Assembly (NCBI RefSeq): GCF_014695575.1
Contig: NZ_JACJOO010000071.1
Location: forward strand, 62,001-126,000
Direction of reading: 5' to 3'
DNA: 64,000 bases
Source: Leptolyngbya sp. FACHB-8
Lineage (GTDB): Bacteria > Cyanobacteriota > Cyanobacteriia > Elainellales > Elainellaceae
Part shown: positions 1-64,000 of the stretch, in pieces
How positions within the stretch are numbered: the stretch's first letter is position 1
How the letters are laid out: each line of letters starts with the position of its first letter
Made by a program: the position numbers and the translations under genes
The notes under the pieces: generated by a model
What the model was told of the DNA's origin: nothing
What the model saw: only the letters and a program-made list of their open reading frames with translations
Databases searched by the model: none

Positions 1-1
1 T

Positions 2-2536
2 ATGCAAACGTTACCCGATTCTCCACTGGTTTGCCCTCCTGTGCGCGTTGAGGACGACCGCACTGGGCTCAATGTGGAAACCTTGAAGCGGGCCTTTCTC
101 GACAACCTTTTCTATATCCAGGGCAAGTTTCCTGACATCGCGACACAGAACGACTACTACATGGCGTTGGCCTATACGGTGCGCGATCGCCTCCTCAAAC
201 GCTGGCTCAAAACAGCTCACACTTACGCCCAACGAGGCTCCCGTACCGTCTGCTACCTTTCCGCAGAATTTTTGATGGGACCACACCTGGGCAACAACCT
301 GATTAACCTCGACATCTACGATGACATCAAGCAGGCCATGGAAGAATTGGGCCTGGACCTGGATGTACTGATGGAACAGGAAGAGGAGCCAGGGCTGGGA
401 AATGGTGGTTTGGGCCGTCTGGCCGCTTGCTACCTGGATTCCATGGCATCTCTGGAGATCCCTTCCATCGGTTATGGCATTCGCTACGAGTACGGGATCT
501 TTGAGCAGGATATCCGCGACGGCTGGCAGGTGGAACGTACTGACAAATGGCTAAAGTATGGAAACCCCTGGGAAATTGCCCGTCCTGAATGGGCGGTTCC
601 TGTTAAGTTGGGCGGTCACACTGAGCATTACACCGACGACAACGGACGCTACCGTGTACGCTGGATTCCCTATCAGGTGGTTCTGGGAGTTCCCCACGAT
701 ACGCCGCTTTTGGGCTATCGGGTAAACACGGCGAATACCCTGCGCCTGTGGCGTGCCGAAGCACCAGAATCCTTTGACTTTGAAGCCTTTAACTCTGGAG
801 ATTATGTTGGGGCTGTACAGGAAAAAATGGTGTCGGAGAACCTGTCGAAGGTACTCTATCCCAATGACAACATTTCCCAGGGCAAGCAACTGCGTCTGGC
901 CCAACAAATTTTCTTTGTGTCCTGCTCTCTGCAAGACATGATCCGCATCATGGAGCAGCAGAAGCTGCCCTTGGAGCAGTTCCACGAGAAGTTTGTGGTG
1001 CAGTTGAATGATACGCACCCGGCTATCTCCATCGCTGAACTCATGCGCCTGTTGATTGACGAGCACGGGTTTGACTGGAACAAAGCCTGGCACATTACCA
1101 CCCATACGTTCGCGTATACCAACCACACCTTGCTTCCTGAAGCACTGGAGCGCTGGCCCCTGAAGCTGTTTGAAACCATGCTTCCCCGGCACTTGGAGAT
1201 TATCTACGAAATCAATCGTCACTTCCTGGATGATGTGCGGATCAAGTTCCCCGAGAACCCGGAGATGCTGACCCGCATGTCCATTATTGAGGAAGGGGGC
1301 GAACGCTATGTTCGTATGGCTCATTTGGCCTGCGTTGGAAGCCTGGCAATTAATGGAGTAGCGGCACTTCACACTGAGCTTTTGAAGCAGGATGTGTTGC
1401 ACGACTTCTTTGAAATGTATCCGGAGAAGTTTAACAACAAGACTAACGGTGTCACCCCTCGCCGTTTCATGGTGGCGAGCAATCCTCGCCTAACTAACCT
1501 GATTACCAGCAAGATTGGTGATGGTTGGATCAAGAACCTGGACGATCTGCGGAAATTGGAAGCCTATGTGGATGAGCCAGAGTTCCGCCATGAGTTCCGT
1601 CAGATCAAGCGCGCCATCAAGCAAGATCTGTCCAACTATGTTCAGGAAAATTATGGGGTGACGCTGAATCCCGACTCCATGTTCGACATTCAGGCCAAGC
1701 GGATTCACGAATATAAGCGCCAACACTTGAATGCGCTGTATGTCGTGACCCTCTACAACCGACTGAAAAATAACCCTGATCTCGATATCACCCCCCGCAC
1801 CTTCCTGTTTGGGGGCAAGGCTGCACCCGGCTATTACATTGCCAAGCTGGTCATTAAGCTGATCAACTCCATTGGGGATGTGGTGAACCGTGATCCCGAT
1901 GTGCGCGATCGCCTCAAAGTCCTCTTCCTGAAGGACTACAGCGTTAAATTTGCTCAGCGGATTTATCCCGCTGCTGACTTATCAGAACAAATTTCTACTG
2001 CGGGTAAAGAAGCGTCGGGTACCGGCAACATGAAGTTTGCCATGAACGGGGCACTGACCGTGGGGACATTAGATGGCGCAAACATCGAAATCCGTGAGGA
2101 AGTCGGAGCGGATAACTTCTTCCTGTTTGGCCTGACGGCAGCCGAAGTGTATGCGATGAAGTCCAAGGGCTACAACCCACGGGAGTACTACGAAAACAAT
2201 GCCGAACTGCGGTTGGCGATGGATCGGATCTCCTCGGGCTTCTTTTCCCATGGCGATCGCGACCTGTTCAAACCCCTGATTGATGGCATGCTAAACCGCG
2301 ATGAGTATATGCTCATGGCTGACTATCAATCCTACGTGGAATGTCAGGATCGGATTAGCGAAGCCTTCCGGGATACCGAGCGGTGGACACGTATGGCAAT
2401 TCTGAATGTCGCTCGCATGGGTAAGTTCTCCAGCGATCGCTCCATCCGCGACTATTGTCAGGACTTCTGGCAAATCTCGCCAGTTTCCATTGAGTTGGAA
2501 GAATATAGCCCTGACACCATTCCTACGTTGCAGTAA
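2..2536 (+). CDS. glgP: Glycogen/alpha-glucan phosphorylase
   Basis: Breaks down glycogen by phosphorolysis, releasing glucose-1-phosphate from the non-reducing ends; a cytosolic, PLP-dependent GT35 enzyme. The 844-residue length is normal for the family. The glycine-rich motif GNGGLGRLAAC lies at about residues 133-143, and the PLP-binding lysine is in GTGNMKFAMNGA at about residue 678. The C-terminus is complete. The ATG at position 2 is the first codon visible, so a few extra N-terminal residues upstream of the window cannot be excluded, although the sequence aligns well with a normal N-terminus. A strong terminator follows the stop codon. Function is certain at family level; the preferred glucan is inferred. 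Confidence 0.96.
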   Translation: MQTLPDSPLVCPPVRVEDDRTGLNVETLKRAFLDNLFYIQGKFPDIATQNDYYMALAYTVRDRLLKRWLKTAHTYAQRGSRTVCYLSAEFLMGPHLGNNLINLDIYDDIKQAMEELGLDLDVLMEQEEEPGLGNGGLGRLAACYLDSMASLEIPSIGYGIRYEYGIFEQDIRDGWQVERTDKWLKYGNPWEIARPEWAVPVKLGGHTEHYTDDNGRYRVRWIPYQVVLGVPHDTPLLGYRVNTANTLRLWRAEAPESFDFEAFNSGDYVGAVQEKMVSENLSKVLYPNDNISQGKQLRLAQQIFFVSCSLQDMIRIMEQQKLPLEQFHEKFVVQLNDTHPAISIAELMRLLIDEHGFDWNKAWHITTHTFAYTNHTLLPEALERWPLKLFETMLPRHLEIIYEINRHFLDDVRIKFPENPEMLTRMSIIEEGGERYVRMAHLACVGSLAINGVAALHTELLKQDVLHDFFEMYPEKFNNKTNGVTPRRFMVASNPRLTNLITSKIGDGWIKNLDDLRKLEAYVDEPEFRHEFRQIKRAIKQDLSNYVQENYGVTLNPDSMFDIQAKRIHEYKRQHLNALYVVTLYNRLKNNPDLDITPRTFLFGGKAAPGYYIAKLVIKLINSIGDVVNRDPDVRDRLKVLFLKDYSVKFAQRIYPAADLSEQISTAGKEASGTGNMKFAMNGALTVGTLDGANIEIREEVGADNFFLFGLTAAEVYAMKSKGYNPREYYENNAELRLAMDRISSGFFSHGDRDLFKPLIDGMLNRDEYMLMADYQSYVECQDRISEAFRDTERWTRMAILNVARMGKFSSDRSIRDYCQDFWQISPVSIELEEYSPDTIPTLQ

Positions 2537-2546
2537 ACGCTTTTAG

Positions 2547-2585
2547 AAAAGAACGCGGGGGCTTTGCTCCCGCGTTCTTTTTTTT
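2547..2585 (+). terminator. Rho-independent terminator of glgP
   Basis: Stem AAAAGAACGCGGG / CCCGCGTTCTTTT with a short loop, followed by an unbroken run of T residues, 10 bases after the glgP stop codon. This is a textbook intrinsic terminator. Confidence 0.9.
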
Positions 2586-2678
2586 GTACAACACTCGCGA
2601 CAGGCGTCATGTACGCTTCGGTTTCCACCGCATGGTAGGATGAAGCCTTGACTGTATTCTCTATAACCCGCTCTCTCG

Positions 2679-4031
2679 ATGCGTTTCGAAAAGATTCTGA
2701 TTGCCAACCGGGGAGAAATTGCCCTTCGTATTCTGCGCACCTGTGAAGAGATGGGGATCGCCACCGTTGCGGTACACTCCACCATTGACCGCAATGCTCT
2801 CCACGTTCAGTTGGCCGACGAAACTGTCTGCATCGGTGAGCCCCCCAGCAGCAAAAGCTATCTCAACATTCCGAATATCATTGCCGCAGCTCTGACCCGT
2901 AATGTTAGTGCCATCCACCCTGGTTATGGCTTCCTGGCAGAGAATGCTCGGTTCGCAGAGATTTGTGCCGATCACCAGATTACCTTCATTGGCCCGACTC
3001 CTGATGCGATGCGAGCGATGGGCGATAAGTCCACCGCCCGTGACACGATGTATCGCTTGGGTGTGCCTACGGTGCCAGGTAGTGATGGCCTGCTAACAGA
3101 TGAGAAAGAGGCGTTGGCGATCGCCCAAACCATCGGCTACCCCGTTATGATTAAGGCCACCGCTGGCGGCGGTGGTCGTGGAATGCGCCTGGTGCGAGCA
3201 GAAGATGAGCTGATCAAATCCTTCCTGGCAGCTCAAGGTGAAGCAGACGCAGCCTTTGGCAACCCTGGTTTGTATCTAGAAAAATTCATTGAGCGTCCCC
3301 GCCACATCGAGTTTCAAATTCTGGCGGATAGCTATGGCAATGTAATTCACCTGGGCGAACGGGACTGTTCTATTCAGCGCCGCCACCAAAAGCTATTGGA
3401 AGAGTCACCCAGCCCTGCCATGACGCCAGAATTACGTCAGCAGATGGGTGATGCCGCAGTGAAGGTCGCTAAGGCTATCGGCTATGTCGGGGCTGGCACC
3501 ATCGAGTTTCTGCTGGATCAAAGCGGGCGCTTCTATTTCATGGAGATGAATACCCGAATTCAGGTGGAACATCCCGTAACCGAAATGGTGACCGGAATTG
3601 ATCTGATTGAAGAGCAAATCCGTGTGGCTCAGGGTGAAAAATTACAGCTGACTCAGGAGCAAGTAAAGCTGACCGGACACACCATTGAGTGCCGCATCAA
3701 CGCCGAAGATCCTGATATGAACTTCCGGCCTAATCCTGGTCGTATCAGTGCCTATCTTCCTCCCGGTGGCCCCGGAGTACGGATGGATTCACACGTCTAC
3801 ACAGACTACGAAATTCCGCCCTATTACGACTCGCTGATTGGCAAACTGATTGTCTGGGGGCACGATCGCCCAGCAGCGATCCGCCGGATGAAACGCGCTT
3901 TACAAGAGTGCGCTATTACAGGTCTTTCCACGACCATCGGCTTCCACCAAAAGATTTTAGAAACTTCGGAATTCAACGAAGGCAAGGTTTACACCAACTT
4001 TGTTGAGCAAATGATGCAGCGCAAATCCTAG
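2679..4031 (+). CDS. accC: Biotin carboxylase subunit of acetyl-CoA carboxylase
   Basis: Carboxylates biotin on the carrier protein AccB using ATP and bicarbonate, the first half-reaction of fatty-acid synthesis, in the cytosol. The 450-residue length is typical. The N-terminus [20 protein letters not shown] is the classic biotin-carboxylase opening; the ATP-grasp glycine loop [11 protein letters not shown] lies near residue 160, and [16 protein letters not shown] carries catalytic residues near 290-300. The C-terminal domain is intact. No other acc subunit is adjacent, as is usual in cyanobacteria, where the acc genes are dispersed. Confidence 0.97.
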
Positions 4032-4068
4032 GACAAACAGGGTTTACGCACTCTTGCGTGTAACGCCT

Positions 4069-4108
4069 AACGAAAAGAGAGAGGGATTTCACCCTCTCTC
4101 TTTTCGTT
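4069..4108. terminator. Bidirectional terminator-like hairpin after accC
   Basis: Perfect stem AACGAAAAGAGAGAGGG / CCCTCTCTCTTTTCGTT between the convergent genes accC and yggT. The U-run is short, so termination is probable but not proven. Confidence 0.65.
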
Positions 4109-4110
4109 GA

Positions 4111-4166
4111 AAAGCCTGACCTTGCTCGGAAGATCGCATGCAACCTTCCGGGCAAGGTCAGGCTTT
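4111..4166. terminator. Second hairpin between accC and yggT
   Basis: Stem AAAGCCTGACCTTGC / GCAAGGTCAGGCTTT, 8 bases beyond the yggT stop codon. Read on the minus strand the right-hand stem runs into TTTT, so it probably ends yggT transcription. Confidence 0.6.
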
Positions 4167-4173
4167 AGGATTT

Positions 4174-4464
4174 TTAGAAGCGATTCATCATTGTCAGCAA
4201 ACCCTGCTGGCCGACGATTAATTCTCGAAGCAGGCTAAAAATTCCCACCCAAACGATCGGTGTAATATCGACACCCCCTAAAGGCTGAATTAGTTTGCGG
4301 GAGGGAGCCAAAAACGGTTCTGTGGGAATCGCCACTAGGGAAAAGGGCAATTTGGTCAAGTCTGCTTGGGGATACCAGGTCAGCACGATGCGGAAAATAA
4401 AGAGCAAAATCATGAGCCCAAATAGCAGACTTAACCCCAGGGAGGCGATCGCAGTGGTAGTCAT
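4174..4464 (-). CDS. YggT family membrane protein
   Basis: Small integral membrane protein with two predicted hydrophobic helices (about residues 5-28 and 70-90 from the ATG chosen here) and the family signature RIVLTWYPQ, followed by EPFLAPSRKLIQPLGGVDITPI. Family members (YlmG/CCB3 in plastids) are linked to membrane-protein or cytochrome b6f haem maturation and to nucleoid or division-site organisation; the role here is inferred from family only. An upstream TTG at 4497 would add 11 residues, but the ATG at 4464 gives the usual N-terminus directly before the first helix. Confidence 0.88.
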   Translation of the reverse strand: MTTTAIASLGLSLLFGLMILLFIFRIVLTWYPQADLTKLPFSLVAIPTEPFLAPSRKLIQPLGGVDITPIVWVGIFSLLRELIVGQQGLLTMMNRF

Positions 4465-4714
4465 AAACTCGTAAACCTGGAACGTTACGTTTCTCAATCT
4501 TTATTTTATCGCGATCGCCTACTCAATAGTCTTCGCCCCCCCCTCATCACGAAGGGGCAAAGTACATTCACAATCCAGGGGGCGCTTATGGTGAAAAGGT
4601 TGCGTAGCGGTACTTTCACGACATTTCAAGACAGCTTTGAAACATAACTGAGTAAAGCGTAAGTCCCTGATAAAATAAGTACACACTTGAGATGACCACG
4701 TTAGGACAAATCCC

Positions 4715-4837
4715 ATGACCCCATCTTTGATGAACTTTTTCTACAGCCTTCTGGCTGGTGTGCTCATCGTTGTGGTTCCCGCAACGGTTGGCCTGATCTT
4801 CATCAGCCAAAAAGACAAAATCCAGCGCGGTAGCTGA
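4715..4837 (+). CDS. psbX: Photosystem II reaction centre protein PsbX (40 aa)
   Basis: A 40-residue single-span protein. Its N-terminal MTPSLMNFFYSLLAGVLIVV, central helix and basic tail ending KDKIQRGS match type 1 PsbX of cyanobacteria. PsbX sits at the periphery of photosystem II near cytochrome b559 and affects plastoquinone exchange. The reading frame is short but clean, opens with ATG and closes with TGA. It is one of the markers that make the organism a cyanobacterium. Confidence 0.93.
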   Translation: MTPSLMNFFYSLLAGVLIVVVPATVGLIFISQKDKIQRGS

Positions 4838-5281
4838 GGTTGTTTATTAACGTGTAAGCAGGGGGCTTCCATATTGGGAGTTCCCTGTTTTTCATATTCC
4901 TTTAAAGGGACAATCAGTACCCTTTCAAAACAATCGGTCTCCTTCAACGTACGAAAACGTGAATCTCCAGGCTTAAAACGGGCTTGAACGATACATGTCT
5001 TTACGTTCAAGCTGGACTCTGGTATAGATGGTCAAGCGGTTTTCGTGAAATTTTCTAGCCTCCTCAATAATTGAGTCCTTAAAAAGGAGGGTGAAAAGTT
5101 GATTTTTCGTCGTTATAGTGCACGAAAAGCTAACTCTTCCCAGGTTTTAACAGGTAGGCTCTCAGGGTTAGCTGACTCGATGAAGCCGCTAGAAGGCAGA
5201 TTCATCTCCGTTAGCCATAATATATGGTGGAGAGTCAGAGCATAAATCGCTAGGATTAAAACAGGTTTTCGGAGAACGGCG
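4838..5281. other. Spacer between psbX and the ycf66-like gene
   Basis: About 440 bases with no convincing gene. It contains an imperfect hairpin at 5097-5135 (arms AGTTGATTTTTCGT and CACGAAAAGCTAACT), a degenerate member of the TTTTTCGTG...CACGAAAAA hairpin group seen elsewhere in this window. The promoter of the next gene should lie in the last 100 bases, but no clear -35/-10 pair can be singled out. Confidence 0.5.
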
Positions 5282-6181
5282 ATGGTAGAGGTCGGACTGA
5301 ACTGGAGTAATTTTGTGGCATCGGGCTTGCTAACGCAGCCGGTGTTGGCCCAGGTAAACCTAGGGGCTAATCCTGCGGTGTTTTTGGGCGTTGTGCTTGC
5401 TGTTAGCGGAGCCGGTTTGTACTTTTTGCGCTCAATTCGTCCCCAATTAGCCCGGGATTACGACATTGCCCTGGCGGCGGTTGCCCTCCTCTGTGGGTTC
5501 ATCCTGTTTTTCCAGGGATGGCGTTTAGACCCCATCCTCACCTTTGGTTACTTTCTGCTAGCTGGAGCTGCAGGCTTTTTTGCCTTTGAGACTCTGCGCC
5601 TGCGGGGAGCGACTGCCGAGCAAGCCAAGCGCTATACTCCCCTCGTAGATGATGAGCGCCCGGTAAGCCGCGTTTATCGTGCTGAGCTGGATGAACTGAG
5701 CCCCGTTGATGAGCGTCCTACGACTCGTCGCATTCGGGCCAGCCGCGACTATCGCTCTTCTGATGCCGAAGACTATGGTTCTGAGGATCGTCGTCCTTCG
5801 GTGCGAGGTTCGATTGAATCTCGAAGCGATCGCTCGGCCCGTCGTCGTTCTGCCTCCAGTCGTCCCTCCAGCAGTAGTCGTCCTTCCCGTTCTAGCCGTG
5901 CTGATGATTGGGGTGATGAACCACCTGCGCCCTCGGCTCGTCAGGATCGCAGCTTCTGGGATAATGACGATGATTTTGGCAGCGATCGCTCCTCCACTTC
6001 CTACCGTAGTTCGAGTAGCCGTGGGCCATCCTCCCGTCCCCGTCGCCCTCGTCCTCCCATCGATGACGATATGCCGTCGTCCCGTCGCCCTCCCATCGAT
6101 GATCGCTCCTCGGATTATGTAGACTATCAGCCGGTGGACTACGGCGATTCTGAGATCGACAATTCCAATAATTTCGACTAA
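5282..6181 (+). CDS. ycf66: Ycf66 family thylakoid/membrane protein with Ser/Arg/Asp-rich tail
   Basis: The first roughly 120 residues match Ycf66, a membrane protein family of cyanobacteria and plastids of unknown function: NLGANPAVFLGVVLAVSGAG, then hydrophobic helices near residues 30-50, 60-80 and 85-105, including WRLDPILTFGYFLLAGAAGF. The remaining 180 residues are a disordered tail rich in Ser, Arg, Asp and Pro, with repeated PIDDDMPSSRRPP-like units. The start is supported by GGAGAACGGCG just before the ATG. The Ycf66 core is clear; the long tail is typical in character but variable between species. Confidence 0.88.
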   Translation: MVEVGLNWSNFVASGLLTQPVLAQVNLGANPAVFLGVVLAVSGAGLYFLRSIRPQLARDYDIALAAVALLCGFILFFQGWRLDPILTFGYFLLAGAAGFFAFETLRLRGATAEQAKRYTPLVDDERPVSRVYRAELDELSPVDERPTTRRIRASRDYRSSDAEDYGSEDRRPSVRGSIESRSDRSARRRSASSRPSSSSRPSRSSRADDWGDEPPAPSARQDRSFWDNDDDFGSDRSSTSYRSSSSRGPSSRPRRPRPPIDDDMPSSRRPPIDDRSSDYVDYQPVDYGDSEIDNSNNFD

Positions 6182-6192
6182 GCAGGGTATCC

Positions 6193-6726
6193 ATGCGGGA
6201 TAACGTCCTGCGTCGTATAGGAATTTTATTGGGGCTGATAGGGTTATTGCTGACCCTGTCAGCTTGTTCTAATCAACCCCAACCTGTAGAACCTGGGGTT
6301 CTAAACAGTCTTTATACCGATGAGCAGCCTTCCCTCAGTGGGAGTGGCCGCTATTTAGCGTTGGTTTCAAATCGGGATGGCCATCGCCGCTTGTTGCTCT
6401 ATGACCTGGAGGAGCAAGGCTTTATCTCGTTGCCCCGCTTAAATCGACAGGATGCGATCGCCGAAACCCCCAGCCTGAGCAATAATGCTCGCTACATTGT
6501 GTACGTTGCTAGCGGCAGCGGTCGGCCCGAAGTCGAGCTGTACGATCGCATCACGCAATCAGCTCAGGTGCTGACAGCTGGATATCGTGGTTGGGTCCGT
6601 CACCCCAGTATTAGCCCGGATGGCCGCTACATCACCTTTGAGTCGAGTATTCGCGGTCAATGGGACGTTCAGATATTGGATCGTGGCTCTAATATCGAAT
6701 TAGATGTATTGGATGGTCGTCTGTAA
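6193..6726 (+). CDS. TolB-like beta-propeller lipoprotein, copy 1
   Basis: A predicted lipoprotein with a basic N-terminus, hydrophobic segment and lipobox LSAC (Cys near residue 25), followed by three WD40-like/PD40 repeats of the type GRYLALVSNRDGHRRLLLYD, ARYIVYVASGSGRPEVELYD and GRYITFESSIRGQWDVQILD. Such blades are found in TolB, the periplasmic partner of Pal, but at 177 residues this is far too short to be TolB itself. It lies 11 bases after the ycf66-like gene, so the two may be co-transcribed, and has a paralogue directly downstream. Function unknown; probably an envelope scaffold. Confidence 0.82.
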   Translation: MRDNVLRRIGILLGLIGLLLTLSACSNQPQPVEPGVLNSLYTDEQPSLSGSGRYLALVSNRDGHRRLLLYDLEEQGFISLPRLNRQDAIAETPSLSNNARYIVYVASGSGRPEVELYDRITQSAQVLTAGYRGWVRHPSISPDGRYITFESSIRGQWDVQILDRGSNIELDVLDGRL

Positions 6727-6847
6727 CATTTGGATGGGTTTCGTGGGCGTTTTAAGCCCGCGAGATCAATGTTCTCTTGAAGGCGAATAAGCGAGAGTTT
6801 TTTCCTGCTTGGCCTCACAATAGAGGGTTGTAACCGATTGGCTCGAT

Positions 6848-7387
6848 GTGTCTGGTAGTGCTTCACCTGTGAAATGGCTTGTGTGTGTGCTGGCGATCGC
6901 CCTGGTCAGTTTTCTCAGTGGTTGTAGCTCGGGCCAGCTCCTTGGTTTGCCCCTCGATACGGCAGGGGAGAGTCTCAATAGCCCCTACGCCGAGACGGAA
7001 CCGCAGTTTGTCAATGGCCAATACCTCGTCTTTATCTCCGATCGCAATGGTAGCCAGGATGTTTTTCTCTACGACCTGAAAGCTCGTCAGTTAATCGATC
7101 TCCCCAATCTGAATACAGCCGATAGCGTTGCCTCCCATCCGGGAATTTCCTCCAATGGCCGCTACATTGTCTTTGCTAGCAGTCGCCAGGGGGAGTCTGA
7201 TATCTACCTGTATGACCGAGAGGTGCAGACGCTGAAAAACCTCACAGCAACTCTAGAGGCAGATGTTCGTTATCCAACCATTAGTGGCGACGGAGAGCGC
7301 ATTGCCTTTGAGTCTAACGGGCGGGGACAATGGGATATTGTGGTGTGCGATCGTATGGGTAAACCTCTTGCTCTTTCGAGTGAGTAA
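6848..7387 (+). CDS. TolB-like beta-propeller lipoprotein, copy 2
   Basis: Paralogue of the preceding gene with the same layout: a hydrophobic leader, lipobox LSGC, and three PD40 blades ending in LYDLKARQLIDLPNL, LYDREVQTLKNLT and the shared FESNGRGQWDIVVCDR. The listed start is GTG at 6848; GTG at 6869 would give the shorter and perhaps better leader MKWLVCVLAIALVSFLSGCS. The pair looks like a tandem duplication that has diverged considerably. Role unknown; both are expected to be anchored in a membrane facing the periplasm. Confidence 0.82.
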   Translation: MSGSASPVKWLVCVLAIALVSFLSGCSSGQLLGLPLDTAGESLNSPYAETEPQFVNGQYLVFISDRNGSQDVFLYDLKARQLIDLPNLNTADSVASHPGISSNGRYIVFASSRQGESDIYLYDREVQTLKNLTATLEADVRYPTISGDGERIAFESNGRGQWDIVVCDRMGKPLALSSE

Positions 7388-7429
7388 TTTAAACCCATTT
7401 GTATGGCGCTGGGCGCTCAAACCGAGGAC

Positions 7430-7476
7430 GTTTATTTCTGAAAAGCTCGGCTTCATGCGGCTTATCAGAAATAAAC
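7430..7476. repeat. Inverted repeat 3' of the second propeller gene
   Basis: Arms GTTTATTTCTGA and TCAGAAATAAAC separated by 23 bases, about 40 bases beyond the stop codon. Possible terminator or hairpin element. Confidence 0.55.
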
Positions 7477-7505
7477 TGTCTTAAGCAACCTCAATCTGGG
7501 ATAGT

Positions 7506-7556
7506 CAAGAGTTTTTTCGAGGGGCGCGCTAATCGCGCCCCTCAAAAAAACTCTTG
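7506..7556. repeat. Long hairpin, 23-bp arms
   Basis: Near-perfect inverted repeat: arms CAAGAGTTTTTTCGAGGGG... and its complement, with the core GGGGCGCG-CTAAT-CGCGCCCC. It is one of the many long spacer hairpins in this window. The spacer 7388-7728 also holds the short terminator at 7598-7625. Confidence 0.85.
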
Positions 7557-7597
7557 GCTCAAACTCAAGTCATCCAGGTTACGTATGGCTATATAAC

Positions 7598-7625
7598 GAT
7601 CCGGAAAAAAATCCGGATCATTTTT
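7598..7625 (+). terminator. Short intrinsic terminator
   Basis: GATCCGGA / TCCGGATC stem with an A-rich loop followed by ATTTTT, about 100 bases before the protease gene. Confidence 0.6.
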
Positions 7626-7728
7626 CAGTAGGAATGGATGACGATCTGAAATCCCATTGTCACAATAAGAAAAAAGCTAACTTTTGAACCTGCTTCCATT
7701 GCGTATTTAATTGGCTAGCGATCGCAGC

Positions 7729-9171
7729 ATGAAGAATTCTCTCATCCGTCACGTTTCCTCGGGTTTACTCGCTACGGGCCTATGCGCCTCTCTCCTACTG
7801 GATCTACCGGGCCTCTTGACTTCCCAAGGACGCCTTCTGACCCAAACTGCCCAGGCCCAAACCGAGGAGGAAGTTAATGTTCGAGTTTACGCTGAGGCCA
7901 GCCCGGCGGTTGTGTCCATTGAGGCTGGAAATAGCACCGGGAGCGGCAGCATTATTACACCAGATGGCCTGGTTCTGACCAATGCCCATGTGGTTAGTCA
8001 GGCTCAGCAAGTGACCGTCGTGCTAGCCGACGGCCGTCGGGTTCCTGGAGAGGTTGTGGCGTTTGGAGAAGGTGGCTTAGATCTGGCCGCTATTCAACTG
8101 CAAGGGCAGCGCAACCTTCCAACCGTAGAACTGGCGGAGCACAGCTCCGTTCAGGTGGGGCAGCGCGCCTTTGCTATTGGAAACCCCTTTGGTCAGTTCC
8201 AAAATACGCTAACCATCGGTATTATTAGCCGCGTTGACCCCAACCGGGGGCTTCTACAAACCGACGCTTCCATCAACCCAGGTAACTCAGGGGGTCCTCT
8301 GCTAGATAGCCATGGGGAAATGATTGGGGTAACCTCTGCCATCTTTGCTCCGACCGGGCCGGGAGGCAATACAGGAATTGGGTTTGCGATCGCCGTTGAC
8401 CGTGTGCAGTCCTTCTTGACAGCTGTCCGCGATGGAACCGCTCCCCGTACGGCCCAACAATCGCCCCTCCTGGGTGGCGGTCGTGAGGCACAGCGCATCA
8501 CCCTCGGGGCTCCCGCTGTGCAGGGGCGTCTCGATACCTCTAGCAGCGTTCTGCCCTCCGATGGCAGCTATTTTGATGCCTACACCTTCGAGGGGCAACA
8601 GGGACAACAGATTGTGATTGAGATGGCGAGCAGTGACATGAATGCCTACGTCATTTTGCTGGAGCCGAATGGCGATAATCTAGGCCAGGATGACGACAGT
8701 GGTGGCAATAATAATGCCCGTCTGGTGACAACTCTACCCCGCAGTGGGATCTACACGGTGTTAGCGAACACCCGTCTGGCGGGTGAAGTGGGTAGCTACC
8801 AACTGGGAGTGTCAACTCAGGGACGAACGCCTTCTGCCGGAACGACCAGCAGCTCTCTAATCCTGCAGGAGCAGGGTGCGCTGGGGCCTAATTCTCCGGT
8901 TTGGCAGGAAGATGGCAGCCTCTATCAGGAATACACCTTCCAGGGCAACCAGGGGCAGCAGGTGACAATCACGATGGAAAGCGGAGAGTTTGACACCTAC
9001 CTGATGCTCTTTGATGAGCGCTACCAGATCATCGACCAGAACAATGATGTCTCCCCCCAGAACACCAATTCAACCCTGGTGTTGACTCTTCCTTATACAG
9101 GAACCTATCGAGTGGTAGCAAACGCGCTGGATCGCTCAGGGCGGGGCCGTTTCCAACTCACAGTTCGTTAG
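7729..9171 (+). CDS. Secreted S1C trypsin-like protease (HhoA/Deg type) with two PPC domains
   Basis: A predicted exported serine protease. After a signal peptide (about residues 1-45, ending near TAQAQT) comes a trypsin-like domain with the triad His in TNAHVV, Asp in GGLDLAAIQ and Ser in NPGNSGGPLL, as in DegP/HhoA. HhoA, HhoB and HtrA of cyanobacteria normally continue with a PDZ domain. Here two bacterial pre-peptidase C-terminal (PPC) beta-sandwich domains follow instead, beginning near GSYFDAYTFEGQQGQQ and GSLYQEYTFQGNQGQQ, with acidic Asp-rich loops that may bind calcium. ATG 7729 is chosen over an in-frame TTG at 7711 because it starts directly before the leader. Likely periplasmic or extracellular protein turnover. 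Confidence 0.9.
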   Translation: MKNSLIRHVSSGLLATGLCASLLLDLPGLLTSQGRLLTQTAQAQTEEEVNVRVYAEASPAVVSIEAGNSTGSGSIITPDGLVLTNAHVVSQAQQVTVVLADGRRVPGEVVAFGEGGLDLAAIQLQGQRNLPTVELAEHSSVQVGQRAFAIGNPFGQFQNTLTIGIISRVDPNRGLLQTDASINPGNSGGPLLDSHGEMIGVTSAIFAPTGPGGNTGIGFAIAVDRVQSFLTAVRDGTAPRTAQQSPLLGGGREAQRITLGAPAVQGRLDTSSSVLPSDGSYFDAYTFEGQQGQQIVIEMASSDMNAYVILLEPNGDNLGQDDDSGGNNNARLVTTLPRSGIYTVLANTRLAGEVGSYQLGVSTQGRTPSAGTTSSSLILQEQGALGPNSPVWQEDGSLYQEYTFQGNQGQQVTITMESGEFDTYLMLFDERYQIIDQNNDVSPQNTNSTLVLTLPYTGTYRVVANALDRSGRGRFQLTVR

Positions 9172-9186
9172 GGAGAGCAGCCTTAT

Positions 9187-9230
9187 ACAATAAGAAGTTC
9201 GTGGTACATTTCCCACGAACTTCTTATTGT
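9187..9230. repeat. Hairpin with 18-bp arms after the protease gene
   Basis: Perfect arms ACAATAAGAAGTTCGTGG / CCACGAACTTCTTATTGT starting 15 bases after the protease stop, between convergent genes. Could act as a terminator for the plus strand. Confidence 0.8.
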
Positions 9231-9252
9231 TAAGCATATATACCACTCTTAA

Positions 9253-9288
9253 AAAAGCCGGGTTCTCATAAATGAGAACCCGGCTTTT
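9253..9288 (-). terminator. psbY: Terminator of psbY
   Basis: Arms AAAAGCCGGGTTCTCAT / ATGAGAACCCGGCTTTT; on the minus strand it is followed by TTTTTT, 20 bases beyond the psbY stop. Good intrinsic-terminator geometry. Confidence 0.8.
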
Positions 9289-9307
9289 GAATGCAGTAGG
9301 CAATACC

Positions 9308-9424
9308 CTAAGAGCGGTTGATGAAGGCCTGGGCTTGCTTGAGGGCCAGTTGCCCAATGTTGTAGAGCGCCCAGCTTCCGGCCAAAATCACGGGTAACAG
9401 CACAATGAGAACGCGCCAATCCAT
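9308..9424 (-). CDS. psbY: Photosystem II protein PsbY (38 aa)
   Basis: A 38-residue single-span protein beginning MDWRVLIVLLPVILAGSWAL and ending QAFINRS. The MDWR start, the single helix with the WA pair, and the following polar Gln/Lys-rich tail match cyanobacterial PsbY, a peripheral subunit near cytochrome b559 of photosystem II. A strong ribosome-binding site, AAGGGGAGG, lies about 7 bases upstream of the ATG. It has its own terminator. Confidence 0.92.
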   Translation of the reverse strand: MDWRVLIVLLPVILAGSWALYNIGQLALKQAQAFINRS

Positions 9425-9520
9425 GATGAATCCTCCCCTTAAGATTTTTATACTATTCTCATCTTTGTTTTTATTTTGCAATTAACTGGAGCCGTTGACA
9501 AGAAGGCAACAGGAAAAGGT

Positions 9521-9567
9521 GCATTTGAAGGAGTTAGGTACGATCGCACCTCAACTCCTTCAAATGC
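9521..9567. repeat. Hairpin overlapping the end of the gamma-CA gene
   Basis: Arms GCATTTGAAGGAGTT / AACTCCTTCAAATGC with an inner AGGT...ACCT step around CGATCG. The right arm ends on the last base of the stop codon of the minus-strand gene at 9567-10076, so the hairpin forms at the very 3' end of its message. Confidence 0.85.
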
Positions 9568-10076
9568 TAAAATCCGACATCTGTGCCTGTCCCTGCATGA
9601 ACCCGGGCTAACTTTTCGTAGCGGTGGGCGTGTTCGATCAAATCAGCGGCTTCTTCTTCAGAAACTTCTCGGACAACTTTGGCTGGTGTACCGACAGCAA
9701 GCGATCGCGCCGGTACATCCTTGGTGACCACCGAACCCGCCCCAACAATACTCCCGGCTCCAACCCGTACACCGTCTAATACAATCGCCCCAATTCCAAT
9801 CAAGCTGCCTCGCTCAATGTGCGCGCTGTGAACGACGGCTCGGTGCCCAATGGTCACATAATCTTCCAATATCGTTGGCTTGCCGGGATCGCCATGAAGA
9901 ACGGCCCCATCCTGAACATTGGTTCCTCGTCCGATATGAATATGTTCCAGGTCTCCCCGAGCTACGGCTCCGTACCAGATGCTAGCCCCTTCTGCGAGGG
10001 TGACCTTGCCAATTACGGTGGCATTGGAGGCGACAAAAGCAGCGGCGGATAGATCAGGGGTATTCCAGTAATTCAT
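9567..10076 (-). CDS. Gamma-carbonic-anhydrase-like hexapeptide-repeat protein (YrdA family)
   Basis: A 169-residue left-handed beta-helix protein of the YrdA/gamma-carbonic-anhydrase superfamily. Hexapeptide repeats run from about residue 15 to 135 (for example IGIGAIVLDGVRVGAGSIVG) and are followed by a C-terminal helix. Candidate metal-binding histidines are in DGAVLHGD, TIGHRAVVHS and SAHIERGS. Family members form trimers that bind Zn or Fe; some are active carbonic anhydrases and others acyltransferase relatives. It is distinct from CcmM, being far shorter and without RbcS-like repeats. Activity on bicarbonate here is inferred, not shown. Confidence 0.88.
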   Translation of the reverse strand: MNYWNTPDLSAAAFVASNATVIGKVTLAEGASIWYGAVARGDLEHIHIGRGTNVQDGAVLHGDPGKPTILEDYVTIGHRAVVHSAHIERGSLIGIGAIVLDGVRVGAGSIVGAGSVVTKDVPARSLAVGTPAKVVREVSEEEAADLIEHAHRYEKLARVHAGTGTDVGF

Positions 10077-10474
10077 TCATGTGCTCCTGAGTCAGCTTGA
10101 AAAGGTAAAGCTTTGTATCAATTTACAGCCTCTGTTACGTTCGTTCGGACATCAGAAACGAGTGGCAGTACTGCCCTACTCGCTTCTAATGTCCTAACGA
10201 AAATGACGTTAGCAAGAGCTGCATCGGCGTGATGTCAAGAAGTTCGGGGCTTTACAGCGGGCCACACCACATCATGGTTTGTCATATTACTGTAAGAGAG
10301 AAGAGGAATGGGTAATCGGTCTTTGGCAATGGATAAGAAACCCTTTTTTGGAAAGGTTCCTGGGGTCGATGCAAAAATTACCCGGCTGTGGTGTGATTAG
10401 ATGAGGAAAATGAAGTAAATACAGCGAATTAGCCTGCCCAACTGGGCGTACGGAGTATAATAAAGCCACTATTT
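10077..10474. other. Spacer upstream of the TIGR02652-like gene
   Basis: About 400 bases without a supported gene. It contains an imperfect 63-base inverted repeat at 10140-10202 (outer arms TTCGTTCGGACATCAGAA and TTCTAATGTCCTAACGAA, inner CGAGT...ACTCG). Its outer ends resemble those of the hairpin at 43762-43811. The rest is AT-rich promoter-type sequence. Confidence 0.5.
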
Positions 10475-11017
10475 ATGGCACATGCAGACCCTCCCGGTAG
10501 CGATCGCATGACGAATCCAGCCTTGCAATATCCAATATTTGGGCCAGAGATTCAATGCCCTCACTGCCGACAAACCATTCCGGCTTTGACCCTGACGGAT
10601 ACTTACCTTTGTCAGCGGCACGGTGCATTTGAGGCTAACCCAAAAACAGGCGAACTGGTTCACCTCCAATCTGGTCGCCACTGGCGCCAGTGGAACAACG
10701 AATGGTATCGCCAGCACACTCATCCCGATGGCATCCGCTTTGAGATCCACGAGGCCCTCGATCGCCTTTATACCCAGGGCTATCGAGCAACCCGCGTGAT
10801 CATTGCCCGTCGCTATCGAGATTTAATCAGCACGTATTTAGAGCGCAGTACCCCCTGGCGGGGGCAGGCAGATCCATCCCGGCCCCGGCTGTATGGCCTA
10901 CCGGTCGAGTTCAGTCCTGACCCAACGGAGGAACCCTGCTGGGATGTGATCAACTTCGATCTGGAGAAGGAGCCAGGGGCACCGGTGCGGTATCCCTACT
11001 TCCGGCTATTTGAATAG
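10475..11017 (+). CDS. Conserved cyanobacterial protein, TIGR02652-like, with zinc-ribbon start
   Basis: A 180-residue protein matching a cyanobacteria-restricted family of unknown function. An N-terminal CPHCRQTIPALTLTDTYLC motif suggests a zinc knuckle, and the middle contains the conserved HTHPDGIRFEIHEALDRLYTQGY and RYRDLISTYL. An internal ATG at 10508 (MTNPALQYP) is an alternative start; the first ATG is used because the frame is open and spacing is reasonable. No membrane segment. Function unknown. Confidence 0.82.
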   Translation: MAHADPPGSDRMTNPALQYPIFGPEIQCPHCRQTIPALTLTDTYLCQRHGAFEANPKTGELVHLQSGRHWRQWNNEWYRQHTHPDGIRFEIHEALDRLYTQGYRATRVIIARRYRDLISTYLERSTPWRGQADPSRPRLYGLPVEFSPDPTEEPCWDVINFDLEKEPGAPVRYPYFRLFE

Positions 11018-11042
11018 CGTCTAATTTTGTTGGGAGCGGCAC

Positions 11043-11495
11043 ATGCATCATGCTTCCATTCGCACGGCAGATATCTTCCGGGCAATCGCCTTCTACGAAT
11101 TATTGGGGTTTGAGGTGCACGAGCGGTTCACCGCTGGAGTGACTCTAGCCTGTTGGATGGAAGGGCTGGGCGGACGGATTGAGTTGCTACAAGTACCTCA
11201 ACCTCGCCCTGCTGCTGATGCCTTTAGCGATGAACATTACACAGGCTATTACCATCTATCCTTTGACCTAAGTCATCAGACCAACGACCTACCTCGATGG
11301 TTAGCAGATTTGCAGGCAAAGTTCCAGAGGGCCAGTCGTGACTCGTCCCAAGTAGCGCCACTGACGGTGTTACTGGAGCCACAACAGCAGATGATTGGCG
11401 ATCGCGTCTATGAAGTCACGTTTATCGCCGACCCCGATGGTCTACCTTTAGAATTCATTCGTCAGATGAAGGGCAGCCCTCGTGCGTCTGGTTAG
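11043..11495 (+). CDS. Glyoxalase/VOC superfamily protein
   Basis: A 150-residue protein with two halves of the vicinal-oxygen-chelate fold: MHHASIRTADIFRAIAFYELLGFEV at the N-terminus and FIADPDGLPLEFIRQM at the C-terminus. His3, Glu in GGRIELLQ, His in YHLSFD and Glu in LEFI could form the metal site of the family. It starts 25 bases after the TIGR02652-like gene and is probably co-transcribed with it. Substrate unknown; do not assume lactoylglutathione lyase. Confidence 0.85.
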   Translation: MHHASIRTADIFRAIAFYELLGFEVHERFTAGVTLACWMEGLGGRIELLQVPQPRPAADAFSDEHYTGYYHLSFDLSHQTNDLPRWLADLQAKFQRASRDSSQVAPLTVLLEPQQQMIGDRVYEVTFIADPDGLPLEFIRQMKGSPRASG

Positions 11496-11611
11496 GATGA
11501 ATTTGGGTGGTTCGTAAACAAATACGAAGGATGGGTGCGCCGCGCCGATTCCCTGGTGTAATTGGAGAGACAGGTTCTCCTGACACCTAGCACCCCCGTT
11601 TATCCATCGGA

Positions 11612-11932
11612 GTGGTGAGTGCCGTGCTATATCCAATCTTAAAATCTCTACAGCCGTTTTTAGTTCCCGTTTGTTTTATTACGGCCTGGAGCGTCGTGCT
11701 GCTCATGTGCTGGAATACGTGGGCTTTTCTCCGCGATAGTGTGGGCCAGGCGAGGCAAATGCATCGGGTTCCCTGTGCGAATTGCCGTTACTTCACCGGG
11801 GACTATCATTTAAAGTGTACGGTTCACCCGGGGCGTGCCTTGTCAGAAGAGGCGATTGGTTGCCTGGATTATGAAGCGGGGCAACCCTATGCCGGGGTGA
11901 TGAGCGCGACCCATGTCGTCAGTAGTCGATGA
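11612..11932 (+). CDS. Conserved cyanobacterial membrane protein with Cys motif, coupled to yidD
   Basis: A 106-residue protein with one N-terminal membrane helix (about residues 15-40, rich in Val, Leu and Trp) and a short soluble tail holding [19 protein letters not shown] and GCLDY. The four cysteines plus histidines could bind a metal or form disulfides. The start is uncertain because there are adjacent GTG codons at 11612 and 11615. Its stop overlaps the yidD start by 4 bases (ATGA), implying translational coupling and possibly a shared role at the membrane. Function unknown. Confidence 0.75.
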
Positions 11933-12201
11933 AAACAGTTCTGATTGGCTTAATCCGTCTTTACCGAGCTTTGATCTCACCGCTGTTTCCACCGGTGTGT
12001 CGATTTCAGCCAACTTGCTCACAATACGCCATAGAGGCGATCGCCCGCTTTGGCCCTTTGAAAGGCAGCTGGTTAGCTGTACGGCGCATTGGCCGATGCC
12101 ATCCCTTGCACCCGGGTGGTTATGATCCGGTGCCTCCTTTAACTCCGCTAAGTAATGATGTGAAATCCTGCCACTGCGATTCTCATAAGGTAGCGGATTG
12201 A
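11929..12201 (+). CDS. yidD: Membrane protein insertion efficiency factor YidD
   Basis: A 90-residue peripheral membrane protein that assists YidC-dependent insertion. Diagnostic features are the amphipathic N-terminus [19 protein letters not shown], the core [43 protein letters not shown] and the conserved cysteines. It overlaps the previous gene by 4 bases. The last about 20 residues, after VPP, are non-conserved tail. In many bacteria yidD sits with rnpA and yidC; here it does not. Confidence 0.95.
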
Positions 12202-12208
12202 ACACATT

Positions 12209-12261
12209 CTTTTATAAGAAATAGGATGGGTGCTTAGCACCCATCCTATTTCTTATAAAAG
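12209..12261. repeat. 53-bp near-perfect palindrome between yidD and the FHA gene
   Basis: Arms CTTTTATAAGAAATAGGATG... and complement around GGGTGCTTAGCACCC. It starts 8 bases after the yidD stop and ends 5 bases before the end of the convergent FHA gene, so it may serve both as terminator. Confidence 0.88.
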
Positions 12262-12265
12262 GGAT

Positions 12266-12796
12266 CTAGTTTCCTCCAGTCTCCATGAGGTCGTCCTCGA
12301 CACGGTGGATGCGGGAGGTATTGCCGTTCCGAAGTTGAGTAATCTCATCCTCATCGTCATCATCATCCTCGTCCTCGATGTCTTCGGGGTCGCCAACCAT
12401 ATTGGGGCTGATGAGGGTGATGTCAAACTCGTCAGGGGGAACCGTGGAGATGGCATCCCGCTTGAGGAGATAGTAAACGGCGTAGACTTGAGGCCCAAAA
12501 ACAATCTTGTCTTCATCTTGCAGGTCGTGGGCTTGAAGCTTACGACCATTGATTAGCAAACCGTTTGCACTGGGCCGCCCTTTCAGGTTGCCATCAACGA
12601 TGCGGTAGTAGTAGCTACCATCTTCGTTAGGAAGTTGGACCAGGGTGGCATGACGGCGGGAGACAAATTGCGAAACCAGACGGATGTCGCACTTTGGATC
12701 CCGGCCAATGGAATACACAGAACTGTCGAGAGTGTATTCTCGTCGGCCTTTGTTATCTTCAACGATGAGGAGGTGGTTGTGACGCGGAGCTGTCAT
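12266..12796 (-). CDS. FHA-domain protein with acidic tail
   Basis: A forkhead-associated domain spans about residues 10-95 (YSIGRDPKCDIRLVSQFVSRRH, then GLLINGRKLQAHDLQDEDKI), which binds phosphothreonine peptides. The tail carries an uninterrupted run of acidic residues (DEDDDDDEDE) near residue 145. ATG 12796 (MTAPRHNHL) is preferred to the upstream codon at 12835, which would add a non-conserved stretch. A role in Ser/Thr-kinase signalling is inferred from the domain; no kinase or phosphatase is nearby. Confidence 0.87.
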   Translation of the reverse strand: MTAPRHNHLLIVEDNKGRREYTLDSSVYSIGRDPKCDIRLVSQFVSRRHATLVQLPNEDGSYYYRIVDGNLKGRPSANGLLINGRKLQAHDLQDEDKIVFGPQVYAVYYLLKRDAISTVPPDEFDITLISPNMVGDPEDIEDEDDDDDEDEITQLRNGNTSRIHRVEDDLMETGGN

Positions 12797-12945
12797 GCGG
12801 CAAAAAGTGACAGAACACTTGAGTAGAGGACGCAAAGCCCAGGTGGATTTTCTTCTGATCGTCTAGTTTAGTCGTTTCGCGGAAGATTACGCTATCCGTA
12901 TCGACTGGATTCAGTGCTTTTCTGAAACCATCTATGGACAGAGAT

Positions 12946-15369
12946 TCAGGTTCTTCCCTCTTGGAATATGCCCACTTCTGGGCGCATTCTGCGCAGTAGC
13001 AAAGAATTTGTTACGACACTAATCGAACTCAGAGCCATCAAGCCTCCTGCCATGGAAGGGCTGAGGAGAATGCCGGTGCTGGGCAACAAAACCCCGGCTG
13101 CGATGGGTACAGCTAAAACATTGTAAGCCAAAGCCCAAAACAGATTTTGGCGAATTTTTTGAAAGGTTGCTCGACTGAGGCGGATAGCCGCAATTAAGTC
13201 GCTCAGGCGATCGCGCATCAACACCATATCTGCCGTTTCAATAGCGGCATCAGTGCCTGAGTGCAAAGCAATACTAACATCAGCCTGGGCCAACGCTGGC
13301 GCATCATTGATACCATCTCCAACCATGCCAACGCGTTTCCCCTGAGCCTGCCATTGCTGAATGGCGGTGGCTTTTTGGGCGGGAGAAACACCTGCTTGAA
13401 CGGCTTCTTTAGAGAGGTGCAAGGCCTGAGCAATGGCGAGGGCCGTCGTAGGGCGATCGCCTGTCAAAATCTTCACGCTCAGCCCCAACCGCTGCAACTC
13501 CTGGACAGTCGCGATGGCATCCGGGCGCAGGGTATCCATAACGGCCAGTAATCCCGCGAGTTGTTTGTCTTGGGCAACGTATACCACGGTTTTTCCAGCG
13601 GCAGCCAGAGCTTCAGCCTTTGCTTGAATGTCGGTGGGAATTTCGACGCCATTCTGCTGCATCCATAGCTCTGTTCCTAACCGTACGGTCTGTCCCTCAA
13701 TGCGTGCCGCAACCCCATATCCTGCTTCCGTATGGAAATCGCTGGCCGCAAGCATCGATAACTCTCGGCGGTCGGCTTCCTGACGGATGGCGATCGCCAG
13801 AGGATGCTGGGTTCCCCCTTCTACGGTGGCGGCCCGCTGCAGCAACTCATCGGCAGAAAGATCATCGGTTAATGGCACACAATCTGTAACAGAAGGGTGG
13901 CCACTGGTGAGGGTCCCGGTTTTATCAAAGACGAGGGTCTGTAAATGATGGGCTTGTTCTAATACATCGCCGCCGCGAATGAGGAGCCCTCGCTCCGCTC
14001 CCAAGCCTGAGCCGACGAGAATCGCGGTAGGGGTTGCCAATCCTAGAGCACAAGGGCAGGCAATAACCAGGGTAGCGATCGCCAATTTCAAGCTCAGTAA
14101 CAACGGTGAAAATTCGGTGGGATGGGCCATCATGTGACCTTCGTGGTGCCCCCACACTTGCAGCCCTGCCCCCAGCATGTGCAGTTGCTCATGCCAGAGG
14201 GAAGTGCCGATAAAGTACCAGAACAAGAAGGTCAGGGTGGATAAGGTCAGCACGCCGTAAGTAAAGTACCCGGCGATCCCATCTGCCAACCGTTGAATAG
14301 GAGCCTTGCGCGTCTGGGCAGTTTCGACCAGTTGAATGATTTGAGCCAGGGTTGTGTCCTGGCCCGTGCGGGTGGTTTTAAGGGCGATCGCGCCTGTCAG
14401 ATTCAGGGTGCCCGCAGCAACGGCATCTCCTGCTTGCTTCAACACCGGGGTTGATTCCCCTGTCAGCATCGACTCATCGGTCGTGGTTTGCCCGTCTACC
14501 ACCTCGCCATCAACAGGAATCTTTTCTCCGGGCAGAACCCGCAGCCATTCCCCAACCCGAACTCGTTCGGCAGGAATTTCGACACCGCTCTGATCGGCCT
14601 TGGGGGTACCAATCAATCGGGCCAGGGTAGGCTGAAGTTCGATTAAGGATTGTAGTGAGGCAGCGGCTTTAGTTCTAGCTCGTTGCTCCAGGGTTCGCCC
14701 TAGCAGAATCACCCCAACCAACATAACGGGTTCATCAAAGAAGCACTCCCAGCCTAGATTCGGAAACAGGAGGGCGACCATGCTAGTGACATAGGCAGTC
14801 AGGGTGCCCAGTCCAACCAGAGTATTCATGTTGGGCGTACCACGCAGTAGTCCTCGAGCGCCATCCAGCAGCAATCCCCGGCCAGGGAAAGCCAGGGCTA
14901 CAGTGGCCAACCCAGCATGGAACCAAATGTTACTCAGTAAGGGCAGTACCAGCCCAAAGCTTTGGAGGTGGCCGATGATGGATAGGCTAAGGAGACCGAG
15001 GGCGATCGCCAACTGTTGATCGCGATCGCGCGCTTCTCTCCGGTGCCTCTCTAGCCGTTCCTGGCGGGCGGCCGTGTTGTCAGCTTCTTGCCCAGGGCGC
15101 CAACGTACCTGGGAAGGAAAGCCAGTTTCAGTCAGGCTGTGGGCAAGAGCATCAGGGTCTACCGTGTCTGTCTGGTACTCGACCAGCGCTGCTTCGGTAA
15201 CAAGATTCACGGTGGCCGAGACGACTCCCGGCTGTTGGAGGAGCGATCGCTCAACGGCACGTACACAGCCAGCACACTTCATGCCGCTGACATCCAGGGT
15301 CATAGTAGCGGACTCTGGAGTGGGAGGTGGGGCGATCGCAAGCTCTGGAGTTTCAGGCATCCGTGGCAT
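12946..15369 (-). CDS. Copper-translocating P-type ATPase (P1B-1)
   Basis: An 807-residue metal pump. Domains in order: a single N-terminal heavy-metal-associated domain with MKCAGC (Cys32/Cys35), membrane helices including the Cys-Pro-Cys transport motif in [14 protein letters not shown] (about residue 437), the phosphorylation site DKTGTLTSG (about 479), the hinge [18 protein letters not shown], and a C-terminal helix pair with the Cu(I)-specific [12 protein letters not shown] and [15 protein letters not shown]. Cyanobacteria usually have two such pumps, CtaA in the plasma membrane and PacS in thylakoids, which feed plastocyanin and cytochrome oxidase. Sequence alone does not tell which this is. 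A His/Met-rich loop (HEGHMMAHP) may hold copper. Confidence 0.94.
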
Positions 15370-15585
15370 ATATAAGGGCGTTGAGTAATGGGGCGATTGA
15401 AAAAGGGCTTGTAATGCAATCTACGGTAAATTCACACCGTTGGCTTGAACCCGCATAGGTAGAGGCTCAACCTGTGGACTATACCGGAAGATAAATCCCA
15501 GCTCTATTCTGCCATTTGAGCTTTATATCTTGCCAAAAGTCCCGTTTCTCTCTATTTTTCAATGAATTTCAGCAGGTCATTCAAC

Positions 15586-15692
15586 TTAGGAGGTTTCTGC
15601 ATAAGAATTTACCCAGAATGTTGGTGCTTTGCCCGCTTCGCGGGCAAAGCACCAACATTCTGGGGGTAATTTCATTACTGGAAATCTCCTTA
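15586..15692 (+). repeat. 107-bp hairpin element (GGAGATTTC ends), copy 1
   Basis: Ends TTAGGAGGTTTCTGCATAAG and GGAAATCTCCTTA; inner perfect stem-loop at 15612-15664 whose stem includes TTGGTGCTTTGCCCGC around loop TTC. The same layout and exact length recur at 30740-30846 and 49651-49757. Each copy is bordered by TTA on both sides. Confidence 0.88.
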
Positions 15693-15846
15693 TTTGCTAT
15701 GCTCCAGGTCGCTGTTAATTATCTTCTCAAACGTTGCCGTTGCTTTACCGAAGTTATCTGTTCCACGAGTTATCTGTTCCACGGAAAAAGACTTAGCTGG
15801 AGCTGTCAATTTCTGGATGCACCTGATTTGTGGAAAACCCTCCCGG

Positions 15847-15909
15847 TATGCTTGAGAATCCAGAGAAAAGGGGCGCTTTCCGCCCCTTTTCTCTGGATTC
15901 TCAAGCATA
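15847..15909. repeat. 63-bp hairpin with perfect 29-bp arms
   Basis: Arms begin TATGCTTGAGAATCCAGAGA and close with the complement; loop CTTTC between GGGGCG and CGCCCC. No second copy was seen in the window. Confidence 0.88.
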
Positions 15910-16044
15910 TTTACGATTTCTTGAAACTAAGCACTTATGAGTAACAACGGAGTATTCGATGTCTTGACGGCAAACTTTATTAACTGACGATTTCGTCAGT
16001 TAATACAACGTGTTTTACACCAAGCGTTTTCTTGTTTGGATGCT

Positions 16045-16500
16045 TTAAACAGGAATCAGCGATCGCTGGCAGGTCGGGCATATCGCATGAATTACCAGTT
16101 GGCAATCTAACAGATGATACCCCTCCTTCTGAGCAGTTTTCATACCCGTTTTAAGAATGCTGTCATTCTTAAACTCGATGGTGCGGTTGCACTTAACGCA
16201 GATGAGGTGGTGATGGTGATGAGGCGAGGGTTGATTAATTTCGTAGTGCTTGTGGCCCTCAGCCAATTCCAGTTCCCGCAAAATGCCCATGCGGGCCATC
16301 AACTTGAGAGTTCGGTAGATGGTGGAGAGGCTGATGGGATGCCCCTCCTGCTTCAGCAGGTGGTATAAGTCTTCCGCACTCAGGTGGTTACCTTTAGGCA
16401 AATCTTGGAAAATTTGCAGGATGGTTTCACGCTGAGGTGTAAGCCTCCAACCGCGCTCATTTAATTCAGCCTTCAGGGCAGTAGCGGAGTAGGCGGTCAT
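16045..16500 (-). CDS. fur: Ferric uptake regulator, cyanobacterial FurA type
   Basis: An iron-responsive repressor of about 151 residues. The DNA-binding helix region reads NERGWRLTPQRETILQIFQ and ISLSTIYRTLKLMARMGILRELEL; the metal-site histidines are in SPHHHHHLICVKC, and the structural cysteines in CVKC and CPTC. It resembles Anabaena FurA closely. ATG 16500 (MTAYSATALKAELNERG) is the conserved start; upstream codons add four residues. Two Fur-box-like sites lie directly upstream (16525-16593), implying autoregulation. It is read in the same direction as the MFS gene behind it. Confidence 0.95.
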   Translation of the reverse strand: MTAYSATALKAELNERGWRLTPQRETILQIFQDLPKGNHLSAEDLYHLLKQEGHPISLSTIYRTLKLMARMGILRELELAEGHKHYEINQPSPHHHHHLICVKCNRTIEFKNDSILKTGMKTAQKEGYHLLDCQLVIHAICPTCQRSLIPV

Positions 16501-16524
16501 AATTCTTATCAATAAAGCTCAGCT

Positions 16525-16542
16525 ATTGAGAATGATAACGAA
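16525..16542. promoter_or_regulatory. Fur-box-like site, proximal to fur
   Basis: ATTGAGAATGATAACGAA shares the hexamer pattern of the Fur consensus (repeats of GATAAT). It lies about 25 bases upstream of the fur ATG on the minus strand. Confidence 0.65.
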
Positions 16543-16570
16543 CTGCTTGTTGATTTGCAAGAGTGTTATC

Positions 16571-16593
16571 TTATTGAGAATCATTATCATTAT
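16571..16593. promoter_or_regulatory. Fur-box-like site, distal to fur
   Basis: Contains GAGAATCATTATCATTAT, a close match to the classical 19-bp Fur box, between the end of the MFS gene and the fur start. Strong candidate for FurA autorepression. Confidence 0.78.
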
Positions 16594-16604
16594 GTTAGGA
16601 CTTA

Positions 16605-17804
16605 CTAATACATTAAGCTATTCACTCGCTTCTGACAGAGCGCGATGCAGCCTGCTGCAAAAAGGAAGGCGATCGCCCCGCCCACCAATCCCTGGCTCGT
16701 GTTCAGCTTCTGAAACAAACTGAAGAATAACGATACCCCCAGTGCCCCGCCTCCAAAAAATAGCCCGGTAGCCAGCCCCGCTCGAACAGGTGGAACAAGA
16801 GATAAAGCAAAGGGCAGGGTGCCATTAGATACCAGACTAAAGGCGACACCTAGAATGGCAGTGAGTGCGGCAACCCCTGCTGAGCTGAGGTTGATCAGGC
16901 AAAGGCTAAGGGCGATCGCCAACGCTCCCAGGCCTATCAACATGGCGCGGCTATTGCCTAATCGTACAGCCAGAGTGCCTGTAGGTAGAGCACTGAGGGC
17001 GATCGCCACGAATAACACGAGCAGTATCCAGGAAGGTGCCCCAGAGCCAGCGCTTTCTGCCAATCTTAAAGGCACCATGGTGAGCATCAGCCGAAAGCCG
17101 ATAGCAATGCCCATACCTGCACCAAAGATCAATCCCAGACGGCTCCAATCTAACGGTTCATGGGTTTCGGCTACAGTGTCGGAGTTGGGAGCGGGGGGAG
17201 CTACAGAGCGAAGTAGGGTTGCGGCTCCGAGGAGTACCAGGCTACCAATGGTAAAAGTGAGAGGGGCTCCCAGTTTTAATAGAGCCTGGTTGGCGACAGG
17301 GCCAATCGCTCCAGTAACAGCCCCTACCAAAGTCAGAATGCTGGCTGCCAGTGGCATCTGGCTGTTGATGGCGTAGCGTCCTAGCAACGATAATGCGGGG
17401 CTACGGAAGATGGTCATGGACAACGCCCAGGCGATGAGCGCGATGATTAGAATCGATCGCATGACAGTGCCAACCTGTGCGCCAAACAGGGCGATCGCCG
17501 GAATCGCCATGAATAGAACTGACGCCACAATCACCCCAGTCGCGATGAACGGAAATCGGGTGCCGAGCCAGCGTTGAGTGCGATCGGAAAAACTGCCCAT
17601 TAAGGGCTCAACCCCTGCGGATAATATGTTTTCGGCAATGATTAGCGCTGTCGCTGCCGCCACGGGAAACCCAAATTGTTCTAAAAATTTGGGTAAGTAG
17701 AGGTTATAAGTCACCCACATTAAAGTGATGGCCCCCTGCATAGCGGCCAAGGCCCAGACTGGAGACCAGAGAATGGCAGGGGCAGAAGAGTGCGTCTGGG
17801 TCAT
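16605..17804 (-). CDS. Major facilitator superfamily transporter (sugar-type)
   Basis: A 399-residue integral membrane protein with about 12 helices. The motif SFSDRTQRWLGTRFPFIATG after helix 2-3 and NLYLPKFLEQFG near the start resemble GPH/sucrose-type MFS symporters found in many cyanobacteria. Substrate unknown. It is upstream of fur on the same strand, separated by about 100 bases with Fur boxes, so fur probably has its own promoter and the transporter is not clearly iron-regulated. Confidence 0.85.
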   Translation of the reverse strand: MTQTHSSAPAILWSPVWALAAMQGAITLMWVTYNLYLPKFLEQFGFPVAAATALIIAENILSAGVEPLMGSFSDRTQRWLGTRFPFIATGVIVASVLFMAIPAIALFGAQVGTVMRSILIIALIAWALSMTIFRSPALSLLGRYAINSQMPLAASILTLVGAVTGAIGPVANQALLKLGAPLTFTIGSLVLLGAATLLRSVAPPAPNSDTVAETHEPLDWSRLGLIFGAGMGIAIGFRLMLTMVPLRLAESAGSGAPSWILLVLFVAIALSALPTGTLAVRLGNSRAMLIGLGALAIALSLCLINLSSAGVAALTAILGVAFSLVSNGTLPFALSLVPPVRAGLATGLFFGGGALGVSLFFSLFQKLNTSQGLVGGAIAFLFAAGCIALCQKRVNSLMY

Positions 17805-17866
17805 GGCGGCCTGAAGCGAAACAGACCACCAGTATACTGAGCTGTTTTGGGGCAGTCTTGATTCCT

Positions 17867-18808
17867 TTACACTTGTTGTGTTTGAATTGCAGCCGCCACT
17901 TGTTGCGAAATAAAGGGAAGTAACGTGTCGTTAGCACTATGCTCGCGACCTTCCGTGAAGACCACCAGCAGGTAGGGGTGCCCTTCAGGAAGTTCGATAT
18001 AAGCGGCATCGTGGCGAACGCGGCTCATCCATCCGGCTTTTGACCAGAGGCGAGCATTCGGGGGTAAGCCACCGCCCAGAAAACCGACCACCTGATTTTC
18101 AGGATCGGCAGCTAGAGCGGCTGGGTCCAGGCTGCGGTGAAGGTGTTGCATCATGGCCTGCGATCGCCCCGACGATACCGCGACTCCACCCACGACAGCA
18201 TGTAACAATCGGGCGGTTGCCTCAGTGGTTAACCAATTGCGATTCTCCATTTCTGGCCCATAAAAGGCTCGCTCTCGCCCATAGGGGCCTTCGCTCCAGG
18301 TTTTCTGGTTTACATTAATGGTTTCAAATTCGGGCCAACCGAGGGATTGGTAGTAGCGATTGACGATATTGCGTTGGGTCTGCCAGGTTTCGAAGGGGCC
18401 GGGGCTGAGCTCGGGGCCGCTGGTAGTGCCAGTGAGGGTATCGAGAACCAGGCTGGTGGCGTCGTTGCTGGAGTCTACAATCATGTCGCGTACGGCTCGA
18501 TCCAGCTCAGCAGAAGGGGAAATCATATTATTTTCTAGCCACTCGTGAACGGCGACCAGATAGAACAATTTGACGACGCTAGCCGGATAAATACGCTCCA
18601 CTCCCCGGTAGCTATAGCCACGCACCGGGTACTTCCAGAACTCTTCAGGAGTGAGGGCTCCGCCAGTATTAACGGGGTAGGGTGGGTCATACACCAGCCA
18701 GGTGAGGGCAATCTGATTGCGGGCAAGTTTGGGAAACTGAGCCCAGGTTGTTTCGAGAATGCGATCGCCTACCTGTGTCAATGTGTCATCACGATGAAAA
18801 AATGGCAT
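17867..18808 (-). CDS. Class A beta-lactamase-like serine hydrolase
   Basis: Contains the penicillin-recognising motifs: SxxK as PASVVKLF near residue 80, SND-like SSNDATS near 115, and KAG (in place of KTG) as LWSKAGWMSRV near 265. Found widely in cyanobacteria; whether it hydrolyses beta-lactams or acts on peptidoglycan or esters is unknown. There is no convincing signal peptide, which is odd for a cell-wall enzyme. ATG 18808 (MPFFHRDD) is preferred. It is divergently arranged with the NlpC/P60 gene with only 23 bases between start codons. Confidence 0.82.
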   Translation of the reverse strand: MPFFHRDDTLTQVGDRILETTWAQFPKLARNQIALTWLVYDPPYPVNTGGALTPEEFWKYPVRGYSYRGVERIYPASVVKLFYLVAVHEWLENNMISPSAELDRAVRDMIVDSSNDATSLVLDTLTGTTSGPELSPGPFETWQTQRNIVNRYYQSLGWPEFETINVNQKTWSEGPYGRERAFYGPEMENRNWLTTEATARLLHAVVGGVAVSSGRSQAMMQHLHRSLDPAALAADPENQVVGFLGGGLPPNARLWSKAGWMSRVRHDAAYIELPEGHPYLLVVFTEGREHSANDTLLPFISQQVAAAIQTQQV

Positions 18809-18831
18809 AACGTCTCCCAAACAATTCCCCT

Positions 18832-19542
18832 ATGCTTTCCCTCGCCCAGGTTCAAGCCCAACTCAGTAGCTCAACCCCTGCACAATACCGCTGTCTCGAA
18901 AATCTCAATCTTTACGATGGGCCGACTTTAGAGCGGCTGGCAACCCAGGCGGTAGCAGGTCGCCAATTGCGGATCGTAGCGCAACCGGAGGACGGAAATC
19001 CTGTTTTGACGGTAGAACTGTGCGAAGACGATTATCCCGGTTGGATCGCGGTAGAGGATCTGGATTTGCTAGAGGCAGCGGAGGCGTCCTATCAGGCGAT
19101 CGCCCTCCCCTTTGAAGAAATTCAGCGACGATTGCCCCAGGTGATTGCCTTCACCCAGGTGGCCATGACCCAACCCAACCATTATCTGTGGGGTGGCACC
19201 GTTGGCCCAAATTATGACTGTTCAGGTTTAATGCAAACAGCCTTTGCCTCAGTGGGCATCTGGTTACCGCGCGATGCCTATCAGCAAGAGGCATTCTTGC
19301 AGGCGATCGCCTTTGAAGATCTGCAACCCGGCGATCTGGTCTTCTTCGGTCGCCCGGATCGCTGTACCCACGTCGGGCTCTACCTTGGCGATGGCCGCTA
19401 TATTCATAGCTCGGGCAAGGATCAGGGGCGCAATGGCATTGGTGTAGATGTGCTATCGGAGTCAGGGGATACCGTTAGTCAAGCCTATTTCCGCCAATAC
19501 CGTGGAGCCGGGCGTGTTGTCGCCTGTTATGGATGCGCTTGA
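18832..19542 (+). CDS. NlpC/P60 gamma-D-glutamyl-diamino acid endopeptidase with SH3b domain
   Basis: A 236-residue cell-wall peptide hydrolase closely resembling the structurally known Nostoc/Anabaena family. An N-terminal bacterial SH3 domain (about 1-85) is followed by the NlpC/P60 catalytic domain with Cys in YDCSGLMQTAF, His in CTHVGLYLGDG and a third polar residue in YIHSSGK. It cleaves between D-Glu and the diamino acid of muropeptides, usually for recycling. No signal peptide, consistent with cytosolic recycling of imported peptides. Shares a tiny divergent promoter region with the serine hydrolase. Confidence 0.93.
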   Translation: MLSLAQVQAQLSSSTPAQYRCLENLNLYDGPTLERLATQAVAGRQLRIVAQPEDGNPVLTVELCEDDYPGWIAVEDLDLLEAAEASYQAIALPFEEIQRRLPQVIAFTQVAMTQPNHYLWGGTVGPNYDCSGLMQTAFASVGIWLPRDAYQQEAFLQAIAFEDLQPGDLVFFGRPDRCTHVGLYLGDGRYIHSSGKDQGRNGIGVDVLSESGDTVSQAYFRQYRGAGRVVACYGCA

Positions 19543-19562
19543 TCTGATGACTTCAGTTGTTG

Positions 19563-19607
19563 AAGGTGCATGATCTGTAGCGCTATGCGCTGCAAGTCAT
19601 GCACCTT
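19563..19607 (+). terminator. Terminator-like hairpin after the NlpC gene
   Basis: Arms AAGGTGCATGA / TCATGCACCTT with inner TAGCGC...GCGCTG pairing, followed by TTTTA, about 20 bases beyond the stop codon. Confidence 0.7.
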
Positions 19608-19656
19608 TTATGCTCGGTCCTTCTTGCGGGGGTAGCGTTACGGACGTTGAGATGAA

Positions 19657-20379
19657 TTAGTCGGTGCGATCGCGACGTTTTCGATACTGCCAGGTCTCGG
19701 GGTCGTAATCCGTCAGGGAGGCGTAAGCAATGGGTGGAGTTGTGTCGAGGTTCAGGAGGCGTTGCTGGTATTCCTTCAGGTAATTACTACGGTCTGTATC
19801 ATCGGCGCGGCTTACCCCGTAAGCGATGAAGGGGGGCAGTACGTCGAACCCAACGAAGTGAAGAATGCCGTGGTTAATGGGGTAAAGAACTTGATGAATA
19901 TCCCCGTGCAAGCCGGTAGGGCTATAAATGCTCGGCCCACCTCCCGTCGTGACAGAAACCATAGCCCGTTTGCCCTGAAAGTGGCCGTTATCATACCATC
20001 GACCTCCTCCGTACACGGCTCCCATAGCAAACACCCGATCCACCCAGCCCTTCAGAATGGCAGGCATGGAGAACCACCAGAGAGGAAATTGAAAGATGAG
20101 CACATCGCACCACTCCAACTTCTCTAACTCAGCTGTAATGTCGGCTGCGAAGGTGCCTGTTTCGTGGGCGTACTGCTCTTCGACCTGTTGCTTCAAATAG
20201 TCGGGATTTTTCACAGAGGTGAAGTTTCGCCGATCGGATACCGGATCAAATTTCATCGCATACAGGTCGGATACTTGAACTGTATGGCCCGCCTCCGTTA
20301 AAACATCCTGAGCAATGCGCGTAAGGGCTGAGTTGAAGCTGCGCGGTTCGTGATGAGCATGGACGATAAACACCTTCAT
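19657..20379 (-). CDS. NAD(P)H:quinone oxidoreductase, flavodoxin fold (NQO1/KefF-like)
   Basis: A flavin-dependent reductase of about 240 residues. The N-terminus MKVFIVHAHHEPRSFNSAL is the FMN/FAD phosphate-binding region; LIFQFPLWWFSMPAILKGWVDRVFAMG and TTGGG are characteristic of the NQO1 branch. It probably carries out two-electron reduction of quinones, protecting against semiquinone radicals. ATG 20379 is chosen; an upstream codon adds 10 unrelated residues. Confidence 0.87.
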   Translation of the reverse strand: MKVFIVHAHHEPRSFNSALTRIAQDVLTEAGHTVQVSDLYAMKFDPVSDRRNFTSVKNPDYLKQQVEEQYAHETGTFAADITAELEKLEWCDVLIFQFPLWWFSMPAILKGWVDRVFAMGAVYGGGRWYDNGHFQGKRAMVSVTTGGGPSIYSPTGLHGDIHQVLYPINHGILHFVGFDVLPPFIAYGVSRADDTDRSNYLKEYQQRLLNLDTTPPIAYASLTDYDPETWQYRKRRDRTD

Positions 20380-20649
20380 AGATAGCACTCTCGGGTGATT
20401 CGGAAACAATGACCTTGATGATACCTTTTAGTCAAAGCATTCGTTTCTTGAACGTAGGCTTCTATAGGCACGTTGATACCTGAAATCCCAGGTTTAATCA
20501 GGGAAAGAATGTGTCGAATTCAGGGGCGATCGCCCTCCCCCAAATGATTTCGAATTTGATTTCCTGCGGGAACTCCTTCACCTCCGATTCGTCCTTTTAA
20601 CTATCATTACACTGGGCCAATCCCTCATCTGTGTCCCTGGAGAAATGTT

Positions 20650-21216
20650 ATGAAATCTCATCGCTTGTTTGGTCTGTGCGTACTTTGTCTTTCATTGGCG
20701 GCGCCTGTCGCAGCAGCGGAGGTTTCGCCTAAAGCTCCCACCATCACTTCAGATGGCCCCGCTGCTGTCAGCTCTGACCTCAGCAAGGACGAGTGGGATG
20801 ATTGGGACGAAGGCTTTGATGACGATTGGGTTGATCGGCGTGACCAGAATAGCAATCGCGATCGTGACCGTGACCGTGACCGCGATCGTTACGACGATGA
20901 TGACTTCTACAATGGAGTCGATGATCGCCAAGACCGCGATCGCGATGATGTTTATGACGATTACGGCAATGATTTAGATGATCGCTATCGGCGTGATAAT
21001 GATGATCGATACGATCGCGATCGGGATCGCTACGATGATGACGATCGGGATTCACGAATTCGTGTCTGCCGAAATGGTATTTGTCGTTATGAAGATCGAG
21101 ACGATTATTACAACAATAATCGGTCGGACGATCGCAACTATGAGTATCGCCTGGGAGACGATAACGACAGCGATAGTGCTTTACCCCTCATTCTCCAAAT
21201 TCTGCAACAGCTCTAA
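20650..21216 (+). CDS. Exported Asp/Arg-repeat protein
   Basis: A 188-residue protein with a clear signal peptide (about residues 1-23, cleavage near VAAAEV) followed by a low-complexity stretch of alternating Asp and Arg (RDRDRDRDRDRYDDDD and relatives), then a short motif CRNGICRYE with two cysteines and a hydrophobic C-terminus ALPLILQILQQL. The Asp-Arg repeats are coded by GATCGC/CGTGAC-type units that overlap the HIP1 octamer. The D/R polyampholyte could bind calcium or cell-surface polymers, but this is speculation. Function unknown. Confidence 0.72.
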   Translation: MKSHRLFGLCVLCLSLAAPVAAAEVSPKAPTITSDGPAAVSSDLSKDEWDDWDEGFDDDWVDRRDQNSNRDRDRDRDRDRYDDDDFYNGVDDRQDRDRDDVYDDYGNDLDDRYRRDNDDRYDRDRDRYDDDDRDSRIRVCRNGICRYEDRDDYYNNNRSDDRNYEYRLGDDNDSDSALPLILQILQQL

Positions 21217-21233
21217 CCGGTCTGCATAATCTG

Positions 21234-21294
21234 TAAACCCGAATAAACATAGTGCGCAGTACAAAGTACTGCGCACTATGTTTATTCGGGTTTA
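21234..21294. repeat. 61-bp palindromic hairpin
   Basis: Perfect arms starting TAAACCCGAATAAACATAGT with a 3-base centre between GTAC repeats, 17 bases after the Asp/Arg-protein stop codon. Confidence 0.88.
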
Positions 21295-21330
21295 TGAGTG
21301 AGAGGAGGGCGATCGCCCTCCTCTCACTCA
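21295..21330. repeat. 36-bp loopless palindrome centred on HIP1
   Basis: Perfect palindrome whose half-site is TGAGTGAGAGGAGGGCGA; the centre is GCGATCGC. It abuts the previous hairpin with no gap. Confidence 0.88.
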
Positions 21331-21373
21331 TACGACACGGAAGACTTGCGTCAGTCCTGTTTCATCAGATTAG

Positions 21374-22345
21374 CTACGAGGAGAATTGTGTTGTTAAAGC
21401 TTTGATCTGTTCTCGCAGTTTCGTGATTTCTTCGCTATTTCCTTTTTCGTCGCCCATCTTTTTCAACTGTAATTTTTTTTGCGCTAATTCAGCGGCTAGC
21501 TGAAAAAGTTGACGACGTTGTTTTCTCTTGATGCCCAATTTTGCAAGGTGCTTTGAACGGTGCTTGCATAAGCCCTCGTAGCAGATATCTGAGAACGTTC
21601 CAGGTACTTCATCTTGCAGGTAAACCGTAAGGCGACGGCGATCGTTATAACCTGCGATAAACCAGAGAATGAGCATGAAGAAAGCCAGCATTCCATAGTT
21701 CAATAGCGTGATTAAAAATATAGAGCCATCCGCCTCCACGAACGTTAAAGAGCCATTGTGTACCAGATGGCCAAACATGGCCGCGAGTAATCCACTTGTG
21801 ATTACAAAGATCTTGTAGAAGGGGTTTCGAGAATAGCGGGCTAAGCCAAAGCCAATCCCTGTTAAGGCTGTCCAAAAACCATGTAATCCTCCAAATACAA
21901 CAGTTCTGAGAATCAGGAGAGTAAACCACTCTTCCCAGCTTTCTGTGGAGCTTAGATACAAAATATTTTCAATGTAGGCAAAGCCAAATCCTGCCATACC
22001 GCCGTAGACAATCCCATCAACCCACCCGTCAAACTCTTTGCGAAACAGAAAGTAGATAATGGCAACGGCCATTCCTTTCAAGATTTCTTCTGTGACGGGG
22101 GCAGCGATCGCCCCAGAAATCAACTCGCTTTCTAAGGAATCGGCTCCTAGCAGGGCCTCGACAGGTAGCCCCAGAATAACTTGCAGAATAATCGCGACAA
22201 TCACAGCAGGGACAGCTCCCCAGAAAAACGCCCCCAGAAGATAGGGCATTGGTTCTTTTTCGAAGCGATCAATACTGCGAATTAGCCGGGTGTAGAAATA
22301 TGCAGGGATGGCTAGAACAATGGTAGAGGTGATGAATACGTCCAT
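21374..22345 (-). CDS. PrsW family intramembrane metalloprotease
   Basis: A multi-span membrane protein of about 323 residues. The PrsW motifs are present: EEILKG (EExxK) in APVTEEILKGMAVAI, a histidine in FGGLHGFWTALTG, and HLVHN in MFGHLVHNGS. In Bacillus PrsW cleaves an anti-sigma factor; in cyanobacteria the target is unknown. ATG 22345 (MDVFITSTIVLAIPAYFYTR) gives the typical start; the longer frame up to 22546 would read through the hairpin at 22489-22535. The tail has a charged helical segment, possibly coiled coil. Confidence 0.88.
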   Translation of the reverse strand: MDVFITSTIVLAIPAYFYTRLIRSIDRFEKEPMPYLLGAFFWGAVPAVIVAIILQVILGLPVEALLGADSLESELISGAIAAPVTEEILKGMAVAIIYFLFRKEFDGWVDGIVYGGMAGFGFAYIENILYLSSTESWEEWFTLLILRTVVFGGLHGFWTALTGIGFGLARYSRNPFYKIFVITSGLLAAMFGHLVHNGSLTFVEADGSIFLITLLNYGMLAFFMLILWFIAGYNDRRRLTVYLQDEVPGTFSDICYEGLCKHRSKHLAKLGIKRKQRRQLFQLAAELAQKKLQLKKMGDEKGNSEEITKLREQIKALTTQFSS

Positions 22346-22488
22346 CGGGGAAGTTAAACAAGAGCTTGTTCTTATAGGTATCCCTAAAAGTACGCTCTTA
22401 GAAAGGATGGTGAGCAGATCGTTGTACTTTTTAATACGACCTGATGGGGATACTACCAGGGTCTGTTTCAAAGGCCATTTTTGGATGC

Positions 22489-22535
22489 GAAGTCCCCTTT
22501 CTGTTGTTGCTTCACGGCAACAGAAAGGGGACTTC
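22489..22535. repeat. Hairpin upstream of prsW
   Basis: Arms GAAGTCCCCTTTCTGTTG / CAACAGAAAGGGGACTTC, about 145 bases upstream of the PrsW start, an unusual position because most hairpins here lie at gene 3' ends. Confidence 0.82.
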
Positions 22536-22665
22536 AGGCGTTTCATGTCTCTGATGGCTTATGGCACTTTGACGAAGGAATATACGTCTACTGAGTGTAG
22601 CGGCCCCGATGACCGCCACTCTTTGCATGAGTGCTTGTATACCGTTCAAGGAGATGCTTTAGACG

Positions 22666-22833
22666 ATGACCCTGGAATACTTCTCTCAACGTGCCTTAAA
22701 TTTGCTGTGTATGGGTGTGCTACACCGGGAACGCCTGCTGAAGGTTTATCGCACTCTCAAAGCTTACGAAGCAGGTGCCGTAAGTGCCAGGGAAATGGAA
22801 GCAACCCTCGACTGCTATGAACCCATGGGCTGA
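22666..22833 (+). CDS. Possible small protein of 55 residues
   Basis: An ATG-to-TGA frame encoding MTLEYFSQRALNLLCMGVLH followed by a charged helical second half ending ATLDCYEPMG. The composition (mixed Leu, Arg, Glu, Ala) looks like a real helical protein, unlike the surrounding shadow frames, and AAGGAG lies 12 bases upstream of the ATG. An in-frame stop directly upstream fixes the start. No family recognised; could be a gene remnant. Confidence 0.45.
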   Translation: MTLEYFSQRALNLLCMGVLHRERLLKVYRTLKAYEAGAVSAREMEATLDCYEPMG

Positions 22834-22883
22834 ACGCTAGAAACCGGTGACCAGGCCCAGGATGTATTTTAATCGTTGGAAAG

Positions 22884-22922
22884 GTTAGTTTTTCGTGCGC
22901 TTAGCGCACGAAAAAACTCAAC
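22884..22922. repeat. Hairpin of the TTTTTCGTGCGC group
   Basis: Arms GTTAGTTTTTCGTGCGC / GCGCACGAAAAAACTCAAC with loop TTA. The core TTTTTCGTGCGC...GCGCACGAAAAA recurs at 36914, 43714, 58069, 63433 and, modified, 42494. Confidence 0.82.
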
Positions 22923-22933
22923 CGCAACGTGCA

Positions 22934-23038
22934 TACAGCGCTTTGCGCTTGAATCAGCCACGGTTGTTTTTGTGGGAGCCGCGCTCCGCGTGGCTCCCAC
23001 AAAAACAACCGGATTTTAAGCGTTTGAAAAGCGCTGTA
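22934..23038 (-). repeat. 105-bp hairpin element (TACAGCGC ends), copy 1
   Basis: Termini TACAGCGCTTT and AAAGCGCTGTA; inner stem-loop 22961-23011 with GTGGGAGCC / GGCTCCCAC. It is in the opposite orientation to the copy at 54338-54442, which has exactly the same length, and to a partly degenerate copy ending at 46455. Confidence 0.9.
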
Positions 23039-23072
23039 TAGACTTGAGAAGTTTCGTGATTCGGGTTAATCT

Positions 23073-23300
23073 TCAGGGTGTCAAGAAGCCTAAATGTGGC
23101 CCTGATTTAGCATGCAAGCTTTCCCGAGATCCTTGTAATCTCAACTGGCCCTGCTCCAACAGCACAATCCAATCTGCTCGGCTGATGACCCTCGGACGAT
23201 GACTAATCAAAATCGTCGTCTTACCCTGCCGATGAGCCAGCAACAATTTCGGTGACTCGCTGGATCGCCGTTTTTGCCCGTTCGGTTGAGCATCAACTAG
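23073..23300 (-). pseudogene. Remnant of an ABC transporter ATPase domain
   Basis: The last about 75 codons of an ABC ATPase: a D-loop-like SLVDAQ, then LLAHRQGKTTILISHRPRVI with the H-loop histidine in ISHRP, then ADWIVLLEQGQLRLQGS. It resembles the end of bacteriocin/HlyB-type exporters. Walker A, the signature and Walker B are absent. The homology stops exactly where the 55-bp palindrome at 23301-23355 begins, and no start codon for it exists within the homologous part. It is therefore a 5'-truncated gene fragment. Confidence 0.75.
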
Positions 23301-23355
23301 TGAGATACGAGAGATGGATGTGGGACGTTGTTCCACATCCATCTCTCGTATCTCA
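23301..23355. repeat. 55-bp hairpin at the ABC-remnant breakpoint
   Basis: Arms start TGAGATACGAGAGATGGATG and are almost perfectly complementary, loop near GGACGTTGTTCC. It marks the junction where the ABC ATPase homology ends and lies 22 bases from the glcD stop codon. Confidence 0.87.
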
Positions 23356-23377
23356 TCAGAGCGGCAAGGGTTATACG

Positions 23378-24847
23378 TTAGAACCGCTCTAGGCTAGGAA
23401 ATGATTTTTGGGCTTCGGCGCGGCCTGCTTCACCACAGGTGCGAGGAGTGGGGAAAATTTTGTCTGGGTTTGCAATGCGTTTGGGGTCAAACACATCGCG
23501 TACCCACAACATGGTTTCCATATCCGTTTCGCTAAATAGCTCAGGCATATAGCAGCGTTTGTCTGCACCAATGCCGTGCTCGCCAGAGATGGTACCGCCC
23601 ATTTTGACGCAAAGCTTGAGGATTTCACCGCCTAACTCTTCTACCTTTTCCAACTCACCGGGAATGGCGTTGTTGTAGAGAATTAACGGGTGCAAGTTAC
23701 CGTCACCTGCGTGGAATACGTTGGCAACCCGATAACCGTGTTTCTGGCTCAGATTTTCAATCTCCTGCAACATCTCCGGCAGCTTGGTACGGGGTACTAC
23801 GCCATCTTGCACGTAGTAGTCGGGGCTAATTTTACCAACGGCTGCAAAGGCAGCTTTACGGCCTTTCCAGAGATTAAGCCGCTCGGCGGGGTCCGTGGCA
23901 GTTTGAATGCTGCGGGCCCCGTTCCTGCAGCAGATTTCTTCCACTTTTTGTGTATTTGCTTCAACTTCGACCTCCAGGCCATCCAATTCCACCAGCAAGA
24001 TAGCGGTAGCATCTCGGGGGTAGCAGTTAGTGGCAACCACATCTTCCACAGCATTGATGCTGAAGTTGTCCATGATCTCCATGCCACCGGGAATGATACC
24101 TGCGCTGATGATGTCGGAGACAGTTTGCCCTGCGGCTTCAACGCTAGTAAAGTCGGCCAGAAGCACTTTGATTACATCGGGAACTTTGACAATTCGCAGG
24201 GTGATTTCGGTAGCAATGCCAAGGGTTCCTTCGGAGCCGACGAAAACCCCTGTCAGGTCATATCCAGGCATTTCAGGGACTCTGCCGCCAACTTCTACAA
24301 TAGAGCCGTCAGGGGTGACCAGTTTTAGCCCCAAAATGTGGTTCGTCGTGACGCCATATTTCAAACAATGAACCCCACCGGAGTTCTCGGCAACGTTGCC
24401 CCCTACGGAACAGATGATTTGGCTGGAAGGATCGGGGGCATAGAAGAACCCGGCTCCGCTGACAGCCTGGGTTACCCAGTTATTAATCACACCAGGTTGT
24501 ACGACGACCCGTTGATTTTCCAGATCCACCTCCAAAATCTGGCTCATCATAGAGGTGACGATGAGTACCGAGTTTTTTAGAGGCAATGCACCGCCAGAGA
24601 GCCCTGTTCCAGAACCGCGAGCGACGAAGGGGATATTATGGCGATCGCACACCTTCACCGCCCACGCTACTTCCTCTGTCGTGCGAGGCAAGACCACAAT
24701 AGCCGGACGCTGCTTATAACTGGTGAGCCCGTCGCACTCGTAGACCAGTAATTCTTCCTTGCGGCGAATGACGTTTTGGGGAGCAATGACTGCCTCCAAT
24801 TCTTGAATAATGGGTTGCCAACTCCGCCCAGTCTGTACGGCTACCAT
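23378..24847 (-). CDS. glcD: Glycolate dehydrogenase subunit GlcD (FAD-linked oxidase)
   Basis: Oxidises glycolate to glyoxylate in photorespiration, passing electrons to quinone rather than oxygen. The N-terminal FAD-binding PCMH domain is seen in RGSGTGLSGGALPLKNSVLI (about residues 75-95) and the C-terminal FAD-oxidase domain ends with GTISGEHGIGADKRCYM. About 489 residues, normal length. ATG 24847 (MVAVQTGRSWQ) is used; the frame also opens with TTG six codons earlier. The last line of the gene can pair with downstream AGAGCGG to make a weak terminator. Confidence 0.94.
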   Translation of the reverse strand: MVAVQTGRSWQPIIQELEAVIAPQNVIRRKEELLVYECDGLTSYKQRPAIVVLPRTTEEVAWAVKVCDRHNIPFVARGSGTGLSGGALPLKNSVLIVTSMMSQILEVDLENQRVVVQPGVINNWVTQAVSGAGFFYAPDPSSQIICSVGGNVAENSGGVHCLKYGVTTNHILGLKLVTPDGSIVEVGGRVPEMPGYDLTGVFVGSEGTLGIATEITLRIVKVPDVIKVLLADFTSVEAAGQTVSDIISAGIIPGGMEIMDNFSINAVEDVVATNCYPRDATAILLVELDGLEVEVEANTQKVEEICCRNGARSIQTATDPAERLNLWKGRKAAFAAVGKISPDYYVQDGVVPRTKLPEMLQEIENLSQKHGYRVANVFHAGDGNLHPLILYNNAIPGELEKVEELGGEILKLCVKMGGTISGEHGIGADKRCYMPELFSETDMETMLWVRDVFDPKRIANPDKIFPTPRTCGEAGRAEAQKSFPSLERF

Positions 24848-24944
24848 GCTTAGGCCCTGCAACAAAATCTGTCTATCGCTTTAAAGTATAGGGATATTCC
24901 TTCGAAGATTGCGAGTTTCCAAAAGCCGAGGTGGCGTGGGTTCG

Positions 24945-25688
24945 TCAGTGCACAAGCGCTGCCGGGTCCGGATGATCGGCCAGGCGACCATCCTCCATGT
25001 AGATGATGCGATCGGCAATATCTAGAATGCGGTTGTCATGGGTGACGAGCAGGATGGTGCATTGCTGCTCTTTTGCCAGCTTTTGCATGAGGCTGACCAC
25101 TTCGCGGCCTGATTTCTTGTCGAGGGCGGCAGTGGGTTCGTCAGCCAGGATGATGCGGGGCTGACTGACCAGGGCACGGGCGATCGCCACCCGTTGCTTC
25201 TGTCCCCCCGATAGGCTTTCCGCATAGTAATCAATCCGTTGTTCTAAGCCAACGGCTTTGAGAATATCTGTGGCGATCGCATCGATATCCTGATCGAGAT
25301 ATTTCTCGTGTAATTCCAATGACATCCGCACATTCTGCTTTGCGGTCAAAAAGGTCATTAAATTGTGTGCCTGGAAGATGTAACCGATTTGTTTGCGCAA
25401 TTGCAAAAGCTGTTGCTTTGTAGCTCCACAAATTTCCTGACCCAGAATCGTCAGACTGCCTTCCTGAGCCGATCGCAACCCTCCCATCAGGGTCAGCAAT
25501 GTCGTTTTACCCGAACCGGATGGCCCAGTCATGATGATAATTTCCCCAGCATGAATGTCGAGGTTGATGTCGAATAGAGCTTGCTTGCGGAGATCGCCTT
25601 GCCCAAAGTAGTGATTGAGATTGCGGGCAGAAATGACGGGGGCGATCGCGTTTTCGAGGGGGTGGGACTGGGTGGTGAGGGTTTGCAT
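24945..25688 (-). CDS. devA: DevA family ABC exporter ATP-binding protein
   Basis: ATPase of a DevBCA-type tripartite exporter. Walker A is GPSGSGKTT near residue 55, the signature LSGGQKQR near 150, Walker B RIILADEPTAALD directly after, and the H-loop in LLVTHD. ATG 25688 (MQTLTTQSHPLEN) is chosen over the frame opening at 25775, which would overlap devC. Partners devC and devB lie upstream on the same strand. In heterocyst formers DevBCA exports glycolipids through TolC; here substrate is unknown. Confidence 0.93.
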   Translation of the reverse strand: MQTLTTQSHPLENAIAPVISARNLNHYFGQGDLRKQALFDINLDIHAGEIIIMTGPSGSGKTTLLTLMGGLRSAQEGSLTILGQEICGATKQQLLQLRKQIGYIFQAHNLMTFLTAKQNVRMSLELHEKYLDQDIDAIATDILKAVGLEQRIDYYAESLSGGQKQRVAIARALVSQPRIILADEPTAALDKKSGREVVSLMQKLAKEQQCTILLVTHDNRILDIADRIIYMEDGRLADHPDPAALVH

Positions 25689-25708
25689 AAATGGATGCGT
25701 TGGATGCG

Positions 25709-26875
25709 TTAAAAAATATCTGCCGGATCTGCACTGCGAAGTTTGCGCATGGCGACGGCTCCAGAGGCGACGCACATGATGACGGTGAGGAGGAGGACGG
25801 CGATCGCCCGATCTGCTTTCATTCCAATGGGTAGGAGGGTTGCCGCGTAGACAACTTGATAGAGGCCAGTGGCGAGGAGAAGGCTGGGGACAAAGCCGAC
25901 CAGAGCGAGGATGAGGGATTCTTGCATCAACACCATGAGGAGATAGCGATCGCTATAGCCCATTGCCTTCAACGTGGCAAATTCAGGTAGGTGATCGGAA
26001 ACGTCAGAGTAAAGGATCTGGTAGACGATGACGATGCCGACAATGAAGCCGATGATCGTACCCAGGCCGAAGATGAAGCCGATGCCAGTGCCGTTGGCCC
26101 AGTAGCCTTGCTCAATGTCGGCAAAACCTTCGGGGGTGAGGACCATCACATCCTCGGGGAGGATGGCATCAATTTGTTGGCGTACGGTTTCCACATCGGC
26201 TCCGGGGACGAGGCGGATGAGACCGACTTCAATTTGGTCGGGAGTGCGTTCGGGAAAGAGGTTGAGAAAGGTGGAGTCGCTAACGACGACGTTACCATCG
26301 GCAGCAAAGGATGAGCCCATGGTGAACACGCCACTGACCTGCACCTGTTTGTTGCTGAGTTGGGCATCGAAAGGCCCGTTTTCGGTGAAAGTTTGGGCGA
26401 TCGCCCCATACTCCGGTCGCCCCGCTCGATCAAACAACACTTGATTGAGGGGTTTAATTTGATCCAGGTTTTGATTAATTTCTGTGGATTGAAACACCGG
26501 GCTGCCTGGATCAAAGCCCCATACCAGAATGGTGCGGCTCTGCAACGTTTCCGGATTGCGCCACTGTGCCGAAGCAATGTAGAGCGGGCTAACGGATTCA
26601 ACCCCCTCTACACCTGCGGCCTGGTACAACCGCTCCCGAGGGGTGCTGCGAACGGCAAACAGGGTTTGAAACTGAGGATTAGCAATGACCAGATCGGCAT
26701 CCAGTTCCCGGTAAGGCTTGGTCGCTGCATCAAATAGGGCACCCTGGAAGCCCATTTGAACGAACATGAGGATGTCTGCAAAGGCGATTCCGGCGATCGC
26801 CACCGCCAGCCGTGCTTTTTGCTTCGTTAGCAGAAGCCACGCCAGGGGCGTTTTTTTGGTAAGGGTTTGCAACAT
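25709..26875 (-). CDS. devC: DevC family ABC exporter permease
   Basis: A 388-residue MacB/FtsX-type permease: one N-terminal helix (LAVAIAGIAFADILMFVQMGF), a large periplasmic domain of about 210 residues, and three C-terminal helices (about residues 260-390) ending MRKLRSADPADIF. This layout and the TRKxPLAWL-like start are typical of DevC. It begins 17 bases after the small LuxR-type gene and precedes devA by 20 bases, so the three form one unit. Confidence 0.93.
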   Translation of the reverse strand: MLQTLTKKTPLAWLLLTKQKARLAVAIAGIAFADILMFVQMGFQGALFDAATKPYRELDADLVIANPQFQTLFAVRSTPRERLYQAAGVEGVESVSPLYIASAQWRNPETLQSRTILVWGFDPGSPVFQSTEINQNLDQIKPLNQVLFDRAGRPEYGAIAQTFTENGPFDAQLSNKQVQVSGVFTMGSSFAADGNVVVSDSTFLNLFPERTPDQIEVGLIRLVPGADVETVRQQIDAILPEDVMVLTPEGFADIEQGYWANGTGIGFIFGLGTIIGFIVGIVIVYQILYSDVSDHLPEFATLKAMGYSDRYLLMVLMQESLILALVGFVPSLLLATGLYQVVYAATLLPIGMKADRAIAVLLLTVIMCVASGAVAMRKLRSADPADIF

Positions 26876-26892
26876 GGGTTAAAGCTCCTGGG

Positions 26893-27120
26893 TTAGACCA
26901 AGCCATGTCTTAAGGCGACTACAGCGGCCTGTAGGCGATGCTCTACCCCAAGTTTGTTGAGGATGTTGCGAACGTGGGTCTTGATGGTGTTGGGGCTGAC
27001 ATACAAGCGACGAGCAATCTCTGTGTTCGTTGCTCCTTCCATAATCAACTTCAAAACTTCTTGCTCACGGCTTGAGAGGGGAATTAGGGGGGATTGGGCT
27101 GCAGCACGGGTGGGTTGCAT
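26893..27120 (-). CDS. Stand-alone LuxR/GerE-type DNA-binding protein (75 aa)
   Basis: Only a GerE helix-turn-helix, no receiver or sensor domain: LSSREQEVLKLIMEGATNTE followed by IARRLYVSPNTIKTHVRNILNKLGV. It fits the C-terminal half of NarL/FixJ regulators with a short leader of about 15 residues. It is placed inside the exporter cluster between devB and devC. A start codon and a plausible full domain argue that it is functional as a small activator or repressor rather than a fragment. A TetR-operator-like site lies just upstream. Confidence 0.85.
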   Translation of the reverse strand: MQPTRAAAQSPLIPLSSREQEVLKLIMEGATNTEIARRLYVSPNTIKTHVRNILNKLGVEHRLQAAVVALRHGLV

Positions 27121-27150
27121 AGGTTTTGGGAGAGGGCTTCAGATAGGTTC

Positions 27151-27171
27151 TATATCGAACATTCGTTATCA
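27151..27171. promoter_or_regulatory. Candidate TetR operator, site 2 (upstream of luxR-devCA)
   Basis: TATATCGAACATTCGTTATC, a quasi-palindrome matching the site at 29115-29135 in 18 of about 20 positions. It lies 30 bases upstream of the small LuxR gene and 18 bases beyond the devB stop. Confidence 0.72.
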
Positions 27172-27188
27172 TTTAGGGCGCACAAAAA

Positions 27189-28361
27189 TTAGGGTTGGAT
27201 GGCGACCTGTACTTGCAGATTGGTGAGTTGGGATACGTGACGACTGGCTTCGGGGGTGAGGGTGATGCGCACTTCTACGACACGGCGATCGAGATTTTCT
27301 CCGGGTTGGTTGCTGAAGGTGTTCTGGCGGCTGACCTGTAAACCTACCTGGGAAACGGTGCCCTGCAACTCTCCATCAAACCCCTGGCCTGTGATGGTAG
27401 CCATCTGTCCGGTTTGAATGTTACCAATGTCGGATTGATAAACTTCGGCAACAACTGTCATCTGGTCGGTTTGGCCTAAATCGGCAATGCCGTTCTCGCT
27501 CAGTTTCTCTCCAGGCCGGGTGTGAATTTTGAGAATTTGGCCCACAAAGGGGGCACGAATATAGGCTTGTTCTAAGTCAGTTTGCGCCTGGGAGAGGGCA
27601 GCGATCGCTCCATCCACTTCCGTTTGAACCACCTGCACATCGACCGGACGCACTTCCGCAATTCGATCCAGTGTGGCAGTGGCTTCTTGGAGTTGGGCCT
27701 GTAGCGTTTCGAGGGTGCGGTTCTGGTTTTGCTGAGCTTCCTGTAATTGAGCCTGGGCAGTAGTGGCAGTCAGTCGACGGCTGTCTAATGCTGACTGGGA
27801 AACGGCCCCTTCCTGATACAACTGCTGGTATCGGTTATATTCCACCTGGGCGTTTTGATATTCCGCCTCCAACCGAGCCAGGGTCGCAGCCTGTATCCCT
27901 CGTGCTCCATCCAGTTCAGCCTGAAGGCGAACAATGGCGGCTTGCTGCGCCTGTACTTCCCCTGACTTGGCTCCGGCCTGTACTTGAGCCAGACGCGCCT
28001 GAGCCGATCGTACCCGCTCTTGAGCCTGACGGACGGCATCCTGAAGGCGATCGCGTGACCCCAACACAGCAATAATCTGACCAGCTTCGACACGATCGCC
28101 TTCCTTCACCCGCAGTTCTAGAAGGCGATCGCCATCCAGGATCATAGGTGCTGCAAGTTGAACCACTTCGGTCGCCGGCTCTAAACGCCCTAATGCTGTA
28201 ATTGTGCGGTTTTCGGGTGTAGTTTCAACGGGTTGAGCTACGCTTTCTTTGGCATCGTTGACAGACGTGATGCCGTACAGAGTTAAACCTCCGGTAATGG
28301 CTGCTGCCGTCAACAACAGGCCAATTAAATGATTTTTAGGAGGCCGCATTGTATGTTGCAT
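27189..28361 (-). CDS. devB: DevB family membrane fusion protein (HlyD-like)
   Basis: The periplasmic adaptor of the exporter. One N-terminal helix (HLIGLLLTAAAITGGLTLYG), a lipoyl-like half motif in ITALGRLEPATEV, a long coiled-coil hairpin rich in Ala, Gln and Glu (about residues 105-225), and a beta-barrel region with IRAPFVGQILKIHTRPGEKL. 390 residues, normal for DevB. The start is supported by GGAGGAAACCA before the ATG. The gene follows tetR by 10 bases and shares its promoter. Confidence 0.93.
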   Translation of the reverse strand: MQHTMRPPKNHLIGLLLTAAAITGGLTLYGITSVNDAKESVAQPVETTPENRTITALGRLEPATEVVQLAAPMILDGDRLLELRVKEGDRVEAGQIIAVLGSRDRLQDAVRQAQERVRSAQARLAQVQAGAKSGEVQAQQAAIVRLQAELDGARGIQAATLARLEAEYQNAQVEYNRYQQLYQEGAVSQSALDSRRLTATTAQAQLQEAQQNQNRTLETLQAQLQEATATLDRIAEVRPVDVQVVQTEVDGAIAALSQAQTDLEQAYIRAPFVGQILKIHTRPGEKLSENGIADLGQTDQMTVVAEVYQSDIGNIQTGQMATITGQGFDGELQGTVSQVGLQVSRQNTFSNQPGENLDRRVVEVRITLTPEASRHVSQLTNLQVQVAIQP

Positions 28362-28371
28362 TGGTTTCCTC

Positions 28372-28962
28372 CTAACGTGTTTGACCCTGTTCGGGATGTT
28401 GATCGAAATAAAGTTTCAGCATATTCATCAGTAGTTGTATTTGCTGTTCCAAGGAAAATTCTTCTGGATCAAACATGCGATGCAGTAACATGCCGTCGAT
28501 AAAACATCCCAGGAGTTTCAGGAGATTCTTATCTTTAATAGCAACCAGATCGCTGATCTCCTGTTCGTACTCTTTCCAAACCTGGCAGAACAGAGAGAGG
28601 CGATCGCCTCCACTTCGTTTTTGCTGTTGGTAAAACTCAAACCAAATCAGGTTTTGCTTAATGAAATAGTCTTCGTGTTTAGCGATGAAGTAAAAAATGG
28701 CTTCAATACGCTCAAGGGTTGTTTCCTTTGCTTGAATTTCGACGATTGCATTCTGGATGTCTTGCAGGGCCATTTCCCGCACCATCTGCTCAAACAACAC
28801 CTCCTTACTGGGGAAGTAGTGATAGAGCGTGCCAGTGGAAACCTTCAATCCCTGAGCAATTTGCCGCATGGTGATGGCGGCATAACCTTTCTCGGCAAAC
28901 AGGTCAAAGCATTGGCTCAACAACTCCTTGCGATACTGGTCATGGTCAATGATTTTGGGCAT
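28372..28962 (-). CDS. TetR family transcriptional regulator of the dev-type exporter
   Basis: A 196-residue repressor. The N-terminal helix-turn-helix is typical: CFDLFAEKGYAAITMRQIAQ then GLKVSTGTLYHYFPSKEVLF. The C-terminal ligand-binding half is divergent and its ligand unknown. It is the first gene of the cluster tetR-devB-(luxR-devC-devA). Near-identical quasi-palindromes lie upstream of tetR and upstream of luxR, so it probably controls itself and both parts of the exporter. Confidence 0.92.
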   Translation of the reverse strand: MPKIIDHDQYRKELLSQCFDLFAEKGYAAITMRQIAQGLKVSTGTLYHYFPSKEVLFEQMVREMALQDIQNAIVEIQAKETTLERIEAIFYFIAKHEDYFIKQNLIWFEFYQQQKRSGGDRLSLFCQVWKEYEQEISDLVAIKDKNLLKLLGCFIDGMLLHRMFDPEEFSLEQQIQLLMNMLKLYFDQHPEQGQTR

Positions 28963-29114
28963 GGGACGAAAGCAAGCAACGATCTCAGGGAACCATAAGC
29001 CGCTTGAAGGAGCAAGTTGCGACAGGCCAACTGAGAAACCATACGACGACTCAAAGGGTAGAGCGTACAGGGAATAAATCTCAATCCAGCAGATCTTCCC
29101 AGGCCGGACTGTTT

Positions 29115-29135
29115 TATATCGAACGTTTGTTATAT
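29115..29135. promoter_or_regulatory. Candidate TetR operator, site 1 (upstream of tetR)
   Basis: TATATCGAACGTTTGTTATA, a quasi-palindrome (TATAnCnAACGTTnGnTATA) about 155 bases upstream of the tetR start. The same sequence, with three changes, stands in front of the luxR-devCA unit. Confidence 0.7.
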
Positions 29136-29209
29136 ATTAAGCGGGGTAACGCTTGCTTGTAAAGTCTATGAGCAAAGTTTTTTAGCCTCTGAGATTCTGA
29201 TCTTCAGTT

Positions 29210-29261
29210 CGAAGTACCCAATTTTTGCATGCGCGTTCCCATGCAAAAATTGGGTACTTCG
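29210..29261. repeat. 52-bp hairpin
   Basis: Arms CGAAGTACCCAATTTTTGCA... and complement, loop around CGCGTTCC. Flanked by TTCAGTT and ACTTATCCGGGATT, which resemble the ends of the element at 30621-30738. Confidence 0.82.
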
Positions 29262-29391
29262 ACTTATCCGGGATTCAAGTTACTTATGGGGCCTCAGAAG
29301 CCACAGTTCTCCCGGTACTACTCGCATTAGCGATAAATTGGTTTCAATGGGCTTCTTCTGCCCATTGCAAACATTCCCCAGCCCGATTGCT

Positions 29392-30495
29392 ATGCCCCTA
29401 AATTTTCGGTTTGCGATTATCAGCGATCCCCACATCGCTCTCCCGGAGACGATTTGGAATAATGCCCACCGATTTCATTTAGTGGAAGTGAGTATTCCTG
29501 CCTTTGAATCGATTCTTGAAGAATTAGCGTCGTTGGAGCTGGATTTTCTGCTGCTGCCGGGAGATCTGACCCAGCATGGGGAATTTCAAAATCATCGCTG
29601 GTTGGTGGAGCGACTGTCGCAACTTCCCTATCCTGCTTATGTGGTGCCAGGAAATCACGATGTAATTACGGCCCAGGGGAGCGATCGCCAGGTCACTATG
29701 GCTCAATTTATTGAGCTCTACCGTAAATTTGGCTATGGAGATTCCGAGCACCCCTACTATTGTCAGGAGATTGTGCCCGGTGTTTGGTTAATTGGGCTCA
29801 ATTCCATTGCCTTTGACGACGAGGGCAACCAACTACACAGTGGATTTTTGGATACTGAGCAATTGGATTGGCTCTCGGAAACGCTGACGCAGTTGGGAGA
29901 CGTGCCCATTCTCCTGATGTTGCACCACAATGTGTTGGAGCATTTACCGGGGCAGTCGCGCCACGGAATGGGACAACGGTATATGCTCTCCAATGCGAAG
30001 GAGTTATTGAACCGATTACATCCGGCCGATGTGCCACTCATTTTTACAGGGCATTTACATGTGCAGGATATTGCCCAGGCTCCCGGAATGTATGAGATTA
30101 CGACGGGATCGCTGGTGAGTTATCCCCATCCCTATCGAGTTTTGCAATTTCATCAGGACAAACAGGAGCGATACGTGCAGGTGGAGTCGGGTCGGGTGCG
30201 ATCGCTCCCCGGTTGGGAAAATCTACCCCACCAGTCACGGGAATGGATGGGCGATCGCTCCCATCACTTCATGACTCGTTTTCTCACAGAACCACCCTTG
30301 AGTTTGTCTCCCGCCGAAGCTGAGGAGTGGGTTGGAGAATTGCGCTATTTCTGGGCTGACATTTCGGAGGGAGATGCCCAGTTTGATTTCGACCATCTAC
30401 CAGAAACAATTCGCAAGCATCTACGGCGTTTCTCGGCAGTGGATGCAGAGGGCAATACTCTACTCATCGATAATCATGCCCGCCTGGAATGGTAA
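29392..30495 (+). CDS. Calcineurin-like metallophosphoesterase (Icc/CpdA type)
   Basis: A 367-residue di-metal phosphoesterase. The five metal motifs are present: SDPHIA near residue 11, PGDLTQHG near 56, GNHD near 87, a histidine in MLHHN, and GHLHVQD near 222. This is the class III cyclic-nucleotide phosphodiesterase signature, so hydrolysis of cAMP or another cyclic nucleotide is plausible. A C-terminal region of about 120 residues is family-specific. ATG 29392 (MPLNFRFAIISDPH) is used; an upstream frame adds 18 residues of non-conserved sequence. Confidence 0.88.
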   Translation: MPLNFRFAIISDPHIALPETIWNNAHRFHLVEVSIPAFESILEELASLELDFLLLPGDLTQHGEFQNHRWLVERLSQLPYPAYVVPGNHDVITAQGSDRQVTMAQFIELYRKFGYGDSEHPYYCQEIVPGVWLIGLNSIAFDDEGNQLHSGFLDTEQLDWLSETLTQLGDVPILLMLHHNVLEHLPGQSRHGMGQRYMLSNAKELLNRLHPADVPLIFTGHLHVQDIAQAPGMYEITTGSLVSYPHPYRVLQFHQDKQERYVQVESGRVRSLPGWENLPHQSREWMGDRSHHFMTRFLTEPPLSLSPAEAEEWVGELRYFWADISEGDAQFDFDHLPETIRKHLRRFSAVDAEGNTLLIDNHARLEW

Positions 30496-30522
30496 GGATC
30501 ACAAATAAAACTAATACCTTCA

Positions 30523-30575
30523 CCATTCTTTTTATGGGAGTGGCGGCTAAGCCACCACTCCCATAAAAAGAATGG
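30523..30575. repeat. 53-bp hairpin after the phosphodiesterase gene
   Basis: Perfect arms starting CCATTCTTTTTATGGGAGTG around GGC-GGCTAAGCC, 28 bases after the stop codon. The first of four hairpins packed in 30496-30843. Confidence 0.87.
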
Positions 30576-30620
30576 CAGGTTATTCAATGCGCGATTCTCA
30601 GTGCGTTTTTCCTATTTACC

Positions 30621-30738
30621 CTGAGTTCGGGTTAAGGGCGTTTTCGAGTGCCGCGCGTTGCGCGGCACTCGAAAACGCTCATTTTGGCGTGCACTATGTG
30701 CACGCCAAAATGAGCACTTCAGCTTATCCCGAACTGAG
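30621..30738 (+). repeat. Two-hairpin element with GAGTTCGGGTTAAG ends
   Basis: Outer inverted repeat GAGTTCGGGTTAAG and CTTATCCCGAACTGAG encloses two back-to-back perfect hairpins, 30638-30678 (GCGTTTTCGAGTGCCGCGCG stem) and 30677-30715 (GCTCATTTTGGCGTGCAC stem). The two-armed layout matches that of the 132-bp element at 42675. A partial relative of the left end (TAAGGGCGTTTTTGAG) is at 38749-38764. Confidence 0.8.
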
Positions 30739-30739
30739 G

Positions 30740-30846
30740 TTAGGAGATTTCCAGATAAGAACTTCCCCATTATTTGGAAAAAAGGCGCGGCGAAGCCGCG
30801 CCTTTTTTCCAAATAATGGGGATATTGTTTCTCAGAAATCTCCTTA
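30740..30846 (-). repeat. 107-bp hairpin element (GGAGATTTC ends), copy 2
   Basis: Ends TTAGGAGATTTCC and GAAATCTCCTTA; inner stem-loop 30765-30821 with stem CCCCATTATTTGGAAAAAAG and core GGCGCGG. Same total length as copies 1 and 3, but the inner stem sequence is completely different while its pairing is perfect. Its right end supplies the TAA stop codon of the C39-like gene (30844-30846). Confidence 0.87.
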
Positions 30847-31908
30847 TTTAGGTTGAACTGACTCAGTTCGGTCCAAACGAGGGGCATTTTCTATAAAGGG
30901 ACCGCTGAGCAGCAATGCTGTGATGGAATCGACCTCGCCGGTCTGACGCACCGCAAAGTCGGATTGGAATTGCTTGAGTGCTGCGGTCACATCTCCTGAC
31001 CCAGGGGTCAGATAACCTGAGCGCTGTAGATAATCTTGCACCTGTTGAGGACTGAGGTTGATGGCTTCGGGGCGGAAGAAGGGAACGTATTCCTTGCGCC
31101 AAATATGAGCGAGTTCATCGGGGGCCAGGAAGTAGACTCGACCCCAGGCGGGATCTGCAATCACAGCATTGGTATCACTAATTTCCAGAAGGCCGATCGC
31201 ATGAGGGGATTTGCGTCGCCCATTGTTGCTAATCAACCAACTTGCCAGCACTCCTGGGCGATTGATGCGCTGCATTTGCTTCCAGGTGGTGTTGTTCACT
31301 TCTACCCCATCCAGCCCCAATTCACGAGCAGCCACAATGAGCTGTGGCATGGTCGTGCCCATCCGGCTGGTTTCCGCCAATTTGGCAACCCGTGACTCAG
31401 GGGCATCAATGCCCCAACGTCGCATGACAGTCGCCATTGCGGCGGCGGCACAACTGCTGGTAGAGGTTTGCTGATACACTCCGTTGGGCAATAAGTTGTC
31501 CTGCAAGGTGCTGTAGATCGGTTCAAGTAGATAGTTTTCAGCGGTGGTAAAGCTAGCCAGCCCCAACACCCCAATGAGGGCGATCGCCAACACCTGCTTG
31601 CGAAGGGTGTACCAGGTCACGATAAAGCCAACCCCACAGACACCCAGCAGAATCACCCGCATGGCAGTCCAGGTCACACGCATGCCATACACGCGCCATT
31701 CCAGCGGCAACCAATTCCATTGGGGGGCGTACAGCACCAGCAACATCATGCCAATGTACAACCCCAAAAAAACGACGGAGAGCCAATTCCGCCCCTGAAA
31801 TAAGTCGCGGGCCGTTGCCCCACGCCGCAGTAGCCAATGCCCCGTCCGAGTGCCCCACCAGAATGCAAGGCCTCCTAATAAGATTGTGCTGACCAGGCTA
31901 AGTACCAT
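30844..31908 (-). CDS. C39-type cysteine peptidase-like membrane protein with peptidoglycan-binding domain
   Basis: The first about 120 residues form four hydrophobic helices. Then comes a C39/papain-like domain: Cys in TSSCAAAAMATVMRRWG (about residue 153), His in KSPHAIGLLEI, Asp in VIADPAWGRV. The C-terminus (about 285-345) resembles a peptidoglycan-binding module: SPQQVQDYLQRSGYL and ALKQFQSDFAVRQTGEVD. C39 peptidases usually process double-glycine leaders within ABC exporters, but no ABC domain is attached here. The stop codon lies inside the 107-bp element, so the native C-terminus may have been altered. Confidence 0.82.
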   Translation of the reverse strand: MVLSLVSTILLGGLAFWWGTRTGHWLLRRGATARDLFQGRNWLSVVFLGLYIGMMLLVLYAPQWNWLPLEWRVYGMRVTWTAMRVILLGVCGVGFIVTWYTLRKQVLAIALIGVLGLASFTTAENYLLEPIYSTLQDNLLPNGVYQQTSTSSCAAAAMATVMRRWGIDAPESRVAKLAETSRMGTTMPQLIVAARELGLDGVEVNNTTWKQMQRINRPGVLASWLISNNGRRKSPHAIGLLEISDTNAVIADPAWGRVYFLAPDELAHIWRKEYVPFFRPEAINLSPQQVQDYLQRSGYLTPGSGDVTAALKQFQSDFAVRQTGEVDSITALLLSGPFIENAPRLDRTESVQPK

Positions 31909-32010
31909 GAAGCTTGGAAGTAGATTTTCAGGGTTAGGGATTATGTTCTATATTAGGTTTCCCGTTCTGTTATGGGGGGCGATCGCCCGGTTCATGGGTT
32001 GATGGAGCCT

Positions 32011-32064
32011 GTTATAGCAGTTATTTTTTGTACGCGATCGCGTACAAAAAATAACTGCTATAAC
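32011..32064. repeat. 54-bp perfect loopless palindrome with HIP1 centre
   Basis: Half-site GTTATAGCAGTTATTTTTTG followed by TACGCGA; the centre reads GCGATCGC. No mismatches and no loop. Confidence 0.9.
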
Positions 32065-32163
32065 TTTCCGGCTGGGTGGAATAGGCATAGGTAGCTCATT
32101 TCATCCAGCCCCATACCCATGTTGAACCAGAACCCAGCGGGTCTAGATGTTTGGCAACTGCTA

Positions 32164-32257
32164 TATAGCGCTGTGCACGTTGATTAAGTACGGTGGTGTG
32201 GGGCACTTCGCGCCCACACCACCGTTGCTGTACTTAACGCACTTGCACATTGCTATA
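32164..32257 (+). repeat. TATAGC-ended hairpin element, copy 1 (94 bp)
   Basis: TATAGCGCTGTGCACGTTGA, then TTAAGTACGGTGGTGTGGGG stem, loop CTTCGC, then complement and GCACTTGCACATTGCTATA. A second copy is at 38777-38865. Paired G-C here is A-T there within GGTGGTGTGGG / CCCACACCACC. Confidence 0.87.
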
Positions 32258-32309
32258 CACTTGAAGGAAAAATGACCGCTTGTCGGTCTGATGTCTTTCT
32301 AGTTGCCCT

Positions 32310-32759
32310 ATGAACCTGGATTTTCTGTTTAATGCTGCCAATCTGTTTGTTCTACCGTTTTGGGCGTTGATGATTTTCCTGCCCAATTGGGGGGTAACTC
32401 GCCAGGTAATGGCGTCTTTTCTGCCGTTTGTGGCACTAGCCGGGTTGTACCTCTACCTGTTCATTACGGCACTGGATCCTGAAACAGCTCAGGCGTTTAC
32501 CAGTACTCAACTGGCTGATATTGCGCGTTTGTTTTCCAATGAGCATATTGCTGCAACAGGGTGGGTGCATTTTCTCGTCATGGATTTGTTTGTGGGCCGC
32601 TGGATTTATCTGGAAGGCCAGCGTACTGGCGTATGGACACTGCACTCGCTGGTGCTGTGTTTATTTGCTGGGCCAATGGGATTGCTATCCCACATCGTGA
32701 CAAGTTGGATCAGCCAGCGATTGACGGCAGGCAAAGATGCCACGCCAGGAGCGGCCTGA
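32310..32759 (+). CDS. ABA4-like family membrane protein
   Basis: A 149-residue protein with four hydrophobic helices matching the ABA4-like (DUF4281) family: FLFNAANLFVLPFWALMIFL at the start, then HIAATGWVHFLVMDLFVGRW and CLFAGPMGLLSHI. The plant member ABA4 is needed for neoxanthin synthesis; cyanobacterial members may act in carotenoid metabolism, but activity here is unknown. Confidence 0.88.
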   Translation: MNLDFLFNAANLFVLPFWALMIFLPNWGVTRQVMASFLPFVALAGLYLYLFITALDPETAQAFTSTQLADIARLFSNEHIAATGWVHFLVMDLFVGRWIYLEGQRTGVWTLHSLVLCLFAGPMGLLSHIVTSWISQRLTAGKDATPGAA

Positions 32760-32793
32760 CCCAGTACTACAAGAATTTGAATGACGGTATGCG

Positions 32794-32845
32794 GAGGCTT
32801 CTGCAAGCGATGTGTCACATATAACACATCGCTTGCAGAAGCCTC
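32794..32845 (+). terminator. Hairpin overlapping the 3' side of the ABA4-like gene
   Basis: Arms GAGGCTTCTGCAAGCGATGT... and complement, loop CACATA, followed by TTCTTT, 34 bases after the stop codon. Likely terminator, also a member of the long-hairpin population. Confidence 0.75.
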
Positions 32846-33020
32846 TTCTTTAACTGGTCTTTATAGAAAAAGAGCGATCGCCCAAAAAACGCCAATTCGG
32901 AGTTTTTTTTGCCGCGCTTTTCTAAAAAAATACAACCTAATTATCGTTCTATCCTGACCATTAAGGTTTTCGATGTAACAACAGATAGCTTGTGTTTTCC
33001 CATCTTTGGACGGTAAGGCT

Positions 33021-34322
33021 ATGCGCGCTTCGACAGTGGCTCTTTGTACCCTGGCTCTGCTGTCCGCAGAGGAGTTATCCTCTACGGCGATCGCCAGTCC
33101 CGCTGAAACACCAAATTCGGCGCCTGTTGACGTCAGCATAACTACTGAGGATGCTGACGATCTGGTCGCAATTTCGGCACTTCCCTCTGTCGCAATAACA
33201 GAGCCTGAATCTTTGGTTGTAGGGGAGTCCTCCAAGAAATTATCATTACTGGCAGCAACGAGCTCTCCGGAAGCACCTTCGGTCGCCTCCACCGTTTCCC
33301 CACAGGATGGTGAACAGGAAGCCTCTGATACTGAGATTGAGCCCCTTCAAACATCACTGGCACAACCTGCCCCCCCCGATCTCCAAACGGTGCCGGAAGC
33401 CGTAGCCTCTCCTGTGAGCGTGAGTTCAACGGCTACGGCGATCGCTCCCCCTGAGACGGTGCCTCAAACGTTGGTAGAGGTAATGGCCCAAAACACGCAA
33501 CAGGATGCCGATACCTTACTAGATGATGGAACTCCTATTACGGTCACGGCTGATAATAAGCAGGAGGTTCCATCCCAGGAGGACATTGAAGACCTGCAAG
33601 ATCGCCTCCGGAATATTAACGAACCGCCCCCCGAATTTGGTGATGTCTATGAAGGCTCTCCGGCGATCACCATTGCGGTGCCTTCGGGTTATGGGGCGGA
33701 TGATGGAATCGGCTTTTTCGGATTTGGCTTCCAAACCAGCGTGCGCGACAATGACGAAGCAGATGCCTCTGCAAATATTGGGATTGGCCTCGGAGATGCC
33801 GATGAGGCAGTTGGCGTTCAACTGTCCTATACCCTGGCCAGTTTTGGGGCCAATCGAGATTTTGGTGCGGGGGGCTTCAACGCGAAGATTCACCGCCGGT
33901 TAGGGGATAACTGGAGTATTGCCGCTGGTTGGGAAGGTTTTTTGATCACGGGGGATGACCCGGTGGATTTTGAGGACAGCCTCTATGGTGCGGTGACCTA
34001 TGTGGCTCGAACCACACCTGACATTAATGATCCGTTCAGTCGGGTTGCTCTAACGGCAGGGGTAGGTAGTGGACGCTTCCGTACCGTTGAGGATATTGAG
34101 GATGACAACGATACCATCGGTGTATTTGGGAGTGCCGCTGTCCGGATAGCGCAGCCGGTGAGTGCAATTGTGGAATGGACGGGGCAAGATTTGGCGCTGG
34201 GGCTGTCCATTACGCCGTTCCGTGACTTTCCTCTGGTGATTACTCCTGCATTGCGGGATGTAGCCGGGGCGGGTGACAATCCTCGTCTGGTGCTGGGTGC
34301 AGGCGTTTCGTTCCGCTTCTAA
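33021..34322 (+). CDS. Predicted outer-membrane beta-barrel protein with low-complexity N-region
   Basis: A signal peptide (MRASTVALCTLALLSAEELS, to about residue 24) is followed by about 190 residues of Ser/Pro/Glu/Ala-rich sequence, then from about residue 215 a C-terminal half with alternating hydrophobic strands and many Gly/Asp turns (IGFFGFGFQTSVRD, GAVTYVARTTPDI) that ends in Phe (GAGVSFRF), the usual outer-membrane signature. ATG 33021 is preferred to a TTG five codons earlier. No family recognised. Followed 21 bases later by a small exported protein. Confidence 0.72.
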   Translation: MRASTVALCTLALLSAEELSSTAIASPAETPNSAPVDVSITTEDADDLVAISALPSVAITEPESLVVGESSKKLSLLAATSSPEAPSVASTVSPQDGEQEASDTEIEPLQTSLAQPAPPDLQTVPEAVASPVSVSSTATAIAPPETVPQTLVEVMAQNTQQDADTLLDDGTPITVTADNKQEVPSQEDIEDLQDRLRNINEPPPEFGDVYEGSPAITIAVPSGYGADDGIGFFGFGFQTSVRDNDEADASANIGIGLGDADEAVGVQLSYTLASFGANRDFGAGGFNAKIHRRLGDNWSIAAGWEGFLITGDDPVDFEDSLYGAVTYVARTTPDINDPFSRVALTAGVGSGRFRTVEDIEDDNDTIGVFGSAAVRIAQPVSAIVEWTGQDLALGLSITPFRDFPLVITPALRDVAGAGDNPRLVLGAGVSFRF

Positions 34323-34343
34323 CTGCATTTCTCGGGAAGAACC

Positions 34344-34763
34344 ATGAAACCAACCCATATCTCTATGTCTCACTCTCATTATCTGCAACCGATGATGGGG
34401 GCGATCGCCATCCTGATCCTGGGGGCAATGGGTGCTCCTGGAGCGATTGCCCAGGTGACAAACCAATCCGATGTCACCGGGGCTAGCCCTGATGTCATCT
34501 ATCCATTTCCGGTCGATTACTCCGGGATACCCACTGGGGCCGATACAATTCAGGCTGCAGGCGGACTGGCTGATGAAATTGGCGATACCTACGAAGCCTG
34601 CCTGGCTCTATACCAGACCGACGAGCCCGAAGCCCATCTGGCAGGATATAACCCTTGTGACCATCTAGAAGAACTGATAGATCAAGCCGATGGGGTTTTG
34701 GATTCTGCTAATCAGCAATGGGAAGAGAACTTTGAACAGGCCCGCGTCCGACGAGTCTGGTAA
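34344..34763 (+). CDS. Small exported protein of unknown function
   Basis: A 139-residue protein with a predicted signal peptide (about residues 15-36, cleavage near AIAQVT). The mature part is acidic and mostly helical with two cysteines (YEACLALY and NPCDHLEEL) that could pair. GGGAAG precedes the ATG. It follows the barrel candidate closely and is probably co-expressed with it. No family recognised. Confidence 0.65.
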   Translation: MKPTHISMSHSHYLQPMMGAIAILILGAMGAPGAIAQVTNQSDVTGASPDVIYPFPVDYSGIPTGADTIQAAGGLADEIGDTYEACLALYQTDEPEAHLAGYNPCDHLEELIDQADGVLDSANQQWEENFEQARVRRVW

Positions 34764-34994
34764 GGCTTGAAGGATTCAGTGGAATGTGCTGGGTAGGCTG
34801 AGCAATCAATCCAATCTGCTTGATTAACTTGCATGGAAAAAGCCTGCCCGGTAGCGGTGCCCCTGCAATCGATATAGGGACGACAACTTGCCCCTAACAT
34901 TCGCGGGCAATGAGGCTGCCTGTTCTCTGCCTACATCCAATGCTTCGGCATTTCAGATTGATGGTTTGTCCCACCGTAATACTGGTATTTGTCT

Positions 34995-35846
34995 ATGCGA
35001 TCGCAACGCCATCCAGCCTCATCCGCTTCTAATGAGCTGATCATTACGGCGGGACGGACTGAGTATCAGTATTGGCAAGATTTGTGGCGTTACCGGGAAC
35101 TGTTCTACTTTCTGGCCTGGCGCGATATTCTGGTGCGTTACAAGCAGACAGCGATCGGCATGGCCTGGGCCTTGATCCGGCCTTTCTTGACAATGATTGT
35201 GTTTACCGTTGTGTTTGGGAAATTGGCGAAGCTGCCGTCCGGAGGAGCCCCTTATCCAATTTTGGTATTTGCTGCGATGTTGCCCTGGCAATTTTTTTCC
35301 AGTGCGTTGTCGGAATGCAGCAATAGCTTAATTGGTAATGCGAACCTTCTTTCAAAAGTTTATTTTCCTCGCTTGATTATCCCGACTAGTGCGGTCATCG
35401 TTAGTTTTGTTGATTTTTTAGTGTCAGGCATGATCCTGCTCGGGTTGATGGCCTGGTACAACTTTGTCCCAAGTTGGCGAATTGTAACGTTACCTTTGTT
35501 TGTGGCGATCGCCTTTGCTGCCGCGATGGGAACTGGTTTGTGGCTTGCTGCATTAAATGTAAAATACCGAGACTTTCGCTACATCGTTCCGTTCATCGTG
35601 CAATTCGGCTTGTATATTTCTCCAGTAGGTTTTAGCAGCAGTATTGTCCCTGCTCAGTGGCGTCTAATTTATTCGCTCAACCCGATGGTAGGCGTGATTG
35701 ATGGGTTTCGTTGGGCTATTCTCGGTGGCGAAGCATCGCTTTACTTACCAGGGTTTTGTCTGTCACTACTGCTGGTTGTCACTTTACTCATTACCGGTAT
35801 TGTTTATTTCCGCCAAGTTGAACGTACGTTTGTTGATGTTATTTGA
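34995..35846 (+). CDS. ABC-2 type polysaccharide/O-antigen exporter permease (Wzm/TagG-like)
   Basis: A 283-residue membrane permease with six helices. The start YWQDLWRYRELFYFLAWRDI followed by LVRYKQTAIGMAWALIRPFL is the hallmark of the Wzm/KpsM/TagG family that moves undecaprenyl-linked polysaccharide across the inner membrane. The ATPase partner (Wzt/TagH-like) is not adjacent on either side, so it is either elsewhere or lost. ATG 34995 is chosen over TTG 34989. A truncated 132-bp-element copy begins 14 bases after the stop codon. Confidence 0.92.
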   Translation: MRSQRHPASSASNELIITAGRTEYQYWQDLWRYRELFYFLAWRDILVRYKQTAIGMAWALIRPFLTMIVFTVVFGKLAKLPSGGAPYPILVFAAMLPWQFFSSALSECSNSLIGNANLLSKVYFPRLIIPTSAVIVSFVDFLVSGMILLGLMAWYNFVPSWRIVTLPLFVAIAFAAAMGTGLWLAALNVKYRDFRYIVPFIVQFGLYISPVGFSSSIVPAQWRLIYSLNPMVGVIDGFRWAILGGEASLYLPGFCLSLLLVVTLLITGIVYFRQVERTFVDVI

Positions 35847-35859
35847 ATTGATATAAAAA

Positions 35860-35907
35860 CAGCAATTCTCATTTTGAAATCAGGCCCGAGAACCGCGCGC
35901 CAAAGGC
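35860..35907 (-). repeat. 132-bp hairpin element, truncated copy 3
   Basis: CAGCAATTCTCATTTTGAAA then ATCAGGCCCGAGAACCGCGC and GCCAAAGGC match one end of the full elements at 42675 and 62128, then stop in mid-stem. The loop AAA is inverted relative to the flanking end when compared with the full copies (which read TTT in this orientation). Confidence 0.82.
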
Positions 35908-35954
35908 AATATAGTGTTCTGCTCGCTAGAATCTCAGGAAAGCTGTTCTAGAAC

Positions 35955-36389
35955 ATGATTATGCTTCCTCAGAAATCCTCTCAACGGGTTCTCCTGGCGA
36001 TTCTGGCCCTGAATATTGCTTCAACATGGTTTCACTACACCGATAATGCCTTGTTTCTGGAGCAGTACCCAGGCCCAGATTGGATTACACCATCGGGGAT
36101 TTTTGCCACGGTTGCAGCGATGACTCCTGCAGGCTTGTTGGGCTATTGGCTCTATACCAGAAGTAACTTTGGAGTGGCTTACCTAATTCTCAGCGTGTAC
36201 TCCATCACCAGCCTTTCAAGTCCCGTGCATTACCTGTACCCAATGGTCGTGCCTATGTCCGTCAAGATGCATGGTTCCATTTTGCTTGATGCCGTTGCTG
36301 GCTTGACTCTTGTTGCATTTCTGCTGTGGTCTGGATTAATTGCTCAGGAATGGCGGATTGGTGGACAGTTGCAGCGGGAAAACAGGTAA
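35955..36389 (+). CDS. Conserved membrane protein, four helices, unknown function
   Basis: A 144-residue protein with hydrophobic helices near residues 12-27, 45-65, 72-92 and 105-130. Distinct features are ASTWFHYTDNALFLEQYPGPDWI and MSVKMHGSILLDAVAG. It begins after the truncated repeat and precedes a spacer with a terminator-like hairpin. No functional family recognised; the layout suggests a small integral membrane protein. Confidence 0.7.
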   Translation: MIMLPQKSSQRVLLAILALNIASTWFHYTDNALFLEQYPGPDWITPSGIFATVAAMTPAGLLGYWLYTRSNFGVAYLILSVYSITSLSSPVHYLYPMVVPMSVKMHGSILLDAVAGLTLVAFLLWSGLIAQEWRIGGQLQRENR

Positions 36390-36520
36390 GGGCGATCGCT
36401 CACGTTTAACCAGGCTTTTTCAACCCAAAAACATATTGGGCAGAAACGGTCCATAGAAGCTTGACCGAAACCTTTACAAAGCTGGAGCTTCTACTCCAAG
36501 TTGAATAGAAAGCCGTTATA

Positions 36521-36578
36521 CGCATTTAGAAATGTGATCACAAACTTACATGCGTCTGTGATCACATTCTTAAATGCG
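36521..36578. repeat. Inverted repeat with 20-bp arms containing GTGATCAC
   Basis: Arms CGCATTTAGAAATGTGATCA and TGATCACATTCTTAAATGCG. Each arm holds GTGATCAC, itself palindromic, so both a long cruciform and two small ones are possible. Confidence 0.75.
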
Positions 36579-36667
36579 CTTCACGTTAATCTCGTCTAGC
36601 ACTGAACTAAATTTGATCTAAATTTCGGGTGTAAAGCCGTCTATTTTGGGATATTTTACACCCATTA

Positions 36668-36705
36668 AAAGAGCCAGATGAATGGCTGAAACCCTCATCT
36701 GGCTT
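36668..36705 (-). terminator. Terminator downstream of the tRNA
   Basis: Stem around AGCCAGATGA / TCATCTGGCT; on the minus strand it continues into CTTTTAAT, 12 bases beyond the tRNA 3' end. Confidence 0.6.
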
Positions 36706-36717
36706 TACTTTTCTTGA

Positions 36718-36790
36718 TGGCTCAGGCGGGATTTGAACCTGCGACCTTGGGCTTATGAGTCCCCTGCTCTAACCACTGAGCTACTGAGCC
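36718..36790 (-). tRNA. tRNA with CAU anticodon (Met, or Ile2 after lysidine modification)
   Basis: Minus-strand sequence opens GGCTCAGTAGCTCAGTGGTT and closes with GCCTGAGCC plus discriminator A; 73 nucleotides. Acceptor, D and T stems pair perfectly, T loop is TTCAAAT. The anticodon loop is CTCATAA. The D arm AGCTCAGTGGTTAGAGCA and loop resemble bacterial tRNA-Ile2 as well as elongator Met, so charging identity is left open. In the anticodon stem only the three central G-C pairs form; positions 27-43 (G, A) and 31-39 (A, G) do not pair. Confidence 0.9.
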
Positions 36791-36913
36791 GTTTTTTCGG
36801 AGCAGTCAAGCGACTCTTTATTGAGGCGCCCTTGCCACCGCTTTATTAAATTACCATACGGAGTGCGTCGTTGTGTACGCTTTTTCAAAAAAAATCTGCG
36901 ATTTTGTTATGGA

Positions 36914-36947
36914 TTGATTTTTCGTGCCGAGAGGCACGAAAAATCAA
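36914..36947. repeat. Hairpin of the TTTTTCGTG group
   Basis: Arms TTGATTTTTCGTGCC / GGCACGAAAAATCAA, loop GAGA, 20 bases from the stop of the minus-strand barrel gene. The right-hand stem is nearly the same as at 58069-58131. Confidence 0.85.
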
Positions 36948-36966
36948 CTGTAGTACGGGCTGGGAA

Positions 36967-38523
36967 CTAGAAGCGATCGCCAAAGGTAAAAATCACATCG
37001 ACATCGCCGCTATCGGCAATGCCGAGTTCAAAGCGGTTGTAGAAATTACCCACAGTGGTATGGAGGCCCACACCAAAGCCGAAGCCATCGCCAGGTTTAT
37101 CACGGGCCTCCGCGGGCTGGCCGATGACTTGATCAGCCGTGCCAAAGTCAGTGGCATAGTCGGCAAATAGAAGACCACGCATCCGAACGGAATCTTCACG
37201 GAAGCGGAATTGGGCTACAGGGAAGCGATACTCGGCTGTGGCCTGGAAGAAGCTGGCCGCGGTGCTAATTTCCCCGCCGGAGTAGCCCCGGACCGAGGTA
37301 CGACCGCCCAGATTAAAGCCTTCATAAGAGGGGACATCCCCTAAGCCTATTCCCCCTTGCACATTCAGGATGAGAACCTGTGGACCTTCATCAAACCCAA
37401 AGAAATTCACGGGAATGTACTGGGTGTAATACCCCATCACTTGGGTGTAAGCGTTGTCTTCCTCGCCAAGGTTGAAGCCCTGGTTGATCCCAAAGCGTGC
37501 AAGGCTACCGCTGGTCGTTAGGTCAGAGTTGTTGCGGGTATCGTAGGTTGCTGCAAAGTTGAGGGTAAGCAGGTCATCGATCCCATCGGAGTCAACGGTC
37601 AGAGCATTGCCTTCGTCGTCTTCTGCAAAGATATTGTCCGAGAAGAAATCATCTCGCACAGAGACGCGCTGGTAGGAAACGCCAATGGCGGTTTCAAGGT
37701 TGTCAGCAAAGGGACGGTAATATTCCACTCCACCGCCTAAGCGATGGATCCAGGCAGTATCTCCGTTGGGCAAATCAATCTCGTTGTCGCCGTTGACGTA
37801 GGTGCCCAGGTGGGAACGTTGCCCAAAGATATTTGCGCCAAACCCAGAGCGAGGTTGCTCGGTAGCGCTGATAAACCCCAGGTCAAAAGCGAGGATACTG
37901 GTCCCGGCTTCTACCACAAGACCTGCGTGAGTGTTGGCACCAAGGGGTGTGACAAAACTCCCTACGAGGGCCAACCCTGTTGTCTTGATGGAGGTCGATA
38001 CGACACGACGCCTTTCTGGCCCTCGGAGGGCGCTCGTTGGGGCGAGCCAATTGAACAGCGAGAAGGTCGGTGAATCAATATCCTCACGCGCTTCACGAAA
38101 AACGCCAGGAAGCCCAGGTTGACCAAAGGTGTCGGAGGTCTGAGCAACGCGAGTTGGTTGGGAGTCCTCGGTACTGCCACTTTGGGCCAGTTCATCTGAC
38201 GACGGTGTTACCGGTGCCAAATCACCTGCCGCATCAGAAGGTTGTGTTTCTAGATAAGCCTCCAGATGAGGTAATTCTGCTTCAGAGGTGGTGGAACTGA
38301 TGAACGTGGCAGAGGGGAGTAAGTTCTCGTCGGTGGGAGATGTTGCTTTCGGGAACGTGGGTTTATTCAGGGACAGAGTTAGCGGTAATGGGATGGGGTC
38401 TGCTGGTTGTGGGGGAGGGTCAGCCTGGGCACCGGCAGGCACGATCATCCCTGCAAGACCCACCATACTTAAGGATGTCAGCCAAAAAAAGCTAGAGCGG
38501 GATGCACAAAATTTCTGATTCAT
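36967..38523 (-). CDS. Omp85/BamA-superfamily outer-membrane barrel without POTRA domains
   Basis: A 518-residue exported protein: signal peptide to about residue 34 (MIVPAGAQA), a Pro/Ser/Thr-rich linker to about 165, then a barrel domain of the surface-antigen type. The hallmark VRGY lies in GGRTSVRGYSGGEIS near residue 405, and the protein ends in Phe (VIFTFGDRF). BamA/TamA/FhaC proteins have N-terminal POTRA domains; none is visible here, so an unusual or minor role is likely. Neighbours give no functional clue. Confidence 0.85.
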   Translation of the reverse strand: MNQKFCASRSSFFWLTSLSMVGLAGMIVPAGAQADPPPQPADPIPLPLTLSLNKPTFPKATSPTDENLLPSATFISSTTSEAELPHLEAYLETQPSDAAGDLAPVTPSSDELAQSGSTEDSQPTRVAQTSDTFGQPGLPGVFREAREDIDSPTFSLFNWLAPTSALRGPERRRVVSTSIKTTGLALVGSFVTPLGANTHAGLVVEAGTSILAFDLGFISATEQPRSGFGANIFGQRSHLGTYVNGDNEIDLPNGDTAWIHRLGGGVEYYRPFADNLETAIGVSYQRVSVRDDFFSDNIFAEDDEGNALTVDSDGIDDLLTLNFAATYDTRNNSDLTTSGSLARFGINQGFNLGEEDNAYTQVMGYYTQYIPVNFFGFDEGPQVLILNVQGGIGLGDVPSYEGFNLGGRTSVRGYSGGEISTAASFFQATAEYRFPVAQFRFREDSVRMRGLLFADYATDFGTADQVIGQPAEARDKPGDGFGFGVGLHTTVGNFYNRFELGIADSGDVDVIFTFGDRF

Positions 38524-38677
38524 GAACGTCTAATTAGCTCTCACGCACTTGAAATTGAGGGTTCCCTGATCTGCTGACGCGGAAACCCAGGTGAATAAAA
38601 TCTCTCCAAATCTATGCGAAGAATTGGCCTATGTCACTGAATATGCAGAAGTTATTCATCTAAGGCGCTGTTAATGG

Positions 38678-38718
38678 CAGCAGATAGTGTGTGGCCAGGC
38701 ACTACACACTATCTGCTG
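38678..38718. repeat. 41-bp hairpin
   Basis: Arms CAGCAGATAGTGTGTGG / CTACACACTATCTGCTG, one G-to-T mismatch. Confidence 0.8.
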
Positions 38719-38776
38719 TCTAAATATCGCTTCAAATTTGGACTAAGGGCGTTTTTGAGGAGGGCGCACAGCGCTA

Positions 38777-38865
38777 TATAGTGCTGTGCGCATTGATTAA
38801 GTACGGTGGTATGGGGCACTCCGTGCCCCATACCACCGTACTTAATGCACTTACACATTGCTCAT
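38777..38865 (+). repeat. TATAGC-ended hairpin element, copy 2 (89 bp)
   Basis: TATAGTGCTGTGCGCATTGA, TTAAGTACGGTGGTATGGGG stem, loop ACTCCGT, complement, then GCACTTACACATTGCT. Differs from copy 1 by paired changes in the stem and lacks 5 bases on the right side. Confidence 0.87.
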
Positions 38866-38871
38866 TAGTTC

Positions 38872-38946
38872 GGACAGTTTTTCTGAAACCCTTGATTTTG
38901 CGTGCGCTTCGCGCACGCAAAATCAAGGGTTTCAGAAAAACTGTCC
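38872..38946. repeat. 75-bp hairpin with perfect 36-bp arms
   Basis: Arms open GGACAGTTTTTCTGAAACCC and close with the exact complement; core GCGTGCGC-TTC-GCGCACGC. The longest perfect stem in the window. Confidence 0.92.
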
Positions 38947-39070
38947 AGAGTATTGATTGCTATAAGTACAGTATTTGAAACACATCACACCCAAAAAACT
39001 GAGTACATGCTGCGCAAGGTGCCGCACCACTGCATATTACGCTTCAACCGGGTTTGATATGACTACTGCA

Positions 39071-39694
39071 TTAACGATCAACGACCAGGGCTCCAGCCTG
39101 ACAGTCTCGTAACCAGAGACGAATGGCCTGGGCTACGACACCATTGCTACTGTCTCGAGGGGGCTCGGGGGGAAGATAGCTGCTGGGATAATTTTCAATG
39201 CTGGTTTGCATGAGGGCCAACTGCCAGCCTTGCTGGGTAGGCACCATAAACAGCCAGTGATGGGCCTGGATGCGCCGAAAGCCGCTGATACCGTACTGCC
39301 GCTCAAGAGTGGTAAAGAAGACTTGCTGCACATCACCGTCAAGGGAATCAGCCGAGTCAGGGCCTTCTCCTTCTAAGGGCAACGGATCAAAGTCGGGGGC
39401 ACTGGTTAAGAGAATGTAGCCAGAAATATCATCCTGGCGCTCCGATAGCCGCGATCGCTGGATCACCCGATTAGCATAGCTGGGTAGGGCATCCAACAGA
39501 GCGGGCATGAGGGTTGCTAAGTCATTGGAGCACTGGGATGAGCCGGCGATCGCAACCCCAGCCATCCCGTTTAGTAGCCCCACAGCCATTCCCATCCTCA
39601 ACCCATGGATGAAGAGGTCAAATTTTGTCTTTGGCATCCAGAACCATGGGAAAAGGGGCATGGGTATGGGTAGGAATTTAAGCTTCCAATTCAT
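39071..39694 (-). CDS. Exported protein of unknown function, overlapping pyrF
   Basis: A 207-residue protein; a hydrophobic stretch near residues 30-50 ([16 protein letters not shown]) suggests a signal peptide preceded by an unusually long N-terminus, so an internal start such as 39637 (MPKTKFDLF) is possible. The mature part includes [35 protein letters not shown] and [26 protein letters not shown], a layout seen in cyanobacterial proteins of unknown role. The first ATG overlaps the end of pyrF by 17 bases, implying co-transcription. Confidence 0.68.
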
Positions 39695-40403
39695 TACAGA
39701 TGCGGGCGAAGGCAGCGGCGGGGTCAGGGGCTGCTGTTATGGGACGACCGATGACCAGATAGCTGGCTCCAGCCTGGAAAGCGGCAGAGGGCGTGAGCGA
39801 TCGCCGCTGATCTCCCGCTTCAGCCCATGCAGGTCGTACTCCCGGACATACCCGTAGAAAATCTCCGCCGCATACATCGCGGATCTGGCTGGCCTCTTTG
39901 GGTGAGCAGACGATGCCGCTGAGACCACTGGTTTGCGCTAACAGAGCCATTTGTAGGGCGTAGTCGGGTAATTCGAGGGGCACCTTTAACTCGAAGGCAA
40001 GAGCCTGAGAATCGATACTGGTAAGAACCGTGACGGCAATCACGGCCGGAGGGTTGCATCCGGCTTCGGCGGCTCCTTCAGCAGCGGCCGCTACCGCAGC
40101 AGTGAGGGCGGCTTTTCCGGCAGTGGCATGGACGGTGAGTAAATTTACACCATAGCGTCCAGCGGCACGACAGGCTCCGGCCATGGTGTTGGGAATGTCG
40201 TGGAATTTGAGGTCAAGGAAAATGCGCTTGCCCCGGTTCTGAAGTTCCGTGAGAAGGGTGGGGCCAGTGCTGACGAAGAGTTCCAGGCCTACTTTCCAGA
40301 AACTGACATCAGGAAGGCGATCGAGCAGGGCGATCGCCTCTGCTTCGCTGGGGACATCGAGGGGAACGATGATGCGATCGCGTAAGGCAAGGGTATGGGT
40401 CAT
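39678..40403 (-). CDS. pyrF: Orotidine 5'-phosphate decarboxylase
   Basis: Catalyses the last step of UMP synthesis. The 241-residue TIM barrel shows the family active site [16 protein letters not shown] (Asp-x-Lys-x-x-Asp, about residues 62-77) and the phosphate loop region [16 protein letters not shown]-terminal [19 protein letters not shown] is typical. Complete and of normal length. The downstream hypothetical gene overlaps it slightly. Confidence 0.96.
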
Positions 40404-40601
40404 CTTTGAGAAAACGGTGGATACGAGTCAGGGAGTTGTTAAGCCTTCCATTTGGTCAGACTCTATTATGCGGGTATTGGGGGCGATCGCCAGTTTATCA
40501 ATACTCTGAATATGTTTTGAGAGGCTAGATTCAAGATCCAGTCTCTCTAACGATCATATTGACGTTATGTACGGTGCATTCAATCACCCTACATAAGGTT
40601 G

Positions 40602-42428
40602 TTAACGATCAATCTTTAACTCGTACACGTTCCATAGAGAACCGCCCAGAGCTGAGAACTTAACGCCTTCGATGTCATTGCGCACAGCCGATAGTGAGAG
40701 AGGGTTAACCAGATGGATAAAAGGCAAATATTCCTGAGCTAAACGTTGGGTTTCGGCGTAAATTTCCCGGCGCTTTGCTTCATCCAACTGCTGGCTACCC
40801 TGCACGTACAGATCGTTGATTTGTTGTTCCCAATCATCAACCACGCGGTTTTCGAGCGGGTCTCCGCCCGTGGCATCCTGGTTAAAGGCATGGAGGGTAC
40901 CATTGACGGCCCAAACGTTACGCCCGCCATCGGGTTCGACACCGCTTCCGCCGACAAAGCCAAGAATGTGGGCTTCCCAATCCAGTGAATCTGACAGTTT
41001 GGCGACCAGAGTATTAAACGCGATCGGTTGAAAGTCCACTGTAATACCGATCTTGGCTAGATCCTGCTTAATCTGGGCTCCCATTGCTTCGCGGATCTTG
41101 TTACCCGCGTTAGTAATCAGGGTGAAGCGCACTGGGTTACCCTCTGCATCCTGTAATTGCCCTTTCGGGGTGTACTTAAACCCGGCTTCCTGTAAAAGAG
41201 CTTTCGCCTTCTCGGGATCATAGTCGTACACTGGCAACCCCTGTTCGGGGGATAAGTAATAGGGGCTTTGCTTGTAAATGGGCGAGTCTTGAGGTTCGCC
41301 AAGCCCCTGGTAGATGCTGTTGATCATGCTGGGACGATCAATGGCGTGGGCGATCGCCCGCCGAAACTCCAGCGTATTAAACCAGCGCGATTTAATTGGA
41401 TTCACCAGAGGTTTACCGTTGCGGCTGCCCCGATTGAGGTTAAAGGTTAGAAATGTCGTCGTGAGGGCAGGCCCACCGTTATAGACGGTAAAGTTACCCC
41501 GTTTTTCCTCTCGCTTCACCAGAGCAAAGTAATTGGCGGGAACTGATAGGACATCCAAACCCCCAGATCGAAACTGAACCAGGCTGGTATCAAGGGATTC
41601 GACAATTTGCAACACAAACCGTTCAATATAGGGTTGGGAGTTACCTGAACCATCTTTTCGCCAGTAATAGGGGTTGCGTTCCAGGATGGTACGTTCCCCC
41701 GGTTGATAGCGGGCCAAACGAAAAACCCCATTGGAAACGATTTGCTCAGGAGGAGTTTCGGTGCCCCAGATAGAGAGGAATTTGGGATTACCTTTCTCAT
41801 CCGTGGTTTTGACGTACTGTTCCAGAGCGTGCTTGGGCAGGATTGGGATGCCTCCGCCGTAGCGGAGTAGAGGGGCAAAAGGTTCAGGGGCGTAAAACTC
41901 GACCTGGCGATCGCCCACCTTTGTCACCCGGGGAAACACACCCTTGGCACCAATCCGTAGAATATCGCGCTCCCCACTGGGAATTTTTTCGTTGAAATAG
42001 AGATCGTTAAAACTGAAGACGACATCGTCTACGGTCAAGGGCTCTCCATCCGACCAGCGCACATCCGGGCGCAGCGTGAAGACAATGCGCTGCTGATCCT
42101 CAGAAACTTCCCAGGATTCTGCAATCCCCGGCTCCAGCTCTCCGGTAATGCCATTCTGGAAGACCAGCCCCTCATACATCAGACCCAGAGCTGCGTTGGC
42201 TTCTTGGCTCATAACGCTGTTGAAGGTTTTGGGATCGCTCAGGTCGCTGCTAACCAGACGCGGAATGTGGGCAGATTCCTTCTGAAGTAGGGCAGAGCTG
42301 CACCCTTGTAAGGCAACCACCAGCACCACCAAAAGCAGGGCTAGAAGGGAAGATAGGCGGCCTCGCCATCTCCACAACCAGCCCTGCTCCATCTCGTTCA
42401 TCTCGTTACCCATAACGGCCTTGACCAT
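40602..42428 (-). CDS. ABC transporter substrate-binding lipoprotein, family 5 (peptide/nickel type)
   Basis: A 608-residue periplasmic binding protein. A basic leader and long hydrophobic segment end in the lipobox LQGC (Cys near residue 43), so it is a lipoprotein. Family-5 motifs include EPGIAESWEVSEDQQRIVFTLRPDVRWSDGEPLTVDDVVFS and FRRAIAHAIDRPSMINSIYQ. Usual ligands are oligopeptides or Ni chelates. The first ATG (42428) is listed; starts at 42413 or 42401 would give a more normal leader. No permease or ATPase gene is adjacent. Confidence 0.92.
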   Translation of the reverse strand: MVKAVMGNEMNEMEQGWLWRWRGRLSSLLALLLVVLVVALQGCSSALLQKESAHIPRLVSSDLSDPKTFNSVMSQEANAALGLMYEGLVFQNGITGELEPGIAESWEVSEDQQRIVFTLRPDVRWSDGEPLTVDDVVFSFNDLYFNEKIPSGERDILRIGAKGVFPRVTKVGDRQVEFYAPEPFAPLLRYGGGIPILPKHALEQYVKTTDEKGNPKFLSIWGTETPPEQIVSNGVFRLARYQPGERTILERNPYYWRKDGSGNSQPYIERFVLQIVESLDTSLVQFRSGGLDVLSVPANYFALVKREEKRGNFTVYNGGPALTTTFLTFNLNRGSRNGKPLVNPIKSRWFNTLEFRRAIAHAIDRPSMINSIYQGLGEPQDSPIYKQSPYYLSPEQGLPVYDYDPEKAKALLQEAGFKYTPKGQLQDAEGNPVRFTLITNAGNKIREAMGAQIKQDLAKIGITVDFQPIAFNTLVAKLSDSLDWEAHILGFVGGSGVEPDGGRNVWAVNGTLHAFNQDATGGDPLENRVVDDWEQQINDLYVQGSQQLDEAKRREIYAETQRLAQEYLPFIHLVNPLSLSAVRNDIEGVKFSALGGSLWNVYELKIDR

Positions 42429-42493
42429 CCCAAATCGAATCTGCCTTCACTGTAATCCACCTGGCGGTCTTCTAACCGGGTTTTAAAGCTGGC

Positions 42494-42542
42494 TGAAAGG
42501 GATGTTTTTCGTGTACTTCCTGCACGAAAAACATCCCTTTCA
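42494..42542. repeat. 49-bp hairpin
   Basis: Perfect arms TGAAAGGGATGTTTTTCGTG / CACGAAAAACATCCCTTTCA; related to the TTTTTCGTG group. Confidence 0.87.
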
Positions 42543-42617
42543 AGCAGATCCTAGCTGTGTTGTTGGGTTATGGTGCACGGAACCGTCCATGACTCCTCTC
42601 CCCTCTCCAACGAAAGT

Positions 42618-42665
42618 CCAGAAGGATAATTTTCTGTCATGTTGCACAGAAAATTATCCTTCTGG
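42618..42665. repeat. 48-bp hairpin
   Basis: Perfect arms CCAGAAGGATAATTTTCTGT / ACAGAAAATTATCCTTCTGG. Its last base adjoins the 9-bp direct repeat of the next element. Confidence 0.87.
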
Positions 42666-42815
42666 GCATCAAGCCAGCAATTCTCAGTATGGGCATCAAA
42701 GCCAAGAGTTCACGCCCTACGGGCGTGAACTCTTGGCTTTGATGCCCGAGAACCGCGCGCCAAAGGCGCGCGGTTCTCGGGCCTGATTTCAAAATGAGAA
42801 TTGCTGGCATCAAGC
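42666..42815 (-). mobile_element. 132-bp MITE-like element, copy 1, with 9-bp target duplication
   Basis: Element 42675-42806 has terminal inverted repeats CAGCAATTCTCA (right end read on minus) and GAGAATTGCTG, and is flanked on both sides by the direct repeat GCATCAAGC (42666-42674 and 42807-42815). Inside are two adjacent perfect hairpins: one with GGGCATCAAAGCCAAGAGTT and core CACGCCC-TAC-GGGCGTG, one with CCCGAGAACCGCGCGCC around AAA. The other full copy at 62128-62259 has the same 132-bp length, inverted orientation, and its own different 9-bp duplication. No coding capacity. Confidence 0.93.
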
Positions 42816-42845
42816 CTAGAAACGACTTGCATGGAACAATTGGTT

Positions 42846-42906
42846 TTCGAGCTTTAGAGGCGAGAGAGTGCCCGATGGGCACGAACTCTCGCCTCTAAAG
42901 CTCGAA
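42846..42906. repeat. 61-bp hairpin
   Basis: Arms TTCGAGCTTTAGAGGCGAGA and complement around GTGCCC-GAT-GGGCAC. Confidence 0.86.
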
Positions 42907-43036
42907 ATGGGAAGTGCTGAAAAACACCGAACTAGAAGACAAAATTTATAACAATGCTTTGAAAAGATATCCCCGTTTTTGCCGTTCAGACCTATATTTG
43001 TAGGCATCAAAGCAGACTTACCTTCAACATCTCAGA

Positions 43037-43609
43037 ATGAAACCATCTTCGGGTTCCAACTCCCTGCCTACCAATCCTATTGGTGGCCCTAATCAGAATG
43101 CCTCGGGTGCTGCAACGGTTCCTCTCAAGGTCTATCGAGAGTTGGCGGCGGAGTTACAAGCCACCAAAGCGATGCTGGATTCCCTCCATGGTCAAAACCA
43201 GCAGCTAACACAGCAAAATCAACAGATGCGGCAAGACATGGAGCGGCTGGTACAGACAGCGCTGACGTTGCAGCAATACATGCCAGGCGGAACGGTTCCA
43301 GCGGGTAATGTTCTGCAAAGCTTTCCCTCTGATGCAGCCCGGACTCAGGCTGAAGCTCTGGCAGCCCAAATTCGACCCCATCGAGCAGCAACATCACCCG
43401 CATCCTCCTCGTCCTATCTGCCTGATTCGGACGACAGCACCAATCCTTTGCTGACAAGTCAGCCTATTCCCGCATTCACTCCCAGCCAGGGTTCCAGTTC
43501 CCGTGACATCAACGGGCTCTGGCTCTGGCTCATTGTTATTGGCATTATTGCGACAGCTTTCGGCGCAGGGTTCTTGCTAGTAAAACCTCTACTCCCTAGC
43601 AGCCGTTAA
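43037..43609 (+). CDS. Tail-anchored coiled-coil protein of unknown function
   Basis: A 190-residue protein with a Ser/Asn-rich start, a Gln-rich coiled coil (about residues 33-80, with LTQQNQQMRQDMERLVQ), a Ser/Pro linker and one C-terminal membrane helix (about 162-184, WLWLIVIGIIATAFGAGFLL). This layout suggests anchoring in the membrane by the C-terminus with the coiled coil in the cytoplasm. No family recognised. Confidence 0.72.
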   Translation: MKPSSGSNSLPTNPIGGPNQNASGAATVPLKVYRELAAELQATKAMLDSLHGQNQQLTQQNQQMRQDMERLVQTALTLQQYMPGGTVPAGNVLQSFPSDAARTQAEALAAQIRPHRAATSPASSSSYLPDSDDSTNPLLTSQPIPAFTPSQGSSSRDINGLWLWLIVIGIIATAFGAGFLLVKPLLPSSR

Positions 43610-43713
43610 GAAGTTGCAGAATTGGTTTGTTCTGGGATTTTTTGAAAAGGTTGCTTTCCGTATCCAGCGGCCAGAAAATTACAACCTTTTCATGCTTTAG
43701 TGTCTGTTTTAAA

Positions 43714-43750
43714 GTCATTTTTTCGTGCGCTTCGCGCACGAAAAAATGAC
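43714..43750. repeat. 37-bp hairpin, TTTTTCGTGCGC group
   Basis: Perfect arms GTCATTTTTTCGTGCGC / GCGCACGAAAAAATGAC, loop TTC. Confidence 0.88.
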
Positions 43751-43761
43751 CCTTTCAGCAA

Positions 43762-43811
43762 TTAGGACAGGAGCGAGTGAGAGCACTAGATCCCAAGCGC
43801 TCCTGTCCTAA
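43762..43811. repeat. Inverted repeat TTAGGACAGGAGCG
   Basis: Arms TTAGGACAGGAGCG / CGCTCCTGTCCTAA with a 22-base centre; end sequence resembles the inverted repeat at 10140-10202. It lies just before the GST gene. Confidence 0.72.
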
Positions 43812-43834
43812 CGAACGCGACGAAGGATAAGGAT

Positions 43835-44491
43835 ATGGTGAAACCGCTGTTGGTCATTGGCAACAAGAATTACTCGTCCTGGTCGCTACGAGCCTGGTTG
43901 GTCGCCCGAAAAGCAGGTTTGGATTTTGAGGAGAAGCGCATTCCTCTGGACACTCCCGAGTTTGAAGCTAATATCGAAACCTACTCGCCCAGCCGTCGAG
44001 TCCCGGTTTTGCGAGATGGAGATCTATTGATTTGGGATTCTCTAGCGATCGCCGAGTACCTCAATGAAACCCACGCCAACCATACCCTCTGGCCCGAAAA
44101 CCCACAGACCCGAGCGATCGCCCGCTCTATCACCGCTGAGATGCATTCCGGCTTCGCGACCCTGCGGCAATCGCTACCGATGAATATTCGGGCACGCGAT
44201 CGCCATGTTTCCAGCACTCCCGCTCTGGAACAGGATATTACCCGCGTCACCACCCTCTGGCGCGAATGTCGGGAGCAATACGGCAGCACAGGCCCCTGGC
44301 TCTTTGGCGCTTTTTCCATTGCCGATGCCTTTTATGCTCCCGTCGTCTTTCGCTTCGTCACCTATGGCGTTTCCCTGGGTACGGTCGAGCAGACCTATGC
44401 AGAGACTGTACAGGGCGATCGCGACATCGAAGCCTGGGTGCAGGCTGCTAACGCTGAAGTCGAAACGATTCCTGGTGAAGAGGTGGGTTAA
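43835..44491 (+). CDS. Glutathione S-transferase family protein
   Basis: A 218-residue protein with an N-terminal thioredoxin-like domain (MVKPLLVIGNKNYSSWSLRA, Ser in the position of the catalytic residue; glutathione contact region SRRVPVLRDGDLLIWDSLAI) and an all-helical C-terminal domain with PWLFGAFSIADAFYAPVVFR. Likely conjugates or isomerises small electrophiles; the substrate is unknown. Confidence 0.9.
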   Translation: MVKPLLVIGNKNYSSWSLRAWLVARKAGLDFEEKRIPLDTPEFEANIETYSPSRRVPVLRDGDLLIWDSLAIAEYLNETHANHTLWPENPQTRAIARSITAEMHSGFATLRQSLPMNIRARDRHVSSTPALEQDITRVTTLWRECREQYGSTGPWLFGAFSIADAFYAPVVFRFVTYGVSLGTVEQTYAETVQGDRDIEAWVQAANAEVETIPGEEVG

Positions 44492-44619
44492 TCCCAAACC
44501 GCCTGCCCAATCGTTGCAGGATGTCGCATCCATAGGATAATGGCTGACTAGTGATTGAGCGATGGTTTTGAGCCATGGCAGATTTCACATTGTTAGTCAG
44601 CAGGCGATCGCCACTATCC

Positions 44620-46266
44620 ATGAATCCTATGTCCTCTCCTGAATACGATGCCATTGTGGTGGGTGCCGGGGCGACCGGAGGGGTAGCCGCCAAGGAATTG
44701 AGCGAACGCGGTTTAACGGTTCTCGTATTAGACGCGGGGCCACAGCGCACTCCTGATGTGGCGGTGCCCAATATTGTCCGAGATAGCGTACTGCGGGCTC
44801 AAAACCTGGCAACTCGGCAGCAGTCTTACCAGGCATTGCATCCAGGCTACTGGAAAGCAAATCCAACCCTGTTTGTTAACGAAAAAGAGAACCCTTATAC
44901 AACACCGGGCGATCGCCCCTTCTCCTGGATTCGGGGGCGACAGGTGGGAGGTCGCAGCCTGACCTGGGGCGGCATCACGCTTCGTCTGTCGGATTATGAA
45001 TTCAAATCTGCCAGCCAGGATGGATTTGGCGAGGACTGGCCGCTGTCCCATGATGAACTGGCTCCTTACTACGAGCGTCTGGAGCGTTTTTTTGAAGTGA
45101 AAGGGGCACGGGATAGTCTGCCGCAGTTGCCGGATGGCCCTTATGCGGCTCCTGCTTCACTGACGCCAGCAGAACTTTATTTTAAGGATGTCGTGGAGCA
45201 GGGGGGCGATCGCGCCCTCATCGTGTCTCGCGGTTTTGGCCTCCATCGCCCCACCCCAGAAAATATTTGGCCCCGCTCCTCTAGCCTGGGCTCGTCTTTG
45301 AAAGCCGCGTTGCAAACAGGAAAGGTAACGATACAACCCGATGCCGTGGTCAGCCACGTTGTGTTTGATCCGAATACGCGGCAAGCGCGAGGAGTGGGAT
45401 ACATCCATCGCACCCTTCACACGGCCCATGAGGTGCAGGCTCGTCTTGTTGTGCTGTGTGCTTCCACGTTGGAATCGGTGCGGATTCTATTGCACTCGAC
45501 CGAGCAGTATCAAACAGGGGGTTTAGCCAACGAATCCGGCCTGCTGGGGCGCTATGTGACCGACCACATTTCCACCATGCGCTTCTTCACCCTGCCCGAG
45601 TTTCAGCAACCTGCCCATGCGTTCGATTTATCAGGTTGTGACAGCTTCTTTGTACCGCGCTTCAGCAATCTCGGCTCTCAGCAGGAATCGTTTTTGCGAG
45701 GCTATGGATTGTGGGGCGGGATTCAGCGAGTGGCCATTCCTGGCCTTGTGAGTCGAGTGGGGAATCAGGCGATCGGCTTCCTGGTGGGACATGGGGAGGT
45801 GTTGCCGCAGTACGACAACCGGGTGCGCCTGGATGGTCGCATGGTGGATGCCTGGGGGATTCCGGTGCCTCACATCGATGTGTCGTGGACCGATAACGAA
45901 CACCGGATGCGGGTTCACATGCTGGAACAGATTGAGACGCTGGTGGACAAGGCGGGCGGGCAGTGCTTAGAATTGCCGGAGTTGTTCCGGGCCCCCCTGA
46001 TGGGTGCGCCCTTACGCTGGATTGAGGATAAGTCGATGACGGGTACCCCTCCCGGCTTTTATGTGCATGAGTTGGGTGGGGCGCGAATGGGAACGTCTCC
46101 TCAAAACTCGGTGCTAAATCCCTATAACCAGTGCTGGGAGTCCTCCAATTTGTTGGTAGTAGATGGGGCCTGCTGGCCTTCAGCAGGTTGGCAGAATCCA
46201 ACGCTGACAGAGATGGCGATTACGGCGCGTGCCTGTGAGTATGCCGTGCGCAATAGCAAGGCGTAA
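44620..46266 (+). CDS. GMC family FAD-dependent oxidoreductase
   Basis: A flavoprotein of about 548 residues. The dinucleotide motif YDAIVVGAGATGGVAAKEL is at the N-terminus and the second signature GRSLTWGGITLRLSDYEF near residue 120; the C-terminal active-site region reads ELGGARMGTSPQNSVLN and VVDGACWPSAGWQNPTLTEM with the conserved catalytic Asn position. Family members oxidise sugars, cholesterol or alcohols. ATG 44620 (MNPMSSPEYDA) is used; 44575 would add 15 weak residues. Substrate unknown. It directly follows the GST gene, about 130 bases away. Confidence 0.9.
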   Translation: MNPMSSPEYDAIVVGAGATGGVAAKELSERGLTVLVLDAGPQRTPDVAVPNIVRDSVLRAQNLATRQQSYQALHPGYWKANPTLFVNEKENPYTTPGDRPFSWIRGRQVGGRSLTWGGITLRLSDYEFKSASQDGFGEDWPLSHDELAPYYERLERFFEVKGARDSLPQLPDGPYAAPASLTPAELYFKDVVEQGGDRALIVSRGFGLHRPTPENIWPRSSSLGSSLKAALQTGKVTIQPDAVVSHVVFDPNTRQARGVGYIHRTLHTAHEVQARLVVLCASTLESVRILLHSTEQYQTGGLANESGLLGRYVTDHISTMRFFTLPEFQQPAHAFDLSGCDSFFVPRFSNLGSQQESFLRGYGLWGGIQRVAIPGLVSRVGNQAIGFLVGHGEVLPQYDNRVRLDGRMVDAWGIPVPHIDVSWTDNEHRMRVHMLEQIETLVDKAGGQCLELPELFRAPLMGAPLRWIEDKSMTGTPPGFYVHELGGARMGTSPQNSVLNPYNQCWESSNLLVVDGACWPSAGWQNPTLTEMAITARACEYAVRNSKA

Positions 46267-46317
46267 TTGGAGGGAAAGGGTTTTGTAGATGACAGACACC
46301 GGGTGTTTTGAGTTCAG

Positions 46318-46363
46318 CATTGATGTTGTGTGGTGTGCGACGCACACCACACAACATCAATGC
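46318..46363. repeat. 46-bp hairpin joined to the next element
   Basis: Perfect arms GCATTGATGTTGTGTGGTGT... and complement with a single central A; followed at once by the TACAGCGC-family copy. Confidence 0.87.
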
Positions 46364-46455
46364 GTTTTTCCAAGCGCTTAAAATCTGGTTTTTTGTGAGA
46401 GCCGTGCGGTGCGCGGCTCTCACAAAAAACCAGATTTTAAGCGTAAAGCGCTGTA
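46364..46455 (+). repeat. TACAGCGC hairpin element, copy 2 (degenerate left end)
   Basis: Long stem 46375-46443 (CGCTTAAAATCTGGTTTTTT...), core GTGAGAGCC / GGCTCTCAC, right terminus AAAGCGCTGTA. The left terminus has lost its match to TACAGCGC. Followed by ACTGCGTAAGTC, which resembles the end of the 91-bp element at 60896. Confidence 0.8.
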
Positions 46456-46474
46456 ACTGCGTAAGTCTTGTTTT

Positions 46475-47410
46475 TTAGGAAGGTGAAAGGGTTTGTATTG
46501 GCGATGCTTGCCAGGTAGGCAGGGCTACCCGTAACTGGTCGAGAAATGCAAACGTTCCTTGGGATAGCAGGGCACCTTCGGCCGTGACGATCGCGATCGC
46601 CCGCGACAACGGCTCTGGCAAACTCCTCACTTGAATATCAGATGGTATAGGTTCAGCCGCCAGGCGAGCCATAACCGAAGCGCCTAAACCTTGATGCACC
46701 ATGCTGATCACTGTAGAGTCTTGCTGCACTTCGTAGGCAATCGTCGGTTTCTGCCCGAAGCGAGAAATGTGCTCTAGAATCGTGCGCGCATGGCGGTGGG
46801 GAGGAGCCACCGGGGTCATAATCAGAGACATTTGGCCCAAGCGTTGCCAGGTCAGTTCTTCGTCGCCTCTAAGGGTGCCCGGAGGGAGGAGCACGACGAA
46901 TTCATCCTGAAAAACCGTTTGAGTTTCCAGACCATCCTCAATGGGCAATAGCGTAAAGCCGATGTCGGCCTGGCCCTCTCGTACTGCCTCGGTGACGGTG
47001 GTGTAGTAGGGATACTCGGTAATGGAAATGCTGACCTCAGGGAAGCGATCGCGAAACTGCGCGATAACCTTCGGCAGCAAATGAGTCGCCACACTGCGAG
47101 GGGTCGCGATGCGCACTTCACCTCCCTGTAAGCCACGATTGCGGTTGGCCTTATGATGAATCGTCTCCACCAACCTCATCATCTGCTGAGCTTCCGGCAA
47201 AATCTCCTGACCGCAGGGAGTCAGCGCTGCACCGTGACGCCCCCGGTTCAACAGAACGACCCCCAGTTCTTCTTCGAGGGCGGCGATCGCATAACTCACG
47301 GTCGATTGCGACAAGCCCAGATCCAGAGCGGCTTCACTAAAGTTACCGTGTTGGGCCACGGTGATGAAGGCACGGAGTTGGGAGATTTTGATGCGAGTTT
47401 CGGCACTCAT
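46475..47410 (-). CDS. LysR family transcriptional regulator
   Basis: A 311-residue LTTR: N-terminal winged helix with QLRAFITVAQHGNFSEAALD and LGLSQSTVSYAIAALEEELG, then a periplasmic-binding-protein-like effector domain (about 90-300) with EVRIATPRSVATHLLPKVI. Divergent from the NhaC gene with a 189-base spacer that contains inverted ATCGA repeats, so it may regulate nhaC-ureAB as is common for LTTRs. The effector is unknown. Confidence 0.92.
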   Translation of the reverse strand: MSAETRIKISQLRAFITVAQHGNFSEAALDLGLSQSTVSYAIAALEEELGVVLLNRGRHGAALTPCGQEILPEAQQMMRLVETIHHKANRNRGLQGGEVRIATPRSVATHLLPKVIAQFRDRFPEVSISITEYPYYTTVTEAVREGQADIGFTLLPIEDGLETQTVFQDEFVVLLPPGTLRGDEELTWQRLGQMSLIMTPVAPPHRHARTILEHISRFGQKPTIAYEVQQDSTVISMVHQGLGASVMARLAAEPIPSDIQVRSLPEPLSRAIAIVTAEGALLSQGTFAFLDQLRVALPTWQASPIQTLSPS

Positions 47411-47501
47411 AGGCAGGAGACAGAGAAAAGGGGCAGATGAGTGGATGGGCAGGAGTGGATGAGGTTCCTATACCCTACACCTCGTCCCCCAGTTTGTGGC
47501 T

Positions 47502-47516
47502 ATCGAGGAATTCGAT
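47502..47516. promoter_or_regulatory. Candidate LysR-binding site
   Basis: ATCGAGGAATTCGAT, an interrupted palindrome of T-N11-A type between the divergent lysR and nhaC genes; a weaker relative, ATCGATTATTTTGAT, follows at 47528-47542. Confidence 0.5.
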
Positions 47517-47599
47517 GGGACGTATCTATCGATTATTTTGATTCAACGGAGCAGGCAGTCTAGGCTGACATTTATATCCTGAATCCCTGGAAGGCTGCG

Positions 47600-48931
47600 A
47601 TGGATCTGCTGCTTGCCCTGATTCTCTCCTTTCTTTTGCTGCTGTTTAGTTCCCTTAAGGGAGTTTTTATTGCCTATCCGTTGGGGGTGGCTCTGGCAAT
47701 TTTTGTCGGGCTTTGTTGGCATCGGGGTTTTGCCCTAAAGACACTGTTTCGATTTGGCGTGGAGGGGATTCAGCGGGCCTTTCCGGTGCTGAGTGTGTTG
47801 TTGTTGATTGGTCTGGTGATCGCCAGTTGGATGGCAGCAGGAACGGTGCCAGCGTTGGTTTACTACGGCTTGCAATGGATTCATCCCCACACCTTTCTGC
47901 TGATGGCTTTTTGGCTCACCAGTGGGGTGTCCTTGTTGATCGGCACCTCCTTCGGGACAGTCGGCACCATCGGCCTGGCATTGATGACGATGGCCCAGGG
48001 CAGTGATTTAAACCCGCATCTGTTGGCAGGGGCAGTAATTGCGGGAGCCTATGTAGGCGATCGCTGCTCTCCCATGTCCTCCAGTGCCCTGCTCATCGCC
48101 ACCATTACCCGCACGAATCTTTACGGCAACCTGAAGCGCATGTGGCGCACCTCTGGAGTATCTCTGCTGGTATCGTCACTGATCTACCTGGCACTATCCC
48201 TACAACACCCCATTCATCTAACCACCCCGTCCCTCCCCCAGGATCTAGACCGAGTATTTCATATTCAGCCGTTGTTGCTATTGCCTGCGCTGCTGATTTT
48301 GGGCTTGTCAGTGGCCCAGGTGGAGGTGAAGCGATCGATGTTGCTGAGTACGGGAGTGGCGATCGCGATCGCCCTTTTCTACCAACATCACTCCCCTCTA
48401 CAACTATTACAGTTCCTCTGCCTGGGCTTTCATCTGGAAACAGGCACCTCGCTGGATGCTTTACTGCTGGGAGGCGGGATGCTATCCATGGCAAAAGTTT
48501 CCCTGGTGGTGATGATTTCCACCGCTTTTGTGGGCTTGTTTGCCGGAACCCGAATGCTGGAGTCGATTCAGGAACCTTTGATGCGGCGTACGGGAACTCG
48601 TAACCGCTTCCTGACGACTGGCTTGGTGGGCGTTGGGACAGCAGCATTTGGCTGCACCCAGACCATTGCGATCCTGCTTACTGAACAACTCATGCGCTCG
48701 AAATATAAAGAAAGCCCAACAGGGAATGCAGCTCTAGCCCTTGACCTGGAAAATACAGTAGTTGTAATCTCGCCGTTAATTCCCTGGAATATTGCGGGGC
48801 TGGTGCCCGCCACTGTGTTGAGTACAGATGCTGGCTTCATTCCCTACGCGTGCTACCTCTATTTACTTCCGCTGGCCAACTGGCTCTATAGTCAGTTAGC
48901 GACTCCGTCGAAACCACAACTATGCAACTGA
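47600..48931 (+). CDS. Na+/H+ antiporter of the NhaC family
   Basis: A 443-residue membrane protein with about 11 helices. Diagnostic parts are [19 protein letters not shown] and [20 protein letters not shown] (about residues 150-170), plus [19 protein letters not shown]. NhaC proteins exchange sodium for protons; the family also contains amino-acid and lactate antiporters. Its stop overlaps the ureA start by 10 bases, so it is co-translated with the urease genes. Confidence 0.9.
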
Positions 48932-49224
48932 CTCCCCAGGAAAAAGACAAACTTCTAATTTTTACTGCTGCGCTCCTAGCTGAACGCCGCAAAGAAAAAG
49001 GACTGAAACTCAACTACCCTGAATCCGTCGCTTACATTTCCGCTGCCATTTTGGAAGGGGCACGAGAGGGACGCACTGTATCTGAACTGATGACCCATGG
49101 CACGACTCTCTTGACCCGAGACGACGTCATGGAAGGCATTCCCGAGATGATCCACGAAGTCCAGGTCGAGGCCACCTTCCCCGATGGAACGAAACTGGTC
49201 ACTGTACACGACCCCATCCGTTAA
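48922..49224 (+). CDS. ureA: Urease subunit gamma
   Basis: The 100-residue structural subunit of urease, which hydrolyses urea to ammonia and CO2. [20 protein letters not shown] and [20 protein letters not shown] are clear family markers. Complete length. It overlaps the antiporter gene by 10 bases and is followed 45 bases later by ureB. Confidence 0.97.
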
Positions 49225-49269
49225 TGAATTTTCCCGCCACATTAATGATGTGATGTAAGGAGTAAGGCG

Positions 49270-49644
49270 ATGATTCCAGGCGAATTGTTTGTGGAGCCCG
49301 GCGAGATTGAACTGAACGCAGGGCGAGAAACCGTCACGTTGACCGTTGCAAACACGGGCGATCGCCCCATCCAGGTCGGTTCCCACTTCCACTTCTTCGA
49401 AGTCAACAAAGCCCTCTCCTTCGATCGCGACCAGGCTCGCGGCATGCGCCTCGACATCCCCGCCGGAACCGCCGTCCGCTTCGAACCCGGCGACGAAAAA
49501 GAAGTCACCCTCGTCACCCTCGTCGGCACCCGCGAAGTTTACGGCCTCAACGGCCTGATAAACGGCTTCCTCGACGGCAAACCCAAAGCTGAAGAGAAAA
49601 CTGAAAAAAGCGACAAAAAGAAAGATAAGAAGAAGAAAAAGTAG
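49270..49644 (+). CDS. ureB: Urease subunit beta, with Lys-rich tail
   Basis: Structural subunit with the standard core [20 protein letters not shown] and [31 protein letters not shown]. The core ends about residue 105; a tail of about 18 residues made almost only of Lys, Glu and Asp follows, longer than usual. Preceded by AAGGAG. The alpha subunit gene ureC, which carries the nickel site and normally comes next, is absent: a 107-bp repeat and then a peptide-transport gene follow. Confidence 0.95.
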
Positions 49645-50187
49645 CCTGTCTTAGGGGATTTCCAGCAATAAAATTACCTCCGTGATATTGGTGCTTTGCC
49701 CGCGAAGCAGGCAAAGCACCAATATCACGGGTAAATTCTTATGCAGAAATCTCCTTAGATCCTGCACCAAATCCTGAAGCCCTATTTTTCCAATGTCCAT
49801 ATGAAGGGGTTGCTGGGTTAAGAACGGCTAACCCACACCCCCTAACCCCCTCTCCTGGGAGAGGGGGGATCGGAGAAAAACAGCTCAATGGTTGTTAAAA
49901 AGGTTTTCCGGCTTGATCTCCCCTCTTCTGGGAGAGGGACCGGGGGTATGGGCTCAGGGCGATCGCTTCAAACAAGCGCATAAACCTAATTTAAAACCCA
50001 CCGATGCGAAGCGCCACATTCACCTCCCACCAATAACTCCTTGTGCCAGGGGGTCTGGGGGACGGCACCCCGTCCTCCAGTCGGGGAGTTTGAGGGGCGA
50101 CGCGCCCTCAAGCAGGGTTTCCAACATGCAACCAAAACGTTATAAAGTTCTGAATGGGTTCGCCATTTAGAATTCTTTAATCTCCTT
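49645..50187. other. Spacer after ureB
   Basis: About 540 bases holding the 107-bp element (49651-49757), a C/G-rich pair of GGGAGAGGG hairpins (around 49845-49868 and 49919-49945) and a short GAGGGCGC hairpin (50090-50111). ureC is not present in any frame. Confidence 0.6.
49651..49757 (-). repeat. 107-bp hairpin element (GGAGATTTC ends), copy 3
   Basis: Inverted relative to copy 1. Stem with TTGGTGCTTTGCCCGC is shared with copy 1, but the outer stem part differs by matched changes on both arms (here GTGATATTGG / CCAATATCAC, there AGAATGTTGG / CCAACATTCT). Begins 7 bases after the ureB stop. Confidence 0.9.
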
Positions 50188-51840
50188 ATGACGCAAATGT
50201 TGGGCTTTTCGCTTCGCCAATGGCGCCGGTTCTTCCAATTTGTCGGCTTGTGCGGATTGTGTATTGCACTCATCGTCGGCTGCGGCTCCTCCCAAGACAC
50301 CGCCTCACAGGGTAACAGCCCAGCCGCTCAAACCACCGGAGGGCGAATCACAATGGGCACAACCCAAAAAGTAGAAACCCTCGACCCCGCCGATGCTTAC
50401 ACCATCTTCACCGGCATCCTCATGTACAACATGGGCGATCGCCTCTACACCTACAAACCCGGCACCACCGAGCTAACCCCCCAACTCGCCACCGAAATGC
50501 CCACCGTCAGCGATGACGGCCTCACCTACAAAATTCCCCTGCGGCAAGGCGTCACCCTTCACGACGGCACCCCCTTCAACGCCGAAGTGATGAAATTCTC
50601 CATCGATCGCTTCATGACCAACGGCGGCGGCCCCTCCTTCCTGCTGAGCGATCTGGTTGACTCTGTAACCGCCAGCGGCGAATACGAACTGACCCTCAAA
50701 CTCAAATACCCCTTTTCGGCGTTCCCCTCAGTCCTCTCCTTCTGGGGCGTCACCCCCGTTTCTCCCAAGTCCTACAAAATTGCTGAAGGTAGTTTCCAAC
50801 CCGAAACCTTCGTCGGTAGCGGCCCCTACAAACTAGCGTCTCTGGGTTCCGACTTCATCAAGCTGGATGTGAACGAAAACTACTGGGGTGATAAACCCGC
50901 CAATCAGGGCATCGACATCCAAATCTTTGCCAGCCCCGCGAACCTCTACAACACCTTCAAAACCAAGGGCGTTGATGTCGCCTATCAAACCCTCGACCCC
51001 GACCAGGTTGCCAGCTTGCAGCGAGAATCTCAACAGGGCGGCTGGCAGGTAATTGAAGCGGGTAGCAATGTGGTCAACTACATGACCCTGAATCAGAAGA
51101 TCGAGCCGACCAATGATCTGACGATACGGAAGGCGATCGCCGCCATGATCGATCGCAACCTGATCAACAATCGCGTCTTCCAAAATCAGGCCGCACCGCT
51201 CTATAGCCTGATTCCCACCAGCTTCGACATCTACAAACCCGGCTTTAAAGAAGCCTATGGTGATGGCAACTTCGACCTGGCAAAACAACTGCTGGCCGAA
51301 GCGGGCTACTCCGAATCCAAACCCTTCACATTTGAAATCTGGTATCCCTCAGCCTCCACAACCCGCTCCATCGTTGCCAACACCTTGAAGGAATCCATCG
51401 AAGCGGCCCTCCCTGGATTGGTCACTGTTAGCGTTCAAAGTGCGGAACGGGCAACCCTCTCCAAAGGAGTGGATAGCGGCCTCTATCAAACCGTGTTGCT
51501 CAACTGGTATCCCGACTTTTACGACGCCGATAACTTCATGCAGCCCTTCGTCACCTGCGATGAAGGCTCCCCCGAAAAACTCTGTACAAAAGGGGCCAGC
51601 CAGGGGAACGGCTCCTTCTACTACAGTGAACAAGCCAACCAACTGGTGAAAGATCAGCGTGCCGAGCGCGACCCGCAAGCCCGGAATAAGATGTTTGAGG
51701 AACTTCAAGACCTGGTGGTGGCGGATGTTCCCTACATTCCCCTGTGGCAGGACAAGGATTTCGTCTTTGCTCAGTCCGGTGTGAATAACGTAGCCATCGA
51801 ACCCACTCAACTGTTCTTGCTCTGGCAGATTCAGAAGTAA
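50188..51840 (+). CDS. ABC transporter substrate-binding lipoprotein, family 5 (DppA-like)
   Basis: A 550-residue lipoprotein (leader with CIALIVGC, Cys near residue 31). Family-5 features include VETLDPADAYTIFTGILMYN, LRQGVTLHDGTPFNAEVMKFSI and IRKAIAAMIDRNLINN. Ends in a one-base overlap (TAATG) with the permease gene, a clear operon. The ligand is probably an oligopeptide. Confidence 0.93.
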   Translation: MTQMLGFSLRQWRRFFQFVGLCGLCIALIVGCGSSQDTASQGNSPAAQTTGGRITMGTTQKVETLDPADAYTIFTGILMYNMGDRLYTYKPGTTELTPQLATEMPTVSDDGLTYKIPLRQGVTLHDGTPFNAEVMKFSIDRFMTNGGGPSFLLSDLVDSVTASGEYELTLKLKYPFSAFPSVLSFWGVTPVSPKSYKIAEGSFQPETFVGSGPYKLASLGSDFIKLDVNENYWGDKPANQGIDIQIFASPANLYNTFKTKGVDVAYQTLDPDQVASLQRESQQGGWQVIEAGSNVVNYMTLNQKIEPTNDLTIRKAIAAMIDRNLINNRVFQNQAAPLYSLIPTSFDIYKPGFKEAYGDGNFDLAKQLLAEAGYSESKPFTFEIWYPSASTTRSIVANTLKESIEAALPGLVTVSVQSAERATLSKGVDSGLYQTVLLNWYPDFYDADNFMQPFVTCDEGSPEKLCTKGASQGNGSFYYSEQANQLVKDQRAERDPQARNKMFEELQDLVVADVPYIPLWQDKDFVFAQSGVNNVAIEPTQLFLLWQIQK

Positions 51841-52868
51841 TGTCCTCTCGTTCCAGCGCTCTGCGCTATTACATTCTGTCGCGGTTGCTTCTGGCCCCGC
51901 TGATGCTGTGGATTATCGCCACGGTCGTCTTCATGCTGCTGCGGGCAACACCGGGGGATCCCGTCGATTCACTACTGGGTGCGCGCGCCCCCGATGCCGC
52001 GAAAGAAGCCCTGCGAGAGCGGCTGGGCCTGAACGCTCCCCTGTGGACGCAATACCTGACCTATTTGTGGAAACTGCTCCACTTAGATCTGGGTACGTCC
52101 CTGACTACTCAGGGGCAATCTGTAGTGAATATCATTCGCAATTATTTCCCCGCCACCTTGGAGTTAACGCTCATTAGCATGGTGGTTTCAGTCACTGTCG
52201 GCGTACTGATTGGCTCGCTTGCGGCTTCGCGGCCTAATACACCCCTGGATGCGGGGGGACGGTTGTTTGGCATCATTACCTACGCCGTGCCGATGTACTG
52301 GTTTGGGATGCTGCTGCAACTTCTGTTTGCGGTGCAGTTGCGTTGGTTTCCCATTGGCACCCGGTTTCCCATCAGCATGACTCCGCCTCAAGGGCCAACA
52401 GGACTGTATCTGTTAGATAGCGTACTGCAAGGCCGCCCTGATGCCTTTTTCACATCGCTCTATCACCTGGTTCTACCCAGCCTCACGCTGGGCATTCTGC
52501 TCAGCGGTATCTTTGAGCGAATCGTGCGGGTTAACCTGAAGCAAACCTTACGCTCGGATTATGTAGAAGCAGCCCGTGCGCGAGGTATTCCCGAACGACG
52601 AATTGTCTTTGCCCATGCCCTTAAAAATGCTCTAATTCCGCTGATTACAGTGTTGGGTTTGACGATCGCCTCGCTTCTGGGCGGTGCAATTCTCACGGAA
52701 GTTACGTTTAACTGGCCAGGATTAGCCAATCGGCTTTACCAGGCTATCGATACGCGAGACTATCCAGTCGTGCAGGGAATTATGGTGTTCTTTGGGGTGA
52801 TTGTGGCGGTCGCCTCCATTCTGATTGACATCCTCAACGCCTGGGTTGATCCTCGCATTCGCTATTAA
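51840..52868 (+). CDS. ABC transporter permease, DppB/OppB type
   Basis: A 342-residue membrane permease: N-terminal helix YILSRLLLAPLMLWIIATVV, then six-helix core with the EAA loop YVEAARARGIPERRIVFAHALKNALIPLI near residue 240. It is the first of the two permeases of a dipeptide-type importer; the second (DppC) and both ATPases are not in the window, so the transporter is incomplete here. Confidence 0.94.
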   Translation: MSSRSSALRYYILSRLLLAPLMLWIIATVVFMLLRATPGDPVDSLLGARAPDAAKEALRERLGLNAPLWTQYLTYLWKLLHLDLGTSLTTQGQSVVNIIRNYFPATLELTLISMVVSVTVGVLIGSLAASRPNTPLDAGGRLFGIITYAVPMYWFGMLLQLLFAVQLRWFPIGTRFPISMTPPQGPTGLYLLDSVLQGRPDAFFTSLYHLVLPSLTLGILLSGIFERIVRVNLKQTLRSDYVEAARARGIPERRIVFAHALKNALIPLITVLGLTIASLLGGAILTEVTFNWPGLANRLYQAIDTRDYPVVQGIMVFFGVIVAVASILIDILNAWVDPRIRY

Positions 52869-52912
52869 TCCAGATGAATCGTGTGTAAGCACACCATTAC
52901 CTGACTCACCAC

Positions 52913-52990
52913 TAGACCTCCTGCATGAATCAATTTTTCAGGACGTGCGTTGTGCGGTTTCGCCACACAATGATTCACGCAGGAAGTCTA
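52913..52990. repeat. 78-bp element with TAGACCTCCTGCATGAATCA ends
   Basis: Terminal inverted repeat TAGACCTCCTGCATGAATCA and TGATTCACGCAGGAAGTCTA (2 mismatches in 20), inner stem TTGTGCGG...CCACACAA. It abuts the stop codon of the convergent sugar-binding gene. A partial copy is at 60723-60772. Confidence 0.78.
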
Positions 52991-54274
52991 CTATTGCCCT
53001 AAAGCCAAATCCAAACGGCGTTGGGAATCCTCTAAAGCTTCTTCTGGAGTAGCCTTACCCAGAACGACTGCTTCGATCGCCCGTCCCAAACTATCCGAGA
53101 TGCGATTGTATCCGGGGAAAATGGGGCGCGATCGCCCGTACTCCGCTTGTTCCAAGAACACGTCGACAGCCGCTTGTTTCGCCATGAAATCTTTATAGGC
53201 TTGGCTTTCGCGCGATCGCACATTCACAGGTAAATATCCTGTTTCGATCGCCCATTGAGTTTGAAAGTCCTCACTCAGCACATAAGCCATGAAAGTTTGA
53301 GCGGCCTTCTCCCGTTCTGGAGTGGATTTGAGCAGGAATAAGTTTTCGCCACCCGTGCTGGTAGCGCGACGGGCACCTTCGGGGATAGGCATGACGGCAA
53401 AATCGACCCCAGTAGCCTGTAGCTGACCCAACGTCCAGGGGCCCGTGAGTTGCATGGCGACCTTTCCAGCCAGAAAACCATCCACCTCGTAGCCACGCTC
53501 CGGACCAGAGAGGACGACGGAGCCATCCGAAATCAAGTCTTGCCAGAGGTGAAGAGCGGCGATCGCCCCCACATTATTCAATGTCACTTTAGGTTCTGCA
53601 CCCGGTTCCGATGGGTTGGCCTCCGTCAGCTCACCACCTCCGCTCCACATGAAGGGAAGCCAGGTGAAAACCGACCATTCTCCTTTCCCCAACGGTAGTA
53701 GCATCCCATGCTGGTCTTTGCTTGGGTCTGTGAGTTGTTTTGCAACGGCCCGCAGTTCTTCCCAGGTATGTGGCACCTCACGAATACCCGCTGCCTCAAA
53801 CAGAGTGGGTCGATAGAATATGCCCACATTGTTCGTACCGAAGGGAATGGACCAGATATGCCCCTCCCAGGTCATAGACTCAAATAAAGCGGGTCCAATC
53901 TGCTCCTTCAGCCCACTCTCGGTGAGCCAATCCTCTAAAGGGCGGATAGCCTCTAACTCGACCAATTGCCCTGTAAACATAGGGGCAAACCAGAGTAGGT
54001 CAGGAGTGGCATTACCAACGATCGCCGCCAGCACCTTTGGCGTCTGTTGATCTGACTGCCCCACGTAAAGAGATTCCACCTGAATATCAGGATGCTCCTG
54101 GTTAAAGCGATCGACTAACCGCTGCAACACATCCCGGTTGGGAGGCGGGTTGACCCCTTGCCACAAGGTCAGGTGGATCACATCCGATTCTTTAGCCCGA
54201 GGGTTTTGGCATCCTGTGAGGCCCAGTAATGTCACCAGGCAAATAATCAACAAACGACGAGTGAGTGCGAACAT
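52991..54274 (-). CDS. Sugar ABC transporter substrate-binding lipoprotein, family 1
   Basis: A 427-residue protein with lipobox LTGC (Cys about residue 22) and the extracellular solute-binding family-1 signature VIHLTLWQGVNPPPNRDVLQRLV, WSIPFGTNNVGIFYRPTLFE, WPFxx-like TWEELRAVAKQL, and GKVAMQLTGPWTLGQL. Likely binds an oligosaccharide or polyol. It has no permease or ATPase next to it. Confidence 0.92.
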   Translation of the reverse strand: MFALTRRLLIICLVTLLGLTGCQNPRAKESDVIHLTLWQGVNPPPNRDVLQRLVDRFNQEHPDIQVESLYVGQSDQQTPKVLAAIVGNATPDLLWFAPMFTGQLVELEAIRPLEDWLTESGLKEQIGPALFESMTWEGHIWSIPFGTNNVGIFYRPTLFEAAGIREVPHTWEELRAVAKQLTDPSKDQHGMLLPLGKGEWSVFTWLPFMWSGGGELTEANPSEPGAEPKVTLNNVGAIAALHLWQDLISDGSVVLSGPERGYEVDGFLAGKVAMQLTGPWTLGQLQATGVDFAVMPIPEGARRATSTGGENLFLLKSTPEREKAAQTFMAYVLSEDFQTQWAIETGYLPVNVRSRESQAYKDFMAKQAAVDVFLEQAEYGRSRPIFPGYNRISDSLGRAIEAVVLGKATPEEALEDSQRRLDLALGQ

Positions 54275-54337
54275 AATCGTTGAGCCGTAGCGTACTCCTA
54301 TTATTCATGGTGTACAAGCTCAGCGCACCATAAATCA

Positions 54338-54442
54338 CACAGCGCGTTTCAAGCGCTGAAAATCTGGTTGTTTTTGTGAGAGCCGTACGGAGCGTGGCTC
54401 TCACAAAAACAACCGTGGCTGCTTCAAGCGCAAAGCACTGTA
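54338..54442 (+). repeat. 105-bp hairpin element (TACAGCGC ends), copy 3
   Basis: Termini ACAGCGCGTTT and AAAGCACTGTA; inner stem 54366-54414 with GTGAGAGCC / GGCTCTCAC. Same length as copy 1; the one stem difference is a G-C to A-T pair change. Confidence 0.9.
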
Positions 54443-54556
54443 GGATGCAAAACTTGGCAGTTTTCTGAAACCAGTTTGGCCTAAAAGAAACGATCGCACT
54501 CCTGGCTCTGGTTCAACAATAAAGGTCTACTGCTTTCGTGCCGCGAGGTAGGTTTT

Positions 54557-54811
54557 ATGAAAGCTTTGCTCCAGTTTTTGCAATGGATGTTAGTTGGTTT
54601 AACAGGATTAATTTTGTTGGCGTTGACGTTCAGGACATCGATCAATGTTGTGAACGGGTTGATGTTATTGGGGGCGATCGCTATTGTTATCCCCAATCTA
54701 GAACGCAAGTTATTCCAGGGCAATCTCATGCTTCTGCACTCTAGCATCATTCGCTTAGGAGCCTGGTATGTGCTGTTATTAATGGCTGTTTTTCTGGCAC
54801 AGTTTCCCTAA
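54557..54811 (+). CDS. Small membrane protein of unknown function
   Basis: An 84-residue, strongly hydrophobic protein with helices at about residues 8-24, 32-46 and 66-82 and a single basic loop NLERKLFQGN between them. No conserved family recognised. The ATG is preceded by a weak AGGTTTT-type site. Confidence 0.6.
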   Translation: MKALLQFLQWMLVGLTGLILLALTFRTSINVVNGLMLLGAIAIVIPNLERKLFQGNLMLLHSSIIRLGAWYVLLLMAVFLAQFP

Positions 54812-54899
54812 TGCCGTGGAAAATGCAGAGCTGATGCATTCTTGTCGTGTGCGAAGCACGCTGCAACAAGCACTAAACCTAGTGAACTTGCATTGATAT

Positions 54900-56870
54900 T
54901 CAAGCTTGAAGCGAGAAATCTGCTCGATTAATGGCGAGACCATCCGTTAAATTCGCAAACTGACCGCCCGTTCCAAACCCAGAGGCCGTGCCATTGGCGT
55001 TATAGAATAAGCTTCCCGAGCCTGTGACATAGGTGATAATAGCCGCGCTCGTTTGGGCTTGGGCGGCCGAGCTAACCGATGCAAAGCTCAGCGTACTTAC
55101 AGCCGTAAACGTGGTTTTGTCTAACACAATTTTGTCGAGCCCTGAGACAAAGTCTGTAACCGTATCCACTCCCATCCTCGCCACATCAAACGCAACATTG
55201 ATGTCGAAAATGAAGCGATCGCGCCCCACTCCCCCTGTCAGAGTGTCGCCTCCACTTCCCCCGGTGAGGGCATCATTGCCCTGGCTACCGATGAGCGCAT
55301 CATTGCCGCTATTTCCCCGCAGACTATTGTTCGCACGGTTACCCTGCAACCGATTACCCAGGCTATTACCCAATCCGTTAATCGCTCGGCTTCCAGTTAA
55401 AGTTAAGCGTTCGAGATTGGCCCCCAGAATATAGGTCCGGTTCGACAAGACCGTATCCGTACCCCCGTTCGGTGCTTCAGTAATCACATCGCCAAGGTTG
55501 TGAACATAAGTGTCATTGCCAGAACCACCCCGCAACAGATCTCGACCATTGCCACCATTCAGGTAATCACCTCCATTACCTCCAAGCAATGTGTCATTGC
55601 CATTGTTGCCCAGTAAGCGATCGTTACCGCCACGGGCGTCCAGGGTTTCAGGACTGGCGTTTCCCGTCAGGGCATCCCGGTTGTTGGTACCGATGATGCT
55701 TTTGTTCACATCCAGCCGAAAGATTTCGCCATCCAGGTCAACGATGTAAAGATTGCCGGCAGCATCCTCTCCAAAAGAAGCAATGTTGTCAATGGAGCCA
55801 GCATCAGGGGTAAGTTGGCTCGTGCGATCGCGAAACTGCGTCACCCGTCCATTGCGATAGCGGAATGACCAGATACGGCTGGACACAAAATCGCCAAAGA
55901 AATAAGTGCCACTCAGATCCACAACCGGACCCCGGTACACATATCCTCCAGTGATGGACTCCCCGACAGAGTGACTGTACTCATAAATAGGGGCAACCAG
56001 GTTGGAAGGGGCTGTTCCCGGTTCATAGGGCTCAGTTCCTTCGAAAAGATCCCAGCCATAGTTCCGTCCCCCGACGTTGGCAGGCTGAACGTTGATTTCT
56101 TCACGCTGGCCCTGGCCCACATCGGCGATGTACAGCGCCCCTGTGAGGCGATCGAAGCTGGGTCGCCAGGGGTTGCGCAAACCGTAGGCCCAGATTTCAT
56201 CATCCCCCGCCCTTCCAACAAAAGGATTATCAGCCGGGATGGCGTAGTTGCGGTTTGGATCTGTGGCAAAGGCATCCCGGTTAACATTCAACCGCAAGAT
56301 CTTGCCCAGTAGGTTATTGGTAGTATCTTGCGCATTGTCGTCGGGGTCGCCACCACTGCCGCCATCTCCAGTGGCGATGTAAAGGTATCCATCCGGACCA
56401 AAACCCAGCCAGCCACCGTTATGGTTCGCGTAAGGCTGGTCAATGGTGAGAATGGTGCGGGCGGAGTTTGGGTCAGCGAGGTTGGCATTGCCGTCCTGTA
56501 CGGTGTATTCCACAATCTTGGTTTGCCCGGCTGCCCCGCCGCCTGGCGATGTATAGTTCACATAGAATTTGCCGTTCTGAGCAAAGTTGGGATGGAAGGA
56601 TAACCCTAACAATCCCTGTTCTCCACCGTCTTCCAGTAACTCACTGTTAGAAATGGTTAGAAATGGCGTCGGGAGAACCGTTCCAGTCTGAAGGTTCAGG
56701 ATTTTGATGCTGCCCGTTCGCTCCACAATGAAGAGCCGCTGCGAATCACCTGGAGGTGAAGTGACGTAGAGAGGCTGCTCCAGACCACTGGCAATGCGAT
56801 CGCTCGAAATGTCTACGACAACAGTTCCAGTAGACTGAGCACTGGCACGGTCTGTAATTGCAGAACTCAT
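54900..56870 (-). CDS. PQQ-type sugar (glucose/sorbosone) dehydrogenase fused to RTX calcium-binding repeats
   Basis: A 656-residue secreted enzyme. Residues about 20-385 form a GSDH beta-propeller: PLYVTSPPGDSQRLFIVERT, GEQGLLGLSFHPNF, ANHNGGWLGFGPDGYLYIATGDGG and EEINVQPANVGGRNYGWDLFEG carry the calcium and cofactor contacts of soluble aldose dehydrogenases. From about 395 to 560 come nonapeptide GGxGxDxLx repeats (GNDTLLGGNGGDYLNGGNG), then a serralysin-type C-terminal domain. There is no N-terminal signal, so export by a type I (HlyBD-TolC) system is inferred. A GGAGG site precedes the ATG. The cofactor is inferred from family. Confidence 0.93.
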   Translation of the reverse strand: MSSAITDRASAQSTGTVVVDISSDRIASGLEQPLYVTSPPGDSQRLFIVERTGSIKILNLQTGTVLPTPFLTISNSELLEDGGEQGLLGLSFHPNFAQNGKFYVNYTSPGGGAAGQTKIVEYTVQDGNANLADPNSARTILTIDQPYANHNGGWLGFGPDGYLYIATGDGGSGGDPDDNAQDTTNNLLGKILRLNVNRDAFATDPNRNYAIPADNPFVGRAGDDEIWAYGLRNPWRPSFDRLTGALYIADVGQGQREEINVQPANVGGRNYGWDLFEGTEPYEPGTAPSNLVAPIYEYSHSVGESITGGYVYRGPVVDLSGTYFFGDFVSSRIWSFRYRNGRVTQFRDRTSQLTPDAGSIDNIASFGEDAAGNLYIVDLDGEIFRLDVNKSIIGTNNRDALTGNASPETLDARGGNDRLLGNNGNDTLLGGNGGDYLNGGNGRDLLRGGSGNDTYVHNLGDVITEAPNGGTDTVLSNRTYILGANLERLTLTGSRAINGLGNSLGNRLQGNRANNSLRGNSGNDALIGSQGNDALTGGSGGDTLTGGVGRDRFIFDINVAFDVARMGVDTVTDFVSGLDKIVLDKTTFTAVSTLSFASVSSAAQAQTSAAIITYVTGSGSLFYNANGTASGFGTGGQFANLTDGLAINRADFSLQA

Positions 56871-56993
56871 CGGTTGACCTCCAGAGGATTTTCAGGATCG
56901 CTACATTGTCGTACCAGACTAAAGTTTTATAGCAGTTTCCATTCAATAACCACATCACTTTCTAGACAGGTTATTTTGCCGCATCAAATCAGA

Positions 56994-57022
56994 AGAGGCG
57001 CAGAGCAAAGCTCCGCACCTCT
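56994..57022. repeat. Short imperfect hairpin after the CSP41-like gene
   Basis: AAGAGGCGCAGAGC / GCTCCGCACCTCTT with two mismatches; lies about 30 bases beyond the stop of the minus-strand epimerase gene and before the sugar dehydrogenase start. Confidence 0.6.
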
Positions 57023-57052
57023 TTTAGTTACACGATTGAAGCGGATAGGGTG

Positions 57053-57982
57053 TCAGGCCTTGAGAATTTCATCATCCGTGGAAAAGTCAATTTCCTTTTG
57101 ACTCCGACCACTGGCCAGGTAATCGTTCTCAAAGGAATCTTTGAGCCCCGCAACCAGATCAAAGCGAGGTGCCCAGTTAAGCTGAGATTTCGCTTTGTGC
57201 GTGTCGGTAAAAAAGTGCTGAACTCGCATCGGAAAAGCTTTGCGTTTGCCAAAGTCAAAGGCTTTAGGATCGTAATAAACAATCTTTAATGTGCTGGGAT
57301 CTTTCCCGGCCGCTTCAGCGCAGACTTTTGCAAGCCCTGTGAAAGTGATCAGGCGATCGCCTGACACGTTGTAAATCTGCCCAATCGCCATCTTGTTCCC
57401 CAACACTGCTGCCATCGCCGCTGCCAGATCAGCGCAGTGGCCCAGCTGCGTCATAGCCATCCCATTGCCAGGAATGGGGATGGGGCGATCGCGCACAATG
57501 CGGTCGAAGAACCAGGCTTCCAGGTCGTTATAGTTTTGTGGGCCGTAGATGTAGACCGGACGCACTGACGTGAACGGCACTCCTTGGCTCATCAGGTAGT
57601 TTTCCGTCTCAAACTTGCCCTTATGACGGCTTTTCGGATCAACTGGATCACCCTCAATGTGGGGCATCTGGTCGGATTTAAGGTACACCCCCGCAGAGCT
57701 GACATAGACGAAGTGTTGAATTTTGCCGTTAAAAATTTCGACGAGGGGTTGGGTATCGCTCAGTTCGCGGCCATTGTTATCGAAAATAGCATCGAAAGAC
57801 TCACCCGATAGTTTTTCTTTTAGTTGAGCGGGATCGGTGCGATCGCCCACAATCTGCTGCACTCCTTCAGGGGCCGGATGGTTGCCCCGGTTAAACAGCA
57901 CCACCTCATGGCCCTGTTTGACCAGCAATTGCGTGAGATAGACCCCGATGAAGCGGGTGCCGCCAATAATGAGTACGCGCAT
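57053..57982 (-). CDS. NAD-dependent epimerase/dehydratase-like protein, CSP41 type
   Basis: An SDR-extended protein of about 309 residues. The Rossmann start MRVLIIGGTRFIGVYLTQLL and the sequence VYIYGPQNYNDLEAWFFDRI, ISDRPIPIPG-like RDRPIPIPGNG match chloroplast stem-loop binding protein CSP41 and its cyanobacterial relatives. The usual catalytic YxxxK is not evident in place. CSP41 binds RNA in plastids. ATG 57982 is chosen over one 11 codons upstream. Confidence 0.9.
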   Translation of the reverse strand: MRVLIIGGTRFIGVYLTQLLVKQGHEVVLFNRGNHPAPEGVQQIVGDRTDPAQLKEKLSGESFDAIFDNNGRELSDTQPLVEIFNGKIQHFVYVSSAGVYLKSDQMPHIEGDPVDPKSRHKGKFETENYLMSQGVPFTSVRPVYIYGPQNYNDLEAWFFDRIVRDRPIPIPGNGMAMTQLGHCADLAAAMAAVLGNKMAIGQIYNVSGDRLITFTGLAKVCAEAAGKDPSTLKIVYYDPKAFDFGKRKAFPMRVQHFFTDTHKAKSQLNWAPRFDLVAGLKDSFENDYLASGRSQKEIDFSTDDEILKA

Positions 57983-58012
57983 AGGGTTTCCTGGAGTAAT
58001 GTGACATCCGGT

Positions 58013-58067
58013 CAAATAACCATGATATGGGGTAGTGCGCCGTACGGCCCCATATCATGGTTATTTG
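58013..58067. repeat. 55-bp hairpin
   Basis: Arms CAAATAACCATGATATGGGG / CCCCATATCATGGTTATTTG, centre 15 bases. Confidence 0.87.
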
Positions 58068-58068
58068 A

Positions 58069-58131
58069 GGCTGTTTAAAAAGTTGATTTTTCGTGCGCGT
58101 GAGGCACGAAAAATCAACTTTTTAAACAGCC
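58069..58131. repeat. 63-bp hairpin, TTTTTCGTGC group
   Basis: Arms GGCTGTTTAAAAAGTTGATT + TTTCGTGC and complement, loop GCGTGAG. The inner stem is the same as at 36914-36947. It adjoins the preceding hairpin with one base between. Confidence 0.9.
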
Positions 58132-58168
58132 CTTAGGCTGAGCTACCGATTTGATTAGTATGGAATCG

Positions 58169-59131
58169 TTAATACTGAGAACCGCTCAGCAAATTCATCA
58201 AGGAGTTCCACACGGCAATATAAAAGTTGCCATCGATCTCACTGCGCAACAGTTCGAAGGGCATTCCTTGATTACCAATGAAGGGACGGAGTCGCCAGCC
58301 GAGTTGCATTCCGACGACAGCGTAAATCAGAATCCAGATGCGCAGCAGTAAGTTATTCAGGGGTTGTTCCATTCGAAAGGCGATGTAGGAACAGCCACGA
58401 TACAGGTAACGAACGCCATACACTCCACACAGGCCAAAAATGATGACATGCAGTAACAGCAGAAATTGATAGTTATCAGGCGTGGTGACGGTGAAAAAGA
58501 AAGCGATGGGAGCCAAGCTCACCAGCAAAATCGTCGTTGTGCCCAGGGTCATCACCATCAGAGCAACAGTCTGTAGAAACTTGAAACTCTGCCCTAAGAG
58601 AACATTAAAGGTGTAGAGCGAAGGAATGCAGATGAGGGCTGTCAGTAAAAAGAGAATAGGAAGTTTGACCGCAGAAGAAAGCGCCTGCAATGGCCCGTTA
58701 TACATCCCCATCACCAGGCCGTAGAACCCAGAGAGCAAGGCACAGAGAATGGACATCGCCGCAATGATGCGAGGCAATTGCTGCTGACTATGAATTTGCT
58801 CGAATAGAGCCGTCTGCGCTCGCAGGATATAGTCCAAAAAGTAAAAAGCCAGCCGTACCAGGCCACTCTTTTGAAGTGCTTCCCGTAGGGAACGAATTTC
58901 GGCCTGGGAGTAGTGAAACCGGGCGTGGGTATCTGCGGGCTGCGATCGCCCTCTATCCCGCTTAGATGGATGGTGAGAGTCAGCCGTATAAGGGCGATCA
59001 GCCGTGTAAGGGCGATCGGTCTTATCCCATTCATCACGGCTATGCGGACTATAGTCGTCGTCAAAATTGTGGAGGTCGTCTCCTGAGCCTATTGGTAGTT
59101 TTAGATCAGGATCGTCATCAGGTTTTCCCAT
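58169..59131 (-). CDS. Conserved cyanobacterial membrane protein (8-helix type), unknown function
   Basis: A 320-residue protein: an acidic, Asp-rich N-terminal region of about 80 residues with repeated RPYTAD, then a linker and about six to eight membrane helices starting at IIAAMSILCALLSGFYGLVMG (about residue 122) and including PILFLLTALICIPSLYTFNVLL. The C-terminal part is widely conserved in cyanobacteria but has no known role. Confidence 0.75.
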   Translation of the reverse strand: MGKPDDDPDLKLPIGSGDDLHNFDDDYSPHSRDEWDKTDRPYTADRPYTADSHHPSKRDRGRSQPADTHARFHYSQAEIRSLREALQKSGLVRLAFYFLDYILRAQTALFEQIHSQQQLPRIIAAMSILCALLSGFYGLVMGMYNGPLQALSSAVKLPILFLLTALICIPSLYTFNVLLGQSFKFLQTVALMVMTLGTTTILLVSLAPIAFFFTVTTPDNYQFLLLLHVIIFGLCGVYGVRYLYRGCSYIAFRMEQPLNNLLLRIWILIYAVVGMQLGWRLRPFIGNQGMPFELLRSEIDGNFYIAVWNSLMNLLSGSQY

Positions 59132-59347
59132 AGTGATCTCTTACAAAGAGGAATGCAGACGTGGTTGATCTATCAAAGCCTTGGTCTTCTTAAACCGCTG
59201 TTCTGTTCACAAAAATTCGACAAAAGCTCAAATTCAGTTCAAGATTGAATGAATTTCCGTAAACACCCCTAACCGAAATGGAATCTAATAGTTTCCTCCA
59301 GTAGAGACTGATTCCGGTAGTATTTCGGACTGAATATTGTTCTGGGA

Positions 59348-59402
59348 GTGTATTTTTTGTTGTGGAAGGGGTATAGCATCCCTTTCACAACAAAAAATAC
59401 AC
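59348..59402. repeat. 55-bp hairpin
   Basis: Arms GTGTATTTTTTGTTGTGGAA.../complement, extended by GGAGTG...CACTCC outside (59345 to 59418). Confidence 0.83.
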
Positions 59403-59423
59403 GTTTGAAACACACTCCTCAAC

Positions 59424-59481
59424 CTGATGCAGGGTGGGATACAAAGGGCACTCTGAGCCCCTGTATCCCACCCTGCATCAG
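59424..59481. repeat. 58-bp hairpin
   Basis: Arms CTGATGCAGGGTGGGATACA and complement with one bulge, loop ACTCTGA. Confidence 0.84.
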
Positions 59482-59692
59482 CATTGAACTATAATCCAAC
59501 CTTTGGCTTCATCAATGATCATCCCAGACTACACGACCCCAGTATGTTGCGAATAACTTGCAAGAAGCCGAGCAATGCATGTATGCTCCTAATGGAAAAC
59601 GTTTGAAACGTTGTTTTTTCGTGGTGTTAATCCATGCATAACCAACATTTCAAACTCCTTTTTTGCTGGCTATTTGTGTTGGGGTTAGTGGT

Positions 59693-60670
59693 GTGAGTCG
59701 CTCAGTATTGTGGAGTCGCCGTCAGTTTCTTCGGTTGGGTGTAGCGGCGGCAGGGGTATCTGGAGTGGCGATCGCCTGTCAAGCCTCCCAATTCGGTTCC
59801 TCTGTCGCCATTCCACCGTTGCCAGATATTACGGATGATCTGCAGTTTGGGTTTAACCCGATGCAGGTGTTGCGAGATTTTGATTATGGAACAGTCAAAC
59901 ACGAAGGTGGACGCACTGTTCGAGAATTTGAAGTAACGGCTAACAGCACTACCCTGCAACTCAACCGAGCCATTTCATTTGTTAGTTGGAATTTGAACGG
60001 GCGCGTGCCTGGGCCAACTCTACGAGCACGGGAGGGCGATCGCGTTCGCGTCATTTTCCACAACGAAGATGGGCATTCCCATAGTTTGCATTTCCACGGA
60101 ACCCACCCGGCCGACATGGATGGCACGCAACCCATCCGTCATGGCAACACCATGGTTTATGAATTTGATGCCGCACCCTACGGCGTACACCTCTACCATT
60201 GCCACATTGCCCCCGTTACACGCCACATCAGCAAAGGGCTATATGGCATGTTTATTATCGATCCGCCCGAAGGCCGTCCCCCGGCTGACGAAATGGTTTT
60301 GGTCATGGGAGGCTATGACACAAACAACGATGACCGCAATGAACTTTATGCGTTCAATGGTATTCCAAACTATTACCGAGATCATCCCATTCCCATTTAT
60401 CAGAATCAGCGCGTTCGTGTCTATTTATTGAACATGATCGAGTTTGATCCAGCCGTTACATTTCATATCCACGCTAATTTCTTTCAAATCTTTCGAACAG
60501 GACGAAGCCTAAAATCGACGGAAGAAACTGACGTTATCACAATGGGTACAGCCGAACGTCATATTTTAGAATTTTCCTATTCTCTACCAGGCCAATACAT
60601 GTTTCACCCTCATCAAGATGGCATTGCCGATCTTGGTTGTATGGGGGTGTTTGACGTGCTTCCCACTTGA
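59693..60670 (+). CDS. Tat-exported two-domain multicopper oxidase
   Basis: A 325-residue oxidase with a twin-arginine leader SRRQFLRLGVAAAGVSG. Copper ligands: HSHSLHFHGTHP (type 2/3) near residue 140, LYHCHIAPVTRHISKGLYGMF near 185, and HIHANFFQIFRTG near 270, with the type 1 pair in YHCH..M. Compared with three-domain laccases it is short, matching two-domain oxidases of bacteria. GTG 59693 is used as start; a TTG at 59663 would add ten residues. The neighbouring lipoprotein may be functionally linked. Confidence 0.87.
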   Translation: MSRSVLWSRRQFLRLGVAAAGVSGVAIACQASQFGSSVAIPPLPDITDDLQFGFNPMQVLRDFDYGTVKHEGGRTVREFEVTANSTTLQLNRAISFVSWNLNGRVPGPTLRAREGDRVRVIFHNEDGHSHSLHFHGTHPADMDGTQPIRHGNTMVYEFDAAPYGVHLYHCHIAPVTRHISKGLYGMFIIDPPEGRPPADEMVLVMGGYDTNNDDRNELYAFNGIPNYYRDHPIPIYQNQRVRVYLLNMIEFDPAVTFHIHANFFQIFRTGRSLKSTEETDVITMGTAERHILEFSYSLPGQYMFHPHQDGIADLGCMGVFDVLPT

Positions 60671-60722
60671 AAATAGTGTTTCCTTGAGGCGATGAAGCCT
60701 TGTCAATCATTGCCCTAAACAT

Positions 60723-60772
60723 TAGATCTCCTACATGGATCATTGCGCGGCTCCGCGCACAACGATTCGTGC
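60723..60772. repeat. Partial copy of the TAGACC element
   Basis: TAGATCTCCTACATGGATCA then TTGCGCGGCTCCGCGCACAA resembles the right half of 52913-52990 read in reverse; the far end is missing. Confidence 0.65.
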
Positions 60773-60890
60773 CCTCAAAAACTAATTTATGCAGAGAGCC
60801 TGCAAATCAACAACCTACAAATCAACAATCTACAACTCTTTTGGAAGGGTGACAGCGATGCTGTTACTCCTATAAAGAACTTTAGGTTAC

Positions 60891-60991
60891 TAAACCAGGA
60901 CTTACGCAAGCCCGCTACCTACAGTGCATTGTTGTTGTGGGTGGGGTGCTCCGCACCCCACCCACAACAACAATGCGTAAGTCCTGTAAAC
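60891..60991. mobile_element. 91-bp MITE-like element with 5-bp target duplication
   Basis: Element 60896-60986 has perfect 13-bp terminal repeats CAGGACTTACGCA / TGCGTAAGTCCTG and is flanked by TAAAC on each side. Inner perfect hairpin at 60925-60976 with GCATTGTTGTTGTGGGTGGG, loop CTC. A degenerate end of this family may border the element at 46375-46455. Confidence 0.85.
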
Positions 60992-61123
60992 GTAAGGTTC
61001 TGAGAGCAATGTACTTTCAGGAGGCTGGCACCGGCAAAAATATCTTGCCGACTTTATTGACATTATTTCTCACTAATCTTAGTCTGAGGACTGTATAGTT
61101 GTTCAGCAAGGGATTCCATAACA

Positions 61124-61978
61124 GTGAAACGGTCGAAATCGGTTGAGCTTTTTCTAGCCTTGGGGCTGGCCGCAACAATGGGAGCCTGTGGCACCCCTTC
61201 GGCCAATACCAGTACCGACCAACATGAAAGTGGAGCTGCAGATACGGCTACCACAACTCATTCAGCAGCCGACCAAGGCGGCGAGGGTGGCGAAGGCGGA
61301 GAAGGTGGTGAAGGCGGTGAAGGCGGTGAAGGCGGTGCAGCAGCCACCGGTAATCCTGATGTTAACTACATGACAACTCTGGGGTTGATGAAAGGACACC
61401 TCATGGTGGCTCAGGAGTTGATGGAGCAGGGAAAATATGAAGAAGCCGAACCTCACATTGGGCACCCCGTTGAAGAATTGTACGGCGGCATCGAAGGAGA
61501 TCTAACGGCCCGTAACGTACCGGAATTTAAGTCAACTCTGACTGAGCTCCACGATCTTGCACAATCCAGCCCTGATAGCCCAGAGACCAAAGCAGCTTTT
61601 GATGAATCCATGCAGGCTGTTGATGCGGCGATCGCAGCCCTCCCCGAAAGCCAGCGCCAATCTCCTGAGTTTGTCATGGACGTGATCAACCAGATGTTGA
61701 AGACCGCTGGAGAAGAATACGAAGCGGCGATCGCAGATGGCAAATTTGTCGAACTAGTCGAGTACCAGGATTCCCGAGGCTTCGTGCTGTATGCCGAGGA
61801 GCTGTACAAAGGAATTGAGGGCACAATGAGCCAGCAGAAAGCGGATCAACATAAGACGATTACTGATAGCTTTACCCAACTGAAAACCGCTTGGCCTGCG
61901 GTAAACCCACCTGCAACTCCGGTAAAAACTCCCTCCGAAGTGCTGGGGCTGATCTCCCAGGTTGAGCTCAATAGCTAA
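61124..61978 (+). CDS. Lipoprotein with Gly-Gly-Glu repeat
   Basis: A 284-residue lipoprotein (GTG start; leader with LGLAATMGAC, Cys near residue 22). After a Ser/Thr/Ala-rich segment, six or more GEG/EGG units (EGGEGGEGGEGG) form a flexible hinge at about residues 52-70. The remaining 200 residues are helical and contain MKGHLMVAQELMEQGKYEEA, HPVEELYGGIEGDLTARNV and NQMLKTAGEEYEAAI. The histidine and acidic residues suggest possible metal binding, fitting the adjacent multicopper oxidase. No family recognised. Confidence 0.78.
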   Translation: MKRSKSVELFLALGLAATMGACGTPSANTSTDQHESGAADTATTTHSAADQGGEGGEGGEGGEGGEGGEGGAAATGNPDVNYMTTLGLMKGHLMVAQELMEQGKYEEAEPHIGHPVEELYGGIEGDLTARNVPEFKSTLTELHDLAQSSPDSPETKAAFDESMQAVDAAIAALPESQRQSPEFVMDVINQMLKTAGEEYEAAIADGKFVELVEYQDSRGFVLYAEELYKGIEGTMSQQKADQHKTITDSFTQLKTAWPAVNPPATPVKTPSEVLGLISQVELNS

Positions 61979-62004
61979 ACCAAGAAACTCACATTTCTTG
62001 TATA

Positions 62005-62040
62005 TGAGGGAGTGGAGGGCAGTTGCCTTCCACTCCCTCA
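62005..62040. repeat. 36-bp hairpin
   Basis: Arms TGAGGGAGTGGAGGGCA / TGCCTTCCACTCCCTCA with one mismatch, 26 bases after the lipoprotein stop codon. Confidence 0.8.
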
Positions 62041-62064
62041 ACGGTTCCATGGTTCACCCCGTAA

Positions 62065-62120
62065 GACATGCCTAATGCTCTACGTTCTACTTAAGCAGAA
62101 CGTAGAGCATTAGACATGTC
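62065..62120. repeat. 56-bp hairpin
   Basis: Arms GACATGCCTAATGCTCTACG... and complement (one T/C difference), centre CTTAAG. Its last two bases are part of the 9-bp direct repeat of the next element. Confidence 0.86.
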
Positions 62121-62268
62121 TTCCATTCAGCAATTCTCATTTTGAAATCAGTCCCGAAAACCGCGCGCCTTTGGCGTGCGGTTTTCGGGCCTCAAAGCCA
62201 AGAGTTCACGCCCGTAGGGCGTGAACTCTTGGCTTTGAGGCCCATACTGAGAATTGCTGTCTTCCATT
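62119..62268 (+). mobile_element. 132-bp MITE-like element, copy 2, with 9-bp target duplication
   Basis: Element 62128-62259, same termini as copy 1 (CAGCAATTCTC / GAGAATTGCTG), opposite orientation, flanked by TCTTCCATT at 62119-62127 and 62260-62268. The two inner hairpins differ from copy 1 by matched pairs: CCCGAAAACC / GGTTTTCGGG against CCCGAGAACC / GGTTCTCGGG, and GGCCTCAAAGCC / GGCTTTGAGGCC against GGCATCAAAGCC / GGCTTTGATGCC. Confidence 0.93.
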
Positions 62269-62417
62269 AAATTGGTGTAAGACCTGGAGACGAGGTATGG
62301 GGTCCACCTCCATAGATTTGAAACATAATCCTACAGTTCTTGTCGGTTGGGGTTAGAAGAGGTTAGATTCTAAGTCCTGGTAGCCTTATCGGGCGATCGC
62401 TCTCCCCATTCAATGCA

Positions 62418-63428
62418 ATGGAAAACTCTATCTATAGAAGCATTGCTTCATTGCGAGCAATTCAACAATCAGAATCTGAATTGCCATTGAGAAATGAAGC
62501 GTGTCGGTCTAAATTTTTTCTTCACTCGCGCATTACCAAAAAAGTTTTTCTTTTTTTTCATGGGTTTACAGCAGGCCCTTACCAATTTGAACCGTTAGGC
62601 AACGCGTTTCATAAAGCGGGTTACAACGTACTCGTGCCTCTGCAACCAGGGCATGGAATAGCTGGAGAGTGGAGTCGCCACAACACTCCACCATTACCGA
62701 CGGATGTGAGAGTTTACCAACAATTTGTGCTGGAGTGGATTGGGCGAGCTCAAGAGCTGGGAGATGAGATCATCGTGGGAGGCCTGTCGAGCGGGGCCAA
62801 CCTGGCGGCCTGGGCAGCACTGGAGCACCCAGAACAGGTGGGGCGATCGCTCCTCTTCGCCCCTTTTCTCAAAGGCCGCAACCCCTTATTCGATTGGTTA
62901 ATCAACGTCTTACCCTTCTACTACGAGTGGTTCAACAAAGATGCTCCCGGCAACTTTGGCTACAAAGGGTTTCGTATTCCAGCTCTCCGTCTATTTTTAG
63001 AGCTAGGAAAAACAGTTCTAAACCAGGCACAAGTCCGCCGCTCGGCCCCCATGCTAGTGGTCAGCAGTGATGCGGATATGGCCACAGATCCAGGTACCCA
63101 TCGGCAATTGTTTCAGGCAGTTCAGGTGCGGCAACCGCAATCCTGGTACTACTGCTTCGACAAATCCCTCGGCATCGGTCATCGCATGACGACTCGGATA
63201 GAAGACAACCCCTACGAAGACCAGTTGATTACGCTAACGCAATCCTACGTAGAAAGCAGTCTCACTTGGCCCCAGTTACAACTTCTCACCCGGCATATTC
63301 AGAAGGGAAAACCTGCCGATACAATCGCCTGTGCAGCCAACTTGTACACCTTGATCCCGTCCTATCTCAAGAATTTTTTGGAATGGGATCTGAGCGATCG
63401 CACCACCGGGTTCCTCAGCTCCCTCTAA
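62418..63428 (+). CDS. Alpha/beta hydrolase (esterase/lipase type)
   Basis: A 336-residue serine hydrolase. The oxyanion region VFLFFHGFTAGPYQFEPLG (about residue 50) and the nucleophile elbow IVGGLSSGANLAAWAALEHP (GLSSG, about residue 133) are clear; Asp in SSDADMATDPGTHRQ and His in GIGHRMTTR complete the triad. It resembles carboxylesterases of monoglyceride-lipase type. Substrate unknown. A second ATG lies five bases upstream in another frame. Confidence 0.88.
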   Translation: MENSIYRSIASLRAIQQSESELPLRNEACRSKFFLHSRITKKVFLFFHGFTAGPYQFEPLGNAFHKAGYNVLVPLQPGHGIAGEWSRHNTPPLPTDVRVYQQFVLEWIGRAQELGDEIIVGGLSSGANLAAWAALEHPEQVGRSLLFAPFLKGRNPLFDWLINVLPFYYEWFNKDAPGNFGYKGFRIPALRLFLELGKTVLNQAQVRRSAPMLVVSSDADMATDPGTHRQLFQAVQVRQPQSWYYCFDKSLGIGHRMTTRIEDNPYEDQLITLTQSYVESSLTWPQLQLLTRHIQKGKPADTIACAANLYTLIPSYLKNFLEWDLSDRTTGFLSSL

Positions 63429-63432
63429 GATC

Positions 63433-63487
63433 TGCTTTAAAGGTTATTTTTCGTGGGCGAAGCCCACAAAAAATAACCTTTAAAGCA
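63433..63487. repeat. 55-bp hairpin, TTTTTCGTGGGC group
   Basis: Arms TGCTTTAAAGGTTATTTTTC... and complement, loop GAA between GTGGGC and GCCCAC, directly after the hydrolase stop codon. Confidence 0.88.
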
Positions 63488-63516
63488 CGCCCTCATATCT
63501 TTTCAACATGAAGATA

Positions 63517-63573
63517 GTGAATGGGATGTGGTGAAAGGGGCACTTGGTGCTCCTTTCATCACATCCCATTCAC
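63517..63573. repeat. 57-bp hairpin
   Basis: Arms GTGAATGGGATGTGGTGAAA and complement with one G/T pair, loop TTG between GGGCAC and GTGCTC, near the end of the convergent HpxZ-like gene. Confidence 0.86.
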
Positions 63574-63596
63574 ACGTCTAAAACGCCCCAAGATAG

Positions 63597-63968
63597 CTAT
63601 GAGGCTAACAGTGAGACATGGGCACTGACCACACGCCATCCTTCCGGGGTACGCATCCAGGTTTGGCTCTGGCGACCGCTTTTACCGGAGCGTACGAATT
63701 CAGTATTGGCTGTGGCAAAGTCGTGCCCGTAGGTTGTGATGACTGTGTTTTGGAGAGTACGAGTTAAATTGAGGGGCGATCGCCCCTGCCGAAAGTTGGC
63801 GATCGCCTCATAGCCATACAGGTTCTCCGTTGCCCCATAGCGAATGGTATGGGGACTATTCCAAAACAATTCATCCAATACGGCTACATCATTGCTCACC
63901 AGGGCTGCTTCATAACGCTCAAAAGCTGCTGTGACTTCAGCCAGCACCTCCGGTAAATTAATGTTCAT
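63597..63968 (-). CDS. HpxZ/AtzH-like protein (NTF2/SnoaL fold)
   Basis: About 123 residues with the features of the oxalurate-catabolism protein HpxZ and Atz[51 protein letters not shown] and the end [12 protein letters not shown]. The fold is a small cone-shaped NTF2-like dimer. Start codons at 63968, 63980 and 63989 all fit; 63968 (MNINLPEV) is chosen. No amidase or purine-catabolism gene is visible in the window, which ends right behind it. Confidence 0.85.
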
Positions 63969-64000
63969 ACCTGCTGTCATCCGTTCCAATCACTTTTGTA

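Follow-up and report, generated by a model that had tools for sequence, protein, structure and literature searches.

How does a repeat keep the pairing of its central hairpin and not the sequence? The question is raised by three copies of a short element in the window, the 64,000-nucleotide stretch of the Leptolyngbya sp. FACHB-8 genome analysed here. An earlier note had described these copies as 107 bp long, and had proposed that the hairpin itself, not its sequence, is what persists. All three are present on direct reading, and each consists of a 101-bp unit flanked on both sides by TTA. The figure of 107 bp thus holds for the full span with both 3-bp target site duplications (101 bp plus 2 × 3 bp), while the transposable unit measures 101 bp. 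Copy 1 (15589–15689, plus strand) is of type A, with imperfect terminal inverted repeats (TIRs) of ~26 bp and a core hairpin at 15612–15664 (plus strand) in which perfect 25-bp arms enclose a 3-nt TTC loop; its duplications (TSDs) are read directly at 15586–15588 and 15690–15692. Copy 2 (30743–30843, plus strand) is of type B and is a consensus member of a family of ~60 copies. Its core hairpin at 30764–30822 (plus strand) has perfect 28-bp arms and a 3-nt GAA loop, and it lies between TTA duplications at 30740–30742 and 30844–30846, the latter forming the TAA stop codon of a minus-strand gene (30844–31908). Copy 3 (49654–49754), again of type A, is in the opposite orientation, with its core hairpin at 49680–49730 (minus strand) and duplications at 49651–49653, 6 bp past the urease beta stop codon, and at 49755–49757. 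The folding z-scores of the three cores span −10 to −11.7 (−11.1, −11.7 and −10.0 for copies 1 to 3).

As had been claimed, the stems of copies 1 and 3 are related and differ by changes that match between the two arms, and the stem of copy 2 is unrelated to these A stems while its ends align with A-type ends. Two unrelated hairpins therefore occupy one frame in the window, type A in copies 1 and 3 and type B in copy 2. The earlier note had allowed that copy 2 might be a palindrome that landed by chance in a decayed element, which is excluded because this copy belongs to a family of ~60 near-identical copies. With frames of 91–140 bp, TIRs of ~26 bp and no ORF belonging to the 101-bp unit, these repeats have the form of miniature inverted-repeat transposable elements (MITEs), which are non-coding, 70–300 bp long and bounded by TIRs of 15–30 bp. 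Rfam covariance models run against the window matched tRNA only, with no known RNA family at the MITE. Beside copy 3, urease gamma and beta genes (48922–49644) are followed by the MITE and then by a solute-binding protein gene, with no urease alpha gene there.

The ~26-bp MITE ends are shared with apparently intact insertion sequences (IS) of the ISAzo13 subgroup in two other genomes (L176:1469–2784, 1316 bp; L201:1159–2472, 1314 bp), both with TAA/TAA duplications, and with decayed IS copies at two further loci (L206, L191). Up to 21–24 of the 26 positions match between the window MITE ends and those of the IS. Both apparently intact IS carry two overlapping ORFs, joined where seven consecutive A precede a C (the slippery site A-AAA-AAC), an arrangement compatible with a putative −1 frameshift. 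The ORFs of L201 match PF07592 above its cut-off (5.9e-70 and 2e-11). They also match the ISAzo13 model NF033519 (E-values 3.9e-48 and 6.1e-12), with scores that fall short of the whole-protein cut-off in both cases, as one would expect of a protein split in two. In G026, G181, G312 and G317, many PF07592 matches are likewise split at the same profile position (about 55–70), which together with the A-AAA-AAC overlap suggests that frameshifting may be programmed. Related IS on named plasmids of Nostoc sp. ATCC 53789, Geminocystis sp. NIES-3709 and Acaryochloris end in GGTGATTTC or GGCGATTTC, and their 3-bp TSDs mostly match.

The MITEs thus have in common with ISAzo13 IS (PF07592, NF033519; L176, L201 and the plasmid relatives) the same ~26-bp ends and a 3-bp TNA-type duplication; unlike these IS they are non-coding, and their interior outside the ends is unrelated. 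The window repeats are probably non-autonomous transposons of the cyanobacterial ISAzo13 subgroup, which an ISAzo13-subgroup transposase would mobilise in trans, reading only the ~26-bp ends (GGAGATTTCYRRNAAARAATNTACC-like) and duplicating a 3-bp TNA target. The window's own draft genome yielded no IS with such ends; its sole PF07592 locus (L171) is without them. Other candidate sources were set aside. A PF01609 transposase beside an A-type end (L092) was considered as the autonomous partner and rejected: GGAGATTTC ends are missing from its relatives, and the IS seems to be bounded by ends of its own, GAGATCTTGCACC. An IS5-type (PF13359) locus (L087) showed no matching IS ends; an A-type MITE sits in the 5' part of its transposase gene (L087:1090–2001).

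At least 75 MITE copies are present in the genome, ~60 of type B and 15 of type A. Since they were collected by pattern matching, diverged copies are under-counted and the list may be incomplete. The pattern GGAGATTTC-N60-90-GAAATCTCC has 61 genome matches and its reversed control none; for the left end of type B, 64 matches are obtained when as many as 3 mismatches are allowed. The 79 frames extracted from fetched loci, including a few that are partial or overlapping, comprise ~60 of type B, 15 of type A and three short forms measuring 58–61 bp. Identical flanking trinucleotides, mostly TAA or TTA, occur in 73 of the 79. For one B insertion (L038), the empty site with a single TTA is preserved in the window and at three other loci of the same genome (L041, L053, L065). 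Copy 2 is directly adjoined, at 30627–30739, by a dispersed repeat that has two hairpins and ends of GTTCGGG type; the L038 insertion lies within another copy of this repeat, which is also present at L041, L053 and L065. Long open frames are mostly spared: they contain 13 of the 79 insertions, against 1144 of 1500 control TNA sites. Insertion into stop codons was tried as a targeting rule and dropped, there being no clear enrichment (6 of the 79 insertions, compared with 4.4% of control TNA sites).

The stemless 58-bp B form (L011/L153) was considered as an ancestral empty frame; its remaining sequence equals B on both sides, and deletion is the more likely origin. At L020:1478–1642, the short form of 61 bp is B-like at its left end and A-like at its right; it adjoins a B copy in head-to-head orientation, with one TAA common to both. 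A sampled genome of the same genus held no strict frame match, which is consistent with a recent burst, and a search of plasmid records for the B-type element returned no match. HIP1 octamers (GCGATCGC), a hallmark of cyanobacteria, number 111 in the window against 1.0 expected.

Across the class, the frame was present in 12 of 388 sampled genomes, six of which have longer versions. The cores it carries are different in nearly every genome, and several occur within single genomes: three in G026, three to four in G312, and two each in G050, G007, G009 and the window's genome (G000). When representative cores were folded, 20 of 25 did better than at least 95% of their dinucleotide shuffles, and among low-copy frames no hairpin signal was found in G112, G364 (G364b) and one frame of G052 (G052_93). 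Short frames of 57–87 bp, which leave no room for a long hairpin, occur in one of the 388 genomes, and the frame there is a B derivative.

One explanation for this turnover is that independent mobile hairpins, either GTAG-type REP palindromes or small dispersed repeats, repeatedly enter the frame and alone account for it. Palindromes of 28 bp and GTAG type (GTAGGGGCG-10-CGCCCCTAC) do occur outside frames in G009, G026, G312 and G050. G009, G026 and G050 also carry related cores within their frames; in G009 the core and the free palindromes have a TTTCGCGAAA centre in common, and a similar match is seen in G026, which suggests that free palindromes may have been captured. There is precedent in Anabaena variabilis, where GTAG-15 dimers are reported as insertions within longer palindromes (PMC3733652). 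Against this, the B core (58 matches) and the CTTCGACT core were found only inside frames in the places examined, and the GTAG tag, found only on cores in some other genomes, is absent from the A and B cores of the window's genome. Nor would the entry of hairpins explain matched arm changes and loop inversion within one family. As a sufficient cause it is rather unlikely. The exchange of stems between frames, for which the earlier note had proposed a search, is plausible for GTAG-type cores, which are also present outside frames, but gained no support for the B and CTTCGACT cores, found in frames only where tested.

In the B family, copies are numerous and nearly identical, and the flanks of each can serve as a mutation clock. 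Among 56 B copies of 101 bp, with 28 stem pairs and 42 flank positions, changes in the stem pairs are matched in 24 cases (9 types) and confined to one arm in 11 (9 types), and the flank positions show 33 changes, or 0.014 per site and copy. All were counted as cells against the consensus and not on a tree, such that inherited changes repeat on both sides of the comparison. At the flank rate, independent mutation would yield ~0.10 matched double changes, and the Poisson probability of 9 matched-change types is ~3e-15. In three copies (L047, L015, L074), the sole difference from the consensus is a matched pair, along with loop orientation. The arms also change length together, from A6/T6 to A4/T4 in L052 and, by inspection, by one base in L050. 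Relative to the fixed asymmetric ends, the B triloop reads GAA in 28 copies, TTC in 27 and TTT in one. The 25 otherwise-consensus copies divide 12 to 13 between GAA and TTC, and both orientations are found on the consensus, 90C and 36G/66C backgrounds and on several A backgrounds.

Template switching is reported to create and maintain stems (PMC8794818), with arm homogenisation and spacer inversion as its joint outcome (PMC8604942). Here, one-step homogenisation of the arms is seen in the 24 matched changes against 0.10 expected, and inversion of the spacer between identical arms in the two loop orientations, the latter subject to assembly confirmation. Given this published signature, pairing that is kept while sequence is not requires no selection on the hairpin. 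We infer from the two signatures that the middle of the MITE is a hairpin module of free sequence, in which a polymerase switching templates between the near-palindromic arms would copy changes from one arm to the other and invert the loop, keeping the stem perfect as its sequence drifts. New cores would enter the frame, in several genomes apparently from the GTAG-type dispersed palindromes of the genome itself, and recent bursts of transposition would then amplify one core in one lineage. We put the probability of this reading, taken jointly with the ISAzo13 origin of the MITEs, core capture and bursts, at roughly three in four. Loop alleles could alternatively have spread by recombination between copies. 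It counts against the mechanism that loop ratio and arm matching both rest on a draft assembly. Moreover, template switching explains the maintenance of the hairpin, not the rarity of hairpin-less frames.

A functional hairpin has to be taken seriously as a rival, since the frame carries non-homologous hairpins time and again across the class, and short frames that are empty are rare, in one of the 388 genomes. If the hairpin were under purifying selection, in its DNA or its RNA form, be it for transposition, termination or protein binding, single-arm changes would be purged and compensated ones spared, and any strong hairpin would serve. The folding advantage of most representative cores (20 of 25) agrees with this, as do the triloops, most of which (8 of 15 within the window, 23 of 38 at loci elsewhere) have the C(GNA)G form, known for high stability in DNA. 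The B core, with A6/T6 runs beside a GC tip, also resembles a bidirectional intrinsic terminator. Nevertheless, matched changes occur in copies with no flank change and exceed what independent mutation can supply, unpaired single-arm variants persist, some of them not G-T pairs, some low-copy frames have no significant hairpin (G112, G364 and one in G052), and inversion of the loop is not predicted. Selection as the explanation is accordingly considered unlikely, and the persistence of pairing is read mainly as a product of mutation. In these terms, the earlier proposal that the hairpin and not its sequence persists is borne out in part. A single frame does carry non-homologous cores, in the window's genome and in the class, most of which fold better than shuffles, and frames without a hairpin are very rare; persistence for the sake of a function is not established, as matched arms and an inverted loop are the signature of template switching.

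The two ideas may also be combined. The hairpin core would then be a required, sequence-independent module of an ISAzo13-type MITE, with lineages swapping hairpins while the function stays and with template switching as the repair system that keeps captured hairpins perfect. One such module might be a hairpin on the lagging strand, capped by a stable C(GNA)G triloop, that joins the ends or marks replicating DNA for transposition. Such a combination appears quite improbable.

An assembly artefact, in which short-read assembly of identical palindromes scrambled loop orientation and forced the arms to match, is a real concern for the loop ratio: in this draft of 95 contigs, one (C60) stops within a B copy that has identical ends on either side, palindromes can be mis-oriented, and random orientation would yield a 1:1 ratio. 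It is very unlikely to be the explanation, however. Contigs traverse nearly all copies, with the asymmetric ends and the TSDs as they should be, unique flank is never more than 52 bases from the loop, not all backgrounds are 1:1 (GAA:TTC is 1:5 for 90C and 4:1 for 36G/66C), single-arm mismatches are retained, and the frame and core pattern recurs in 11 other assemblies.

Among known cyanobacterial repeats, the small dispersed repeats of Nostoc, attributed to Elhai and colleagues in 2008, are reported to be 21–27 nt long, without TSDs and probably mobile through RNA, to show compensatory stem changes, and to occur inside minitransposons. The MITEs resemble them in the compensatory stem changes, and fall outside that definition with their 101 bp, TIRs and 3-bp TSDs. 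Nezha and the MITEs of Anabaena sp. 90 are likewise non-coding inverted-repeat elements, high in copy number, mostly intergenic and in some cases structured, as far as the relevant passages of the two reports go (PMC3733652, PMC3542288). In those passages, the Anabaena sp. 90 elements are without a matching IS, whereas a matching IS family was found for the present MITEs, and core swapping in one frame is not described for either. Some cores in other genomes (GTAGGGGCG...CGCCCCTAC) fit the GTAG/CTAC type of the cyanobacterial GTAG-REP palindromes (PMC3733652). The A and B cores, free of that tag, do not, and the frame is a DDE-type TIR element with a TSD, whereas REP elements are mobilised by a Y1 transposase. 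For template switching at inverted repeats, the same arm homogenisation and spacer inversion, including TTC/GAA flips, are described (PMC8604942, PMC8794818). The sequences concerned there are yeast genes and RNA genes, here a multi-copy transposon of a bacterium, present in dozens of copies that are nearly identical.

When the two arms of a stem change in step, this is usually regarded as proving that the structure is selected. The present counts suggest that arms can be re-matched and loops inverted faster than point mutations accumulate, and covariation alone can therefore mislead in mobile DNA; nor is perfect pairing by itself a demonstration of hairpin function. A set of cyanobacterial repeats found across the class is also tied to a transposase family by this analysis, and the MITE family provides a natural test system for hairpin turnover.

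Long hairpins abound elsewhere in the window. Between 4069 and 63573 there are 37, with arms of about 15–36 bp, many of them belonging to other repeat families outside the A and B frames; most have a loop of three nucleotides, which a C-G pair closes in nearly every case and which is often GNA. Two members of another such family, a hairpin with 27-bp arms at 42691–42747 and 62187–62243, differ by a matched change on both arms (GGGCATC/GATGCCC against GGGCCTC/GAGGCCC), and concerted arm change is thus not limited to the MITE.

Follow-up and report, generated by a model that had tools for sequence, protein, structure and literature searches.

The window, the whole 64,000-nucleotide stretch that was analysed, belongs to a 6.93-Mb draft genome of 95 contigs (99.5% complete) and holds 111 occurrences of the HIP1 octamer GCGATCGC against about one expected, the host being a cyanobacterium. 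Two full copies of a 132-bp MITE lie in it in opposite orientation, at 42675-42806 and 62128-62259, bounded by the same terminal inverted repeats (CAGCAATTCTCA / TGAGAATTGCTG, 12 bp perfect with an imperfect extension to ~17 bp). A sequence-only reading had described these two copies with common ends and a separate 9-bp direct repeat for each, and both descriptions were confirmed, the repeat being GCATCAAGC at copy 1 and TCTTCCATT at copy 2. The features are as follows.

42675 to 42806, plus strand: MITE copy 1, 132 bp, hairpin 1 first (the reference orientation)
42666 to 42674, no strand: target-site duplication GCATCAAGC, 9 bp, left of copy 1
42807 to 42815, no strand: target-site duplication GCATCAAGC, 9 bp, right of copy 1
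42675 to 42692, plus strand: left end of copy 1, 18/18 match to positions 1403-1420 of a 1420-bp insertion sequence (IS) of relative G023
42790 to 42806, minus strand: right end of copy 1, 17/17 match to positions 1-17 of the same IS
42691 to 42747, no strand: hairpin 1 of copy 1, 27-bp perfect arms, loop TAC
42744 to 42782, no strand: hairpin 2 of copy 1, 18-bp perfect arms, loop AAA
62128 to 62259, minus strand: MITE copy 2, 132 bp, opposite to copy 1
62119 to 62127, no strand: target-site duplication TCTTCCATT, 9 bp, left of copy 2
62260 to 62268, no strand: target-site duplication TCTTCCATT, 9 bp, right of copy 2
62187 to 62243, no strand: hairpin 1 in copy 2 with perfect arms of 27 bp, which differ from those of copy 1 by one double change (A-T to C-G)
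62153 to 62189, no strand: hairpin 2 in copy 2 with a single G-T mismatch
35860 to 35907, minus strand: truncated third copy, one end and half of hairpin 2, without the second end
30619 to 30740: copy of an unrelated 122-bp MITE family

Copy 1 has twins of 100% identity at G000:C58:21923-22054 and G000:C56:58199-58330, where G000 is the genome of the window. Both hairpins had been called perfect, which holds for hairpin 1 of the two copies and for hairpin 2 of copy 1 and fails for hairpin 2 of copy 2 at its G-T mismatch. As the GCCC block at 42744-42747 is common to hairpins 1 and 2 of copy 1, the two cannot both be fully extended at once. The three-armed structure formed together with the ends is right as a calculated single-strand fold, in which two hairpins are predicted to be closed by the ends at -67 kcal/mol (z = -17.3), a value matched by none of 200 shuffles. 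The truncated copy breaks in the loop region, next to the centre of hairpin 2. Beside copy 1, the right border GAAATGGGAAGTGCTG of a hairpin at 42838-42918 resembles a decayed MITE end CAAAATGAGAATTGCTG, and this hairpin is possibly an old single-hairpin copy.

A genome-wide search for the ends, which the sequence-only reading had proposed, gave 277 matches to the 11-bp end CAGCAATTCTC in 6.93 Mb against 1 for the reversed control pattern, and systematic reading of 1.97 Mb gave 47 elements, of which 42 have two hairpins and the other 5 a single one. The genome-wide number is estimated at ~140-165, namely ~165 by extrapolation from the 1.97 Mb and ~140 from 277/2, the latter being the safer estimate as some contigs in the 1.97 Mb were picked for holding copies. 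Several contigs of the draft break off within a copy, at about position 103-113. A comparison of the MITE with a plasmid collection returned no match.

An exact 9-bp border repeat was found in 49 of 93 candidate elements, and exact border repeats of 5, 6, 7, 8, 10, 11, 12 or 13 bp in none of them. The flanks of the copies of 126-135 bp, another point that had been suggested for checking, carry the 9-bp duplication with at most one mismatch in 71/82 cases (55 exact, 16 with one mismatch), and the single-hairpin copies of 82-90 bp are also flanked by 9-bp duplications. Mismatch within recognisable duplications averages 3.2%, or ~1.6% per repeat copy, against a DNA distance of 28% to the congener G001, which is without the MITE; the insertions are therefore young by comparison. 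The target consensus RNWTNAWNY is weak and the flanks are richer in A+T than the genome (44% vs 50% G+C). Joined flanks fell inside an ORF of at least 150 aa in 1/75 cases compared with 388/800 random points, and insertions survive almost only between genes. No clear preference for insertion next to a hairpin was seen (16/79 vs 257/1500 random intergenic points).

Three copies are located inside members of other repeat families (L198:7772, L225:6987 and L182:16451). For these, the MITE and one 9-bp copy were removed and the joined flanks were aligned to intact members of the family concerned. The flanks of L198:7772 and L225:6987 align across the junction to many intact members, mostly gap-free, and those of L182:16451 align across it with one or more small gaps. 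MITEs that landed within other repeats reveal paralogous empty sites. The reverse nesting occurs at L116:6936, where a different MITE with its own TACTGA duplication lies within a copy of the 132-bp family. A further member of the hairpin repeat family CAGGACTTACGCAAGCCC...CATTTGTGTTGTGGGTGGGGTGC, which holds the insertion at L225:6987, is present in the window at 60896-60977. In the congener G001 the first window site has the same neighbour genes, a spacer of ~275 bp vs 667 bp and no MITE; the orthologous sites are clearly syntenic (72% identity), but their spacers have diverged beyond base-level alignment, so exact empty sites are unreadable there.

Searching family-level relatives by the end motif uncovered, in G023, a 1420-bp IS with a single ORF of 435 aa, the transposase gene being present in nine identical or nearly identical copies, and the IS copies whose borders were read have perfect 9-bp duplications. 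The IS ends are unequal, CAGCAATTCTCAGTATGG (18 bp, that of the MITE left end) and CAGCAATTCTCATTTTG (17 bp, that of the right end), and both are identical to those of the MITE, while no match to the 1420-bp IS was found anywhere in the MITE interior. Judged from these alignments, the MITE combines the two termini of an ISNCY-type, putatively DDE, IS (their outer 17-18 bp) with two palindromes not derived from the IS. The element is short, non-coding and high-copy (132 bp, ~140-165 copies), has 12-bp perfect terminal inverted repeats, makes a target-site duplication of one fixed length (9 bp only) and has its ends (17 + 18 bp) and duplication length in common with an autonomous transposon, and we regard it as almost certainly a MITE of this insertion-sequence family.

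The class of the transposase was approached through profiles and homologues. The Pfam model DDE_Tnp_1 scored 21.6 bits against a cut-off of 23, DDE_Tnp_1_assoc was also under its cut-off, the NCBIfam IS4/IS701 models were far under theirs, and a PDB sequence search with the transposase gave no match. A Gloeothece homologue of 48% identity is annotated as 'ISNCY family transposase', where ISNCY means 'not classified yet'. Among homologues of 31-93% identity D127, D216 and E336/E338 are invariant, which makes them candidates for the DDE triad. Weak profile matches, the alignment with its invariant acidic residues and the annotation of the homologue together suggest, tentatively, a transposase of DDE type. 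The same CAGCAATTCTCATTTT ends and 9-bp duplications recur in homologous ISs carried by plasmids of Calothrix, Anabaena and Nostoc, and a gammaproteobacterial homologue in Saccharobesus has CAGCAATTATTGGT ends with a 9-bp duplication, CAG... ends and the duplication length being kept in the copies of all four. The Gloeothece IS has the ends with no intact duplication, and the Legionella homologue has weak ends only, without a duplication. Same-end elements of 165 bp and 143 bp from outside the family were also noticed in Nostoc (L274 and L275, perfect ends) and Candidatus Competibacter (L267, one end mismatch), which suggests that the helper ends may be conserved across phyla. Other matches of the 22-bp pattern scan, in archaeal and other genes, look like chance or coding sequence, only the Nostoc and Competibacter loci being element-like.

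From the ends and the duplication length we infer that the MITE was mobilised by an IS of the G023 type. The transposase would act in trans on the MITE ends, make 9-bp staggered cuts in the target and join the MITE to it. The claim that the element was inserted by a transposase making 9-bp staggered cuts is supported by the copy-specific duplications, the empty sites and the same-end IS in relatives. A same-end IS with a 9-bp duplication, for which a search had been suggested as the source, was found in relatives such as G023 and is absent from the window's own genome. The helper transposase gave 0 matches at E 1e-5 in G000 and in the congener G001, and matches in 18/36 genomes of the family. 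A 53-bp stretch at G000:C93:10878-10930 is 87% identical to the transposase gene and looks like a relic. The IS4/IS5-type transposases of the own genome (PF01609, 7 loci) were considered as the source and rejected, none of them being flanked by MITE ends or helper-like. Long elements bounded by MITE ends were sought in ~2 Mb of the same genome and only nested or chance pairs of up to 265 bp were obtained. In other drafts fragments of the helper IS turn up at contig ends, and a multi-copy helper in this genome should therefore have left traces. The MITE is very probably an orphan in this genome, a plasmid outside the assembly being a possible seat of the helper; the IS would have been lost later, with the 53-bp relic left, or would be located outside the assembly.

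In the alignment of 33 copies, 98.8% of the structure cells are paired, with double changes in 17 pairs and 52 cells, and this combination of pairing and double changes was reached by 0/500 shuffles and 0/6 slid structures. In 66 distinct copies Watson-Crick pairs make up 97% of hairpin 1, and 127 of its cells carry double changes. Pairing is broken by G-T and T-G in 36 cells and by A-C and C-A in 42, and pairs tolerable in one RNA strand are therefore not favoured. The loop triplets occur in both orientations (TAC/GTA 25/16, AAA/TTT 20/15, GAA/TTC 14/9) and in all combinations. Flipping is independent between the two hairpins, the four main loop combinations being present 9, 9, 9 and 5 times. 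On a copy tree of 126 columns, which is poorly resolved and makes the flip counts rough, oriented loop types need 28 and 27 changes, compared with 12 and 11 when a loop is equated with its reverse complement. Loop orientation is as scattered on this tree as shuffled labels (12 vs 12.5 and 11 vs 11.2). One copy, 89 bp long, folds back on itself perfectly and carries the same end at either side.

Hairpin interiors are variable among the same-end MITEs of relatives. G012 and G025 have MITEs of ~131 bp with two hairpins whose arms are largely different, and G013 has a two-hairpin MITE with unrelated arms. Those of G023, G007, G028, G033 and G021 measure 132-154 bp and are without long hairpins, the fold z being only -2 to -5 for the first four of these genomes. 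Within the few genomes sampled, those that carry hairpin MITEs are without an intact helper, and plain MITEs are found in some of those that have one, which we treat as a lead, not a result. The genome of the window also has a second, unrelated two-hairpin MITE family of 122 bp with ends ACCTSAGTTCGGG, flipping loops and 6-7-bp duplications of the form TANNTA, represented at 30619-30740 and by 54 copies in 1.97 Mb; its end pattern has 259 matches in the genome and 97 in the relative G016.

Hairpins of other kinds are also plentiful in the window. Over positions 1-64000 perfect and near-perfect hairpins are very dense, with 64 inverted-repeat pairs of at least 14 nt within 60 bp, and many of them differ in sequence and follow the same plan (~25-bp arms, 3-nt loop). 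A single-hairpin repeat GCTATATAGCGCTGTGC...AAGTACGGTGGTGTGGGGCAC occurs at 32160-32215 and 38773-38828, and a further copy of it interrupts a 122-bp MITE at L214:1341. A hairpin repeat family with ends TTAGGAGATTTCC / AGAAATCTCCTTA is located at 15586-15692, 30740-30846 and 49651-49757. The stretch of ~115 bp at 49997-50112 is resembled at 73-84% in more than 10 places of the congener G001 and is probably another repeat family.

Taken as a whole, the data are best explained by a non-autonomous MITE of an ISNCY-type IS, now an orphan, whose hairpins are kept by DNA-level events, an explanation to which we assign a probability of roughly 0.85. A palindrome element moved through single-stranded DNA by an IS200/IS605 or RAYT enzyme, as are PATEs and REPs or REPINs, would share the perfect hairpins and the intergenic position. 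REPs and REPINs have a GTAG/CGTC tag beside the palindrome and a RAYT transposase, and terminal repeats with 9-bp duplications argue against assigning the MITE to them. Such terminal inverted repeats and duplications are by definition absent in PATEs (PMC3119063), and the same ends are found on an IS whose transposase is apparently of DDE type. The single-stranded route is hence already refuted by the 9-bp duplications and the matching IS, and we give it next to no weight.

Template switching within inverted repeats has two products, arm homogenisation and spacer inversion (PMC8604942, PMC8794818), and as these are what the MITE hairpins display, the hairpins appear to be kept and flipped at the DNA level. 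Strand switching within a hairpin at replication, or cruciform resolution, would rewrite one arm from its partner and turn the centre round, and mainly such events would keep the arms perfect and flip the loops with no need of selection for a folded RNA. Covariation alone gives no proof of causal direction between correction and selection, and with this limit we consider maintenance by template switching or inversion, rather than by RNA-level selection, the probable one. The hairpins might instead be a selected RNA cargo, acting as transcription insulators or terminators or as stabilisers of mRNA and making an intergenic MITE harmless or useful, and the very stable folds, the structure kept while the sequence changes and the near-exclusive intergenic position speak for it. 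Yet exceptions of the G-U type are not favoured over A-C, no T-run follows the hairpins, and no terminator was called on the MITE. Convergent-gene sites are not in excess either (5 convergent, 13 divergent and 20 tandem vs 640, 965 and 2124 for random points), and the loop flipping and the fold-back copy are left unexplained by RNA selection. An RNA cargo is accordingly unlikely in our estimate. An Rfam search matched no model to the MITE, its only match in the window being a tRNA elsewhere.

The hairpins could also serve transposition, either through an extrusion that brings the ends together or through a single-stranded or cruciform form that randomises the loops in each cycle. Loop orientation as random as shuffled labels would fit such a role, as would the recurrence of the two-hairpin plan in two unrelated families here (132 and 122 bp) and in two other genera. 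Against it, G023, G007, G028 and G033 have same-end MITEs of comparable size without such hairpins, and the single-hairpin copies of 82-90 bp were inserted with 9-bp duplications as well. DDE transposases normally act on double-stranded ends, and this usual substrate again argues against the role, which we hold to be improbable. The stricter version, in which the element is extruded at every jump, as a cruciform or in single-stranded state, and then resolved at random, is slightly less probable still. If true, random resolution at each jump would produce random loop orientation among copies with the arms kept identical, it would explain why unrelated MITE families of this lineage converge on a two-hairpin plan, and the palindromes would be functional parts replacing the interior of the helper, not decoration.

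The element offers an unusually complete natural record of a bacterial MITE at work, with many dated insertions, its empty sites, the matching helper in relatives and probable helper loss in the host. The helper transposase comes from the poorly classified ISNCY group, and the terminal sequences and the 9-bp length of the cut have now been defined across cyanobacteria. Arm homogenisation and loop inversion recur in dozens of parallel cases and allow one to ask directly whether genomic hairpins are kept by selection or by self-repairing replication errors, and the same two-hairpin plan in unrelated MITE families makes it a testable question what hairpin cargo does for a MITE.

As a kind the MITE is already known; it stands out by a two-hairpin cargo that probably evolves by self-templating, by its orphan state and by the plan on which an unrelated MITE family has converged with it. 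ISs annotated as ISNCY in G023 and on plasmids of Calothrix PCC 7716, Anabaena cylindrica PCC 7122, Nostoc edaphicum and Gloeothece verrucosa PCC 7822 have the outer 16-18 bp of the MITE and, where intact, its 9-bp duplication (none seen in the Gloeothece copy); unlike it they are 1.4-1.9 kb long, encode a transposase, are without the two-hairpin interior and do not occur in the genome of the window. The Anabaena/Nostoc element Nezha (Zhou et al. 2008), for which ISNpu3-like elements are the proposed mover as described in PMC3049150, is likewise a cyanobacterial MITE with an end-sharing IS as its proposed mover, a likeness by description only. The 187-nt MITE of Microcystis PCC 7806 (PMC11448079) is also intergenic, high-copy and stem-loop forming with ends matching an IS, but has 8-bp duplications, ISL3 ends GGCTCTTCG and its source IS in the same genome. 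The mutations described for quasipalindromes (PMC8794818, PMC8604942) show the arm homogenisation and spacer inversion of the MITE hairpins and were reported in RNA genes and yeast genes, unlike the transposon-family cargo here. In Haloquadratum, PATEs (PMC3119063) contain palindromes as does this MITE, but these are near-terminal and IS605-derived and stand without terminal repeats or duplications, whereas the halo-MITEs of the same genus (PMC3119063) likewise have only terminal bases in common with their helper transposon.

Follow-up and report, generated by a model that had tools for sequence, protein, structure and literature searches.

In E. coli lacZ reporters, an imperfect hairpin is perfected when replication copies one of its arms from the other (PMC7202029), a process known as quasipalindrome correction, for which a 2003 paper is cited in PMC6649704. 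In yeast genes, the arms of inverted repeats are homogenized and the short spacers between them are inverted, repeatedly and in both directions, as with AA/TT and GAA/TTC (PMC8604942). Template switching also creates and maintains the hairpins of rRNA and microRNA, which accounts for compensatory changes of several bases with no need for two separate mutations (PMC8794818). In the rRNA study, a compensatory change accompanied by a loop inversion was regarded as the strongest support, yet such cases are very rare, with the loops being constrained (PMC8794818).

The element described here resembles all three systems. As in the E. coli quasipalindrome reporters, one arm appears to be copied from the other, but the reporters capture single engineered events, whereas the element offers natural multicopy hairpins with many events and loop inversion near saturation. 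It shares both outcomes with the yeast repeats, identical arms and inverted spacers; those lie in coding genes, ten of which show spacer inversion, whereas here the repeats belong to non-coding mobile elements of a bacterium, each family of which has dozens of copies. With rRNA it shares compensatory changes that probably arise through template switching, but loop inversions that are rare in rRNA occur in about half of the copies here, where the loops appear free to flip. Template switching is known from E. coli, yeast and rRNA; what is added here is a multicopy element of a bacterium in which it has come close to saturation.

Among mobile elements, the closest relatives are bacterial MITEs, including the cyanobacterial MITE Nezha (cited in PMC10969869), which are likewise short, lack a reading frame and have terminal inverted repeats, target duplications, stem-loops and a high copy number. 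The studied element differs from them in having two near-perfect internal hairpins, and from REP/REPIN sequences (20-40 bp palindromes with a RAYT gene) in its length and target duplications. We found no report of arm copying or loop inversion in bacterial MITEs in the open-access literature, most subscription papers lying outside the search.

Two genes flank the studied element on the + strand of the window, by which we mean the whole stretch of 64,000 nucleotides from Leptolyngbya sp. FACHB-8 that was analyzed. Positions 62119-62268 comprise one complete 132-bp mobile element (62128-62259) together with its flanking 9-bp target duplications. Its terminal inverted repeats are separated by 108 nt and enclose two hairpins, H1 and H2, each with a loop of 3 nt; the predicted fold is very stable (z -16). 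The window contains the following features:

62119-62127: left 9-bp target duplication TCTTCCATT, an exact repeat abutting the element
62128-62139, + strand: left terminal inverted repeat CAGCAATTCTCA, 12 bp, found at 133 or more left ends across the genome and without paired changes
62156-62169, + strand: 5' arm of H1, 14 bp, from the fold and pair counts
62170-62172, + strand: H1 loop TTT (AAA, TTC or GAA in other copies)
62173-62186, + strand: 3' arm of H1, with a G·T mismatch at 62177
62187-62213, + strand: 5' arm of H2, 27 bp, from the fold and pair counts
62214-62216, + strand: H2 loop GTA (TAC in about equally many copies)
62217-62243, + strand: 3' arm of H2, 27 bp, from the fold and pair counts
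62248-62259, + strand: right terminal inverted repeat TGAGAATTGCTG, 12 bp
62260-62268: right 9-bp target duplication TCTTCCATT
42675-42806, - strand: second full copy, with its own target duplication GCATCAAGC at 42666-42674 and 42807-42815
35860-35907, + strand: truncated third copy (L048), broken within H1 and without a right end

Read in the orientation of the element, the second full copy has the loops TTT and GTA. Other near-perfect hairpins lie close to the studied element, at 62069-62116 and 63439-63488 of the window, and many more are scattered across it, for example at 22962, 43711, 54366 and 60927; the genome seems unusually rich in such structures.

The left 24 nt of the element, with up to three mismatches, occur at 133 places in the genome (6.93 Mb, 95 contigs), compared with none for a reversed control pattern. 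This one genome carries at least 133 copies, which were sampled through the listed hits and through left-end patterns. The loci fetched yielded 129 parsed elements, including a few from two related genomes, and 106 of the 129 are flanked by 9-bp target duplications that differ at one position at most. Given its length of 132 bp, its 12-bp terminal inverted repeats, its 9-bp target duplications and at least 133 left ends, the element is a MITE, a non-autonomous transposon. Where copies within the genome share flanking sequence, the matches are short and partial, and none revealed a duplicated insertion site. Several derivatives of 82-83 bp (L122, L125, L126, L127, L133, L140 and L144) have kept H1 and lost H2; they appear to be mobile, since target duplications of 8-9 bp are still present. 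Two genomes of another genus in the same family contain diverged relatives that keep these ends and the two-hairpin plan. No orthologous insertion was found: one other genome of the same genus, in which gene identity is only ~72%, lacks the element. Another repeat, at window 49997-50113, has more than 12 matches at 73-84% in that same-genus genome.

The search for an autonomous partner, which covered ISKra4-type transposases and the fetched loci, found none. ISKra4 had come into question because an Anaerolineae record (L091) has an ISKra4-type fragment beside a similar end, and it was rejected: the genome contains no ISKra4-type transposase. The ends of the studied element are absent from five plasmid loci carrying related transposases, none of the plasmid records examined is similar to the window element, and none of the fetched loci holds a full-length element with these ends. 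Exact matches to the left 22 nt occur in 10 records outside this genome, four of which are short elements with matching ends, from Competibacter, an Anaerolineae MAG and two Nostoc (L089, L091, L096 and L097). These have the same 17-nt ends and differ in their interiors, which suggests that a transposase family acting on such ends is widespread. The remaining records, without a matching second end, may be chance matches.

The original prediction, made from the window, was that the two 132-bp copies differ at stem positions facing each other, whereas random drift would give unpaired changes, and that either the folded RNA or DNA is under selection or one arm is repeatedly rewritten by copying from its partner. 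Both copies are real, each within its own 9-bp target duplication, and the two paired differences it quoted are present: columns 31/57 are A-T in one copy and G-C in the other, and columns 64/112 are C-G and A-T. Two further differences had been overlooked, an unpaired T versus G at 62152 and, in the H1 stem, a T at 62177 that gives G·T versus G·C. The two window copies alone therefore have two paired differences and one unpaired difference in the stems, and one outside them.

Once many copies are compared, the excess of paired changes lies far above chance. Within subfamily A (57 copies), both sides have changed in 18 pairs, compared with 3.7 +/- 1.4 in shuffles (0 of 500 reach 18) and with two to five when the partners are slid. 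All 18 sit in H1 or H2, and none in the terminal repeats. The changes were also placed on an 84-copy tree built without loops or 3' arms; like the other trees used here, it is a parsimony tree of short sequences with few informative columns, and the counts come from slightly different trees. On it, 37 double changes in the hairpins replace one Watson-Crick pair by another within a single branch, against ~6 expected from the number of changes; among other column pairs, co-changes fall short of expectation (340 versus 565). The terminal inverted repeats have 28 changes, none of them compensated, a comparison in which arm length varies along with spacing (12 bp, against 14 and 27 bp in the hairpins), so that the effect of spacing is not isolated. 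Paired changes private to one sampled copy number 17 in the hairpins and 0 in the terminal repeats.

Comparing the loops, a check proposed with the original prediction, proved decisive: reverse-complement loops are nearly equal in number in H1, in H2 and in two unrelated MITE families. Across 132 sequences, the H1 loop is TTT in 29, AAA in 27, TTC in 27 and GAA in 16, and the H2 loop is GTA in 40, TAC in 33, TTC in 12, GAA in 11, GTC in 5 and GAC in 3. The variants thus form reverse-complement pairs; to switch within a pair, two or three bases must change at once, and few intermediates are seen. Selection on RNA does not predict such near equality, but copying with a strand switch does, and copying is therefore supported.

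The orientation of one loop is independent of that of the other (Fisher p 0.80 and 1.0). On a tree built without loops, orientation has changed at least 21 (H1) and at least 23 (H2) times, compared with 25.3 and 26.1 for shuffled labels (p 0.06 and 0.12). Copies with identical non-loop sequence carry up to four loop combinations. The orientation of mismatches in the three pairs nearest the loop follows that of the loop (p 0.007, or 0.014 over the first eight pairs), with no signal beyond the first eight pairs, where only five cells are testable. In the studied copy at 62128-62259, the H1 core CCGCGCGCC TTT GGCGTGCGG, together with its mismatch, exactly matches the reverse complement of the L037 and L081 core (CCGCACGCC AAA GGCGCGCGG). 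Loop inversions and paired changes do not fall on the same branches above chance, so a joint event is not demonstrated, and the copying mechanism favored below does not explain this absence of coupling.

Two other MITE families in the genome carry such hairpins. One, with two internal hairpins, is nested in a copy of the studied element (L083, 200-460) and is also present at window 30675-30724; it has 374 first-look candidates in the genome and 54 exact pattern matches. A search with free loops and fixed arms gave AAA in 36 and TTT in 18, with no other loop. The other family, with different ends and apparently flanked by TA, lies at window 15585-15690 and 49653-49758 (- strand). Here the free-loop search gave TTC in 26 and GAA in 25, with three others, among 54 hits that include four loci read on both strands. 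L216-L218 (GAA) and L189-L194 (TTC) agree at all bases outside the loop. As both loop orientations are found in unrelated families with different ends, loop inversion follows the hairpin and not one particular element.

RNA pairing is expected to favor G·U. In the stems, A·C mismatches are as frequent as G·T (44 versus 43; 38 versus 30 on the tree), so wobble pairing is not favored, and the excess of G·U over A·C expected for a selected structured RNA is not seen. Mismatches also depend on position. In mid-stem, double changes outnumber mismatches by 25 to 9, whereas in the inner 7 bp beside the loops the counts are 11 and 57 (p 2e-8), and in the outer 5 bp of H2 they are 4 and 14. The original prediction was to fall if stem changes proved mostly unpaired. 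That condition has to be qualified: over whole stems, unpaired changes do exceed paired ones, but they lie beside the loop or in the basal part of the H2 stem, and in mid-stem paired changes dominate.

The rates can be compared with a simple copying model. Unpaired columns and terminal repeats give a neutral input of 2.45 changes per pair of columns, and mid-stem mismatches persist at 0.41 per pair. If correction restored the old pair or completed the new one with equal frequency (50:50), 1.02 visible double changes would be predicted per mid-stem pair, and 1.14 are observed. The inner 7 bp have more changes than the neutral columns, which this model does not account for. The position gradient is consistent with a switch for which priming near the apex takes several paired bases and return requires some homology ahead of the base, although fraying of helix ends under selection could also be its source.

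We consider it likely that the paired changes in the stems come mainly from DNA copying, that is, from template switching during replication with quasipalindrome correction and spacer inversion, and not from selection on RNA. Of the two sources originally put forward, the rewriting of one arm across the hairpin is thus supported and selection on the folded molecule disfavored. A replication fork would meet the hairpin, and the growing strand would sometimes switch template within it. By folding back, or by returning off-center after a jump between strands, it would rewrite one arm to complement its partner. A point mutation on one side would then be either erased or copied across, the latter outcome resembling a compensatory change. 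A symmetric return after a jump to the sister strand would instead invert the loop and adjacent pairs. The hairpins show the marks of a template-switch hotspot: joint arm changes that restore pairing, spacer inversion between unchanged arms, and closely spaced arms, here 3 nt apart. Replication template switching as the enzymology, the strand involved and the timing of most events, in resident copies after insertion, are what we infer from these patterns.

The stems would also stay paired if purifying selection acted on the fold, of RNA or of single-stranded DNA, so that changes to one arm survived only when matched in the other. They are 98.4% paired over 54 distinct copies, with covariation above all shuffles, and the stable fold noted above agrees with it, as does the concentration of tolerated mismatches near the loop and the stem base, which is compatible with helix stability. 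We nevertheless find selection quite improbable, because it leaves the ~50:50 loops and the equal frequency of A·C and G·T unexplained, because substitution input to the stems is not below that of unpaired columns, and because the copies sit at unrelated insertion sites. Rfam gives no RNA family for the element either; in the window, only a tRNA reaches the gathering score.

The changes might instead arise not in resident copies but in transposition, for example when an excised or single-stranded intermediate has its hairpin ends processed. The elements are mobile, as their 9-bp target duplications attest, and otherwise identical copies at different sites differ in their loops. Yet the same loop inversion is seen in three MITE families with different ends, one of them TA-flanked, and private paired changes are found in diverged, older copies, which makes this origin very doubtful. 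Slightly more doubtful still is ectopic gene conversion, in which palindromic hairpins align between copies in either orientation, spreading paired variants and flipping loops. There are more than 130 similar copies; paired states such as those at columns 64/112 recur in many copies, and 50:50 loops would result by construction. Against this, no donor is seen for the 17 paired changes private to single sampled copies, and the H1 palindrome is only 31 bp. Moreover, double changes per terminal branch rise, if weakly, with unpaired and terminal-repeat changes (rho 0.26, p 0.016), as events in place would. Template switching in resident copies remains the reading that we prefer.

Covariation is usually read as proof of a selected RNA structure. 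In these non-coding mobile copies, strong covariation is explained by mutation alone, with loop inversion as an internal tell-tale. The copies thus form a natural data set with many replicates on the origin of compensatory changes, an open question, and they call for caution in covariation-based RNA discovery where genomes are repeat-rich. It is conceivable, though unlikely, that an unusually active, perhaps dedicated, hairpin-processing or strand-switching activity in this cyanobacterium maintains the hairpins of many MITE families as perfect ones and inverts their loops at a rate far above that of point mutation; if so, hairpin MITEs would be natural counters of template switching.
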